Shown: one piece after another, positions 1-64,000 of the stretch
Numbering within the stretch: position 1 is the first letter of the stretch
Layout: the number at the start of each line of letters is the position of its first letter
DNA from: Tachypleus tridentatus
Taxonomy: Eukaryota; Arthropoda; Merostomata; Xiphosura; Limulidae
Direction: 5' to 3'
DNA: 64,000 nucleotides
Assembly: GCF_004210375.1 (NCBI RefSeq)
Contig: NC_134830.1
Coordinates: 4,960,001-5,024,000, forward strand
The notes under the pieces: generated by a model
Database searches by the model: none
What the model was told of the DNA's origin: nothing
What the model saw: the letters and a program-made list of their open reading frames with translations, nothing else
Program-made: the position numbers and the translations under genes

Positions 1-2228
1 GAGCAGTGGAAATTTCTGTTCTGTTCACTTACTTCCCACTTTGTTACAAAAAAGTTCTGCCATTTAAAATTAGACTTTCCCCGTACTTGCTACAACTACT
101 GCAATCAGTGCTTCTAATAGGGAGTGTCTCAGTTCGGCCATTTTGTTGTAAGTCATTAATTTTACCTGGAAAAATACCTGCCACCTACACAGAAGTATGT
201 TTCCGTCAATAAAGATTAGCTGGATACACAGTTTTTCAGATGATTAAATTTCAGTTGTCACCAACAAGAGAATACAACAATCAAGAGGTTTCCAACCTGT
301 TCTTTGAGGCCCCCTGGGGTTCAATGATAGTACTTAATGGGGTCTGCAGTAATACATCAAATCTATGAAATTAATATTTACTGAAAGAGTATAGAATGAA
401 ACAAAATGCCAAGATATTCTGTAACTAATACATTAGTTTGAGTTACAACAGGAGACAAGTGTTGCAAGGAATATTAATCGTTGCGTAGTACAAGTAGACA
501 GCATACTGTTATTGAACCCTAAGTACAACCGTTAGTTTGATAATCCATGTGACTATAATAAATACAGTACTATCTAATCCTTCTGATGGTGTTTTTAATA
601 TTAATTGAATGAATCTCATGTATTCAATAAATTCAGTGTAGTGGAAATGTTTATTGAAATTTATATTAATCTGTTTATATATAAAAACAAAATAGCCACT
701 TCAAATCAGACCTTTACTTTCTCTGCTGTAACTCATATTCATCATCACCTACTGGTACCCAACTAATTTATTTTTTTGTTTTTTCTGCAAAAATATCTGT
801 CAGCTAGATGGCAATACATTTTCATTAATAAGATATATAGAAATTATTCCCTTTAGGCTTCAGAATTTGAGGGTCTGACACTGGTTTGTGATTGGGTTCC
901 CATATTTGGTTCTCAAATGACTGGCTCTTCCCTCAGTAGTTGTTAATTGGCTGAGGGTATTAACTTGTATAATATTCTTACTAAAGCTGCTGTATTACTA
1001 TGTTTATTTAGTGAAGCAAGGTTGTCACCAAAGAGCATGATTCATGCAGGGTTACAGTTAGCAGATTACATAAATCAAGATATTGAAATGACAGTACTTA
1101 GTGTTGGAAATTTATGTAATTTATTAAAATGTTCCGTCCACCTAACATGTACTGGGTATTTACTAAACACTAAATTATTAACCATCAGTAGTTGTGATTT
1201 GTGTTAATAAGACCAGTTTTATTTGTTCATGTCATATAAAAATAATGTTTGAGTTGGCAAAACTGAAATATTAGAGATCAGTCTAAAAGTTTGTATGAAT
1301 ATAAAATAACTGTATAACCCCTTCCTTCTTTCCCCATTGTGACTTGAATTCAGGGGTATAACTTTTATCTTTTTTCCTACAATTTTCTGTCAAGTAAACT
1401 TTTCTTTCAATGTCAGAAGTGGTCAGTTTGTCTGGCTAAGAAGAGACAAGTGTTATTATACATGTTTCATAATCAGTTTAAACATGCTCAATTTGGACCT
1501 TTCTTGTAGTGGAAAGATGGTTTTCAAAGACAGTACTTTATTTTGCTCTTAATTTAAAGACAAATATTTTCTTTATCAAATTAAAACCTTTTATAAGAGT
1601 AAGCATAGTAACTTATCTTAATATTTTAAGTATGAATATTAATAGCTCAAGACCACGTTATCTTGTTTCTACCATGTTCTCAATACAAGGTATCTACATT
1701 TTACTTTCAAACCATTTGAGATTGAGTTTTTTTGGTGTCGCTGATAATTTATGTTGTACATTTAATTATGATGTTTAACACAGCTTATTTAAAAATAAAA
1801 TCTTTAACTAAACTAGTTCATCTGAATTACTTGACCATGTTTCTTTATTGTAATTAGTTTTGTATGTGTTCACAACAATACATTGAAAAACAATCAACAA
1901 GTAATTTGTATCAAAACAATAACAATGTTTATTTCAGCTGTATGTGAAATAAGGGGAAATGACATACTGTAATGAATGCACAATGTTTAACACATTGAGA
2001 TACCTTACTAAGATATTTGTGTTTAAATTTTAACATGGAAGAAGAAAATTCATCACTTTGCATATTCTTCAGTTACAGACAAAGTTTGGTGTCTTCCAGA
2101 AAGTTTCTAATTCAAAGCACTTCGTTTGTAATTTTTATCAGTTATCAAAGGAAACTCTTATTACTTCAGATGGTTTAACTACTTGTGATATCTAAACTCT
2201 GTAAGGTGTATGTCGTTGCGTACAATAA
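1..2228. other. No gene recognised; includes 3' flank of UBXN1
   Basis: AT-rich sequence with only short chance open frames. The part just below 2229 should include the UBXN1 3' UTR. No repeat, transposon domain or RNA gene is apparent. Confidence 0.5.
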
Positions 2229-2272
2229 TCACTGAGGTTTGGTCACTGTAAGAACAGCTGATGGAACCAACC
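2229..2272 (-). CDS. UBXN1: UBXN1 exon 10 (last coding exon, stop)
   Basis: The acceptor is TTTATTTCAG|GGTTGG. The exon encodes GLVPSAVLTVTKPQ and TGA, matching the last strand of the UBX fold (LGLVPSAVL in homologues). The 3' UTR would lie below 2229. Several AATAAA hexamers are present on the minus strand (for example near 1840 and 1930), but none can be singled out. Confidence 0.9.
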
Positions 2273-5200
2273 CTGAAATAAAAGGAATGATAGTAGAGAC
2301 TACCAAAAAAGAAATGATTTGCCCAGTACAGTATCAGCTGTATCTAGTTTTAACACCACTGCTCTACATGTTCAACAGCCCTAAAAGCCCAATTTTAGAT
2401 ACATAAAGTAGCCATGTCTTACATCACAGCAATAGATGGTCGAGGGTATATACATGTACAATTTTTTTAAACATTTACCATCTGTAGAAATTTATCTACC
2501 CACAAGCCATTACTGGACTCAGTATACTTCTGTTACCCATGTATTTTAAATCTCTGATGTGTATGTAAATCATTTTATATTAGACAAGTATTTAGAACTT
2601 TCTTTTACGTGTATGGTAAACCATAAGTACAATGGTTTACACTTTCATGCAGGACAGTAGAATTCTATCGACTACAGCATCAGACAACATGGTTTATACT
2701 TTTCTAAAACATTACAGTAAGGAATAACTTGTTGATTTTGATGAACTTTCCAAAGATATGTTCCTACTTTTGGGAACAAAAGCATTCTGGACTCCAATAC
2801 ATCAAGTAAGTGTCTATACCAAAGACATCTGAACTCAATACATCAAATGTCTATACCAAAGACGTTCTGAACTCAAGTTATTATAACTTTAATACTGACC
2901 TAGAGCTTTCAAAGGCTTCTGCATATCTTCTTCAGTGAAGACTGTTCGAGGAAAGGTAGTCATCAACGAGAAGGGAAGATTTCCGTCTGTTCTGTTAAGT
3001 TCTATATACAGTCGAACTGCTGCCAATGATTCACTAGCACCAAAACTATTAGTTAGAGTCTGGCCATTTGACAAACGAATCTGTAAGGATGATATACAAA
3101 CATTAAGGGCAGATAAAACAAATTGTTAGGGAAATATTACTTTACCTAATATTAGGCCTCACTGAATTGGTTTGCCATTATTTACCTAATATTAGGCCTC
3201 ACTGAATTGGTTTACCATTATTTACCTAATATTAGGCCTCACTGAATTGGTTTGCCATTATTTACCTAATATTAGGCCTCACTGAATTGGTTTGCCATTA
3301 TTTACCTAATATTAGGCCTCACTGAATTGGTTTACCATTATTTACCTAATATTAGACCTCACTGAATTGGTTTACCATTAGTAAAATGTAAATAAACTGA
3401 TATAATCAGGAACACAATAACCAATATATGTATTGAAATATTCTGATTCTTCAATGGATATTTTGTATTCAACACTTAACCCTTTCTAATTACAGCAAGT
3501 TTCATTTTACACAATCTATATAATATTTTATGTGAACTTAGAAAACAACATAATTTGGTTGTATGATATTTCATGTGAAGTGTTGTTTTGTTGTTACTAA
3601 AAACTACTTTCTTTATCGTATTGTGTGTGCCTGAAATCCTCTAAATATATCCAATATAATTATTTTTGAATCAGAGTGTAACTGTCATGTTTTGTTCAAA
3701 CAACAGCTTACTTGTTTTCTCATCTATTCAATCAAACATTTACAGTTGTACAAACAGTTTAACATTTTTCTCTGCAAATTACACTAATTATGTTTACAAG
3801 ACACCAACTGTTACATGTTTTAGAGTAAAATGAATTATAATTACTATTTTTATTTATTTTATGAATCCTGTTATGCCAGCTTGCCTTCAACCCAAGAGAG
3901 TTACCCATTGTCCCAAATAAGGTTAACTGTATAATGTGCATCTCCTACAATAACCATCTAATGGCAGTGAAAGTTGTATGTCAAGTGGCAGTTTAAGCAC
4001 AGTGTACACTGCTCAACACTATCTTCTTGTTAAAATGGAGATCTGAATAATTACACCTTGAAACTATTGTGACAACTGTTAAAATACCACGATGGAGGTT
4101 ATATGATGTCAACACTGGTAATAAGACTAAAGATCTAAACAGTTAGATTGTGATAATGATGTGTCAACTCTTAAAATAAACACAGGAAATAGGTCAGAAG
4201 TATTGTGGAACTTTGTGGCCAACAGTAAGAATCATATAACAATGCTAGTCATTTTATTTTGCACTTTGTGGTTATTACAAGTTCAGTAAAACTGATTAAG
4301 AGCATACAGAGTTAGTATAGAGAATACAGTAGATAAAATAAAAACGTTGATATTTGTTCCCAAGGTTTTACAAATTACACATATGATACTTAATAAATTT
4401 CAAACAAAGTATTTTCAACCCTAAATTGAAAACAATTTTGCACTCAGAGCAAATCAACACTGATTCCATATGGTTGTAGAAAAGTTTCTATAAAAATACT
4501 GTTTTTTGGTTGTTTTAAATATACACACAAGTATAGAAACTGGTAGTCATTGTAATCCAAGGCAGTAGTAAAAGGGTTAAAATCATTAGAGAAATCACAT
4601 AGTTCAGAGGAGGTAAAATTATTGACTTCAATAGGTTAATGAAGGAAGTACAAGTGATTTATAATAGCTATGGTAAGATGCCTGTAACACACCTGTAATC
4701 TACAACTATCGTATTCCTTTTTCGGTATAACAACCTCCTGAACAGGTTGTGATGATGGGGAAGGAGCTGCCGTCACTGAGGTCCTGTATGAAACTTCTCT
4801 TTTCGAGCTTGTTTATCTCTCTCAATTTCTTCTAGCACCCTCTGTCTAGAATTAGAAATAATACTCTTTGTAAGTTTTTATGTTAATATATAAATGTTAA
4901 TTCACATGAAAACTTGCAACAAAACATTTGTAGAGGAAGCATTGTGTATTAATGTACCAGTTACCCTTCATGCAAGCCTTTCACATGAACCTATTTTTGT
5001 CCCTTATGTTACTGATTATTACATGGTATCTTAGCCACAACATCAGAATCTCTTACATAACTGAAAACGAATTTGAGTTGTGCACATTAGTGGGTCCAGA
5101 GTTTTAGTAAAGGGTAGACATAACTTATTACAGATGGGAAGTAAGACCTAAGTGACAAGAAATTACCAAACAAAAAAAGACTCCAGGAACAATATTTTCT

Positions 5201-8200
5201 TTGTTAAATAGGGAGAAATCACATTATAAATTTCTGTTTGTTCCAAGTTATTTTATAACAATGCATGTTACTAGTCAGTCTGCCATATAAATATGTTTGT
5301 TCCAAGTTATTTTATAACAATGCATGTTACTAGTCAGTCTGCCATATAAATATGTTTGTTCCAAGTTATTTTATAACAATGCATGTTACTAGTCAGTCTA
5401 CCATATAAATATGTTTGTTCCAAGTTATTTTATAACAATGCATGTTACTAGTCAGTCTACCATATAAATATGTTTGTTCCAAGTTATTTTATAACAATGC
5501 ATGTCACTAGTCAGTCTACCATATAAATATGTTTGTTCCAAATTATTTTATAACAATGCATGTTACTAGTCAGTCTACCATATAAATATGTTTGTTCCAA
5601 GTTATTTTATAACAATGCATGTTACTAGTCAGTCTGCCATATAAATATGTTTGTTCCAAGTTATTTTATAACAATGCATGTTACTGGTCAGTCTACCATA
5701 TAAATATGTTTGTTCCAAGTTATTTTATAACAATGCATGTTACTGGTCAGTCTACCATATAAATATGTTTGTTCCAAGTTATTTTATAACAATGCATGTT
5801 ACTGGTCAGTCTACCATATAAATATGTTTGTTCCAAGTTATTTTATAACAATGCATGTTACTGGTCAGTCTACCATATAAATATGTTTGTTCCAAATTAT
5901 TTTATAACAATGCATGTTACTAGTCAGTCTGCCATATAAATATGTTTGTTCCAAGTTATTTTATAACAATGCATGTTACTGGTCAGTCTACCATATAAAT
6001 ATGTTTGTTCCAAATTATTTTATAACAATGCATGTTACTGGTCAGTCTACCATATAAATATGTTTGTTCCAAATTATTTTATAACAATGCATGTTACTGG
6101 TCAGTCTGCCATATAAATATGTTTGTTCCAAGTTATTTTATAACAATGCATGTTACTGGTCAGTCTACCATATAAATATGTTTGTTCCAAATTATTTTAT
6201 AACAATGCATGTTACTAGTCAGTCTACCATATAAATATGTTTGTTCCAAGTTATTTTATAACAATGCATGTTACTGGTCAGTCTACCATATAAATATGTT
6301 TGTTCCAAATTATTTTATAACAATGCATGTTACTGGTCAGTCTACCATATAAATATGTTTGTTCCAAATTATTTTATAACAATGCATGTTACTGGTCAGT
6401 CTACCATATAAATATGTTTGTTCCAAATTATTTTATAACAATGCATGTTACTGGTCAGTCTACCATATAAATATGTTTGTTCCAAATTATTTTATAACAA
6501 TGCATGTTACTAGTCAGTCTACCATATAAATATGTTTGTTCCAAGTTATTTTATAACAATGCATGTTACTAGTCTGTCTACCATATAAATATTAAATCTC
6601 ATATTTGTATTTCTCTTGTTTCTACCATAATTGATAATTATGAAAGCAAGTTACTGTTTGAAAATGCTATTTGTATACATTTCAATGAAATGGAAAAAGA
6701 AGTTATGATTGTAGATGAAGTGAATAAAACCTTTCAGAAAATATTGTCATATATGTCCATCTAAAAATGTCATATATGTCCATCTAAAAATGTCATATAT
6801 ATCCATCTAAAAATGTCATATATATCCATCTAAAAATGTCATATATATCCATCTAAAAATGTCATATATATCCATCTAAAAATGTCATATATATCCATCT
6901 AAAAATGTCATATATATCCATCTAAAAATGTCATATATATCCATCTAAAAATGTCATATATCCATCTAAAAATGTCATATATATCCATCTAAAAATGTCA
7001 TATATGTCCATCTAAAAATGTCATATATATCCATCTAAAAATGTCATATATATCCATCTAAAAATGTCATATATGTCCATCTAAAAATGTCATATATATC
7101 CATCTAAAATGTCATATATATCCATCTAAAAATGTCATATATATCCATCTAAAATGTCATATATGTCCATCTAAAATGTCATATATATCCATCTAAAATG
7201 TCATATATATCCATCTAAAAATGTCATATATATCCATCTAAAATGTCATATATATCCATCTAAAAATGTCATATATATCCATCTAAAAATGTCATATATA
7301 TCCATCTAAAAATGTCTTAGATGGACATCACACTAAGTCGTGCTATACAATTGCTTGTGTATATCTACCTGTCTCTAATATGACAAACTTTCAGTGTGTG
7401 TGTAAAACAAGAGAGGAAATAAGATAAACAAAATACACCTGGCCATCTTCTCTTCCAACTTTTCTCTTCGTTTCTGCTCAGCCAGCCTTTTTATTTCTTC
7501 CTCTTCCATCCTGTGAAATCACAAATCTTAACTGAACAAAGAACCAAAATTATTATCCAACATTAGTGCATTAGCTATAAATATTTTTCCTAGAAAAATA
7601 CACTTTATGGGCCTAATAAGTTAAAAAACTGGAACACTTAAAAATCACAGACTATACAAATTACTACTTCTGAAGTCATTACAATCAGTTTCCAACAAAG
7701 GGATATTCAAAAAAAGTCACTGTAATTTGTTTGTTTGTAATTAAGCACAAAACTACACAATGGCTATCAGTTCTCTGCTCATCACTGATATCAAAACTCG
7801 GTTCCTAATGATGTCAATCTGCAGTTACACTAATGTGCCACCAGAGGACATGTAAGTGAAATGGGTATTACTGTCCATGACAGATGTACAAACTGTTTGG
7901 ACTAATCCTTCCATACCATTACAGTATGTGAATTTCAACACTACGGTAATGTTTCACTGATCCAGGTTGACAACTGAATGAACCAAGGTGAGAATAGTTA
8001 TCATTCTTTAGAAATTCCATATACTTGTACCAAGAGTATGCCATAAAGATTCAGCTTGAATGAACATACTGATCAAACGTAGGGTCTGAAATACCTCAAG
8101 CATGAGAAAAATGACCATGTACCAAATGTCAGAAAAGGGTCCAGATCCATAGTAACAAGAAGACTGGATGAGAATGGATAATTTGGTCATGTAGCAGTTA

Positions 8201-11200
8201 AAAAAACATTTATGTCAATCACCAGATATTATTATGAGACTGAAATTTACTTAAAAGTACAAAAACTGAACTACTGAAAATTGGAAAAGAGTGTTATGGA
8301 TAAACAAGTCCAATATTGAAATGTTTGGTTCAAAGTATAGGTTACACATCTGGCTAAAAGAAAGATGAAAAATACCTCAATGCATAGCACTTGCCATAAA
8401 GTGAGGTGGAAGTAGTGTGATGGTTGGGGGGTGGTTTCCTGCCAAGGTGACAGGATATATTTGCCAAATAGATGGAATTAATGGACCAGCACAAGCATCA
8501 TCAGATACTGATCCATCATTCTATATCCAATGGTTTTCATAATATCGTAATTAATTCTACTACATAATGACCCCAGACACTCATCCAACCTATGCAGAGA
8601 TTACTTTGTTATGAAAGAAACTGCTGGAGTTATTCAAATTATGCAATGACCCCACAGAACCCCAATCTCTTTAAGGGAATATATGAGAGAAATTTAGAGT
8701 AAAATCCCAAAGGACACATTGACTAAATATGTTAAACAATGCATGAAAAACAGTTTGCAGTTATTAAAGCAAAATATTAATATTTAATAATAAAGCAAAA
8801 TATTAATTGTTTACCGAACTCAAACTCTTCCACTGAGTTTCTATTAAATATAAAGATTAATATACCTGAGGTTTCACCTTCCATTGTTCTTTTCATGGAG
8901 CCTGAAATCTAATTTTTGACTTTATCCTAATACAGTACTGTACCACAAAATATTAATTAAAATCAAATAATCCAGCTTTCACTCTCACATCAGCTACACA
9001 TTGTGTTTGCAAATAATCTCTCTCAATGAAGGGAATATTACAACTAAATAATAAGTAATTCATTATAATCCATAACTCTAATTTTCTTCATCATAAACCT
9101 CAATATTGGTTTGTAATATGAATTGAACAGGAATTTGTTGAAAACTAATAGAAATGTCAGACAGAAACCACCTTAAAAAGCAGACTTATCCTTGAAACAA
9201 CATCATAATCTTCTTTTCAATGGCTAAGATAACCTAACCACTGATAAACAAAATTAGTGATTTCACAATATCAAACAAAATCAGAATTTGCCTACAAAAC
9301 AATCAGCTGGACATATGACACCACAACTTAGATATACTGTATGTAATGTTGGGTGTGTTCATAACTTGTTTAAAAGTTGATTTACGTTATTATAAGTACA
9401 TAACAGACAAGATGTTGTTCTCAGTGGCTGCTTTTGTATTCAATCATGTTAAATATACACTCACACAATTCCACTTGGCTCAGTAAATAATTACTTTAAA
9501 AGACATAGAAAGTTTTATTTAAAATAATGTTTTAGACATTTGTTTCACTCAAAAAAGATGCTTTTCTACTGATAAAATTTAGCGCGTTTGTTTTGAATTT
9601 CGCACAAAGCTACATGAGGACTATCTGCTAATTTAGCAGTGTGAGACTAGAGGGAAGGCAGCTAGTCACCACCACCCACTGCCAACTCTTGGGCTACTCT
9701 TTTACCAACAAACAGTGGGACTGACCATCATATTATAATGCCCCCATGGCTGAGAGGGCAAGCACATATGGTGTGATGGCTATTCAAATCCTTCACCTTC
9801 AGGTTACAAGTCGAATGCCTTAACCCACCCGGCCATGCTGGGCCTAGTGTGTTTAATTAGAAGGGAGGTGTGTCTTACTTTAGACATATCTTTAAATCTA
9901 CAAATAAGGATTGCAAAGAAACAGAGCTGGAGATCTAATGGTGACAGTTTACTCAAACTACAAATCCCTATTATGACTCCATTATAAAATTATTACAAGT
10001 TGTAGTATAAGATCATACAGGAATTTTGTAATAAACTGAATATTGTAATAAACTTAATTCAACCTCCTTTATTTTGTTGTGCTACAAAACTTAAGTCCTA
10101 CATGTGTGCGTTAGTTGGAAACCAGATCTTGAGCACTGTCTGGAAACAGTCACATGAAAAGTTCCCAAGTTGCATGTTATTACTCACTATTGTTAATCAC
10201 TGCTCAAGCATGCTGTTTCTACATGAATTTTCATAAGTAATTTCAGCAAGTACCTGGATTGTGATGGCCGTTGGACGGTGCTGATGCAATGTAATTTCTG
10301 CCCAGTGCTATGAATGTCAAAGTGAAGAAATTCAACCAAGCACTGGAAAACAGCAGGAATAACTATGACTCTCTCAAGGTAGCCAAATGCCTCATCATCT
10401 AATTAGTGATGCACACTAACTAGTTACCTAAACTTGTTGGTATGAAGGCCCACAAATAAGTGAAGTGTCTAGCTATAAGGGTTAATGTATATCCTACAAA
10501 AGAGGCCCTCAGCAGAGGTAACCTCAGTAAGAACAAGGATTCTGCAAAGTGCTGGGGTTGTACAGCCATGAGGGAGACCCTATGTCATCTTAGCGGCCAA
10601 TGTCCGAAGTTAAAGTCAATGAGAATATGCTGTCACACTAAGATCTGTTACCATTTGGTAAAAGATGCCTCCTATAAAGGGTGGAAGGCTCTTCAAGAAT
10701 CCACCTTTGAGATAGGTAGTGGTGAACGCCGAAGACCTGATCTAATCTTCCATAACGATGAAGAAGCCGCGATTGTTGTACGTGACGGTCCAATACAAAC
10801 TCATGTACAACTCGTTACAAGAAGCATACGAGTCAAAGGTTTCTTGATATCAAGATCTAGCACCTCAAGTATAAGAACTCAGGGTGCTACTTCGTTGTTT
10901 TTCATGGTCTACCAATAGGTGCCCATGGTGCCTGGTTGCCTGTAAACATGGAAGTTCTAGCAGACCTGGATATCAATTCCAAATATTTTGAACAGTTCTT
11001 GTGTAGGCATACAATCCTCTGCACACTTGACATCCTGTGGAAAGCGATTAATGAAAAAAATCTCGCTTGGTAGGAATTGTCGAATTCCATCAAAGTATTT
11101 TTCCCTGTATCATGTCATTCGTGTTTGACATCCAGCATCTGTCGGTATCGTCAACCGTGACATAAAATATCGATAGCCAAATGCCTTTTCATCTAATTAG

Positions 11201-14200
11201 TGATGCACATGAATGGATTAGCTAGATTCCCACTGTTCCTATCTAGCAAAACCACAGCCAAGGGAATTGGCTTTGCTTTTTAGCCATTTCCTACTCAAAA
11301 AACAGTGGTAATTCTTTCTACTGTATATTATCTTAGCTGAAATTGTGTGTATTTAGTATTTATTACCATTGTAAATAGCACTATTTTGTATATTTGAAGG
11401 TAGCAGTTGTAAATGTTGTCTATAATTGGAGACTTGTGCCAAATGTGTTGCTGTTATCCATTATGTATGCATTATTAAATTGAATCAAAGTACAAATATT
11501 ATATTTTCAAGCCTACAACTGGGGACTTTAAAAAAACAACAAAAAAAACAAGGCTAGAAATAGTGTCTACATATTTTCTCAAGTTAAATCAGCTACCATT
11601 TTGAGTTATAAGCACCAAATGTATAGCATAAACGGAAAAACAACTTTTATTACTGACTTGTGACGTATTTCCAAATGGCATCACCATCATCTTTGTCAGA
11701 CGTTTTACTGTAGTTTCTGCCCACAATTGATATGTAATAAACATACTTTATTTTAAATAAATACTCTTTTGAGTATTTCAAACAAAATGAAAAGAATACC
11801 AAAAGAAATTATAAAGTACATCCCCCAACTCGTGGTTTGTTACTAAGTGATGTAAACTTCACATTAGAATCCTTTGTTCACGTGGGAACTTCATGTAATC
11901 AATATTTAAATAAACATTTGTCAACTCAACATTGATATAGATTATAACCTTTTCTATCGCATCATTCTTAGCCACGGGTTATAACCTTTTCTATCGCATC
12001 ATTCTTAGCCACGGGCTATAACCTTTTATATTGCATCATTCTTAGCCACTGGCTATAACCTTTTATATTGCATCATTCTTAGCCACTGGCTATAACCTTT
12101 TATATTGCATCATTCTTAGCCACTGGCTATAACCTTTTATATTGCATCATTCTTAGCCACTGGCTATAACCTTTTATATCGCATCATTCTTAGCCATGGG
12201 TTATAACCTTTTCTATCGCATCATTCTTAGCCATGGGTTATAACTTTTTCTATCGCATCATTCTTAGCCACCGGCTCTAGCTGTTTTAAATGTTAAGCTT
12301 CATTAGTAACTATCAAGATCACAAGATACACCAAATAAGGAAGGGCCTTAAATATAAAACCACTGATAGACAAGGAAAAATCATGTAAGAACAGTAGATG
12401 TGTGTCACTGTATTTCCAAGGGAAGAGAGTTCAGGATGATCAGAAAAATGCAAAAACTTTATAAACGGTTCACACACAAGACTTCACAACTGCCATTTCT
12501 GGCTCAATAAACGGTTCACACACACAAGACTTCACAACTGCCATTTGTGGCTCAATAAACGGTTCACACACACAAGACTTCACAACTGCCATTTGTGGCT
12601 CAATAAACGGTTCACACACACAAGACTTCACAACTGCCATTTGTGGCTCAATAAACGGTTCACACACACAAGACTTCACAACTGCCATTTGTGGCTCAAT
12701 AAACGGTTCACACACACAAGACTTCACAACTGCCATTTGTGGCTCAATAAACGGTTCACACACACAAGACTTCACAACTGCCATTTGTGGCTCAATAAAC
12801 GGTTCACACACACAAGACTTCACAACTGCCATTTCTGGCTCAATAAACGGTTCACACACAAAAGAATTCACAACTGCCATTTGTGGCTCAATAAACGGTT
12901 CACACACAAGACTTCACAACTGCCATTTCTGGCTCAATAAACGGTTCACACACAAGACTTCAGAACTGCCATTTCTGATCACTTTGATAAAAAAAAAATA
13001 TTAAAATAATTAGAATTATTTTTTTAGTTAAATTTTGACAGTTAATACTTGACTAACTTCTGTTTTGCAAGAGTTAGTTCTTGGCCTGCTTTCCTTCTCT
13101 GCTTTTCCTTTTCAATAGCACTTTTCTTTTCAAGTTCGTTCCTTTCTAACCTTCTCTGTTTAATTCTCTCTTCTAATCTGGAAGTCAAAAAGTTTTACAC
13201 TGAAAATTAAATACACTCACAAGAAAACTTAATAAAACGTCTCTTGATAAAAATGTAAAGAACTTAAATGGATAAAGCTCCAAGTCTCGAGTTAAGATAA
13301 AACAGTAGTGAAATTCTTATTTCTTTAATGGCAGTTTCTCTCTCTTACATTTTCACAACAATAAATATATACTTTTTACATATGGTACCACAACACCTTA
13401 TCATAAGCGTAAGGTAAACAAATCCACTAATACATTATAAACCATCATGCAACTGGGTATTTTGATAAACTTTCTTTAGTATTGCTTCTCGGATTTTTCT
13501 CAAGAGAAACAAATTCCTCACTGAATTTCAGAAAGTGAAACATCCATGTAACACAGACATATTTACTTTGTGTGTCATAACAATATAACACAATCAAGTA
13601 AGTTTTAACCTGAAGTAAGAACAAACTGAACCATTGTAATTTGATTCATTTGTGTATGTAGTGAAACCACGTACACATTCAATGACAAAACTTACATTAC
13701 AGTTGTCTTCTCTGTGATTTTTTCCATTGTTTTACATTTTTGATCAGAAAATATAATAATTTGTTTTAACTAATAACTGTTTGAATGTCTTTGTACCTAT
13801 GATTTTTCCACAATTGTCAATCATCAACATCCCATAATATCCAAAGAATCTTTCACAAAAAGCAAATGACATCATAACACAGCTAACCATATTTCTTTAC
13901 ATGTCCAAATGAACTAATTACTGTTTGGAATTTCCCAGATATGACTACAATCCATCATTACATAATCATTATAATACGTTCCGAAGAGCAGGCTCGTATG
14001 AAACATAAAACTGATTACGTGCCCTGAAAGCAAAACTAATTATTTATCAACAACATGTCTCTGCCAGGTATTAATTTTGGTAGACAAAACTCAAAAACTT
14101 TCCACTTTAAGCACCATCATTAATGCCCAGACATAACATGTTAGTAACAAGCATTACGAAAAACATAACAGCATAAAAACATTTATTCCATGGTAACCAA

Positions 14201-17200
14201 AACACCTATCGTACGTATGTGTATAAAACATTAAAAGTGTTGTAAACTGCTATAGAAATACACAGCATCTAGCTAACACCATATTTATTAGGTAATAATT
14301 TCACTTAATAAATAAACCTCAAAACTAGCTTAATAAAGAGTGGAATTTATTAACAAAAATAACTTGTGAATATGGAAAAATGTACACAAAGTAAAATGTT
14401 TTTATATGTTACAGTGAAATTACATTCAATGAAACTCAGTGTGATCTGACCCAAATTCTGGAAAAAACTTAACGCTGTTTCACCAGATGTCGTGCTAAAC
14501 GTTTTTAACCCACATTTCTCACAAGTTCTAGCTTGGGTCCTTAGTCCCATCTTCTGTAGTCAGTACATAATATATAAATAAACACAATAAACAATTATTA
14601 AGAAAGAACTTCAGAAAACACAAACATGAGGCCACAAGAGTACATAGCAGAAGTGTCATTTGTACATGTCACTTGCATCTTATATATTATGTATACTATA
14701 TAATATCAACCAATCACACTAAGCCTAACTCCCATCTAATTATGGAGTAAAATTTTAAATTGGTCACTCTGCTTGCCTAATACTCACAGCATAACCAATC
14801 TCAAAGACATCTTCCCTACTTTTCTGATATGTCTGTTGGTAAGCTATATGCTATAAGCAAAGTCAAGAGTTTTATACAGATTTTTAAGTTACCATATGGA
14901 TAAGCTAGAATATAAAACAAGAAGCTCGTGTCTTAGTTACCATATGGACAAGCTAGAATATAAAACAAGAAGCTCGTGTCTTAGTTACCATATGGACAAG
15001 CTAGAATATAAAACAAGAAGCTCGTGTCTTAGTTACCATATGGACAAGCTAGAATATAAAACAAGAAGCTCGTGTCTTAGTTACCATATGGACAAGCTAG
15101 AATATAAAACAAGAAGCTCGTGTCTTAGTTACCACATGGACAAGCTAGAATATAAAACAAGAAGCTCGTGTCTTAGTTACCACATGGACAAGCTAGAATA
15201 TAAAACAAGAAGCTCGTGTCTTAGTTACCACATGGACAAGCTAGAATATAAAACAAGAAGCTCGTGTCTTAGTTACCACATGGACAAACTAGAATATAAA
15301 ACAAGAAGCTCGTGTCTTAGTTACCACATGGACAAGCTAGAATATAAAACAAGAAGCTCGTGTCTTAGTTACCACATGGACAAGCTAGAATATAAAACAA
15401 GAAGCTCGTGTCTTAGTTACCACATGGACAAGCTAGAATATAAAACAAGAAGCTCGTGTCTTAGTTACCACATGGACAAACTAGAATATAAAACAAGAAG
15501 CTCGTGTCTTAGTTACCACATGGACAAGCTAGAATATAAAACAAGAAGCTCGTGTCTTAGTTACCACATGGACAAGCTAGAATATAAAACAAGAAGCTCG
15601 TGTCTTAGTTACCACATGGACAAGCTAGAATATAAAACAAGAAGCTCGTGTCTTAGTTACCACATGGACAAGCTAGAATATAAAACAAGAAGCTGGTGTC
15701 TTAGTTACCACATGGACAAGCTAGAATATAAAACAAGAAGCTAGGTGTCTTAGTTACCACATGGACAAGCTAGAATATAAAACAAGAAGCTGGTGTCTTA
15801 GTTACCACATGGACAAGCTAGAATATAAAACAAGAAGCTTCGTGTCTTAGTTACCACATGGACAAGCTAGAATATAAAACAAGAAGCTTCGTGTCTTAGT
15901 TACCACATGGACAAGCTAGAATATAAAACAAGAAGCTGGTGTCTTAGTTACCACATGGACAAGCTAGAATATAAAACAAGAAGCTCGTGTCTTAGTTACC
16001 ACATGGACAAGCTAGAATATAAAACAAGAAGCTGGTGTCTTAGTTACCACATGGACAAGCTAGAATATAAAACAAGAAGCTTGTGTCTTAGTTACCACAT
16101 GGACAAGCTAGAATATAAAACAAGAAGCTTGTGTCTTAGTTACCACATGGACAAGCTAGAATATAAAACAAGAAGCTCGTGTCTTAGTTACCACATGGAC
16201 AAGCTAGAATATAAAAAACAAGAAGCTCTGTGTCTTAGTTACCACATGGACAAGCTAGAATATAAAACAAGAAGCTCGTGTCTTAGTTACCACATGGACA
16301 AGCTAGAATATAAAACAAGAAGCCTCGTGTCTTAGTTACCACATGGACAAGCTAGAATATAAAACAAGAAGCTCGTGTCTTAGTTACCACATGGACAAGC
16401 TAGAATATAAAACAAGAAGCTCGTGTCTTAGTTACCACATGGACAAGCTAGAATATAAAACAAGAAGCTCGTGTCTTAGTTACCACATGGACAAGCTAGA
16501 ATATAAAACAAGAAGCAAGTGTCTTAGTTACCACATGGACAAGCTAGAATATAAAACAAGAAGCTCGTGTCTTAGTTACCACATGGACAAGCTAGAATAT
16601 AAAACAAGAAGCTCGTGTCTTAGTTACCATATGGACAAGCTAGAATATAAAACAAGAAGCTCGTGTCTTAGTTACCACATGGACAAGCTAGAATATAAAA
16701 CAAGAAGCTCGTGTCTTAGTTACCACATGGACAAGCTAGAATATAAAACAAGAAGCTCGTGTCTTAGTTACCACATGGACAAGCTAGAATATAAAACAAG
16801 AAGCTCGTGTCTTAGTTACTACATGGACAAGCTAGAATATAAAACAAGAAGCTCGTGTCTTAGTTACCACATGGACAAGCTAGAATATAAAACAAGAAGC
16901 TCGTGTCTTAGTTACCACATGGACAAGCTAGAATATAAAACAAGAAGCTCGTGTCTTAGTTACCACATGGACAAGCTAGAATATAAAACAAGAAGCTCGT
17001 GTCTTAGTTACCACATGGACAAGCTAGAATATAAAACAAGAAGCTTCGTGTCTTAGTTACCACATGGACAAGCTAGAATATAAAACAAGAAGCTCGTGTC
17101 TTAGTTACCATATGGACAAGCTAGAATATAAAACAAGAAGCTCGTGTCTTAGTTACCACATGGACAAGCTAGAATATAAAACAAGAAGCTCGTGTCTTAG

Positions 17201-20200
17201 TTACCATATGGACAAGCTAGAATATAAAACAAGAAGCTCGTGTCTTAGTTACCACATGGACAAGCTAGAATATAAAACAAGAAGCTCGTGTCTTAGTTAC
17301 CACATGGACAAGCTAGAATATAAAACAAGAAGCTCGTGTCTTAGTTACCACATGGACAAGCTAGAATATAAAACAAGAAGCTCGTGTCTTAGTTACCACA
17401 TGGACAAGCTAGAATATAAAACAAGAAGCTCGTGTCTTAGTTACCACATGGACAAGCTAGAATATAAAACAAGAAGCTCGTGTCTTAGTTACCACATGGA
17501 CAAGCTAGAATATAAAACAAGAAGCTCGTGTCTTAGTTACCATATGGACAAGCTAGAATATAAAACAAGAAGCTCGTGTCTTAGTTACCATATGGACAAG
17601 CTAGAATATAAAACAAGAAGCTCGTGTCTTAGTTACCATATGGACAAGCTAGAATATAAAACAAGAAGCTCGTGTCTTAGTTACCATATGGACAAGCTAG
17701 AATATAAAGCAAGAAGCTCGTGTCTTGTCTATTTACTGAGATATCACTCATGTACTTAAACACAGTGACCCCTCTCACTTCTTTCTATTTGTAAGACATG
17801 CTCCCTTAAATACACTTCAATATATGACATGTGAATAACTGACAGCTTAGAATGTCCCCTAAGTGGTTTTCTTATCAATTTTAATCTGTTGAAAGGCATT
17901 TTGAACCAAGATTTCAAGGAAGTAGGTTGTGTCTCTAGTCTACTTGTCTGTATTTGAACCTAAAAACAAAATAAAATTTCAAGTTACCAAACGTGAAAAT
18001 TTATAGTGAAATTTCATGGTATCAGTATAATTATTTATGATTATTTGGTTATTCAGATGTATATATAACACCTAAAATTTTTTTTTTTTCTACATCCTCC
18101 ACATGCAAAACTTCGAAAGAGTTAGTAACATTCAACCAGCAGCAAACAAGTACAAAGGACATAGCTAGAAGAGATAATTATATGTTCTACTTCTTTGTTT
18201 ACCCTTTTATGTTTTAAGAAAAAATTAGGTTTAAGAACTTGTTTGTACATTGTAATATAATTTATATACACATATAACAATTGAAGTGTATCACTTTGTA
18301 AAGACCAAAGGTCAGTTTTATATTGTTGGATACACACCACATCATTGTAGCTTTTGTACTGTTAGCCAAGCATGGCTAAAAGGTCAATATAACAAAAATA
18401 AGAAATACATGTATATGTATATAATGTTGCAAGAATTAGGCTAGTTACTTTAAACATTTGTGTTATAATTTGTGGCTATTCTTGAATGAAAGAAGCAAAA
18501 TTTAAATTTCCTAATCTGTTTATGGTGGTTACAAGACAGATCAAATTGACCAAACCTGTATAGAGATTAAATAATGAAGATTAAAAATAAAAGTTTTTCC
18601 TTAAGAAACATTTAATAAAAATATCTGGACATAAGAATTTCATTCAGAAGTAAAATCTGAAAATCTTCTAATACATAAAAGTAAAACGAATATTACTTTT
18701 CACGTTGGATAGGCAACATGCAAAAACAAAAAATGCTTGAGAAAAATATTGCTTAACAATTCTTAAGACTTAATGAAAAATAAAACTTATGTATGAAATC
18801 ACTGTAATGTTTACTGATATTCTGCCAAATTTCAGGAACATACACTTACTAATTTATAAGTTATAGCATAAAAACTGTAACAAGCACAAAATAGTTATGA
18901 GGACAGTCCCAGGGCCCACGCCAGAGCTGAAATAATTAAAAGCTATTCCTTTTATTAAAAGTTTTTATCATTAACAATGCTAACAAATTTATATTTGAAC
19001 TAAAATATGCTTTTAAAAAACATTATGTACTTTCCAAAAACACACATTCCAGAATTCTCCAGTGATACCATTTTAGACCACTTACTAAAGAGTACTCCAA
19101 TGCTAAAAGTGTAAAAAATGGCACATAATTATTTTTATGATTACTTCATTTGCACTTATTTATGAGTTTCCTATCTAAATAGTGTTCTCTCCAAGATGTA
19201 ATGCTGCTTGGATAATGTTTGTTTAGAAGAGCTAAGAAAATGTGTTTAGCTGCTGTGATGCCACAAAACACAAGTGCAGTCATATGGTATTTATCGACTG
19301 AATATTCTCCAGCTTATGTTAATATACACAACATTATAAAGCTGAAATAAAGAGTCATACAAAAACACTGGAACAAGAAGGGAGTGACTGTGAGATGCTT
19401 GGTTTCTTTTATACCTGTTAAACATGCTGTGTTATTTTGTTTCACTGCCTCAAAGTTTGTTATTACAAAGTTCTGTATTGTGGACAAACATTTAATGCCA
19501 TATACAAGATTCAACAACTGCCAATTTTGTGGATTTTCAACATAGCTGCCCTTTCTTTATTCTGGCATGCTGCAGGACTAACATGTGCATGACGATAGTT
19601 GGACAGTTTGGTTCTTTGTGATTGACGGGGGCTGCACTTTTGTCTGTTTTTATGCCTGATAACGAAGAACTGGTATTTTTGAAATAATTTGAATTATTGT
19701 AAGAAATATAGGAAACACTGTTTGTTCTGGTTTAAATCACATTTTGCAAAAACCTTTTAAATATGCAGGCAGTATGCAAGTCTGCATTTTGATTAGAAAA
19801 ATATAATTGAGAAATGCAGACAGCTGAATAAATGTGAGGTCTATTTTACACATGTGCTTGGCTGTTGTAATGGAAATTAACTTGGACATGTGCATAATAA
19901 TAATAATGGTTCGTCAGTGCTTAAAAAATTGCAGGCCTATGAACTTTTCAGAAGCACAAACAGATTCTTATAACAATAGAAATAGACTTGTTATGATGAA
20001 TATTATTCTGAAAAGTCCAAAACGGATGCATGGAGAGATACAAGAAACTAAGAACACTTCAGTTCTTAGAACCAAGTATAAAACTTGTCTCTCCATTGTT
20101 CTATACAAATTATTCAACAAGCTGAGCCCTCGAATACAGTTCTCCATTTCTTAAGAAATGCTTAATAGAAGTTATTATTTTGAAAAACAAAACACACTTT

Positions 20201-23200
20201 CTTAACTGCTCTCGTTTGTCTCCTTCTGTTAAAGGTTTGATTTCTTCTGTTGATTCTGAGAAACTCTGGTGACCAGACTTAACTGCATGAAACTCCACTT
20301 CATCTTCTGACTTGAACTTCTTACCACACCTGAAACCACAATATTATAACTGTTAATCAGAATAAGTATACATTAGTAACATCATTCTAGAAGTTTCTTG
20401 TTGTAAGGAACATCACTACGCTTATTTCATTTCTAGCTATGTTTGAGTCATTTATTAAAATGAGTAGGAAACCATCTTCTTACAAATGTAACAAAGACCA
20501 CCACAAACATCGTAAAAAGTGGTACTTGAGCATAGAGTCCATAAAAATAATCGTTCATAGAAATTTGTTTAAAATGCTACCAGACTCGCAAGACAACCTT
20601 CATTAAAGACAACACCGCCAGACTCGCAAGACAACCTTCATTAAAGACAACACCGCCAGACTCGCTAGACAACCTTCATTAAAGACAACACCACCAGACT
20701 CGCTAGACAACCTTCATTAAAGACAACACCGCCAGACTCGCTAGACAACCTTCATTAAAGACAACACCGCCAGACTCGCTAGACAACCTTCATTAAAGAC
20801 AACACCACCAGACTCGCAAGACAACCTTCATTAAAGACAACACCACCAGACTCGCAAGACAACCTTCATTAAAGACAACACCAACAGACTCGCAAGACAA
20901 CCTTCATTAAAGACAACACCAACAGACTCGCAAGACAACCTTCATTAAAGACAACACCAACAGACTCGCAAGACAACCTTCATTAAAGACAACACCAACA
21001 GACTCGCAAGACAACCTTCATTAAAGACAACACCAACAGACTCGCAAGACAGCCTTCATTAAAGACAACACCACCAGACTCGCAAGACAACCTTCATTAA
21101 AGACAACACCACCAGACTCGCAAGACAACCTTCATTAAAAACACCAACAGACTCACTAGACTTGATTGATTGATTGATTTAGTGTTTTATGGCACAAAGC
21201 AGCGAGGCTATCTGCGCCAGACATTCGGTAAAAATATAAAAAAACAAAGAAAAGAAAATAAATAAATGTAGTAATAGACATAAATGGAAATGAAGGTAAA
21301 ACAAAAAAGTATAAAACCAATGTTGACACCTGGTCTACAATGTTAAGATAGAAGGCAGAGTATAAGAAGTTGTAAGGTATTTACTCTAGCAAAAAGGTAA
21401 TGATCATAAACCAGGAAGACTAACAGGTAAGTTCAAGAACCACCGTCAATCACCTGAAGTTAGCCTTTCCAGTCCTGGTTCCGGGTTATGTGTCATAGCA
21501 GCTATTATCAAAATGTAAAAGAATAAAAGTTTTAAAAGACACTCCACACAATCATAATAATGAGTAGCCAAATGTCCAGTAAAAAGATAAAAGTCAAGTA
21601 AATGGAGTAAAATTTGTAAAAGTAATTGAAGATAAAAGCAAAACGGCAATTAAAACAGAAAATGGCGTAAAAACCAATGTTGACATCCAGTCAACAAAGT
21701 TGTAAAGGACTACCTGTAGCAGAATGGTAATGATCATAACCCACCAGGAAGACTAACAGGTAAGTATAAAAACCACCGTCAGTCACCTGAAGTTGGTCTT
21801 TCCAGTCCTGGTTCCGGGTTATGAGTCAATATGGCCAGTACTAAAAAGTAAAGTAGTAAAAGTGTGAAATGATATGCAGCAAAAGTATAATAACAACTCG
21901 CCAGGATGACTAACAAGTAGTTCAAACGGATAGTTCAAACAGTAGCGTTAGTCACCTGAAGTTGGCCTTTCCAGTCCTGGTGTCGAGTTATTTAATGTTA
22001 TGGCCATTGTCCAATGTCAAATTGAATGAGAGAGATTAAAACTGTAAAAAAGGAACCACAATTAAAAAGGTGTAATGAATAAATATGCAACACTTAAATG
22101 AGATTAAAAAGATTAATGGCCATTAAAAATTAAAAACATTATCAAGGTGGACAGAGTCACCACCACCAATAACTCTGTCCAATGTTACAGATTGACCCTG
22201 GGAAAAAATATGTTTAAAATATTGCCATCGTTGAGAATTGTAACGAAGGCAAGAAAGTAAAACGTGGCTGATAGTGATTTGAGTGTTACACAAACTACAC
22301 ATTGGTGCATCAGTTCCAGATAAAAGAAAATGATGAGTTAAAAAACTGTGACCAATGCGTAGCCTAGTGAGAACAACTTCCTCCTTCCGAACTTTACGGA
22401 ACCTAGATGGCCAAAGTCCAATTTTGGGTTTGATTTGAAAAAGTTTGTTGTCGCGTTGCTCACTCCAAGTGGACTGCCAGCTGGCACGGAGCCGAGCCTT
22501 GAAGACAACACCATAGTCCATATACGGAATAAGCATAGGAGTAATGGTGCTGAAGCAGACATAATTAGCTGCCATGTCTGCAAGCACGTTTCCGCAAATA
22601 CCAACATGGCCTGGTATCCAGAAAAACTGGATTGAAGTAGCTGCTAATGAGAAATGGGCCAGTCGGTTTCGAATATCAGCGAGAATAGGATGTGAGCTAA
22701 CGTGTAGCGATTCCAAGGCAAGTATAGAACTAAGCGAATCAGTATAAAAAGTGCAGATGGAGTACTGCTCAGCTGCAATATGATCCAGGGCAAGAGATAT
22801 GGCATACAGTTCAGCAGTGAACACAGAAGCTGTAGAAGGGATTCTGTGCGCAACTACTGATCCATAGCAGAGCCCACTGAATTACCTGATTTGGAACAAT
22901 CTGTATAAATGGGAACTGAATGATTGTTTGAAAGATATTCATTGAATAAAAGACAGTACTTCCAATCTGGAGTATCTGCCTTTTTTAGGTGACTGAAAGA
23001 AAGGTCACATTTGGGGGCTGTAATAAGCCATGGTGGGATGGGCTGACCTGTGGAATCTGCAATGTTATCCCAAGGACAGACCCAATTCATCCAATTGCCC
23101 CAGGATGCGAAGGCCAAACGGAGCAATGACAGATCGCCTGTTCTGAAAAAGTACTGCCCACCGAGGAAGGAAAACACATTTCCAGGTGGGATGCTTTGGT

Positions 23201-26200
23201 AAGGAATGAAGTTTCAAAGTATATTGTAAAGATAGTTGCAAACGGCGAAGGTGTAGAGAAGGTTCATGAGATTCAATGTATATACTTTGAACTGGAGAGG
23301 TACGGAAAGCCCCAGTGCAGAGTCGAAGTCCTTGGTGATGAATGGGTTCCAGCATCTTTAAGGCCGAGGTTCTGGCAGAGCCATAGACCATTTATCCATA
23401 ATCGAGTTTCGATCTAATAAGAGCACGATATACCTTTAACATTGAACAGCGATCTGCCCCCCAACTGGTAGAAGAGAGAACACGGAGGATGTTCAGTGCT
23501 CTTGTGCATTTGACCCGAAGCTGCTTTAAGTGTGGTTGAGAAAGGCTTCTCTGATAGATGTTTCAAGACGGAATTAGGTGGTCTGTGGTGGAGTGCTGTC
23601 GACGGAACCCACACTGGGTGGGCGAGAGGAGGTTGTTTGATTCAAGGAACCAAACAAGACGAGCATTAACCATCCTTTCTAATGTCTTACAGAGACAACT
23701 CGTCAAAGCAATTTGACGGTAGTTTGAAGGAATCTTGGGATCTTTCCCTGGCTTAGAGAAAGGTAAAATAATAGCCTGGCACCAGGCATCAGGAAAAACA
23801 TTCTCCTGCCAGATCCAGTTGAAAACAATCAGAAGGACATCAAGAGAAGCAGGAGATAGATGGTGCAGCATGTCATAATGAATATCATCAGGTCCAACAG
23901 ACGTACTGGCAGACCGATGAAGGGCCATTTTTAGTTCCATCAGGGTAAAGGGACAATGATAGTCAAAGAAACAGTCAGTTCGAAAGGAAAGAGGTGATCG
24001 CTCTGCCCGAGTCTTGATGGCCAGGAAGGTAGAGGAACAAGCAGAAGTGCTAGATACCCGGCAAAAGCTTTCACCTAGAGTGTTAGCGATGTTCCAAACA
24101 TCAGTCACCTCCTGACCATCAGAGAGTAAGATCGAGAGGGGGACAGAATTGTTGTGCCCATTAACCTTCAATCCTGTCCCATATGATCTTGGAACTGGTG
24201 GTAGAAGATATGCTGGTTGTGAACTTAATCCAAGATTCCTTCTGGCTTTGACGTCTTACCCACCTAGCATGTGCACGGGCCTGTTGGAAAGCAACCTGGT
24301 TTGAAAGTGTGGGATATCTACAAAAGTATCCCAGGCCCGCTTTGAGCCTTCTGTGCTAAGTGGCAAGCAGGATTCCACCACGGACGAGGATATCATGGAA
24401 AGCGTGTCGAGGTTTTAGGAATACACTGAGCAGCTGCATGTGTAATACAGTCAGTTACCGCTGCTACACAGTCGTCTATTGATGGCTGATTTACGATGGC
24501 AGGATCAAGTTCTGTGAGAGCAGTGAAAGTGGACCAGTCTGCCTGATCCAGCTTCCACCGGGGCACCCGGGTAGGGTGGCATCGACAACGGCCAGTCTCT
24601 CTCAAAAGGATCGGAAAATGATCACTGACTAGTGGATTACTGTCAACCCTCCATGAAAAATGGGAGAATAATGAAGGGGAGCAAACTGAGAGATCAATAG
24701 CGGTAAAGGACTGACTAGGTGCATGAAAGTAAGTGGAAGAACCAGTATTGAAAAGAGAAAGATTGTGATCAGAGAGCATCTGCTCTACAGATCGGCCCCT
24801 CCCATCAATAATAGCACTTCCCCAGAGGGGATGATGTCCATTAAAATCCCCTAGGATTAGAAATGGAGATGGCAACTGTTCAACTAGAGCATCAAGATCT
24901 GATTCATCAAATGAGATAACCTGCCTTGATGGTGGCAGGTGCACGTGGTGAAGTAAATGTTAAAACGAGGGTATTTGTTGGCAGTGTAATTCCATCTTTG
25001 CAGTGGAGATCGCCTCACTGCAGAAACTCCTTGAGTGGAGAGACCAGCGAGAATCTCTGACTGGGAACGCTCTTCAAATCCCTTTCAACAATAACTCCTC
25101 GTGAAGAATTCAAGGTAGCATGGGGTGAAACCTCAATAGGTATATCCCAATTGCCTTTGAATTCAAGAGGAGTTCACTGTGTTGGGATGTGGATGTTTCA
25201 AGCAATATGTCACCAGATCAAGTTTCTTTACTGATTTTGGAGAGCCAGCAAGTCCCTCTAGTCCCTTTTGAATAAAAAAGGGGACATTGCCCTAAAGGTT
25301 TTTCCAAAGATAATGTAATATAAGAAAATGAGGTGCGTGTGTTACTGATGTTGAAGATTGCTGTTCTGAGTATTCAAGGCGTGGTCGCTACCCATTGACT
25401 GTTTTTTACAATTTTATTTAAATTTTTGGAGGATCCATAGGAAGAAGAAAAATTTCGGTACCCACTGACCCCACCCACCATGGAGCCCTACAAGGGGACG
25501 CACTACAAAGTCATGCAAGGACAATGCAGCAATGCCAGGGTTTCGTGAGCACTATACCCAAACACCAACATCAGGCACAATGTCCACAACACCCGTTGAG
25601 AACTTCCAACACTGGTACTTGGTTGACTCTAGCCCAAGTGGACCAGCCGATTGACCCGAGGGGGGCCACCCAAAGGCCACCCGTCACAGGAATTCGAGGC
25701 CAAAGTGGGCAACCTTCATTAAAAACACCACCACCAGATACACTGGGCAACCTTCATTAAAAACACCACCACCAGATACACTGGGCAACCTTCATTAAAA
25801 ACGACACCAGACTCACTGGGCAACCTTCATTAAAAACACCACCACCAGATACACTAGGCAACCTTCATTAAAAACGACACCAGACTCACTGGGCAACCTT
25901 CATTAAAAACGACACCAGACTCACTGGGCAACCTTCATTAAAAACGACACCAGACTCACTGGGCAACCTTCATTAAAAACGACACCAGATACACTGGGCA
26001 ACCTTCATTAAAAACACCACCACCAGATACACTGGGCAACCTTCATTAAAAACACCACCACCAGATACACTGGGCAACCTTCATTAAAAACGACACCAGA
26101 CTCACTGGGCAACCTTCATTAAAAACGACACCAGACTCACTGGGCAACCTTAATTAAAAACGACACCAGACTCACTGGGCAACCTTCATTAAAAGCGACA

Positions 26201-29200
26201 CCAGACTCACTGGGCAACCTTCATTAAAACGACACCAGACTCACTGGGCAACCTTCATTAAAACGACACCAGACTCACTGGGCAACCTTCATTAAAAACG
26301 ACACCAGACTCACTGGGCAACTTTCATTAAAAACGGCACCAGACTCACTGGGCAACCTTCATTAAAAACGGCACCAGACTCACTGGGCAACCTTCATTAA
26401 AAACGGCACCAGACTCACTGGGCAACCTTCATTAAAAACGGCACCAGACTCACTGGGCAACCTTCATTAAAAACGACACCAGACTCACTGGGCAACCTTC
26501 ATTAAAAACGACACCAGACTCACTGGGCAACCTTCATTAAAAACGACACCAGACTCACTGGGCAACCTTCATTAAAAACGACACCAGACTCACTGGGCAA
26601 CCTTCATTAAAAACGACACCAGAGTCACTGGGCAACCTTCATTAAAAACGACACCAGAGTCACTGGGCAACCTTCATTAAAAACGACACCAGAGTCACTG
26701 GGCAACCTTCATTAAAAACGACACCAGAGTCACTGGGCAACCTTCATTAAAAACGACACCAGACTCACTAGACAACCTTCATTAAAAACAACACCAGACT
26801 CACTAGACAACCTTCATTAAAAACAACACCAGACTCACTAGACAACCTTCATTAAAAACAACACCAGACTCACTAGACAACCTTCATTAAAAACGACACC
26901 AGACTCACTAGGCAACCTTCATTAAAAACAACACCAGACTCACAAGACAACTATACAGCCTTCACTAGTATTGTTCATAAATTAGGCATTACACAAATAT
27001 AAACATTCACAGAATTTGAACAGTATTCCACCCCCATCATCAATAGAAGCCTGGTGCCATTTTTAATAAATTATTATTACACTGTTTAGTGTATATGAAC
27101 AGTGGATAACATTTATTAAATTTGGATATTTGCATGCTAGCTGTCACTAATCTCAAACTGATAAAGTAAATAATCACAAACACCCAACAACAACTCTTTG
27201 TAACTCTAATCAAATAGTAGAATATAACTATCAATCTTATATCACACCCATAGCCCCAAAGTATAAACAAAACTTTGCTGCAACAAGACACAGACCCCCA
27301 ATATCTATCATGCCAAACATTGGACTCTGTGTTTTGCGGGTTGTGCAAAGAAAAAAAGAATGTAATTCATTGTGGTAATAATATTTAACATTCATTTTCA
27401 AACAGAATAAATAGTGATGGAAAATATGGATATTATACAATATAAGTGACCAGTAGAGTACTAAACAAAGACAAATAAAACTACCAAAATAAAATGTCCA
27501 AGTTTTTGAAGCATTTTAAAGAGAGCACCCATCAACAGTGTGAAGGTTTCTCAATAACAGTTTTAAAGTTATCAGAACAACTTTATAAATGCTGTTTTAA
27601 ATAAACTCACTCATCACACTGAAGGGATTTTGCCTGACACCCATCACTGATTTCTTCTCCTATCTCATTGTCAGTTTTAGTTTCTTCTGTGTCCAAGTTT
27701 TGCGATTCTTGTTTCACATCAGATATTTCACTTTGTTCGGGCTTGTTCATTTCTTGTGGTAAAGATGGGTTTGTGTCATTTTCTTGGCTGACCACTAGAG
27801 AGAACAATTATCATTGACAAAAGGAGTAATTACACATATTTACATTAGTTGTCCAAAGGAAAATAATAAAACTTTCTAAACTTATTCTTTCACTGTTTCT
27901 GCCTTGAAGCAGACAATAAACTCCATGTTAACCTCTGCTGGAATTCAGTTGTTCGTATATATTTATTTAAAAGAAGTCCAAAACTTCTTAGTTTGATTTT
28001 ACACTAGTATTCTAAAAACAACATGCCAGATACAGTCTGTTAAATTCCACATGTATTTTGTCTATTGCAAGTAAACCATTATTAAAACTGAAGGCTAGGA
28101 TTTTAGACACAGCTTGCATGTCATGTAGTTTTTTCAAACTAACTATTCCTTCAGCCATTAGTTTCAACTTTTTTTTTTTACACCCTTACAGCTTAAAGAG
28201 AGTTGGAGAAAGTGAAAAAATGTCATCAGTAATGGAAATGACAAATACAGTGTAGTTAAAATGTATTATTATACACTCTCACAAAATACAGTGTAGTTAA
28301 AATGTATTATTATACACTCTCACAAAATACAGTGTAGTTAAAATGTATTATTATACACTCTCACAAAATACAGTGTAGTTAAAATGTATTATTATACACT
28401 CTCACAAAATACAGTGTAGTTAAAATGTATTATTATGCACTCTCATACAATACAGTGTAGTTAAAATGTATTATTATGCACTCTCATAAAATACAGTGTA
28501 GTTAAAATGTATTATTATGCACTCTCATAAAATACAGTGTAGTTAAAATGTATTATTATGCACTCTCATAAAATACAGTGTAGTTGAAATGTATTATTAT
28601 GCACTCTCATAAAATACAGTGTAGTTAAAATGTATTATTATGCACTCTCATAAAATACAGTGTAGTTAAAATGTATTATTATACACTCTCATAAAATACA
28701 GTGTAGTTAAAATGTATTATTATACACTCTCATAATTCTTGAAAATCCCCAAGGTTAGTTCCTAGATTAAGAATACAGCATTTAAAAATGCAACAGACCT
28801 AATACTAACATCTTATGATAAATATAATCCCAGGCTTCTACAAGGCAAATACACCAATAACAATAAAATGTTAAACTTCCCTTACATATTACCTCTAACT
28901 TTATTAACCAGCTAAAAGGTTTCTCACTGTTCAAACGCTATCACGACAACTCACATAAAGTTCTTCAATAAATTCTGCATCATTATTTCAAATGATAAAC
29001 AAGCACTGTGGTGAAATGCTAATTTAAAATGTTTTATTGGATATGTAAGCCTAATATTAGGCCTAGTAACTGAATTAAAATTAACTGTTTTCAAATTATT
29101 TTTGTAATGGTGACAAAACATGTTTTCTGTTCAGAAAATGGATAATTAAATATTATAATAAAATTAAATGAGTGGATAATTCTGATTTTTTTTTTTTTTA

Positions 29201-32200
29201 ATTTATGCAACTTATCTTCAACCAACAGGTAATTCTATATTACCTTCTACTTCCTGATTTTTCGAGTTGTCTTGATCCATAGGTTCATCAATACCAACCT
29301 CATCACTGTGAGCCAAGAGCCTAGAAACATACAAAAGCAATTACATATATAGTATATGGATATGTGGATAAATTGGGATATTATTAATATAAAAAAAAGT
29401 TGAACATTGTGGATGGATCACAACACAGGGGAGTTTGATTTATAAGACTGGTTAGGAAATTATCATGAATAATGAATAGTTTTAGTTCTGGCAAAGAACC
29501 AAATAATTTTTCAAGTTAAAGGTTCAAATCATAATGAAATGAGAATGAACCTGCTTTAATAACGATCCTCGATTTTTACCATCTGAATTTTGAAGTTAAT
29601 CTGAATGTGAGAGGAAGATATCTCTGGTATTTCATTTTATAATCATGTTCTCAATGTACATGTATTGAACTGGTTCTACTTTGATTTGTTAAACACTGTT
29701 AGCACAGAATTTTTCTTTTCTCATATAAAAAAATATATGCTTTTATTGTATTTTCAAAACACAATAAACAATTAACCCAATATTTTTTTGGGAGGAGTGT
29801 TGAATCCATTTTACTTCACCATTATAAGAAGCTCGATGGTATTTATTTGGTTTGCTCACCCAAACTGTGCTGACGAGCCTTTAACAGACAAAACTGTAGT
29901 CCACAACAGTCAACCAAAGAATGATGCACTAGAACTCTACATCACAGATTCTATTTTCAATTTCACCTCTGGGCAAAAAAAATATTTCACACCCATACAG
30001 ATATATATATACACACACAATTATTAAACTAATAAAAGTTCAAGTTTCACTAAATATATTTGTTTATTAATGTGATACTGTAAAACACCCGACATGTAAA
30101 GATATCTATTGTGGCAAAGTTTTGCAACTTTCAAGACTTAACTTTTTCAATTCCCATGACTCGCATGCCTTTAAAACTGAACCTTTCACTAAAACTCCTA
30201 ATAAATTGTTACTAAGCCTAATTTGTTTATTCCAAAGTCTTGACTGGTATTTTTCTATATTCATTTTATTTTTAAACACTGTATCCTTTCCAAAATATTA
30301 ACATTTTCTTTTAACACAACACGATAACAAAGCAGAAGTACCAATATTTTTACCAGACTATTATAGTTTGGACTAATTATAAATCAAGATAGTCAAAGTT
30401 TCACCAAATGGAAGGCATTAGTCCCAGAAGCTTTCCATCACCAACACTTAATATTATTCATAGAAAGTACTGAGAGGAATGTTTTCTGTTTCCCTATCAC
30501 TTCACACTGTAAACAGATTGAAATATGTTTTCATTCATTTCAAACCCAATTTTTAACCATTTTGATAAATGTTCAAGTGTTAAGTACATCAATAATTTTT
30601 AATTAAAATATTTTCAACCACAAAATAAATAAAAAAGGTTTTAGTTTCATTCAGTTTACAATTTTTTATGTTAAAACAAGAAAGTAAAAGGACTCTAATA
30701 CTGAAAGATAATTGATGCTTGAAAACATTTACCCACATTTGAGGACCAAAGTCAGTGTTAAAAACTGCACATCTCATTACACTGATCCAAACAGGTAGAA
30801 AATATAAATACATGTACAGTTGAATGATGAGCCAGTTAAGAAATGCAAGTTTGATTTGGTATTAGATGGATAAATTAGGCTTAATAGTTATAAATATTTT
30901 GATTATTGTATACAAAATTTTTCTGAGACAAAAATCTCTTTTCTCTCTCTCTTAGAAATGCCAAATGGTAGAATGATTTATCAGACAACACGATGCATGT
31001 TACTACTTTGAATTTTGTTTTCATAGTTTAATTACTTCAAGTTTAAGGTTTTGTTAAGTTTCTATCGAAACTTTTACACTTTACTGTTTCTTTAGATTCA
31101 GTGTCCAGGTGTTAGTGTGGGTAATTATAACATGTCAAGAGCAGTTGACATTAATCTTAGGTTTTAATTTTTTGAATACAGTCTCTAACTCTTACATCCG
31201 TCTCTACTCTTTGCAGAACACAGTCTATTAAACTGTTTTTCACTTGTTGCTTCCTCAAACTGATCATCTTGGTGGAAATGCTTGAAGAACTGGATGAGGC
31301 TTAGCTGTAAATGCTCTTATATGTGAACCAAGGTGACAAATGTTCATTTGGATTATTTTATCTTAAATAATTATTTTAAAATCATAAACTAATGGATTTA
31401 GGAAACTGATTAAATTGGTTTGAAAAAAATTGTGATTTTTATTTTTTAAATGTAAGGGCTTAGATTTCCAAAGATTAAGTCCTGAGGTGAAATATACTGG
31501 ATAACTGCCGAGATACTAAAGCCACACACACACATTTTAGTTTGTTTGTTTTTTTACCAGTATATCATTGTAATTGTTCAGGGTTATACTGACAGTTTTA
31601 CACTTTTCAAATATAAGAATAATTTAATGAACACTTTAAAATATAGAGCTTATTATCTGATGATTATTTTCACAGCAAAACTCAGAACTTGATAATAGTT
31701 TCATTAGAAAATGAATTTTACTTATCAGCACAATTATTAATTAATTCTTGAATTATTGTACGCCCAAAGTTAGAAGTTCTTAGGGTGGATTTTCATTTGA
31801 CAAGTAAGTACTGTTAACGGCACCTAGAACTAGATATGGTGCTCCATGTATTAAATGACCTGTCAATGTCATGTTTAACCTTATTAAATGACCTGTCAAT
31901 GTCATGTTTAACCTCATTAAATGACCTGTCAATGTCATGTTTAACCTCATTAAATGACCTGTCAATGTCATGTTTAACCTCATTAAATGACCTGTCAATG
32001 TCATGTTTAACCTCATTAAATAACCTGTCAATGTCATGTTTAACCTTATTAAATGACCTGTCAATGTCATGTTTAACCTCATTTCTTTAAAACAGTAATC
32101 ATATTTACAAAGAAGGAATGTCTTTCAAACTGCACATAAAGCATTTTACTATAAAACATACATACATGTTATATAACTACAGAACTATCTGCAGGTGTAA

Positions 32201-33535
32201 AATGGACCTGAAGTCTAGTAGGATGGGTGACCAGTATCACCTTTTAAGAAAGATATTGAATTAATTACTTGGTAGGTCATTTAGTCCATCACTGTTGCTA
32301 AATTTTTTGATAGAAGACAATTATGATTTTAATGGGTATGTTAAATTTACAATATCATATCTCTAGTGTGCACGTAATATTAATATTGTTTAATAAATTT
32401 AGGTTTAAGACTAATATATGTACAACAGTTACATAAAAACTTTAAAATGTAATACAAATTATCTAAAAATTATAACTGGATTACCATTCCATGGCAACCT
32501 CAACACCTTGGTTTCCAGTCAAAACCAGTGCTTTTTCTCTAAAGGAGAAAGAATTAGAACGTTATGTAAGTAATGTTTCATAGATATGTGATTTACACAC
32601 ACAAGCAATTATCTTAAATCACTTACGTGAATAGACAAATTATAATAAAAATACCATCAACCATACCTAGGTGATAAAATATATTACAAAATCTTGTAAA
32701 AATTTTACATAATAAAATTGTTAAAAATATCATATTTACTGGTGAAATAAGTAATTAGTTGATAAAAACTGATTCGTACAGGAGGAAGAAACCCAGGTGA
32801 GTAGATAACATCCCAAATCCTTCCAATTGTAACTACCCACAGGCAAGATTTCAGCATTGTAGGAACCCAAGTGAAGCATGTAACAATATTATATTTTCAG
32901 TACTTTAAAATATTACAATGAACAAACAGAAGTAAAAAAACTCTCCATACAAAATCGGTGTTTTGCAATGTACAGAGTACCACCCATTCAATCACCTAAT
33001 ATTCTATTTTAAAAAACACTGTCTCTTGAAAGGTGACTAATGAAAAAACATTATCTATAAACATACTGTACCTGAATTCAGTTAACTGTACATTAAATAC
33101 ATATCAGTAATTAGTTTGTAGCTGTACTACCAACAGAGTGTGTATTTATGATTAGAAGTAATTACACAGTGACCTCGGTGTACCAGGTGTCGCTAAGTTC
33201 TCCTTTTACCTTGCCTATCTTTAGGTATTAATACCTTGAAATTATAATTCAATTTAACAGACATTATGACACTTAATGTGAACTCAACAGATAGCTCGAT
33301 GTGGCTTTGCTGTAAGAAAACACACACACACATGACAAAGTTAAAATACAATTCAACTTCGATTAAAGTCTATAGCATTACAAGTTTGTATAACTTATCT
33401 TTGGACCCAACCGATCGCAGAATCATATAGAATTACCAGTTTAATTTCATTATTGTCGTCAAAATATTAATAATACACTTACGCACGGTTTTGAGGAAAT
33501 CCCATCTCAAGAAGAGTGTTAAGTTCCGCTGACAT
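2229..33535 (-). CDS. UBXN1: UBX domain protein 1 (UBXN1/SAKS1) orthologue, ten exons
   Basis: Coding exons, in order of transcription, are 33483-33535, 32485-32538, 29244-29320, 27611-27794, 20198-20329, 13058-13177, 7439-7510, 4693-4845, 2900-3080 and 2229-2272. All nine introns have GT..AG ends and compatible phases. The product would be about 356 residues (human UBXN1 is about 300). Visible domains: UBA at about residues 1-45 (MSAELNTLLEMGFP, then GNQGVEVAMEW); an acidic linker; a C2H2 finger with C121, C124, H137 and H143; a Lys/Glu-rich coiled coil at about 165-255; and a UBX domain from about 275 to the C terminus, with TFPR followed by EEDMQKPL and LVPSAVL. Family knowledge: UBA binds ubiquitin and UBX docks on p97/VCP, so a cytosolic adaptor in ubiquitin-dependent protein turnover is expected. 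As I recall, mammalian UBXN1 lacks the finger. The frame breaks once, in exon 8. The start is the first ATG before the UBA motif. Confidence 0.93.
2900..3080 (-). CDS. UBXN1: UBXN1 exon 9 (core of UBX domain)
   Basis: The acceptor is CCTTACAG|ATTCG and the donor is CTCTAG|GTCAGT. It encodes the beta-grasp core: IRLSNGQTLTNSFGASESL, then AAVRLYIELNRTDG, then TTFPRTVFTEEDMQKPLKAL. The FPR in the loop between strands 3 and 4 is the conserved p97/VCP-docking signature of UBX domains. Confidence 0.93.
3144..3380. repeat. Minisatellite, 40-bp unit, about 6 copies
   Basis: The unit begins ACCTAATATTAGGCCTCACT. The copies differ by G/A in TTTGCC/TTTACC. The array starts only about 64 bp upstream (in gene direction) of UBXN1 exon 9, near that exon's acceptor. 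A related AGGCCTAATATTAGGC-type palindrome occurs alone near 29048. Confidence 0.95.
4693..4845 (-). CDS. UBXN1: UBXN1 exon 8 (end of coiled coil, Pro/Ser linker, start of UBX); frame break inside
   Basis: The acceptor is ATTCTAG|ACAGAG and the donor is TTACAG|GTGTGT. The 5' part reads RQRVLEEIERDKQARKE in the frame set by exon 7. The 3' part reads VSYRTSVTAAPSPSSQPVQE and then EYDSCRLQ in the frame needed by exon 9. The exon has one base too few to join these frames, and reading straight on meets a TGA. The break lies at about 4780-4800, next to short A/T and CT runs. It is either an assembly indel or a real mutation. Confidence 0.85.
5230..6592. repeat. Minisatellite, 59-bp unit, about 23 copies
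   Basis: The unit begins ATGTTTGTTCCAAGTTATTT and includes TAACAATGCATGTTACTAGT. Copies are almost identical and differ at a few linked positions (AAGTT/AAATT, ACTAGTC/ACTGGTC, CTGCC/CTACC). That pattern suggests recent amplification in blocks. It lies in the UBXN1 intron between exons 8 and 7. Confidence 0.97.
6745..7317. repeat. Minisatellite, 22-23-bp unit, about 25 copies
   Basis: The unit is ATGTCATATATATCCATCTA plus an A run. Copies vary in the A-run length and in ATATATATCC/ATATGTCC. The array lies in the same UBXN1 intron as the 59-bp array, which ends about 150 bp before it. Confidence 0.97.
7439..7510 (-). CDS. UBXN1: UBXN1 exon 7 (coiled coil)
   Basis: The acceptor is TTTCACAG|GATGG and the donor is GGCCAG|GTGTAT. 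This 72-nt exon encodes MEEEEIKRLAEQKRREKLEE and ends in Lys-Met-Ala, continuing the charged helix. Confidence 0.88.
7727..7850 (-). mobile_element. SINE-3 (tRNA-derived), minus orientation
   Basis: Read on the minus strand, the element starts with a tRNA-like head (CTGGTGGCACATTAGTGTAA, box A-like), then CGAGTTTTGATATCAG (box B-like). It ends in a tail containing TAGCCATTGTGTAGTTTTGT and TTAATTACAAACAAACAAAT. It is the same family as the copy at 60610-60737. The parent tRNA cannot be named from this copy. Confidence 0.6.
7985..8790 (+). pseudogene. Tc1-like transposase remnant
   Basis: Broken frames on the plus strand spell transposase segments in the expected order: VAVKKTFMS (about 8195), VLWINKSNIEMFG (about 8290-8330, where Tc1 proteins have WSDES), WLKER, GGSSVMVGGWF (about 8405-8440, family GGGSVMVWG), a QDNDPKHTS-like stretch near 8560-8600, and EKFRVKSQRTH (about 8690). 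Stops and frameshifts are frequent, and the first catalytic Asp appears as Asn. Flanking terminal inverted repeats were not found. Confidence 0.6.
9588..9847 (-). mobile_element. SINE-1 (tRNA-derived), minus orientation
   Basis: On the minus strand it begins GGCCCAGCATGGCCGGGTGG (box A region) and has a degenerate box B. The conserved body follows (complement of CTAGTCACCACCACCCACTG) and the 3' tail is TAGCTTTGTGCGAAATTC. It is an older, more diverged copy of the family at 39222, 39721, 42096, 58858 and 61647. Confidence 0.85.
10258..10414 (+). rRNA. 28S rRNA gene fragment, left part (pseudogene)
   Basis: The stretch matches the highly conserved 28S region around the R2 target. Readable pieces include TTTCTGCCCAGTGCTATGAA, TGTCAAAGTGAAGAAATTCA, AACTATGACTCTCTCAAGGT and AGCCAAATGCCTCATCATCT. 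Several substitutions (for example AACAGCAGGAATAAC where 28S has GGCGGGAGTAAC) show that it is a decayed copy. It is not part of a full rDNA unit: neither flank continues into 28S. Confidence 0.9.
10415..11173 (+). pseudogene. R2-like non-LTR retrotransposon, 5'-truncated 3' end
   Basis: The open stretch from about 10460 reads CLAIRVNVYPTKEALSRG. It continues into a CCHC motif, CWGC..H.....C (about 10550-10610), and then the restriction-like endonuclease signature PDLIFHNDEEAAIVV (about 10737-10780, family PD..D). The frame then shifts twice. The C-terminal block GLPIGAHGAWLPVN, VLADLDINSKYFEQFL is read at about 10900-11070, ending in TAG at 11070-11072, followed by a roughly 100-bp 3' UTR. 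Upstream RT and zinc-finger domains are missing. The 3' junction with TAGCCAAATGCC of 28S is exactly the R2 insertion site. Confidence 0.85.
11174..11277 (+). rRNA. 28S rRNA gene fragment, right part (pseudogene)
   Basis: Sequence continues from TAGCCAAATGCC through CATCTAATTAGTGATGCACA, GATTCCCACTGTTCCTATCT and AAACCACAGCCAAGGGAATT and stops matching 28S at GGCTTTGC. The first 35 bases repeat 10380-10414 with two or three differences. It is a non-functional fragment. Confidence 0.9.
11940..12274. repeat. Minisatellite, 37-bp unit, 9 copies
   Basis: The unit is CTATAACCTTTTATATTGCA followed by TCATTCTTAGCCACTGG. Two subtypes (CTATCGCATC and TATTGCATC) are clustered, the first at both ends and the second in the middle. 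That arrangement is consistent with expansion from the centre. Confidence 0.96.
12460..12968. repeat. Minisatellite, 48-bp unit, about 10.5 copies
   Basis: The unit is ATAAACGGTTCACACACACA then AGACTTCACAACTGCCATTT and GTGGCTCA. The period is divisible by three, so long open frames run on both strands (about 145 codons on minus, 131 on plus). These are a by-product of the period: the array sits inside a UBXN1 intron with no splice context. Confidence 0.97.
13058..13177 (-). CDS. UBXN1: UBXN1 exon 6 (coiled coil)
   Basis: The acceptor is CTTCCAG|ATTAG and the donor is CAGAA|GTTAGT. The exon is entirely Lys/Arg/Glu-rich, with EKEKQRRKAGQEL matching the REKQRRRQGQEL region of known UBXN1 proteins. 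Coiled-coil heptads are continuous with exons 5 and 7. Confidence 0.9.
13178..14889. other. UBXN1 intron sequence, nothing recognised
   Basis: AT-rich intron sequence between exon 6 and the large 48-bp array. No transposon domain, RNA gene or tandem repeat is apparent. Confidence 0.5.
14893..17735. repeat. Large minisatellite, 48-bp unit, about 59 copies
   Basis: The unit is CCATATGGACAAGCTAGAAT, ATAAAACAAGAAGCTCGTGT, CTTAGTTA. Early and late copies carry CATATGG while the middle ones carry CACATGG. Indels of one or two bases (at about 15741, 15840, 16217 and 16323) break the plus-strand frame, which otherwise encodes a 16-residue repeat MDKLEYKTRSSCLSYH for up to 282 codons. The array lies antisense within the UBXN1 intron between exons 6 and 5, with no sign of being a gene. 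Confidence 0.97.
17760..20197. other. UBXN1 intron sequence, nothing recognised
   Basis: AT-rich sequence with only short chance reading frames. No domain, tRNA, SINE or tandem array is seen. Confidence 0.5.
20198..20329 (-). CDS. UBXN1: UBXN1 exon 5 (C2H2 finger and start of coiled coil)
   Basis: The acceptor is GGTTTCAG|GTGTGG and the donor is AAGAAA|GTGTGT. The exon encodes ECGKKFKSEDEVEFHAVKSGH followed by SFSESTEEIKPLTEGDKREQ. The SFSESTEE segment and following PLTE are strongly conserved in UBXN1 homologues. The finger spacing is C-x2-C-x12-H-x5-H. Confidence 0.9.
20579..21160. repeat. Minisatellite left block, 38-bp unit, about 15 copies
   Basis: The unit is CCAGACTCGCAAGACAACCT then TCATTAAAGACAACACCG. 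The final copy, next to the retrotransposon, instead has TTCATTAAAAACACC and ACTCACTAGAC. That is the form found in the block at 25706-26950, so the two blocks are halves of one array. Confidence 0.95.
21408..21995 (-). repeat. Internal repeats in the LINE 3' UTR
   Basis: Three imperfect copies of a roughly 85-95-bp segment occur at about 21411-21497, 21741-21830 and 21898-21992. Each contains GACTAACA, CACCTGAAGTT and CTTTCCAGTCCTGGT on the plus strand. The first two are also preceded by a shared GGTAATGATCATAA. Such repeats are common in LINE UTRs; a role is unknown. Confidence 0.8.
22123..22950 (-). pseudogene. RNase H domain of the LINE ORF2 (frameshifted)
   Basis: The catalytic positions of RNase HI are all visible: IYTDCSKSGNSVGSA (about 22905-22865), FTAELYAI (about 22820), FYTDSLSSI (about 22750) and GNVLADMAA (about 22585), with WIPGHVGICGN before the last. 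A one-base shift near 22860 separates the first motif from the rest. A cysteine-containing tail (CSLCNTQITISHVLLSC, about 22290-22240) follows, as in I-group and R1-group ORF2 proteins. Confidence 0.88.
23065..24171 (-). pseudogene. Reverse transcriptase of the LINE ORF2, catalytic core deleted
   Basis: The N-terminal RT motifs are present: SVGPDDIHYDML, KPGKDPKIPSNYRQIALTSC, LERMVNARL and TQCGFRRQHSTTDHL (about 23900-23575). After REAFLNHT (about 23550) the sequence jumps straight to the post-palm region LRVKCTRALNILRVLSSTSW (about 23530-23470), then KVYRALIRSKLDYG, QGLRLCTGAFRTSPV and HLRRLQLSL (to about 23250). The whole palm, including the [FY]xDD box, is absent, so this copy cannot have had RT activity. 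Confidence 0.85.
24393..24944 (-). pseudogene. AP-type endonuclease domain of the LINE, N-terminus missing
   Basis: Recognisable motifs are LPSPFLILGDFNGHHPLWGS (about 24880-24820), TAIDLSVCSPSL (about 24700) and PLVSDHFPILL (about 24630-24600). These correspond to the middle and C-terminal EEP nuclease motifs, including GDFN and SDH. The first motif (N-terminal, with the catalytic Glu) is missing because ORF1 is fused directly to codons before LPPSRQVISFDESDL. Confidence 0.85.
24935..25300 (-). pseudogene. ORF1 (gag-like) remnant of the LINE
   Basis: Pieces read with frameshifts are FFIQKGLEGLAGSPKSVKKL (about 25285), SGDILLETSTSQHSELLL (about 25215), IPIEVSPHATLNSSRGVIVE (about 25140-25080), EILAGLSTQGVSAVR (about 25050) and LPTNTLVLTFTSPRAP (about 24985-24940). 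This is the RRM-like segment of I/jockey-type ORF1 proteins. The zinc-knuckle part that should follow is deleted, and the sequence runs into the endonuclease. Confidence 0.75.
25706..26950. repeat. Minisatellite right block, 35-bp unit, about 35 copies
   Basis: The unit is CCAGACTCACTGGGCAACCT then TCATTAAAAACGACA. It shares ACCTTCATTAAA and CCAGACTC with the block at 20579-21160. Subtypes are clustered: GATACACTGGG on the left, GAGTCACTGGG near 26620-26740, and CTCACTAGACAACC at the right end. Confidence 0.96.
27611..27794 (-). CDS. UBXN1: UBXN1 exon 4 (acidic linker, first Cys of zinc finger)
   Basis: The acceptor is TCTCTAG|TGG and the donor is GATGA|GTGAGT. The exon encodes an acidic, Gln/Ser-rich, probably disordered stretch ending in LQCD, which supplies the first cysteine of the C2H2 finger. 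The second cysteine is in exon 5. This is the least conserved exon and was placed by phase and splice sites. Confidence 0.85.
28245..28733. repeat. Minisatellite, 41-bp unit, about 12 copies
   Basis: The unit is ATACAGTGTAGTTAAAATGT then ATTATTATACACTCTCACAAA. A block of central copies shares TATGCACTCTCATAAA. It lies in the UBXN1 intron between exons 4 and 3. Confidence 0.96.
29244..29320 (-). CDS. UBXN1: UBXN1 exon 3 (end of UBA, acidic linker)
   Basis: The acceptor is TTTCTAG|GCTC and the donor is AGAAG|GTAATA. The exon encodes LLAHSDEVGIDEPMDQ and following acidic residues, corresponding to the segment after the UBA domain in animal UBXN1. Confidence 0.88.
29321..31840. other. UBXN1 intron sequence, nothing recognised
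   Basis: AT-rich sequence without recognisable domains, RNA genes or arrays, apart from short simple-sequence runs (TATATA and CACACA near 30000, CACACACA near 31525). Confidence 0.5.
31850..32083. repeat. Minisatellite, 33-bp unit, 7 copies
   Basis: The unit is TTAAATGACCTGTCAATGTC then ATGTTTAACCTCA. The period is a multiple of three, so open frames of 84 to 100 codons run on both strands without being genes. Confidence 0.96.
32485..32538 (-). CDS. UBXN1: UBXN1 exon 2 (second half of UBA)
   Basis: The acceptor is TTTAG|AGAAAAAG and the donor is GAATG|GTAATC. The exon encodes AEKALVLTGNQGVEVAME plus the start of a Trp codon, which matches the second and third UBA helices. Its length of 54 nt keeps phase 2 at both ends. 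Confidence 0.9.
33288..33332 (+). repeat. SINE-2 3' tail fragment
   Basis: CAGATAGCTCGATGTGGCTT followed by TGCTGTAAGAAAACACACAC matches the 3' end of the SINE-2 copies at 34124 and 38182. The tRNA-like head is absent, so this is a 5'-truncated insertion. Confidence 0.65.
33483..33535 (-). CDS. UBXN1: UBXN1 exon 1 (start codon, first half of UBA)
   Basis: The exon encodes MSAELNTLLEMGFPQNR plus two bases of an Ala codon and ends in GC|GTAAGT, a strong donor. The residues MGFP form the ubiquitin-contacting loop typical of UBA domains. No ATG in frame immediately upstream competes with this start. Confidence 0.9.
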
Positions 33536-34110
33536 CACAATTTTGATTACTTATCGATTGTTAGATTTTATTAAGCTATAAGATAAAATTATTTACGTAT
33601 AAATTATACAAAAAAACAGTTTGCTTCCAGTTTACGGTAACCCTTCTACCCCTTGCTTGAATACTCTCACACCCTATTCTACCCTCCTAAAATTCAAACA
33701 ATAACACACTAAAACTTAAATACAAAGTACGCTGGGTCAGAGATAAGCAGGGCTAGTTTCACGCCTAATATAGAAGTTAATCGAATATTCTTTGACATTC
33801 CCTCTCAAATAATTTATTGTTGTTTTATATTTAAATATATATATTTATATATATATATATTATAATTTTAGTTGTGTGCTTAGACTAAATTTTTACTCAT
33901 TATTTTTAAACAATAAGATTCTGATCTCCTAAGAAAAACATTTAAACAGGCAATAAAATAAAAGTAGGTTATATTAAAACACAATAATGTGTTATGTTTT
34001 TAGTTTATAAATAGTACTTCAATTACTGAAAACCTAAATCAGTTAGATCTTCTTAAAATCTGACACATTTCTTTTATATTTTTCTTAAATATTCAAAACT
34101 TCAAACTAAT
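33536..34110. promoter_or_regulatory. Presumed UBXN1 5' flank and promoter region
   Basis: The sequence immediately upstream of the UBXN1 start codon must hold its 5' UTR and promoter. No TATA box, CpG-rich island or initiator can be singled out. It contains a (TA)n run at about 33836-33862. Placement is inferred from gene orientation only. Confidence 0.3.
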
Positions 34111-34123
34111 GATGAAACAAATT

Positions 34124-34244
34124 GTGTGTGTGTGTGTTTTCTTATAGCAAAGCCACACCGGGCCATCTGCTGAGCCCACGAGGGGAATCAAACCCCAGAT
34201 TTTAGCATTGTAAATCCGTAGACTTATCGCTGTACTAGCGGGGA
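34124..34244 (-). mobile_element. SINE-2 (tRNA-derived), minus orientation
   Basis: On the minus strand: tRNA-like head CCCCGCTAGTACAGCGATAA (box A-like), TTTACAATGC, then box B-like GGGGTTTGATTCCCCTCGTG, and the tail CAGATGGCCCGGTGTGGCTT TGCTATAAG ending in (AC)n. Flanks carry an imperfect 10-bp target duplication, GAAACAAATT (34114-34123) and GAAACGAATT (34245-34254). Confidence 0.8.
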
Positions 34245-34402
34245 GAAACGAATTAATCCGAAAGAAAAACAATTTTAAGTTTTGAACAGCACCTTGCAAA
34301 GGTATTCACACCTATCCCCTGCAAAGTTTCCTTCTTTTTTTGACGACTGATCTTCCAATCATAAACTTTCAAAAGCTATTCTATATTTAGAACCTACAAA
34401 AC

Positions 34403-34560
34403 TTACTCCAAACTGAGAAAGCTGAAAAAATGTTGATATTATGCAGCTAAGTTAGAGTTTCAAAGACAATTAGAATATTCTTACTCCAAACTTAGAAAGC
34501 TGAAAAAATGTTGATATTATCAACTAATTTAGAGTTTCAAGGACAATTAGAATATTTTTA
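34403..34560. repeat. Tandem duplication of about 80 bp, two copies
   Basis: CTTACTCCAAACTGAGAAAG through GACAATTAGAATATT is repeated once, starting again near 34480, with a few differences (ACTGAG/ACTTAG, GCAGCTAAG/CAACTAAT). Confidence 0.85.
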
Positions 34561-35390
34561 ATTGTATAAATTAAATACAATCAAAGCAGTTTAACTTAAC
34601 TTCAGAGAAAATGCATCTGTTCATCTCACAACTCATATAGTGATATCACAAACCTACTGAGGAGGTTTCAAAACAAAACAGAAATAAAGCGGTAGAGAAG
34701 CACAGATATAAAAAAGTTATAAGAAAATTTCAAAGTCACGGATTATCCCTTTGGGTATTGTTACATATTATAATTTATCCCAGACAAGTATGTTATGCAT
34801 GTTATCTCTTACGATTTCATATAACCGGAAATTTTAATTTTAATTTAGAAGTTAATTGAATGTCAGTATATGTCAAATTTGTGATATTCGCTAACATTAT
34901 TGATATACACAATTTTCTTTCTTAACATAAATATATTTTAATATACAAATAACAATATAATTTATAATAACGGTTATAACAAACAATGATTTATGTACAA
35001 CAGTTTTATAAACTTACAAACAAAACTGCTACAATTCCTACCAAAGGCGCTTCGACCAAGTACTGACTTACGAACTAAAAACTTACGCATTAAGCAACTT
35101 TCAATTTATATATTTTCTTTGCAGGTTTTGTTGACATTTAATCTCCTTCCCACATAACAGTATTAAGTTTGATAGTTAGAGTTTAAATAAAGGTAAGTTC
35201 GTTTATAAAAAATGTTCACGTTATTTGTATTTCCTCAAAAAAGTGGTATTATTGGTAGGAGGAATACTTTTGCAAGGCATTGTACATATTCCTTTATCTA
35301 TCAAAGATAAATAAGTTAGGCATACGTCGCGTAGTTTATACCTATGTGTTGTATCAGAAATTATGCCTACATTTAGTCGAATGATTTACA

Positions 35391-36502
35391 TTAAAGGTGG
35401 ATTTTCAACAAATTTACTAATTGCCTTAGAAACTGTACTTTGGTTAGGTATAATTCCTGTGTGGTTGTCATATTTTTAAACACTTTAGTTTTTGAGTAAA
35501 AAATGAAACAAATTATGCGGGTTCCCGAATTAAAGTTCCTCTCGGTCATTTGGCTGTTTCTTGACATTTTACAACTATGACGTAATAGTTGCCAAACACG
35601 CTTCGTTGCGCGCCGACCATTGTGTTCCTTTCAGTGCTAGTGTTTTATGTAAATCTATCGGTGCTTTTTTAAAATTACATACTTTGTGAGACTATTTTTT
35701 GTCTTGATATTGCTACTTTATGTTTGTTTTATGATAACATGGTTTACTGCGTTGCTTTCAAAATAAATTAACTATTCAGACTGCTATATCTAGTTTGATT
35801 TTATAGACAGAATTATGACGTATAATTGAAATTCATTTTGTTACGAGTCATAAATACCCGGTACAATAATTGTGGAAGGGGGCAAGTATTAGTTACCATA
35901 GTCGGCAAAGTATAAACAAATAAAACCCAGTCTGTGATACCAATAATTTATAAACGCCAGACAGGTTTCGAGATGATTAAAATTACACGTGAAATAATAC
36001 AGACCATATTTGTTGTCATGACTTAGGCTTACCATTCTTCCACTGGAGGTATGACCAACTCGCAACCGGTCTGGGCACTATCAGTATAACTCACAGTTTC
36101 GCCACTTTCGCTCGTGGAACTGTCCTCATCACTAGAACTTGTCAGATTTGTTTCAAAAGTAACTGTTCCAGGTTCGTTCAGAGTAGGTTCGAATTGATAT
36201 GGCGCTACTCGACAATGTTCAGAACGAAAAGTCAAAACAGACTTCGCCTCTTTTTCTCCGTATGCACTGGCCATGTTTATTTACATTCAACGCGCTGGTG
36301 TTGGCGGTTTGTTTGGAAACTATTACGTCATAGTACTTTTCCTAGCAGCAAACGTAAAAACTAAAACGTTCGGATTGCGGCTCGGAAAGGGCTCTTTCTG
36401 CACCAAGTTCTATGTTTCATTTCTTATCACATATTTTTTATCAAAAATCTAAACCTGCAAAATTAATCAGTATGAGTAGTTATATGTAAAATTCACCTTT
36501 AA
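35391..36502. mobile_element. TTAA-bordered inverted-repeat structure (candidate DNA transposon)
   Basis: The left end reads TTAAAGGTGGATTTT and the right end, on the opposite strand, reads TTAAAGGTGAATTTT. Moving inward, both arms contain a TTTTTGA..TAAAAAAT..GAAAC stretch. About 170-190 bp in, both carry CTATGACGTAATAGTT followed by CCAAACA. The arms are therefore long, diverged inverted repeats. TTAA target sites are known for the piggyBac and Kolobok superfamilies. No transposase catalytic domain is visible; the only coding segment is the minus-strand exon at 36033-36274. Superfamily assignment is inference. Confidence 0.5.
36033..36274 (-). CDS. Candidate first exon of a P2X7-ballast-like protein
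   Basis: An 80-codon reading frame starts with ATG at 36274 (MASAYGEKEAKSV), includes CRVAPYQFEP, and then a Ser/Thr/Asp/Glu-rich low-complexity segment. It ends IPPVEE plus TG at a good donor, GAATG|GTAAGCC; reading through instead gives Trp and a TAA stop at 36029. PY.FEP followed by an acidic Ser-rich stretch and a junction just before an expected Cys-rich block is the arrangement I recall from invertebrate proteins called P2X purinoceptor 7-like. No following exon with the Cys-rich zinc-binding block was found between here and UBXN1. The function is not established, and it could be an orphan exon carried inside the TTAA structure. Confidence 0.4.
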
Positions 36503-36652
36503 GTCATTATTACAGTTAATATCCTAGTGGTGTATCATTAAGTCATTATTACAGTTAATATCCTAGTGGTGTATCATTAAGTCACTATTACAGTTAATAT
36601 CCTATTTATGAGTCATTAAGTCACCATTACAGTTAATATCCTAGTTTGGTGT
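36502..36652. repeat. Short minisatellite, 39-bp unit, about 4 copies
   Basis: The unit is CATTAAGTCATTATTACAGT then TAATATCCTAGTGGTGTAT. It abuts the right border of the TTAA structure, and its unit contains TTAA, the probable target. Confidence 0.85.
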
Positions 36653-37540
36653 AATACCTCCACAGCTGTGGTTATACAGCTTTTGAAAGTGAGGTAATAA
36701 GCTATTTTTATGTGAGATTTGACATCAGACTTCCTACATCATTATTCAAATTAATTACTTTGATATTTTTGTTATAGAATTACTAAGTGAAATGTTTCAT
36801 TCACATTTGACTCAAATTTTATGATTTTTTGTGTTTATGGTCCTTATGATAACAACTCAGTACTTAAGAACCTCGAGAGTTTTTCCAACTATCAGTCACT
36901 GAGGACATACTGGAGGGTTTGGTTCTATTACAACTCAATCACTAGATGTAAATTTATTTTTATTAAGTCTTGTTATAAGTAGTTCACTTCTTTGTGGTAC
37001 AATTACTGCTCTCCTTGTTGTCACTCTGATGTAGTAATTATCATATAGTGCATGGAAATCTCCACTCATAGACTGTGAAGCGATTTGAAGCTAGTCTAAT
37101 ATCACATCCATATCTCTGCAAGTATTCAGTTCCAAACAAGCATTCTTCATAATACCAATCACCTACACAGCATGAAGTGCGGAGAAGCTTCCTACAATAA
37201 TGGCAACTTCCAGTTTTCTTCCTGCTGGAACTTTATGTTCACATTACTACATTTTCTTTTATCACTATTTGAAACAGTCGTCCACATGTCTGTCATCAAA
37301 TCATGTCAAATGATTGTAGCTTTAGAGCCAGTGTTAATCAGCGTAGTTCAAGGACTGTAATGAATAAGCCCTTAGGTTAACTATTGGAACTTTAACTTTA
37401 CTGTCAATTACACCAAATTTATTTAATTGAGTAATACAGTGGCAAATGGAACTCACAAGTCACTAACTCGATGTAGTTTATGGTTAGACTAAAGAAAACA
37501 ATTCTGAGACTGATATTGAACAAAGTACATCAAGTTTATT
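36653..37540. other. Intergenic, nothing recognised
   Basis: AT-rich sequence with no convincing reading frame, domain or tandem repeat. A 62-codon open stretch at 37172-37360 has no recognisable motif. Confidence 0.5.
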
Positions 37541-37559
37541 TAAGTTCATATAAATACAT

Positions 37560-37712
37560 ACAGTTTGATTAAACTTTGTAGAATGGACGGCAACTGCCTG
37601 TCGTGGAGACATAAGTGTAGAGGACGACGTTTCGAAAGTCTTCCGCCTTTCGTCTTCAAATCAGCGCCTACATAGATACTGACTTGAAGACGAAAGGCGA
37701 AAAACTATTTAA
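37560..37712. repeat. Hairpin-bearing repeat, possibly a Penelope-type terminal fragment
   Basis: Arms 37644-37664 and 37679-37699 are 21 bp each with one mismatch and a 14-bp loop (CGCCTTTCGTCTTCAAATCA on the plus strand at the left arm). On the minus strand the left part reads GAAGACGAAAGGCGGAAGAC then TTTCGAAACGTCG. Penelope-like elements carry this sort of GAAGACGAAAG..CGAAACGTC segment in their inverted or tandem termini. No coding region adjoins it, so the assignment is tentative. Confidence 0.4.
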
Positions 37713-38181
37713 ACCAAATAACAAAATTATCCAAACGTCCAGTTTAGATGGAAAATGGTCATAAGTTCCGAAGTAAGATCGTCTTACCATTATTAGTTCG
37801 AATGGGGGTCTTGAAAGCTCAACATGTAGCAATGGAGGCCCTTCCTCGTGCCGAAAATCACATGATTTACAGCCTAGTGTTATTTATATCTATGGTGTAA
37901 ATGACGAATTATTGCCTATTCTCCTTTCCTTTCATTCATAAGTTTTCTTATAAAGAATATTGTCAAACAAGTTTTGACGTCTAACCTAAACTTAACCTCA
38001 AACAATGAATTGCACAATATAATTTTTTACATTGGTTCCGTTGTAGTTACATGTTCTCAATAGATTTGAAATCCGCACAACATTGAGAGATAAATGCAAT
38101 AAAAACATATATTTGAAATCAAATATTTAATTTTTTTTAGCTATATTTGGAGCAACTGCATTCGTTAGGTTTAAAATTGTG

Positions 38182-38297
38182 TGTGTTTTTCTTATAGCAA
38201 AGCCACATCGGGCTATCTGCTAAGCCCACCGAGGGAAATCGAACTCCTGATTTTAGCGTTGTAAATTCGCAGACGTACCGCTGTATTTGCGGGGGGC
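38182..38297 (-). mobile_element. SINE-2 (tRNA-derived), minus orientation
   Basis: On the minus strand it starts near CCCCCCGCAAATACAGCGGT, contains TCAGGAGTTCGATTTCCCTC (box B) and ends AGATAGCCCGATGTGGCTTT GCTATAAGAAAAACACACAC. It is flanked by a 15-bp direct repeat with one mismatch, AGGTTTAAAATTGTG (38167-38181) and AGGTTTAATATTGTG (38298-38312). These are the marks of target-primed insertion. Confidence 0.88.
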
Positions 38298-38438
38298 AGG
38301 TTTAATATTGTGACTTTATTATATCGTTACAAGTTAAATAAGAGAAAGCTGGTGGTTTGGCTAATTAGAATTAAAAAAAATTAAATTAATTTACGGAATT
38401 AAGTGTCTAAATTCCAAGACTTGATTCTTTGCAGTGGA

Positions 38439-38482
38439 CACAGCAGATAGCCTAATACGATTTTGCTGTAAAATAAAAACAA
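38439..38482 (+). repeat. SINE-2 3' tail fragment
   Basis: CAGCAGATAGCCTAATACGA then TTTTGCTGTAAAATAAAAAC resembles the SINE-2 tail, without a head. It is 5'-truncated and diverged. Confidence 0.5.
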
Positions 38483-39219
38483 GCGTTTCATTGTGTTTTA
38501 AGACGCGAAGCTTCAAACTGTGGTTCGTGTACCAATGTTGGTGCGTTACTATGCAAAAAAACAAAACAAATAAATAATATGATATTTATAAGTCTAAACT
38601 GAGCTTCTTGCATAAACGTACATAACTCTTTACATTTGAACTCAACCTCTATCATCATAGTCTTGCCAATGTTTACTTTCCTTCAAACTGATGAAAAAAC
38701 GCTTCATATATTCTTAAACTGCATAAGAAAAAACAATCATATCCTTTCCATTTATGGGTAATAGTTTAAAATATCAAACTTTGTTACAAGATTTTATTTT
38801 CTATTTAAAAATTAGTTTTGACTACAGACAAAAAATTTAAACAAAAAGTGGTGCATGAGCCTAAAAATTTTGAGAACCACTATCTTAAAACATTCATTGT
38901 AATTTCATATCTATCATTTTTGGGTCCAGTATGTTTCTTGCCTAACAACATATTTCATCCTAAAAGCTGAACTCAGATGAATATTGCTAAAATACGTGTT
39001 TTAAAATGTGATTTATTACTCGATTATTGATGGACGTTTTTAATATAAAATTAAGGAAAAATATATTGTCTTCAGCTTGAACTTGAACTAACTTATGGTG
39101 TTAAATTAGACCGAGAGCGCCTAAAATATCGCACGTTTGATGTCAAGAATCCAGTTAATTTGGGGATATTAGAGATGAAAGTATATTATAAATACTAGCT
39201 GGAGTGACATCCCCTAGAC

Positions 39220-39502
39220 ATGGCCGGCATGGCCAAGCGTGTTAAGGCGTGCGACTCGTAATCTGAGGGTCGCGGGTTCGCATCCCTGTTGCGCCAAACA
39301 TGCTCGCCCTCCCAGCCGTGGGGGCGTTATAATGTGACGGTCTATCCCACTATTCGTTGATAAAAGAGTAGCCCAAGAGTTGGCGGTGGGTGGTGATGAC
39401 TAGTTGCCTTCCCTCTAGTCTTACACTGCTAAATTAGGGACGGCTAACACAGATAGCCCTCGAGTAGCTTTGTGCGAAATTCAAAAACAAACAAACAAAC
39501 AA
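39220..39502 (+). mobile_element. SINE-1 (tRNA-derived), full-length with target duplication
   Basis: The head GGCATGGCCAAGCGTGTTAA carries box A, and GGGTTCGCATCCC carries box B. The body GGCGGTGGGTGGTGATGACT follows, and the tail is AGATAGCCCTCGAGTAGCTT TGTGCGAAATTC plus (CAAA)n. A perfect 13-bp direct repeat, ACATCCCCTAGAC, flanks it (39207-39219 and 39503-39515). The D-arm resembles Ser/Leu tRNAs and the anticodon arm resembles Lys/Thr tRNAs, so the parent tRNA is uncertain. It is not a functional tRNA gene. Confidence 0.95.
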
Positions 39503-39720
39503 ACATCCCCTAGACGGAAATGTTGTAAATTCATGATTAAATAAAAGATATCTTACGACATTAAAAGTTGCCACCTTTACACATAATTATAAAAATGCCC
39601 ATAAAACTGCAAAACACGAAATGTGAAACTGCAAATTTGCATGTATCTCTATATGGACCCAATAATCCTTCATGTCAAATTTGACAGAGAAATCAACAGG
39701 GGGAAGTAATGGACAAAAAC

Positions 39721-40000
39721 TGTTTGTTTGTTTTGGAATTTTGCACAAAGCTACTCGAGGGCTATCTGTGCTAGCCGTCCCTAATTTAGCAGTGTAAAAC
39801 TAGAGGGAAGGCAGCTAGTCATCACCACCCACCGCCAACTCTTGGGCTACTCTTTTACCAACGAAAAGTGGGATTGACCGTCACATTATAACGCCCCACG
39901 GCTGGGAGGGCGAGCATGTTTGGCACGACTCGGGCGCGAACCCGCGACCCTCAGATTACGAAGCGCACGCCTTAACGCGCTAGGCCATGCCAGGCCCCTA
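39721..40000 (-). mobile_element. SINE-1 (tRNA-derived), full-length, minus orientation
   Basis: This copy is highly similar to the one at 39220 but in the opposite orientation. Its own target duplication is GACAAAAAC (39712-39720 and 40001-40009). Separate target duplications show two independent insertions about 220 bp apart rather than an inverted duplication. Confidence 0.93.
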
Positions 40001-40009
40001 GACAAAAAC

Positions 40010-42080
40010 ACCCATGTAAACTGCACAGCTGTAAATTATCACGTGTCCAAACGTTATGGGCCTAATGAACTATTATAACAAATTTTTTGAAGATCCATTC
40101 AGAGTCTGCGAAATATTGACATGGGCGTACAACAGACAGCACTATTATATTTATATAGATGAGAATCTGTGAACAATTGAATGTGTTTTCAGTTGATATA
40201 GTATAAGTAATTCAGTAAAGACGAACGCTTACATAGTTGATCATTAAAAATATCTAGTTACTTTATGTTAAAAATATAATTGCTTAATTATGGCACTTGA
40301 TTCTTTATTATTTTTTCAAGCGTTACCCCTTTTGTCAAAAGACAAAGTTATGTATGTTACTGTCGGCTATTATTTAAACTGTATTTGCACTTTCGTCAAG
40401 ATATGAATGATATGTTTTTTATATATTTTTCATTTCGAATATTTATAACAAAATTAAGAATCTTACAGCAGTTTTTGTGATCATAACTGTTTAAAAGATA
40501 TAACAATATGATGTTTTTAAGTCTTGACTTTTATTGTAATAATTGTACGAATACGTAATTCACTCTGGATGTTCAAAACTTTATTGGTCAACGTTAAGTT
40601 ACCACATTAAAATGTATTTGTCACTGTTGACATGTTTACTTGATCAGACTGAAACTTAAAGGTTATTAATATTGATTTGTTTTTGAAAGAAACCCACCTT
40701 TGAGCTTGACGTCACGTAAATCGTGGTGTCGTTTGGTTGCTGATTGACTAATCGTATGTTCAAGGAATATCTGTTGTATCTGTTTTTTCTTGTATGTGTG
40801 GTTCGTTTCCGCTCTTAGCACCAATAGAGTGAGAGTTATACAACATATATATTTTAAACGTATACAGTAAATTGGTATTTTTACAAGTTATATTATGACT
40901 GTCATTCAACAGGAATTTGACGAAGTTTAAATCGATCGTCAACATCAAGAGGCGGCGAAAATAAGAACTGGAGCAGAGATTGTGGGGTCCAGGAGTTGGA
41001 GGAGGTCGAAGATTGAACGTGAAATCATACATTAATAACATAAGCTCACAATTCTTAATACTTAAACAACGCTAAATAGCTACAGCTTATTTGACATCTA
41101 CTATGAGTATGAGGTAATTTTATTTCTTGTGTTTAAAGCGATGTTGTGATTCGAGGCAAGATGTAAAAAACAAAACTGGGCTCAATGACAAACATTCATA
41201 ACAACAGGCCAGAGAAATTTAGAATTAGAAAAACTATTATTGGGAAATTCTTTATCGTACTTTATGGTACGATATTATTAATCTTATTGTTACAAAGTGT
41301 AAGAACTTTTCAATATATCGATTATTCTTAATTAATGATAGCAGTTCTTGATAAATGGGTATTTGCTTTTGTAAGTTTTAAGAAAGTGACTGAACAAGTA
41401 AGAATGTAAAAAAAATTAAAAGTTGAAACTGTAACTCTGGGTTTGAGCTTGAATAACTAAATGACCCTTTGATAACCATAAATTATTTTTGTATCTTTCA
41501 TTTATCAATGAAAATGTGAACAATTTAATATAGTTTTTACTCTGTGGACATTAGTTTACAATATCAGTTATAATGGTAAAATAAGGAATGCATTTAGATA
41601 TTAAATCACCATGAATTTGTTTACTTTTACAGTTGTATATAAATTGGTCAGTGGTTTTCTTTCAGATGTACTTTAGCTTATTTATCCAGCCTAAAGAAAC
41701 TTGGATGACAAATTTCTTCATTAATTCATGAAAAAGCAGTAGACATTTTAGCTCTTCAGGTAGTATGCACTTCTAGTGAGCTTTGGAATATCCAACTGCC
41801 AGATCCCTCAACATACCCGTAGGCAATTGTTCCCCCCTTCTTTGTGTCTGCCCTCTCATCAGCTCTGCTTGTGAGTAGTGTGCCAGCTTTATATGCTATT
41901 CTATTATCTTATTAAAAATAATAGAACAAATAATTTTGGGGTCAGTGACTTATCTGTTATAACTACAGCTTTTATTTTGAATGAGAGATGCTAGATGGTG
42001 CAGGATATGGTTTGAAGAGACTTCTACATTTTAATGCTGTGTTCCTTGGTTGTACATAGCATGACAGTCTCATGGTATAT
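40010..42080. other. Intergenic; one consensus CRE-type site, otherwise nothing recognised
   Basis: An 8-bp palindrome TGACGTCA at 40707-40714 lies in a locally GC-richer stretch (about 40690-41000) that includes CGATCGTC and AGGCGGCGAAAATAAG. This could be an upstream region or 5' exon of an unseen gene. No coding exon with supported splice sites was found. The rest is AT-rich. Confidence 0.3.
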
Positions 42081-42095
42081 CTGTTTCTCAGTGGA

Positions 42096-42376
42096 GAGCC
42101 CGGCATGGCCAAGCATGTTAAGGCGTTCCACTCGTAATCCGAGGGTCACGGGTTCGAATCCCTGTCGCACCAAACATGTCTGCCCTTTCAGTCATGGGGG
42201 CATTATAATGTTATGGTCTATCCCACTATTTGTTGGTAAAAGAGTAGCCCAAGAGTTGGCAATGGGTGATGATGACTAGCTGCCTTCCCTCTTGTCTTGC
42301 TCTGCTAAATTAGGGACGGCTAACGCAGATAGCCCTCCAGTAGCTTTGAGCAAAATTTAAAAAACAAACAAACAAA
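42096..42376 (+). mobile_element. SINE-1 (tRNA-derived), full-length with target duplication
   Basis: Box A region GGCATGGCCAAGCATGTTAA, box B GGGTTCGAATCCC and the standard body are present. The tail is AGTAGCTTTGAGCAAAATTT with (CAAA)n. The flanking direct repeat TTCTCAGTGGA is at 42085-42095 and 42377-42387. It is somewhat more diverged than the pair at 39.2-40.0 kb. Confidence 0.94.
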
Positions 42377-43574
42377 TTCTCAGTGGAAGGAGGGGTCAAG
42401 AATTTTTCCAGTCATTGAGTTTTGGTGGAATTTTACAAAGTTGGTCACTATATTTGGCTTTTATATACTGGGCAGAGAGATGTTTGTCACATGACTGTAG
42501 TTATACAACAGTGTAAACATTCACTATGAAGTATTAATATTACAGTGACCTCTGTACTAACAACAGTGTTAAAAAAACGTGTTTAAATATAAAGGAATAA
42601 CAAATTCTAGGGTTAAGCATTGGATTTACAAATACATAAGAGTAGAAAACGTTTTCTAAAGTTGACAAAGGTATTGTGTGTTTTTATTTGTGTAGTGAAT
42701 TCACTAGGATAAGGTAATTTGCTATTTGCCCGAAATACAAACTTCGTTTTCGATATTTTTCCTCATGCAACTGATAGAAATATTTTTTTTAGAAAAAGTT
42801 GAATTTTTAATTCAATACCTAATAGGTCAGTATGTGAAGACATGATAATTTGTCAGTTATAAATAACGACCATGTGTGCTTACGTTCTTCAATACTACTA
42901 CCATAATAACATGAGACAAAATAATGCAAATAAATCAAAGGAACTGTTCAATACAAACCTCATTAAACAAATAATATGTTTCTTTGTGTAATGTATTTAG
43001 TGTAATAGATCTTAATGTAAGAATGTGGTTTATTAGGATAAGAATAGTTATCTGTAACATATAGTATTTGCTTAATCTACCTTTCTAAAACAAGTAAAAT
43101 TATTATTCTGTCTTCCTTTACTATACATTACTGAATATTCTGAGTATAATTCATGTTTGTGATTAATGTTTCAAGTTAACATAATCAGATTTAAAACATA
43201 GTTTTGACCTGTTCTTTATCATTACTATGTCTTCTGTTAGCCTGCACACACCTAATTAGGAGTTTTCACACAATATATTATTCTAATCCACACGGTCATG
43301 ATAGGAACATTAAATAAATTGTTCTGCTCTTGCATGGATCTGATAAGTTTTAGGTTTAACACATCTGTTATAAGATATAGCATGGAAGAATCTATTGTAG
43401 GTTTACCTTGTCGCATTACTGTATATCTCTAGCATATCCTGTTTAAGGTATAGTTGGAATAATCTTTCTGGTTCTGTATATGGTAGTTTGATAACATTTA
43501 GCTGAGTTTTGTGCATTTACTATATGTGGAACATTTTGATGTAATGAAAATAACTGAAACTTGATTAAACAAAG

Positions 43575-44860
43575 ATAGTTTTTGTGATGGGAACTGCAGG
43601 GTGATAGGTGTTTGATAAAGTATTAAAACAATTTGGAGATGTGGCTCTATATGTGAAATACATCCTGTTGAAGCTAATAGTAAGGTTGAATCTATTTGGT
43701 TTTCTGTTAGTGTTTATAATGGGAAAAGACATTAGTTGTAATTTGTTAAAGACCACCAGATGAAACATGAGAAACTCTACAGTCAGATTAAGAATTCAGT
43801 GATAAATTAGGTTACAATTATGGAAGATATTAATTTCAATCATATAGATTGGGAAATGTTAAAATCAGAGGAAGAAACTAGACAGAAAGGTTTTCTTCAC
43901 CAGTTGATGCACTAGGAATCAATCAATTTCTGATTTATTGTTAACTTCTTATATAGAAATGATTGATTGGGTTGAGGTTAAGGAAGATGATTGGGTGTAG
44001 TCATAACACCATTAGACTTGATGTTTTACAAGATACATAGATAAGCAATAAGGGGATTTGGGTTCCAAATTTCAAGAAATCAAACAAGAATTATCTGTTT
44101 TGAATTGAGAAATGGAATTAATAGGAGGCACTGATGAACTATAAACAAAAATTAAATTACATTTTAAATATTTAAAATAATTACTGTCTTTATAAAATTA
44201 AAAGAGTGTGTCTGTGGGTAGAAGTCCAGGTAAGGTCACAAAGTTTATAAAGTGTTTTAATTGTAAGTTTAAGTTGATTACTTAACTACTGTCATGGGAG
44301 GTTTAGAGAAGATGAAGAGAGTTGGTTCAATAGGAAATTAATAATTTTAAAAATAGTTAACTGACAGCATAAATTGTAAGGATTTCTTCAGTTTAACCAA
44401 TGGTAAGCAAATATTAGGATGGGATTAGGGCTATTGAGGGATAATACAAGAAGGTTGATATTTTATTGTTGTGGGATGGTTGGGTTGTCAAGTTCCATTT
44501 TTTCTTCAGTTTTTACTAATGAACATTTTAGCCATGCTTGCCATCCTTAACAGTTGAACAAAATTATCACATTAATTCTGAGGTTGCTAAGAAAAAATTG
44601 GTAAGTGTAAAAAATGGAAAAGATTCTAGACCAGATAATATATTACTCAAGGTTCTTGAAGTAGGTGGTCAAGGGTTTGCTATGTGAACTATTTACTACT
44701 ATTATTGGAAGTTAGATAATGTAACTTCTTTTTTCAAGGAAGGCTATAAAAATTGTTCCAATACTTATAGATCTATTAGTCTTACAACAGTGGTGGGAAA
44801 AATGTTTGAAAGACTGATGAAAGATGTTTTGTAAAGTAATTTAAATTTGGTTAGATGGTA
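43575..44860 (+). pseudogene. CR1/L2-like LINE remnant: endonuclease and RT N-terminal part
   Basis: Broken frames give DVALYVKYILL (about 43640), ESIWF-like codons (about 43690), and then an endonuclease core reading DINFNHIDWEMLKSEEE with LDLM further on (about 43820-44030). RT motifs follow: KLVSVKNGKDSRPDNILLKV (about 44595-44660), VTSFFKEGYKN..NTYRSIS (about 44720-44770) and TTVVGKMFERLMKDVL (about 44785-44835). The order and spacing match CR1/L2/Daphne-type ORF2. Stops and frameshifts are numerous. Confidence 0.7.
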
Positions 44861-45515
44861 TGGGGTGACACTATAGTATGTGGTCTACTGAGCTGATGGC
44901 ATGGGGTGACACTATAGTATGTGGTCTACTGAGCTGATGGCATGGGGTGACACTATAGTATGTGGTCTACTGAGCTGATGGCATGTGGTGACACTATAGT
45001 ATGTGGTCTACTGAGCTGATGGCATGTGGTGACACTATAGTATGTGGTCTACTGAGCTGATGGCATGTGGTGACACTATAGTATGTGGTCTACTGAGCTA
45101 ATGGCATGGGGTGACACTATAGTATGTGGTCTACTGAGCTGATGGCATGTGGTGACACTATAGTATGTGGTCTACTGAGCTGATGGCATGTGGTGACACT
45201 ATAGTTTGTGGTCTACTGAGCTGATGGCATGGTGACACAATAGTATGTGGTCTACTGAGCTGATGGCATGGGGTGACACTATAGTATGTGGTCTACTGAG
45301 CTGATAGCATGTGGTGACACTATAGTATGTGGTCTACTGAGCTGATAGCATGTGGTGACACTATAGTATGTGGCCTACTGAGCTGATGGCATGGGGTGAC
45401 ACTATAGTATGTGGTCTACTGAGTTGATGGCATGGGGTGACACTATAGTATGTGGTCTACTGAGCTGATAGCATGTGGTGACACTATCGTATGTGGTTTA
45501 CTGAGCTGGAGTGGA
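44850..45515. repeat. Minisatellite, 41-bp unit, about 16 copies, inside the LINE remnant
   Basis: The unit is GATGGCATGGGGTGACACTA then TAGTATGTGGTCTACTGAGCT. Variants GGGGTG/GTGGTG and GATGG/GATAG are interleaved. The array lies between N-terminal RT motifs (ending about 44835) and central RT motifs (from about 45870) of the same LINE remnant. Confidence 0.95.
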
Positions 45516-45869
45516 TCTACCAACAGTATATAATGATTTATTTCTAACATGATATAAACTTATGTAAAATATGTCACATTGTATATTATTGAACCATGTG
45601 GTGTAAAATTATAACAAATAATATTCAAAGTGTGCATTGTTTACTTGGTAAATTGTTTAGCACATAATTTTCTTATATCATAAAAATAAGCCATATCCTA
45701 TAATGTAAATATCCAGCATACTTCATCATCATACTGTAAACATCCTGTTAGGCCTTGTACTGTATTGTTATTGTTCAGCTTAGTTTCACCAATAAAAAAT
45801 ATTGTTTTATTCTTCTTTTCACATTCTTTGAATAAGTTACTTATGCACATGAAGATACAGGTGCAACTT

Positions 45870-47960
45870 TGGTGCATCTGGGTTTTCAATAATCATCTGA
45901 TGAGGTGCCACATAAGAGATTTATTAAGAAAGAAAAGTTATCTTTGTTGGTGTGACAGACAAGCTGGTTTACTGGGTAGACAACTGGTTTGAGAAAAGAA
46001 AGCATTTTGTTGTTATAATGAAGTTTAGTCTAACTGGATTAATGTTGTGAGTGAGGTTCTTCTAGGCTCGTTGTTGTGACCTTTTCCATTTTTGATATAC
46101 ATACTGACATTGATGAATAAATAATCATAAATTATTTAACTTTGGATATTGCTGGTATAACAAGTGCACATGTCCTTAGGTTCAACTTACACTCAGTGCA
46201 TAATAATTTATATATTGCCAGGACATATTTATCCAATTGTAGGTCACGCTTGCAAGCAACCAACTTGAGAGAGTTTACATAAGGAACAAACAAAGGAGTT
46301 TGAGATTACTTATTCATGAACCCTGCATAAATATCTTCTTCAACATGTGAATAGTTGTGCAATAACTCCATTCATGAACAACTACCATACTTAGTAAGCC
46401 TTTAGTTGCTTCAGATAATGTTAATTTTTCAGACGTACCATAATGAATATGTTACTACAATAAACTCAGAAGGCAATATAACTTGCACAGAGTTTGAGTG
46501 ATGTAGGTTTTATACTAAAAATAATATAAATGTCTTCTGTCTTTGTTTCTTGAGAGTAAGACCTATTGGAAGAGAGACTGACTCAAACTGTTGCTGTTTC
46601 TACTTCACAACCTGATATATATCAGACAGGATGTTTGCACCATTCTCAAGGAAAGAACCAAAATTAGAGCTAATAACTTTGGCTCTACCATTTTGTGAAT
46701 GGCACTAGGATGCCTTGTGAGTTTACACATTTCTATTATTCTTGTTTTCATTAGCTTTCTGGGACTGTGGCATGTTTTCTTCTGTGATCTCTGATGTTGT
46801 ATAGAGTGCTTGACCTCTGGCCTGTACATCTTCTTCTAGTCATAAACATCTGCTTTGTAGAACTTGAATATCCTGTTATAATGTCATGCTTTGTTCAACT
46901 CTGAATATTTTCCTGGATGTGGTGTGTGATAATTCATCTACATTTAACAGCTGTGTCTCAAAGTTCTTAAACATTACTGCCAACTCATTAATTAAACAGC
47001 ATTTGTTTTGTACAAGCCGTTAGTTTCTGTAATGTCCCGTGCATGGAATACTACTTTTAGTTAAACGTGTGTTTGTTGCTCCAAACTCTTTGTAACCTTT
47101 GGTCATACAGCTTGCTCATTGGTACTGAAAGTTTCCATTACCTTATTTGGACACCTGTCACATTTTAAACTATCTATTGCATTTAATATATTTTAATGTT
47201 AACTTATTTTATCCTAGACAACAATAACAATGAAACATTTGCTATTAAACAATTGTTTCACTGGCTGTGGGGATGCTGTTGCATTACTGACAGATGGTTT
47301 TTAGTTTTGATACTGTAACGTAAATTAAGAGCATAATGCCGAAAGGAAAAATCTTACACTAGTAATGGAAGAAAAGAGTATTGGTGTTCTGTGTAATCAG
47401 TTATTTAGGCTATTCAAGCAACGTGCTGCTATCCAAGCAATGTGCTGTTTCTAATGACAGGATTTTAAATTGTATCTACAGAAACATTGAAAATGAACCC
47501 TTAAACATTATAATGTCATTGGTTATGCCACATTTATAGGATTGTGTACAGACTTAGACTCCTGGGGATGCTGTTGCATTACTGACAGATGGTTTTAGTT
47601 TTGATACTGTAACGTAAATTAAGGCACATGCGAAAGGAAAAATCTTACACTAGTAATGGAAGAAAAGAGTATTGGTGTTCTGTGATTTTGAAAAGAGTTC
47701 AGAGTAGAGCTACTAGTATTAATGGAAAGGATGCTTGAAAAGAGTTCAGAGTAGAGCTACTAGTATTAATGGAAAGGATGCTAGGACTAGGAGAAAGAAA
47801 TTTTTGCAAGTTAAAATCACCTTTAGTTTAAATTGTTCTATTTTTCTATCATGGTGGTTGACTTTTGGAATAGGTTTCTTTCAGATAGGGTAAATACTGT
47901 TAATTTAAGGATGTTTTCAATATGAGCTGTCTATTATTTTAATATTTATATTTTAGAGTT
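45870..47960 (+). pseudogene. CR1/L2-like LINE remnant: central RT to C-terminal part
   Basis: At about 45935-46110 broken frames read WVDNWFEKRKHFVV and then SEVLLGSLL.PFPFLIYI, the degraded (S)GVPQGSVLGPLLFLIYIND motif of CR1-type RT. Further on come VMPHL.DCVQT (about 47525-47555, family PHLEYCVQ), VQSRAT (about 47740, family VQRRAT) and VVDFWNRFLSDRVNTVNL (about 47850-47905, family WNxLP). The catalytic xDD box was not identified. Confidence 0.6.
47264..47692 (+). repeat. Direct duplication of about 125 bp inside the LINE remnant
   Basis: GGGGATGCTGTTGCATTACT through AGTATTGGTGTTCTGTG occurs at about 47269-47393 and again at about 47563-47685, with small indels. A 44-bp tandem duplication (AAAAGAGTTCAGAGTAGAGC and following) lies just after, at about 47694-47781. 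Confidence 0.85.
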
Positions 47961-48115
47961 GGAATAACATATCCTTTATTGTCTTATACTATGTGTAAGT
48001 ATAGTGATGCATTCATTCAAATTCCTTGTTAGATTCTTCTTTTAAATGTATCTATGACACAAGTTTTTGAATTTACACAACCACTAATAGCCATTAAAAT
48101 ATACAGACTGCTATA

Positions 48116-49405
48116 ATCTTGTAAAATACAATATACAAACTGCTATGAATGAAGTCTCTGGGGAATCTTGTAAAATACAATATACAAACTGCTATGAATG
48201 AAGTCTCAGGGGAATCTTGTAAAATACAATATACAAACTGCTATGAATGACGTCTCTGGGGAATCTTGTAAAATACAATATACAAACTGCTATGAATGAA
48301 ATCTCAGGGGAATCTTGTAAAATACAATATACAAACTGCTATGAATGACGTCTCTGGGGAATCTTGTAAAATACAATATACAAACTGCTATGAATGACGT
48401 CTCAGGGGAATCTTGTAAAATACAATATACAAACTGCTATGAATGACGTCTCTGGGGAATCTTGTAAAATACAATATACAAACTGCTATGAATGAAGTCT
48501 CTGGGGGATCTTGTAAAATACAATATACAAACTGCTGTGAATGAAGTCTCAGGGGAATCTTGTAAAATACAATATACAAACTGCTGTGAATGAAGTCTCT
48601 GGGGAATCTTGTAAAATACAATATACAAACTGCTGTGAATGAAGTCTCTGGGGAATCTTGTAAAATACAATATACAAACTGCTGTGAATGAAGTCTCTGG
48701 GGAATCTTGTAAAATACAATATACAAACTGCTGTGAATGAAGTCTCTGGGGGATCTTGTAAAATACAATATACAAACTGCTATGAATGAAGTCTCAGGGG
48801 AATCTTGTAAAATACAATATACAAACTGCTGTGAATGACGTCTCTGGGGAACCTTGTAAAATACAATATACAAACTGCTGTGAATGAAGTCTCTGGGGGA
48901 TCTTGTAAAATACAATATACAAACTGCTGTGAATGAAGTCTGGGGAATCTTGTAAAATACAATACAAACTGCTGTGAATGAAGTCTCTGGGGAATCTTGT
49001 AAAATACAATATACAAACTGCTGTGAATGAAGTCTCTGGGGAATCTTGTAAAATACAATATACAAACTGCTGTGAATGAAGTCTCTGGGGAATCTTGTAA
49101 AATACAATATACAAACTGCTGTGAATGAAGTCTCTGGGGAATCTTGTAAAATACAATATACAAACTGCTGGGGAGTCTTGAATATGAATGAAGTCTCTGG
49201 GGAATCTTGTAAAATACAATATACAAACTGCTACAAATGAATGAAGTCTCTGGGGGAATCTTGTAAAATACAATATACAAACTGCTGTGAATGAAGTCTC
49301 TGGGGAATCTTGTAAAATACAATATACAAACTGCTGTGAATGAAGTCTCTGGCGAATCTTGTAAAATACAGTATACAAACTGTTGTGAATGAAGTTTCTG
49401 GGAAT
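48116..49405. repeat. Minisatellite, 49-bp unit, about 26 copies
   Basis: The unit is TACAATATACAAACTGCTAT GAATGAAGTCTCTGGGGAAT CTTGTAAAA. The period is one more than a multiple of three, so open frames cycle through all three minus-strand frames and give overlapping frames of up to 239 codons that are not genes. One copy near 49170-49200 is rearranged. Confidence 0.96.
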
Positions 49406-49949
49406 TTTGTGCAACACTGAAATGTGTTGTTCCTACCTGTAACACATGTTACATAAGCTAATATTGTATTTTTATTAGAGAGGACTACAATGTCTTGCAT
49501 GCCCTCTCACCATCACATATTTAAAGTATCGGAGAGATACTTCATTGAGCAAATAATCATATCAGATAAATAAATTTTTAAATTGTTCTATTTAAGTGAA
49601 AGGAGTAAAACAATGGTTTCTTATCTGTGTAATGTACCTTTTTCATTCTTGGGGAACGTGTAGGGCCCTTTGAGTGTCTGATCTTTGTTACACCAGAAAA
49701 TAGTAGGGCCCTTTGAGTGTCTGATCTGTACACTAACCTCTCACCTTTGTTACACCTGAAAATAGTTTAAAAGAATATATACCAGGTTTGATGTCAGTTT
49801 ACAAGATATAATTAGGTACATAATATGAAATATTGTCAAATAAGATTTTAGTTTTTAAGAACTTGTAGTTTTAAACACCATTACTACATGAAAACCTTAT
49901 TTTTCGACAGATTATTAACATATGACATTACTTGTTCTTTTGTCTGCAA

Positions 49950-50421
49950 ATAAAATAATACTGTTTTAAGCTGTATTTTAATGTTGTAATTAACTAAAGA
50001 AAGCTCTGGGACATAAGGATGACATTACAATTGATAGGTTTGGTAATATATTCCTAGAAAATTCTAAAGATATGACATAAATTTTTCTAATAAGTTCACA
50101 GGATCACGAAGGATTGAAGAAGATAGGTGTTTCTAATTGTTAGAGTAAATCATTAAATTTATTTTTAGTGGCTCTTTTGGATATGTATTAGTTGTCATCC
50201 ATGTTAAGCTATAGAAGTGAGCTGAAATGTTTGTATGTTAGTGTAGTCCATTTAGCATGGCTGTAAAGTAAGTGTGACCTTTAACTCACCACAATGTTTA
50301 CTCTTGCAGAAATTTTAAAGGAGGAAATAAACTGATTTGTTATCATTCGTTATGTACACTGTCACTGGTGAAATGTTTTCACCAGATAATTTAAAAGAAC
50401 CACCACTTTAACATCACAACA
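49950..50421 (+). repeat. Probable degenerate 5' LTR of a Ty3/gypsy-like element
   Basis: The segment ends immediately before a primer-binding site. Its last 100 bp resemble sequence at about 55310-55430 (shared ACTGGT.., TTTTCACCAG.TAATTTAAAA and AGGAGGAAAT-like blocks), as expected for a pair of LTRs. The 5' limit is not resolved. Confidence 0.35.
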
Positions 50422-50422
50422 G

Positions 50423-50437
50423 TGGTGTCAGAAGTGG
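50423..50437 (+). other. Primer-binding site, tRNA-Leu type
   Basis: TGGTGTCAGAAGTGG is complementary to the 3' end of tRNA-Leu (..CCACTTCTGACACCA), a primer used by many Ty3/gypsy elements. It begins two bases after a CACAACA LTR-type end. Confidence 0.6.
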
Positions 50438-50479
50438 TATTATTTTCATAAAGCATAACTAAAGTCTATCCTTCATTCA

Positions 50480-53250
50480 AGATGACAACAAGTGCACAAA
50501 TTGAGAAAGGAACCTCTTAGAACAGGAAAGGTACAGAAAATTAAAATAGGACCAGACAAAAACATGAGATCAAAAGAGTAATTAGAGGAAATAGAAATTT
50601 TATTTAAACAAAAATTAAAACTAAAAACCTGATTCATGAAGCCATTGGAGATGTAAAGATAACAAGTGTGAAGAAATGCAGAAGGACATTATAGAAGTAA
50701 AGAAAGTAAAGTGATAACAAAACTAATGAAGTAGAAAATAATATCGTTAGTGTAATAAAACACCTGGAAAATGACTTACCAAATACAAAGGTTAAACCAG
50801 CCTCACCTCTCCTTGCATTTGATCAGGAATTCCTGTCTTGAGTATCATCTGCTACAGATTATGAAATGGGACAATTTATTTGATCTACACCTGTGATCCA
50901 TACTGCTGTACCACCTGTTGTTGAAGGATTTCTTTTGGACAGTTCCAGCCATAACAAATCCAATTTCAAAATTAACCTGGCCAGTTGAACATTGGCCAGG
51001 CAAGAAACCAACAGACTGTGATGAAAAAGGAATCATAGGAAACATGATGAACAACATATCGTCCATTTCATGACTTATTCATTTACACCAGTTTTGATAA
51101 TGTTAAGTAACCTTCCAATACGATATCTTACATCCACTCATAAAATAGGTTTTTTTAATTAGCGATGCCCTCTATTAGCACAACTTTTTAATGCATGCCA
51201 CTAGCCTTCAACATTCTGCATGTGCACATTCAAGTGATCATGCAGCAGTTATTCATCAATAGGAACATGACACATTCCTGTCATAACCAGCACCCACTTC
51301 ACATCTGTACTTGTTAATCACTTCAAGTACTGTACAGATGTGCTAAGTTTTGCTTCTGGATTTATCAACATATTATGTTATATTACTAACATAGTCTATT
51401 TATTTAAATGTTTGCATTTTGGTATTGTTTTCATGCTTTTCTTACATTTTCTGGGTCCTTTTTCTGGCATATTATGTGTTTTACATTGTGGCAAGTGGCA
51501 TGTAACTAAGTTTAGTGTTGTTTTTTTAAGATCCATGCTATCCATCCTGTGACTATACTTGATGTTTATGTTGTAATCCTTACTACTGATATCCAGTGTA
51601 AAATTCCTCATGCCATCAGGTGTTAGTTGTGTGTTTCCATTTTATTATTATCTCTGACTATACAATTACATTGCAGGTTTGTATTATACTCATCATAGAG
51701 ATGGGGTGTTCTGTTCGACTGCTAGTAGCCCTCTCTAGTGTTTTTTTTTTTTTTTGCTTCATAAATATGTTCATCCTGAACCATACATTCACAGACTAAC
51801 AAGAGTAGAACAGTCAGAAACTGATGCTCTGTGGCTTTGAGACTCTTCTTATTGAGGACCTGATTTACAATTTCAGATGATGACATGTTTGGGTTGAAGC
51901 ATTCTGTCATGTCATGAATATATATTATCATTATTGCAGTTTGTTCCTCAGTCTGAGATGTTACTCCTCCCAGACATCCTCCAGATGTACTTTTCCAGTG
52001 GGTCTGGTGTAGGCTGGAGATGGCTCAGCTAAACAAGTCCTCACATGTGTGCTGGCTGGTATTCCTCATCCTTCTATGAACTTGATGATAAATGCCCACT
52101 GCCTTCAGGTTTTGAACTGGAGATGCACCTTAGGATTGCAGTTCCTCTTCCTATTGTCTGCTGGATGTCAGGTTCTGGAAAGTCTTGTGTTGGTTGTATC
52201 TGGGTACATCACATTTTCCTGTTTATATATGGCCAGATATCCTCCTCCTACTGCATATTGGAAGTACCACACTCATTGCCATCAGGTTTTGGACTGGAGA
52301 TGTCATCCTGCTGGAGCTTTCCTACTATCTGCTGGATATCAGTTTCCAATGGTTCTGGTGATGGAAATGAGTGCATGTGGAGAAATATTTTGGTGTAGAA
52401 GATTGTCTTCCCTACCAATTTCTGTTGTGAGGTGAAGTAGATGATTATCTATCTACTGTAGATCAAATGTACCATCCAGATACCACCTGGGGTTGGATGA
52501 GGTCAAATTGTTAATGTGGTACGTTGCACTCTAGGCTCTCAACACCCCGGAGTCCCATTCATCAGTCAAACATATTCTGGGATTCCTCCCCTTTGTTCTA
52601 CCTTTTATATATGACACATTCATAAAAGAATGGATCAGATGTGGTGTGGTATTCTGATGAGGTATGATGATGTTGGTGTGAAGAAGGCACTGGTAATAGT
52701 GGGAATGGTGTCACATTCCTGTTGATAGAGAGCTGTTGCATAATCATTTACATGTGAACTTGCAGAAATTGGAAGTGGAAGACTAGTTGTGTGCATTGAA
52801 AATTTACACCGATAGAGGACAGTGCTAATAGGGAAAGTCTTTTGTAAGAGGAGGTAAGTATCTATCAGAAATACATTTTCATATAGGAGAATGCCAACTT
52901 CTAACTGAGAGATGTAACAACTATTGAGCTCTTGTAATTGCTGTATCCAACAGGTTTGGAATGACATACCAGAAAAATGAATCTAGAGCAAAGTTCCAAA
53001 ACAGGGTGAAGAGAGAAAAAGAGGCCTCAGCCAAACACTGAAAACTTAAAAAAGTATTGACCATACATATTGTTTGTATGTCTCTTAAGTGATGGATTTG
53101 TTGGAATAAAACCAATTTACAGATACCAAAACAGATGAGGGTATATGAATTATGCTAAAGAAAAGTTGGTGTTCTTCCTTTAAAATATTTACTGTTGACA
53201 GTAGATCTAGAATCTATTAAAGTTACATATAAATATCTCAAAATACAAGT
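50480..53250 (+). mobile_element. Internal region of the gypsy-like element, heavily decayed
   Basis: Just after the primer-binding site a Lys/Glu-rich gag-like stretch can be read through stops (about 50480-50800). Protease and RT motifs were not recognised. A diverged direct repeat of about 90 bp lies at about 52096-52185 and 52268-52355 (shared TCAGGTTTTG.ACTGGAGATG and CTGCTGGAT.TCAG). Assignment is by position between the binding site and the integrase fragment. Confidence 0.35.
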
Positions 53251-53310
53251 AGTGTTGCACTATCAGCACCAGCTGATGATAATTTAGAGCAAATGGAATC
53301 AATTATACAA

Positions 53311-54169
53311 TTAGGTACACAGAATGGGGGAAATAAGAAACAAAAATGTAAAAGTGTTTAAGTGTTTGAATCTGGTTTCCATTTTTCTACTTGTTTCTCC
53401 AACATAGAAATTGTGGCAGTTATCAAATTGTATTTTATAAATAATGTTGGTGTGGTGTTTGTCAGTGTAGTTTTTACATAGTATAGACCTCAGTTTTGTG
53501 TCTGGTTTTTGAATAAATTTGGTATTAACTGGAATGTCATATTTTGTTACTAATTTTTGCCAAATTTTGGTTATTTGTCTGCTGATATTGGGAATATATG
53601 GTATGCAGCAGTATATGGTTTCGTGATTTTTTGATTCGTGAGATATATTTACTTTTGTTGGTTGATTTTGCTTTCTGTCTAGGTGTGTGCGTATAATGTT
53701 TTCTATGGTTTGTGGAGGAAAGTTATTGATGTTGATGAAGTATTGTTTTATTTTGTCTAACACTTCGTTAATTTTATCTGGTGAGCATAGTTTTATGGCT
53801 GTGTTTATTTGGTTTCTTAGTATGTTGAGTTTTTTGTTTTGTTTCATGTGCTGAGTCCCAAGGAATGTATAGTCCAGTATGGGTGATTTTTTGGTGGATT
53901 TCTGTTTTAAATTGTGTATCAGTTCTTGTAATTTTGAGGTTAAGAAATAATATTTGATTGCTTTCTTCCTGTTCATATGTGAAGTTAATGTTGGGATGTA
54001 TAGAGTTAATGTGATTGAAAAAATTAAGTGTGTGTTCTGTAGATATGAATCCTGCAATCGTGTCATCTACATATCTGTACCAGTATAGTGGTGGATGTAA
54101 TGCTGTGTTAATTGCTTGTGTTTCAAGTTGAAACACTGAATAACAGTGTGTGTTGAGAACTGACTTCAT
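53311..54169 (-). pseudogene. Penelope-like retroelement fragment (RT palm to GIY-YIG)
   Basis: On the minus strand the sequence starts within the RT at LHPPLYWYRYVDDTI (about 54100-54055; YVDD catalytic box intact). It then reads INSIHPNINFTYEQEES and LFLNLKITRTD, and continues after a frameshift at about 53870 through the RT thumb and linker. The other domain is the GIY-YIG endonuclease: NIIYKIQFDNCHNFYVGETS then RKMETRFKHL (about 53450-53360). RT plus a C-terminal GIY-YIG nuclease is diagnostic of Penelope-like elements. Both ends are truncated; RT motifs before YVDD and the nuclease C-terminus are missing. Confidence 0.85.
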
Positions 54170-54447
54170 GTATGAATGTCAAATTAGACTACTTGCTTCG
54201 TGGTGTATGATGAGGGAATCCCAGTGTATTGCACAGCAGTTACTACATGTGAAGTTGAACTTTGGTGAAGCCAAGTCTCTGTACCAATAAGATTTAAGAA
54301 ACGAATTGCTTGTACCAGGAGTTATTGGTAATAAATCTTAACCCAGTGACTGAGGTATAATAGAATCAAATACTCCAGCATGTTCCAAGGAATTGGTTGT
54401 TGGAAGAATTATCATGGATATGAAGAACCGAGGTGTCAGATGGATGT

Positions 54448-54745
54448 CACTTTTCCCAGGAAAGACTAAAAGTAGCTTGTAATAAAATGAAAGATCTATA
54501 TGATAATAATGCTGGTAAAACTAAGTTGCATCAAGGTGACATGGTATGGCTGAATAATTCTTGTCATAAAAGAGGGTGAACTCCAATACTAAGCAGGTGC
54601 CAGAAGAAGCCACATGGTATACTAAAATCAATCAGTCATGTTACTTGTAGAATCCAGAAGAATGAGCAGTCTAAGTCAAAGACCATCCATCATGACTGTC
54701 GTTGGAAGTATGTTAGTGAGAAAATGACCAGGCTCCTGAAGAGTT
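54448..54745 (+). pseudogene. Integrase C-terminal fragment of a Ty3/gypsy-like element
   Basis: A frame with one stop reads QERLKVACNKMKDLYDNNAG, KLHQGDMVWLNN, a KRG..P.L segment, GILKSISHVTCRIQKNEQSK and KTIHHD. This matches the end of gypsy integrases, where an RLK..YD segment precedes the GDxVWL core and a VHxDR-type ending. It is on the same strand as the primer-binding site at 50423. Confidence 0.65.
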
Positions 54746-54949
54746 CTTGTTAAGAGCATTATCAGAAGATCATCAAGGCCACCTGACAATCTTCCTGGGA
54801 AGAATTCACCCAGTGACTAGATAGCAAGTTAGAATAAGGAACAATATGTCACCTCATCTACATTTTTTGGATCCCAGGAGAGAAAAACACCAAAATGGCT
54901 TAGTGTAATGTTTTATAGTTGGGATTGTTCAAGGGACTTAGGTTACAAC

Positions 54950-55430
54950 ATTGGATCTTCCTTGATTGATATGTTTATCATGTTGTGATTTGTTAGCTGG
55001 AGGAAGTTATATACTGTGTTGATGATGTTAAGTTTGAATGCTTTAATGATGTATGTACGCTGAAAACATTCTGAAGACTTAATGTCATGTCTTCTAGAAG
55101 ATATAAGGGTATATGGTAAGTGTGAGACTTTGAGAATGCATGGAAAGTGATTGTTGTTTCTAGCTGACAGTCAGTTGGTCAGTGTGTTTTTAGTAACATA
55201 TTTGATCTGTGTAAGCTATCATATATATAGTTTTGTATAATTCAGTTGATTTTTAAATTGTTTTTTTTTAGATTAGTGTTATACAGTTAGCCTACAAAGA
55301 CAACTTACTACAGTATTTTCAGCTTGAAGAAAGTTTAAGCAGGAAATGTACAATATATCTACATTGACTGGTCATTGAATTTTTTCCACCAGCTAATTTA
55401 AAACAAACTGTTAATGAAAATATAACTTTA
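54950..55430 (+). repeat. Probable degenerate 3' LTR of the gypsy-like element
   Basis: This segment follows the integrase fragment, and its right part resembles the sequence before the primer-binding site at 50423 (TTGACTGGTCATTGAA, TTCCACCAGCTAATTTAAAA). Limits are approximate and identity is low. Confidence 0.3.
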
Positions 55431-55569
55431 AACCAAAAGCATATGTTGGTTTTGTTTTTTCTCAGTCATGCCCATGCCCAGTCCTTGAAATGCTTTGTGA
55501 TGAAGCAGTTATAATTGTATGCCCGTAAAACATTATTTACAATTATATCAACAGATATAGTTGTTATTT

Positions 55570-58440
55570 TAGTGTTTCCATTTGAGGCCATCAGGTGTGA
55601 TTTTTACCTCAGCATTTCCCTTTGAGGCCAGCAGATGCAGTTGTTACTTTAGTGTTTCACTAAGAAGCCAGCAGTTGTGTTGTTACTTTAGTGTTTCACT
55701 GTGAGGCCAGCAGGTGTGGTTGTTACTTTAGTGTTTCACTATGAGGCCAGCAGGTGTGGTTGTTACTTTAGTGTTTCACTGTGAAGCCAACAGGTGTGTT
55801 GTTACTTTAGTGTTTCACTATGAGGCCAGCAGGTGTGGTTGTTACTTTAGTGTTTCACTGTGAGGCCAACAGGTGTGTTGTTACTTTAGTGTTTCACTAT
55901 GAAGCCAGCAGGTGTGGTTGTTACTTTAGTGTTTCACTATGAGGCCAGCAGGTGTGGTTGTTACTTTAGTGTTTCACCATGAGGCCAGCAGGTGTGGTTG
56001 TTACTTTAGTGTTTCACTATGAGGCCAGCAGGTGTGGTTGTTACTTTAGTGTTTCACTATGAGGCCAGCAGGTGTGGTTGTTACTTTAGTGTTTCACTGT
56101 GAGGCCAACAGGTGTGTTGTTACTTTAGTGTTTCACTATGAAGCCAGCAGGTGTGGTTGTTACTTTAGTGTTTCACTATGAGGCCAGCAGGTGTGGTTGT
56201 TACTTTAGTGTTTCACTATGAGGCCAGCAGGTGTGGTTGTTACTTTAGTGTTTCACTATGAATGAGGCCAGCAGGTGTGGTTGTTACTTTAGTGTTTCAC
56301 TATGAGGCCAGCAGGTGTGGTTGTTACTTTAGTGTTTCACTATGAGGCCAGCAGGTGTGGTTGTTACTTTAGTGTTTCACTATGAGGCCAGCAGGTGTGG
56401 TTGTTACTTTAGTGTTTCACTATGAGGCCAGCAGGTGTGGTTGTTACTTTAGTGTTTCACTATGAGGCCAGCAGGTGTGGTTGTTACTTTAGTGTTTCAC
56501 TATGAAGCCAGCAGGTGTGGTTGTTACTTTAGTGTTTCACTATGAGGCCAGCAGGTGTGGTTGTTACTTTAGTGTTTCACTATGAAGCCAGCAGGTGTGG
56601 TTGTTACTTTAGTGTTTCACTATGAGGCCAGCAGGGTTGTGGTTGTTACTTTAGTGTTTCACTATGAAGCCAGCAGGTGTGGTTGTTACTTTAGTGTTTC
56701 ACTAAGAAGCCAGCAGGTGTGGTTGTTACTTTAGTGTTTCACTATGAAGCCAGCAGGTGTGTTGTTACTTTAGTGTTTCACTATGAAGCCAGCAGGTGTG
56801 TTGTTACTTTAGTGTTTCACTATGAAGCCAGCAGGTGTGGTTGTTACTTTAGTGTTTTTGAAGCCAGCAGTTGTTACTTTAGTGTTTCACTATGAAGCCA
56901 GCAGGTGTGTTGTTACTTTAGTGTTTCACTATGAAGCCAGCAGGTGTGGTTGTTACTTTTAGGTGTGTTTCACTTTATGAAGCCAGCAGGTGTGGTTGTT
57001 ACTTTAGTGTTTCACTATGAAGCCAGCAGGTGTGGTTGTTACTTTAGTGTTTCACTGTGAGGCCAGCAGGTGTGGTTGTTACTTTAGTGTTTCACTATGA
57101 GGCCAGCAGGTGTGGTTGTTACTTTAGTGTTTCACTATGAGGCCAGCAGGTGTGGTTGTTACTTTAGTGTTTCACCATGAGTGTTTCACTGTGAGGCCAG
57201 CAGGTGTGGTTGTTACTTTAGTGTTTCACTGTGAGGCCAGCAGGTGTGGTTGTTACTTTAGTGTTTCACTGTGAGGCCAGCAGGTGTGGTTGTTACTTTA
57301 GTGTTTCACTGTGAGGCCAGCAGGTGTGGTTGACTTTAGCCAGCAGGTGTGGTTGTTACTTTAGTGTTTCACTAAGAAGCCAGCAGTTGTGTTGTTACTT
57401 TAGTGTTTCACTATGAAGCCAGCAGGTGTGTTGTTACTTTAGTGTTTCACTATGAAGCCAGCAGGTGTGTTGTTACTTTAGTGTTTCACTATGCCAAGGT
57501 GTGTTGTTACTTTAGTGCCAGCAGGTGTGGTTGTTACTTTAGTGTTTCACTATGAAGCCAGCAGGTGTGGTTGTTACTTTAGTGTTTCACTATGAAGCCA
57601 GCATGTGTGTTGTTACTTTAGTGTTTCACTATGAAGCCAGCAGGTGTGTTGTTACTTTAGTGTTTCACTATGAAGCCAGCAGGTGTGGTTGTTACTTTAG
57701 TGTTTCACTATGAAGCCAGCAGGTGTGTTGTTACTTTAGTGTTTCACTATGAAGCCAGCAGGTGTGGTTGTTACTTTAGTGTTTCACTATGAAGCCAGCA
57801 GGTGTGGTTGTTACTTTAGTGTTTCACTATGAAGCCAGCAAGCCAGCAGGTGTGGTTGTTACTTTAGTGTTTCACTATGAAGCCAGCAGGTGTGGTTGTT
57901 ACTTTAGTGTTTCACTGTTCACCATGAAGCCAGCAGGTGTGGTTGTTACTTTAGTGTTGAAGCCAGCAGGTGTGGTTGTTACTTTAGTGTTTCACTGTGA
58001 GGCCAGCACAGGTGAAGCCAGCAGGTGTGGTTGTTACTTTAGTGTTTCACTGTGAGGCCAGCAGGTGTGGTTGTTACTTTAGTGTTTCACTGTGAGGCCA
58101 GCAGGTGTGGTTGTTACTTTAGTGTTTCACTGTGAGGCCAGCAGGTGTGGTTGTTACTTTAGTGTTTCACTGTGAGGCCAGCAGGTGTGGTTGTTACTTT
58201 AGTGTTTTCACTAGTGTTTCACTATGAGGCCAGCAGGTGTAGTGTTGTTACTTTAGTGTTTCACCGTATGAAGCCAGCAGGTGTGGTTGTTACTTTAGTG
58301 TTTCATTATGAGACCAGCAGGTGTGGTTGTTACTTTAGTGTTTCACTATGAGCCCAGCAGGTGTGTTGTTACTTTAGTGTTTCATTATGAAGCCAGCAGG
58401 TGTGGTTGTTTTCTTAGCGTTTCCTCATGAAGTCAGCAGA
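55570..58440. repeat. Large minisatellite, 39-40-bp unit, about 72 copies
   Basis: The unit is GTGTTTCACTATGAGGCCAG CAGGTGTGGTTGTTACTTTA. Variants differ by ATGAGG/ATGAAG/GTGAGG and by loss of one G in GTGTGGTTG. Partial units and joins (near 56865, 57180, 57330, 57500, 57840, 57915, 57955 and 58010) show repeated unequal exchange or slippage. Short open frames within it are not genes. Confidence 0.97.
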
Positions 58441-58857
58441 TGTAGTTATCACCACGGTAATTAGTCATGAGGCCACATATGCCCAGTCTTCATCAGTTAT
58501 AATTAAACTAAGATCAGTTAGTGCAAATATTATATAGCATATATTGTAGTTTATAATATAAATTCAATACTAATATAGCCATACTGTAGTATTGGCCAAT
58601 GTGCAGTGCACTGACAATTTAAAATAATAAAGAATAATATGTATTTTAAGTAAAACGATACACTGGAACTTGGTATCAGTATTCATTAATCTTATTGTCA
58701 CATAAACTGAATTACAGGTAACAATAAAATAAATGTTATTTGTTTTATGCATTGTATACCATTATTATTTTTTCAGTTTCAAGAATAATTAACATAATAT
58801 TGCAAATCTTAACGTAAGATGACTTCTCGTCATTGGGATTTTGGTCTTTATTCATTT

Positions 58858-59121
58858 GGGTTTGGTTTGTTTTGAATTTCGTGCAAAGCCACTCGAGGGC
58901 TATCTATGCTAGCCGTCCCTAATTTAGCAGTGCAAGACTAGAGGGGAGGCAGCTAGTCATCACCACCCACCGCCAACTCTTGGGCTATTCTTTTACCAAC
59001 GAATAGTGGGATTGATCGTAATATTATAACGCCCCCACGGCTGAGAGTGTTTGGTGACGGGGATTCGAACCCTTGGCCTTCAGATTACGAGTTGAGTGCC
59101 TTAACCACTTGGCCATGCTGA
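58858..59121 (-). mobile_element. SINE-1 (tRNA-derived), minus orientation
   Basis: The plus strand begins GTTTTGAATTTCGTGCAAAG (the complement of the tail) and runs through CATCACCACCCACCGCCAAC to GAACCCTTGGCC and TGGCCATGCTG at the tRNA-like head. A short internal deletion removes part of the region after box B. No clear target duplication is visible. Confidence 0.88.
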
Positions 59122-59986
59122 AAAGTTTCGCCGATATTCTAAATTAATCAAAGTTTTGTTCGTGTCTGTACCAACTAAGTGGCGGTAAAGTTTTCATTGT
59201 TTTTAGTTTTTGAATGAATATTATGTGAAATTATTGGAAATGTGACTGGTATTGTTATACTTTAAAATTCAAAATGTTATCCACACTGTTTGGACATAGT
59301 TTTTAGGAATAGTTTCTGAGCACGTTATGAAATGCTGTTACGTTTGACATTTAAATAGTTCACTGACTTATTTTACACTGGCTATAAGTCAAACTACGCA
59401 TGTTAAAGGGTTTGTTTTTTTCCAGCCCCAGAACGTATCTTATTGTGATCTACTCCTATGCAAGTCATGTGTCTACCTTTCTTTCTATCCATTGAACTGT
59501 AATTATTCGAGTATCACGCCTCGTCTAGTGCGTTACTTTCATCCGGGTAGATTTTTTGCTTCGCGTTCATGGTTAATGATGCACGCTAAATTTTTCTTTT
59601 CTTTTGTTCAAATGAATGCGTTGTTTTTCTGCTCGTAAAAGAGTAAATGTTTGTACGTGGTTGGGAAAAGCGTAGTTTCAACCTATAATTATACGTTCGT
59701 CCAACGTCTTTGCGCTTTACGTTTCTTGTTGTTTTTAGTCATAATCTATGGTCGGTATTACTTTCCAGTGTGGAAACGGTGACTGCTCTAACGAAACGAC
59801 AGAAACATTTGAAACGTGATGCTGGAGACGAATGATAAAGACAGCAACATAGAAATAAAAACATAGTAAGAAAGTTTAGAAGCATGGAACACAAAACTCG
59901 ACTTCTGAAGATGTGCTTCTTTAGGCATATAATTTGATGTAATGGCAGATATGGAGGAAATGATTACTTAAGTTTCATCAAATTTC

Positions 59987-59990
<4 letters not shown>
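59122..59990. other. Intergenic, nothing recognised
   Basis: No domain, RNA gene or tandem array is seen. A (CA)n microsatellite follows at about 59994-60020. Confidence 0.5.
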
Positions 59991-60022
<32 letters not shown>

Positions 60023-60139
60023 TCAACACACAGAACATTGGGTTAGCTTTCATGTTGTTCCTGGATAACAATTACGTAGTACGGTGTTCTCCTTACACCA
60101 AGTTACAGTATTTGCCGTAAGAGATTCATTTACCTGTGT

Positions 60140-60405
60140 CAGCCTTGCATGGCTAGGTAGGTGATTATGGCGATCAACTCCATATCTGAAGGTCGCGGGG
60201 CTCGAATCAGCATTCTGATAGAAACATGTTCGCCCTTTTAGCCCGCGGAAGTTATGATGTTACGGTCAGTTCGGGTATTTGTTAGTAAACGAGTGGCACA
60301 AGATTTGGCTATGGCTGGTAATGATAATGGTACCTTCCCTGTCTTTCACTGCTAAATTAAGGACGGCTCGCGTAGATCGCCCTCTTGTGTAACAAACAAA
60401 CAAAT
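60140..60405 (+). mobile_element. Diverged SINE-1 copy
   Basis: The ordered matches to SINE-1 are GCATGGCTAGGTAGGTGATT (head), GGTCGCGGGGCTCGAATCAG (box B region), AACATGTTCGCCCTTTTAGC, CACTGCTAAATTAAGGACGG and a (CAAA)n tail. It is an old copy with many substitutions. Confidence 0.7.
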
Positions 60406-60609
60406 ATCCAGTGTCACGTGATATGTTTCATTCGCTGGTTTAATTTGTTGTTTTTAATGTAACTCGGAATTATAATAATTAAATCAGTAAAAAGTTATTT
60501 CTGATTATAAACATGGAGTTCTTATCCGGGGGTGCAGTTATCGCTGCCGCCACCCTAAAATGTACGTTAGCTCCATTGTGGGCCCCCTGCTTCCTAAATA
60601 ATAAGGCGC

Positions 60610-60737
60610 CCCCTAGTGGCACAGCGGGACGTCTGCGGACGTATAACGCTAGAATCCGGATTTCGATACCCGTGGGAGACAGAGCACATATAACCTATTG
60701 TGTAGCTCTGTACTTAATTATAAGGTTATGTGTGTAA
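60610..60737 (+). mobile_element. SINE-3 (tRNA-derived)
   Basis: The head CTAGTGGCACAGCGGGACGT carries box A, GGATTTCGATACCCGTGG carries box B, and the tail is ACCTATTGTGTAGCTCTGTA CTTAATTATAAGG. It is the same family as the minus copy at 7727-7850. It lies immediately before the 51-bp minisatellite. Confidence 0.72.
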
Positions 60738-60762
60738 CCCGTTTCTAGTTAATCCCATCTCA

Positions 60763-61316
60763 GTCGCCCCCAGGATGTGACTCGCATAGCTCTTCTTTAT
60801 CGTATACTTGTCAGTCGCCCCCAGGATGTGACTCGCATAGCTCTTCTTTATCGTATACTTGTCAGTCGCCCCCAGATTGTGACTCGCATAGCTCTTCTTT
60901 ATCGTATACTTGTCAGTCGCCCCCAGGATGTGACTCGCATAGCTCTTCTTTATCGTATACTTGTCAGTCGCCCCCAGGATGTGACTCGCATAGCTCTTCT
61001 TTATCGTATACTTGTCAGTCGCCCCCAGGATGTGACTCGCATAGCTCTTCTTTATCGTATACTTGTCAGTCGCCCCCAGGATGTGACTCGCATAGCTCTT
61101 CTTTATCGTATACTTGTCAGTCGCCCCAGGATGTGACTCGCATAGCTCTTCTTTATCGTATACTTGTCAGTCGCCCCAGGATGTGACTCGCATAGCTCTT
61201 CTTTATCGTATACTTGTCAGTCGCCCCCAGGATGTGACTCGCATAGCTCTTCTTTATCGTATACTTGTCAGTCGCCCCCAGGATGTGACTCGCATAGCTC
61301 TTCTTTATCGTATACT
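60763..61316. repeat. Minisatellite, 50-51-bp unit, about 11 copies
   Basis: The unit is CAGTCGCCCCCAGGATGTGA CTCGCATAGCTCTTCTTTAT CGTATACTTGT. The copies are nearly identical; two have four C instead of five. Because 51 is a multiple of three, a long plus-strand frame (119 codons) results but has no start or splice context suggesting a gene. Confidence 0.97.
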
Positions 61317-61646
61317 TTTTTTTTCAACGTATTTAGAAGTTTTTTACCGGCGTACGTTCACTATGTCTCAGTTGTATATATTAATTGTTAAAATATGTAA
61401 TTTATCATGAACTTAAACTGAGTATGGTGCACGTGAAGGAACCTAAACAAACTAAGTATGGTGCACGTGAAGGGTACATTATTGATTCCTCTAATTCTGC
61501 GCTTCTCAAAGTATGGGCGCAACTGAATTTTTTACATGGGTTACGGGTGATTAATAAAAACATCTATAATACCAACCGAACCATTGTGATGTATTTTTGT
61601 TATTAATGAAAATCATACGTAATTACTACAATATCCGTCAATTTAA

Positions 61647-61915
61647 GGCCCGGCATGGCCAGATGGTTTAGGCACTCGATTCGTAATCTGAGGGTCGCTG
61701 GTTCGAATCCCTGTCACACAAAACATGCTCGCCCTTTCAGCTGTGGGGCCGTTATAATTTTCCAGTCAAACCCACTATTTGTTGGTAAAATAGTAGCCCA
61801 AGAGTTGCCAGTGGGTGGTGATGACTAGCTGCCTTCCCTCTAGTCTTACACTACTGAATTATGGAGGGCTAACGCAGATAGCCCTCGAGTAGCTGTGCGC
61901 GAAATTCAAAACAAA
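61647..61915 (+). mobile_element. SINE-1 (tRNA-derived), full-length with target duplication
   Basis: Box A region GGCCCGGCATGGCCAGATGG, box B CTGGTTCGAATCCC, the standard body and the tail AGATAGCCCTCGAGTAGCTG with GCGAAATTC are present. Direct repeats CCGTCAATTTAA (61635-61646) and CCGTCACTTTAA (61916-61927) flank it. Confidence 0.94.
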
Positions 61916-61927
61916 CCGTCACTTTAA

Positions 61928-63925
61928 TGTGTTACATTTTGTCAGTTAACTCGCTGCGACATAAGAATTATTTCACTTTATTTTTGTTATTTATTAGCAA
62001 CTTTCTTGTGTATTATTGTACTTTTTTTTATATAGGTGGTTTTAACCTAGTGGTGATAATATTAATAGCGAAACATTATGTTAAAATTATCCGTTTGTGT
62101 CTAACCATCTTTATTGCCGTCAAAAGATAGATCAGTTCATTATAATTACGAATTCTTGTTATAACAAAATAAATATTTGTTCAGATACAGTATTTGTATT
62201 TATGGTAATAGATAGTCCGATGTGGCTTTGAAATAAGCAAAAAAAAAAAAAAAAATCCACATATACTATTTAGTCAGTCATATAACTGGGGCTACTGATT
62301 TTAGTCTTTAACCGACAAAGCGACCCAATACAAAACTGTACATTTAACAACCATTGGAAACGGTTACTCAGTTTACAGGAACTTCACCGTTTCCTCAGTT
62401 AGTTATATCATCTTCCTTCCGGTCTTTTATCTATCATTGTTTATTTCTGAATCCGTGATCGCACCCTAGCTACTGAAGGTTAAAAAAGGTTAAACTTGCA
62501 TGTAAGTAACACTTAGATACAAGATGAGTTACGTAGTGCAGTTTAAAGTAGACACTGCAGAAAAAAAAATTAAAGAGAAACAGTCAGTGTATAGTCTTTA
62601 TATAGTGTATAAACACGTGATAACTTGGAAAACCAACAACAAATATGATTTAGGCTATCTACATAAAATTATAAAATGGGTAAAAATAATTACCGAAGAA
62701 CAGTAGTTGGCTGAACTTTGAACTAATACTGCCCAGTCGTCCAGCTATTTCTCACCAAAACAAAAAATGTAAAAAAGACAGATTTACTTAGAACTAAGGT
62801 TGTTTAGATGCCCAGCAAATTGACACAAAAAAACAACAAGAAACAACTTTACCTGGAACTAAAATTGTATAGTTGTCCAACTAATTCAAAGTTAGTAGGT
62901 GATAATATGGATTTTAATGTTTGATAAAATCCTTATATTCACAGATCTAAATAGATGGCCAGACACGGTTATAGCTAAAAGCTGCACTTTCGTTTGAACT
63001 TGAAATATACCTACAAACGTTTAATCACGCCGTATCGATAACAATCAATTACTCCGTTAACAATGAAAACCCGATAGTAATAAACAAAAACATGAAACCG
63101 AGGTTTGTTTTATGACAAATGTTTCCCGCTATCGGAAATATTCTCTTTTCATATTAGGTCTACATCACTGATCTGAGTCTGACGCCAAGACGTAGCCTGC
63201 AGTGTCGGTGTTTTCGGCGAATAAATACGTGCGTTATTTGCACTCCGTCTGGGTGTGGTGAACGCTTTTGGTAATATCTGTTTAATAAGAAAAAATGAAT
63301 TGTTGTTTACCGATGTTGGCCGGGCCAGCACTCAAGACTCGAACTCGCAAAAAGTATGCAGGATGTAGTTGTTATTAGTTATTTATGTATTGAATGTTGT
63401 TATTTTCATTAATTATGATATTCCGAATGGAATTTTTGCCATGTCTTAATGTCACGGGACGTAAATACAAAGAAGTTATTGTTTTCTCCTATAATATGAG
63501 CATGAAGCCTTTATAATCTAATTAAATAGCACCTTCAGGAAATAAAAAAGATAATTTGTTATACTTCTGACTGTACAGTAGAAGTGTTGCCTGAGTCGTT
63601 TTAACACCTCCACATTTTGACTAACTTCAGTCAAACTTTGTATGTATTCTTAATACCCCCCCCCCAAGTGTAATAGAGGGATCTGGCCCTCTGTAATATT
63701 CCTATGGTTTTACTGTGTGTCTTCCTTGTTTTACCTCATTTAAACTAAATGTTGGTAGGCACCTTAGAGCCTCGTGGGAATTTCATAGGAGAGTTGGCAG
63801 TTGGTTCTGACCAATGTATTCTAATTCCAGGGGTACCCACTATGCTATTCTGTTGACAGGGCACCCCTCTCAGCTTGGATGAAGGCTCAGATGTCAGCTA
63901 AGCATTTCTAGTAATTTAACATATA
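61928..63925. other. Intergenic, a SINE-2 tail fragment only
   Basis: A head-less SINE-2 tail (AGATAGTCCGATGTGGCTTT) is at about 62208-62256, followed by an A run. A GC-richer stretch at about 63160-63360 holds short frames without recognisable motifs. A C-run (63655-63665) is present. Confidence 0.45.
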
Positions 63926-63931
63926 TACAAA

Positions 63932-64000
63932 AGTTATGCCATACCATTTCCTCCTCTACAGAGTTAGAGGTCAGCCAAAGTTATGCCATATCATTTCCTC
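63932..64000. repeat. Start of a tandem repeat cut by the window edge
   Basis: AAAGTTATGCCATACCATTT CCTC is repeated about 45 bp later as AAAGTTATGCCATATCATTT CCTC at the last bases. This suggests that another minisatellite begins here. Confidence 0.55.

Follow-up and report, generated by a model that had tools for sequence, protein, structure and literature searches.

R2 is the textbook example of a site-specific retrotransposon and is under development for gene insertion into human rDNA. In Drosophila, ectopic insertions of R1, another rDNA-specific element, lie outside the 28S gene, some of them with flanking 28S sequence (7-28 bp on the upstream side, at most 14 nt on the downstream side), and the 3' end of the R1 transcript was inferred often to contain 28S (Stage and Eickbush 2009; PMC2718515). 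The same report describes R2 copies not in the 28S gene in each of five Drosophila species, R2 being seldom found outside the locus. Also described are R2 copies in birds with 28S fragments on their flanks, fish R2 families whose 3' UTR derives from 28S and two R2 families that lack target specificity (Kojima et al. 2016; PMC5035012), as well as internally deleted R2 elements, the SIDEs (PMC3414825). In Limulus, R2 5' junctions carry 28S duplications of 21 bp, to which 7 or 113 nt more are added in some; the horseshoe-crab R2 ribozyme is predicted to cleave at -28 in 28S, and the wild-type junction did not self-cleave in vitro (PMC3774820).

Here we describe a displaced R2 of another horseshoe crab. 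The window, that is, the whole stretch analysed, comprises 64,000 nt of Tachypleus tridentatus DNA (GCF_004210375.1, NC_134830.1, positions 4,960,001 to 5,024,000, forward strand). It carries a 28S-R2-28S cassette (Table 1), for which an intron of a UBX-domain gene is a plausible context: coding-like open stretches on the strand of the UBX exon flank it at 7375-7518 and 13042-13194. Positions in 28S are counted from the R2 site, position 0 being the T of TAGCCAAATGCC.

Table 1. Parts of the cassette and the host-gene exon, in window coordinates.
Feature	Position	Strand	Evidence
Upstream 28S rDNA arm (-122..-1 relative to the R2 site)	10258..10379	+	Rfam RF02543; blast to 28S reference
28S downstream of the R2 site (0..+36), first copy before R2; direct repeat of 11174-11209	10380..10415	+	repeat search; blast
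5'-truncated, decayed R2 3' end; frame change before C-terminal piece; 3' UTR	10416..11173	+	phmmer E 6.9e-18; reading frames
Downstream 28S rDNA arm (0..+110 relative to the R2 site), one 7-bp unit missing	11174..11276	+	blast; alignment
UBX-domain exon of the host gene, cassette in its intron	2892..3125	-	Pfam PF00789 E 1.7e-18

The 28S-R2-28S structure proposed in the initial annotation is borne out from several sides. Rfam RF02543 matches 10249-10426 (144.3 bits, E 7.5e-35), the 28S reference aligns 10258-10415 with -122..+36 and 11174-11276 with 0..+110, and the 3' junction of R2, ATCGA/TAGCCAAATGCC, falls at the canonical R2 position. The segment 10463-10866, which we take to lie around the knuckle and endonuclease, matches R2 proteins of solved structure (phmmer; best E 6.9e-18), so that the earlier caveat that this DNA might match no R2 element does not apply. 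A C-terminal piece in another frame (10876-11073) matches R2 weakly (E 0.24), and a Pfam search of the R2 pieces from the cassette gave no match. The measured sizes of 158, 758 and 103 bp agree with those first estimated (about 157, 759 and about 104 bp). A detail that had passed without mention is that the left 28S arm overruns the R2 site by 36 bp, TAGCCAAATGCC occurring twice, at 10380 and 11174.

With stops and a frame change over some 758 bp and a longest open stretch of 152 aa, the R2 part lacks the single open reading frame with reverse transcriptase of a full element and is a dead fragment. Its start is far into the element: in the coordinates of the dispersed copy L012, where R2 spans about 1651-5815, it corresponds to about 5046. 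Its identity to the main dispersed R2 matches, duplicate aside, is about 73-83%. Because the arms stop after 158 and 103 bp and the flanks are intronic, the cassette lies outside the 28S genes of the rDNA array. A 99% copy of it is found 236 kb away, within a longer duplicated stretch (95.6-99.2% identity over the listed blocks of more than 600 bp).

The cassette had been regarded as isolated, and a genome search for others had been proposed. That search shows it to be one of many dispersed 28S-R2-28S cassettes; short R2-free 28S fragments spanning the R2 site are also scattered through the genome. A 158-bp query across the site gave 474 first-look candidates (40 scored, 44 matches listed), against 15 for a 158-bp control query at about -600..-440, nine for 72 nt at about -400..-330 and 14 for a downstream control at about +235..+281, of which only 46 bases of the intended 158 bp matched; self-comparison suggests that about 500 bases of the LSU locus L076 after 2195 are masked. 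Among the regions queried, that around the R2 site is the most dispersed part of 28S. Leaving out the window, its duplicate and the host LSU, 25 of the 36 loci examined are R2-free fragments with the site, a count in which an R2 farther away would be missed in the last eight stretches, only 0.55-0.8 kb long, and in which matches of L061, L064 and L070 to a piece of the L026 cassette were taken as a shared repeat and not as R2. Some of these fragments are only about 1.5-3% diverged. The dispersed R2 copies have canonical 3' junctions in alignment and, where these were checked, broken reading frames. The proposed comparison with host rDNA could be followed in part: the host LSU was found, and about 10 kb of the array inspected contained no R2.

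In having rDNA-specific elements outside 28S, some with 28S flanks, this genome resembles Drosophila as described in PMC2718515; it differs in that many R2 copies have arms, of up to about 195 bp on the upstream and up to about 124 bp on the downstream side, and in the R2-free fragments. With the bird and fish elements it shares the incorporation of 28S sequence into R2 and the departure of R2 from its site, whereas here R2 keeps its canonical 3' junction and the tails are, for the most part, 28S copies private to one element; the part of PMC5035012 that treats those elements mentions neither copy numbers nor R2-free, site-centred fragments. Ectopic R1 and R2 with 28S flanks are already published, and what seems new is the scale, together with target-centred fragments that lack R2.

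Several repeat-family interpretations were discarded. An R2 derivative always starting at 10419 (a shared start at query position 171) was abandoned because other copies extend upstream, which makes this the truncation point of the window copy. Matches with fixed ends at +32 and 48-bp repeats, suggestive of a 28S satellite family, are R2 5' ends. A SINE-like 28S repeat was rejected since derived changes are not common to the copies: in 20 fragments (a set that includes the R2-linked L047) 151 of 222 changes are private, and of the 19 changes present in at least four fragments, 16 are at CpG.

The extent of the 28S pieces is restricted. Measured against the host LSU, a reference that covers some 1.9 kb before the R2 site and reaches about +281 after it, the arms of the R2 copies and the 36 fragments all lie within about -240 to +150. 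Control searches found several longer pieces outside these sets, L077 and L078 running from well upstream of -194 to about +32. The 3' ends are clustered, both with R2 (p 0.001) and without it (0 of 20,000 simulations), in tests that are crude in assuming uniform ends and that use hand-compiled edges whose positions move by a few bases with the reference; such clustering is as expected of discrete RNA ends. The two sets differ from each other (Mann-Whitney p 0.003), ends at +90..+98 being found in 10 of 23 R2-bearing and one of 25 R2-free fragments (p 0.0015), and therefore need not have one mechanism.

On the 5' side, extra 28S blocks from near -103..-111 precede R2 in several dispersed copies, and 8 of 20 outer 28S edges fall at -27..-43. 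Two R2 copies, L006 and L007, start in 28S at -28 and -27, coinciding with the predicted horseshoe-crab ribozyme site. The fold of one 28S/R2 5' junction was no better than shuffles (z -0.74, with a program that omits pseudoknots), and for the ribozyme we therefore rely on the published prediction. These edges and extra blocks recall the 28S duplications of Limulus; the junctions that PMC3774820 describes are in rDNA, whereas the copies here are dispersed, with broken frames where checked. L007 also retains the R2 5' end and then skips to the 3' part, as an internally deleted RNA would, and in missing its middle it is like the SIDEs as PMC3414825 presents them. The window copy, lacking the R2 5' end, is not a SIDE but a plain 5' truncation.

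In 22 R2 copies the divergence of the 28S tail averages 0.092 and the R2 terminal branch 0.093, the tail being the more diverged in 11; for the window copy the values are 0.107 and 0.106. The comparison is not a sharp one, as terminal branches bound the age of R2 from above only. The near-identical copies L002, L011, L023, L024, L028 and L029 were excluded from the tail and tree sets, and L013 and L022, whose tails measure 16 and 7 bp by visual reading, from the tail comparison, in which L021, with two tails, counts twice; the tail reference was altered at four positions to the majority base of the copies. Of 113 tail substitutions, 78 occur in one copy only, which suggests that the copies were derived anew from functional 28S and disfavors a self-propagating, 28S-tailed R2. 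Equal decay and mostly private tail changes make it probable that 28S and R2 moved out of rDNA as one, and did so many times. The initial annotation had concluded that a whole inserted unit moved. Equal decay leans that way; the conclusion does not follow from the window copy alone, since R2 could have landed in an already displaced 28S fragment. That the event is old agrees with changes at 10 of 100 compared tail positions and with the stops and frame change in R2.

We tentatively favor, at somewhat less than even confidence, an origin of the window cassette by off-target R2 reverse transcription of a 28S-R2-28S RNA followed by decay, the same process having acted many times across the genome. 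It would start from a 5'-truncated R2 within a 28S gene, a unit that would be transcribed into RNA with limited 28S on each side. Reverse transcription of this RNA at a site outside rDNA, for which an off-target R2 protein is the likeliest agent, would have left a displaced copy that later decayed in the intron. Since a 5'-truncated R2 carries no ribozyme itself, both production and mobilisation of its RNA would need help in trans, which counts against this route. Both the RNA intermediate and the R2 protein as its agent are what we infer from these patterns. The process would have been repeated on RNAs from the R2-site region with R2 full-length, truncated, internally deleted or absent, the copying of R2-free 28S RNA by the R2 protein being a putative step.

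Target-site duplications speak against this explanation by their rarity. Among 39 loci searched (14 R2 copies, 19 R2-free fragments and then six new fragments, 27 of the earlier loci being repeated on wider flanks), two have clear ones: L026, a full cassette (28S -80..R2..+93) with a 25-bp flanking duplication containing two mismatches (0 of 400 controls were as good), which for its part favors the explanation, and the R2-free L083. A 19-bp repeat at L048, 47 bases from the 3' edge and inside a palindromic repeat, was not counted; matches of 9-10 bp at L003 (p 0.04), L071 (p 0.01) and L082 (p 0.02) do not adjoin both edges; and the test of L022 is weak, its 3' edge having been placed about 25 bases short. 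A search around the window cassette found no duplication, and neither this nor poly(A), the marks proposed as a check at 10250 and 11280, is present there; nor was poly(A) seen at any insert edge inspected. The cassette thus lacks the duplication of a processed rRNA pseudogene produced in trans by a LINE. Also unfavorable are two changes relative to 28S shared by both copies of its 36-bp repeat, a pattern that decay of the fragment ahead of R2 insertion would produce.

This last observation suits a different sequence of events, in which R2 from rDNA inserted site-specifically into a displaced 28S piece already in the intron, with 5' truncation and a 36-bp target duplication. The R2-free fragments that retain the site, above all the least diverged, are plausible R2 targets; the R2 3' junctions are canonical; and truncated R2 is joined directly to 28S at +36 in the window, -3 in L003 and +10 in L006, as in normal insertion. 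However, each of the shared changes falls on a CpG, a kind of site prone to repeated mutation, and 8 of the 22 tails also have the first of them (+30). The tails are, within that blunt test, on average no older than the R2 bodies, and R2-bearing and R2-free fragments end differently. We regard such an insertion as possible, at lower confidence than the favored route.

Less likely again is that breakage around a fragile R2 site released rDNA pieces, some with R2 and some not, which then served as filler at double-strand breaks elsewhere. Most insertions have no duplication and the inspected edges no poly(A), a truncated R2 with 28S on both sides would be easily carried along, and equal ages of tail and R2 fit equally well. 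It is harder to reconcile capture with fragments that span an uncut R2 site, with the confinement of those examined to about 390 bp, with clustered ends, with two edges at the predicted ribozyme site or with the long duplications of L026 and L083. Finally, a mis-joining of rDNA reads into the intron is scarcely credible: rDNA may be poorly assembled, as L076, with indels, was the only near-complete LSU among the Rfam-scanned loci, but the cassette is about 10% diverged from functional 28S, is present in two copies of the locus and belongs to a genome-wide family whose many members each have their own flanks.

Off-target reverse transcription may be part of something broader. It is possible, and we put it forward with more reserve, that the R2 machinery, using rRNA-type transcripts as templates, continually copies the 28S stretch surrounding its site to hundreds of scattered positions, R2 being included or not, and that such displaced sites can themselves become targets of R2. 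If R2 does export its own target in this way, an rDNA-specific element would have an off-rDNA population. The many off-target insertions with 28S flanks would constitute a natural record of the errors of an R2-type protein: the RNAs that it copies, the ends of those RNAs and the joining of the ends. They would show, too, that 28S sequence away from rDNA can arise as a side effect of R2 activity and not only from random pseudogene formation.

We found that the combination of 28S and R2 sequence described in the initial annotation does exist in the window, in three contiguous parts. Its 28S scores 144.3 bits against Rfam eukaryotic LSU, and protein comparison leaves the R2 identity clear (E 6.9e-18 against an R2 protein of solved structure). 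The R2 frame is broken: the R2-matching part and the C-terminal piece lie in different frames, and stops are present. The right arm begins at the canonical R2 3' junction and the left arm runs 36 bp beyond the R2 site, so that downstream 28S is duplicated over its first 36 bp. The cassette is genuine, and it is old and dead. Judging from the sequence, its position inside an intron is plausible, because a UBX-domain exon lies on the minus strand and coding-like stretches flank the cassette on both sides.

Parts of the cassette, in window coordinates
Feature	Position	Basis
28S rDNA, left arm	10258-10415	Rfam and 28S comparison
R2 portion	10416-11173	protein comparison
28S rDNA, right arm	11174-11276	28S comparison

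A 99% copy of the cassette lies 236 kb off as part of a longer duplication: the gene region (window 900-22000) recurs there (G000:C6:4724500-4744000) at 95.6-99.2% identity over listed blocks longer than 600 bp, reflecting either segmental duplication or haplotypes left unmerged. A tRNA-like SINE known from horseshoe crabs (Limulus) lies at window ~9590-9850. Long tandem arrays, with units judged by eye at about 59, 21-23 and 48 bp, occupy the surrounding introns (window 5230-6595, 6760-7315, 12460-12977 and 14890-17700).

The description of the cassette as isolated does not hold. A search of the genome (2.17 Gb, 205 contigs) with the cassette gave at least 66 matches from the 40 of 1114 first-look candidates that were scored, and dozens of R2 copies lie on many contigs, solitary or in small tandem groups, the main matches being 73-83% identical. 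A match start shared at query position 171 was rejected as a family boundary; it marks where the window copy was truncated, and other copies extend further into R2. Fuller copies (L009, L012, L022, L026, L004 and L007) also have upstream 28S; L007 is internally deleted with its 5' end preserved. Downstream 28S forms 25 tails in 24 R2 copies, extending beyond the junction by 7 to 124 bp before unrelated or tandem sequence takes over. Tandem R2 3' ends with 28S pieces are seen at L008/L011, L027-L029 and L021/L024, the units at L027-L029 containing 28S from 0 to about +97 (relative to the R2 site) repeated several times; these loci read as R2-28S units expanding into small arrays.

Displaced 28S sequence clusters around the R2 site. 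In first-look counts, which are loose, the 158-bp window 28S segment that spans the site yielded 474 candidates (40 scored, at least 44 matches), against 15 for an equally long stretch at about -600 to -440, 9 for 72 nt at about -400 to -330 and 14 for 46 effective bases at about +235; in these controls every candidate was scored and every one yielded a match. The 44 listed matches come from 39 loci, namely the window, its duplicate, L076 (the host LSU reference; near-complete, 1267.8 bits, with indels) and 36 others, all examined. Within the examined stretch, 25 of the 36 fragments (19 of 28 plus 6 of 8) are free of R2, and the remaining 11 are R2 5' junctions. Measured against L076, neither the 36 fragments nor the R2 copies have arms extending beyond about -240 or +150 (fragment L045 reaches +146 with one reference and +151 with another). 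The query, at -122 to +36, fixes the middle of the fragments and not their outer limits. The control searches did recover longer 28S pieces, among them L077/L078, which extend from a point well before -194 to near +32. By eye, strings of AT-rich hairpins directly follow the fragment at L044, L046, L048 and L066, three of which stop at the identical position, +126. At L084 (reverse strand) the 28S end near +126 is followed, again by eye, by a short spacer and then its own last bases in inverted orientation, resembling a snap-back. The fragment at L083 (reverse strand) appears by eye to lie within a coding stretch whose motif we take to be that of a LINE reverse transcriptase.

Twenty fragments diverge by 1.5 to 15% from their own majority 28S. 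Because most changes are private to one copy (151/222 in these fragments, 78/113 in the tails of R2 copies), the dispersed copies derive separately from functional 28S, over a long time; 16 of the 19 fragment changes seen in at least four copies are at CpG. R2 5' junctions with a +32 end have three changes in common, the two non-CpG ones in 7/8 and 8/8, and so do form a lineage possessing its own 28S-derived 5' end. At five loci (L047, L056, L059, L060 and L062) the 5' end of an R2 lineage carries 48-bp tandem repeats of 28S -14 to +32, an array of R2-target-like sequence.

Did 28S and R2 travel as one? Joint movement, by RNA or DNA, is the probable course, favored for most copies by the equal ages of tail and R2 and by the differing tail ends. 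Across 22 R2 copies the mean tail distance is 0.092 and the mean R2 terminal branch 0.093, the tail exceeding the branch in 11 (rank correlation 0.33, p 0.13). Tail ends of R2-bearing and R2-free fragments differ (Mann-Whitney p 0.003), with 10/23 versus 1/25 at +90 to +98 and 5/23 versus 16/25 at +113 to +127. Insertion of R2 into an older, already displaced fragment seems rather unlikely, since it would predict older tails and is at odds with the differing ends; in the window copy, two changes common to both copies of the 36-bp repeat, both CpG, speak for it.

Joint movement through RNA would have a 28S-R2-28S intermediate copied into a non-rDNA site. Counting for RNA are clustered 3' ends, a pair of 28S edges at -27/-28, outer edges at -27 to -43 in 8 of 20 cases, the deleted copy L007, and target-site duplications, one of 25 bp at L026 and one of about 43 bp at the R2-free L083. 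Capture of rDNA pieces as filler at breaks elsewhere is still less likely; in its favor, 37 of 39 loci tested are without a clear duplication, which is weak evidence because R2 itself often makes none. The -27/-28 edges lie where the horseshoe-crab R2 ribozyme is predicted to cut, an argument weakened by the absence of in vitro cleavage at the wild-type horseshoe-crab junction (both from excerpts of PMC3774820). Ectopic R1 carrying 28S was taken by its authors, in an excerpt of PMC2718515, as evidence of 28S on the transcript, which makes the RNA route natural.

We found no literature report of dispersed 28S fragments from around the R2 site that lack R2, most subscription journals lying outside the search. 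For Bombyx, an older paper reportedly describes R1 and R2 copies beyond the 28S genes. Several R2 copies here have extra upstream 28S blocks starting near -103 to -111 before R2, reminiscent of the 113-nt duplication that some Limulus R2 junctions carry (excerpts of PMC3774820); together with the tRNA-like SINE, these blocks suggest a horseshoe-crab host. R2 outside rDNA or beside 28S fragments, 28S incorporated into R2, and R2 lacking target specificity are already in print (excerpts of PMC2718515 and PMC5035012). Within an unusual population the cassette is an ordinary member, and it is this population, rather than the single cassette, that merits a further look.
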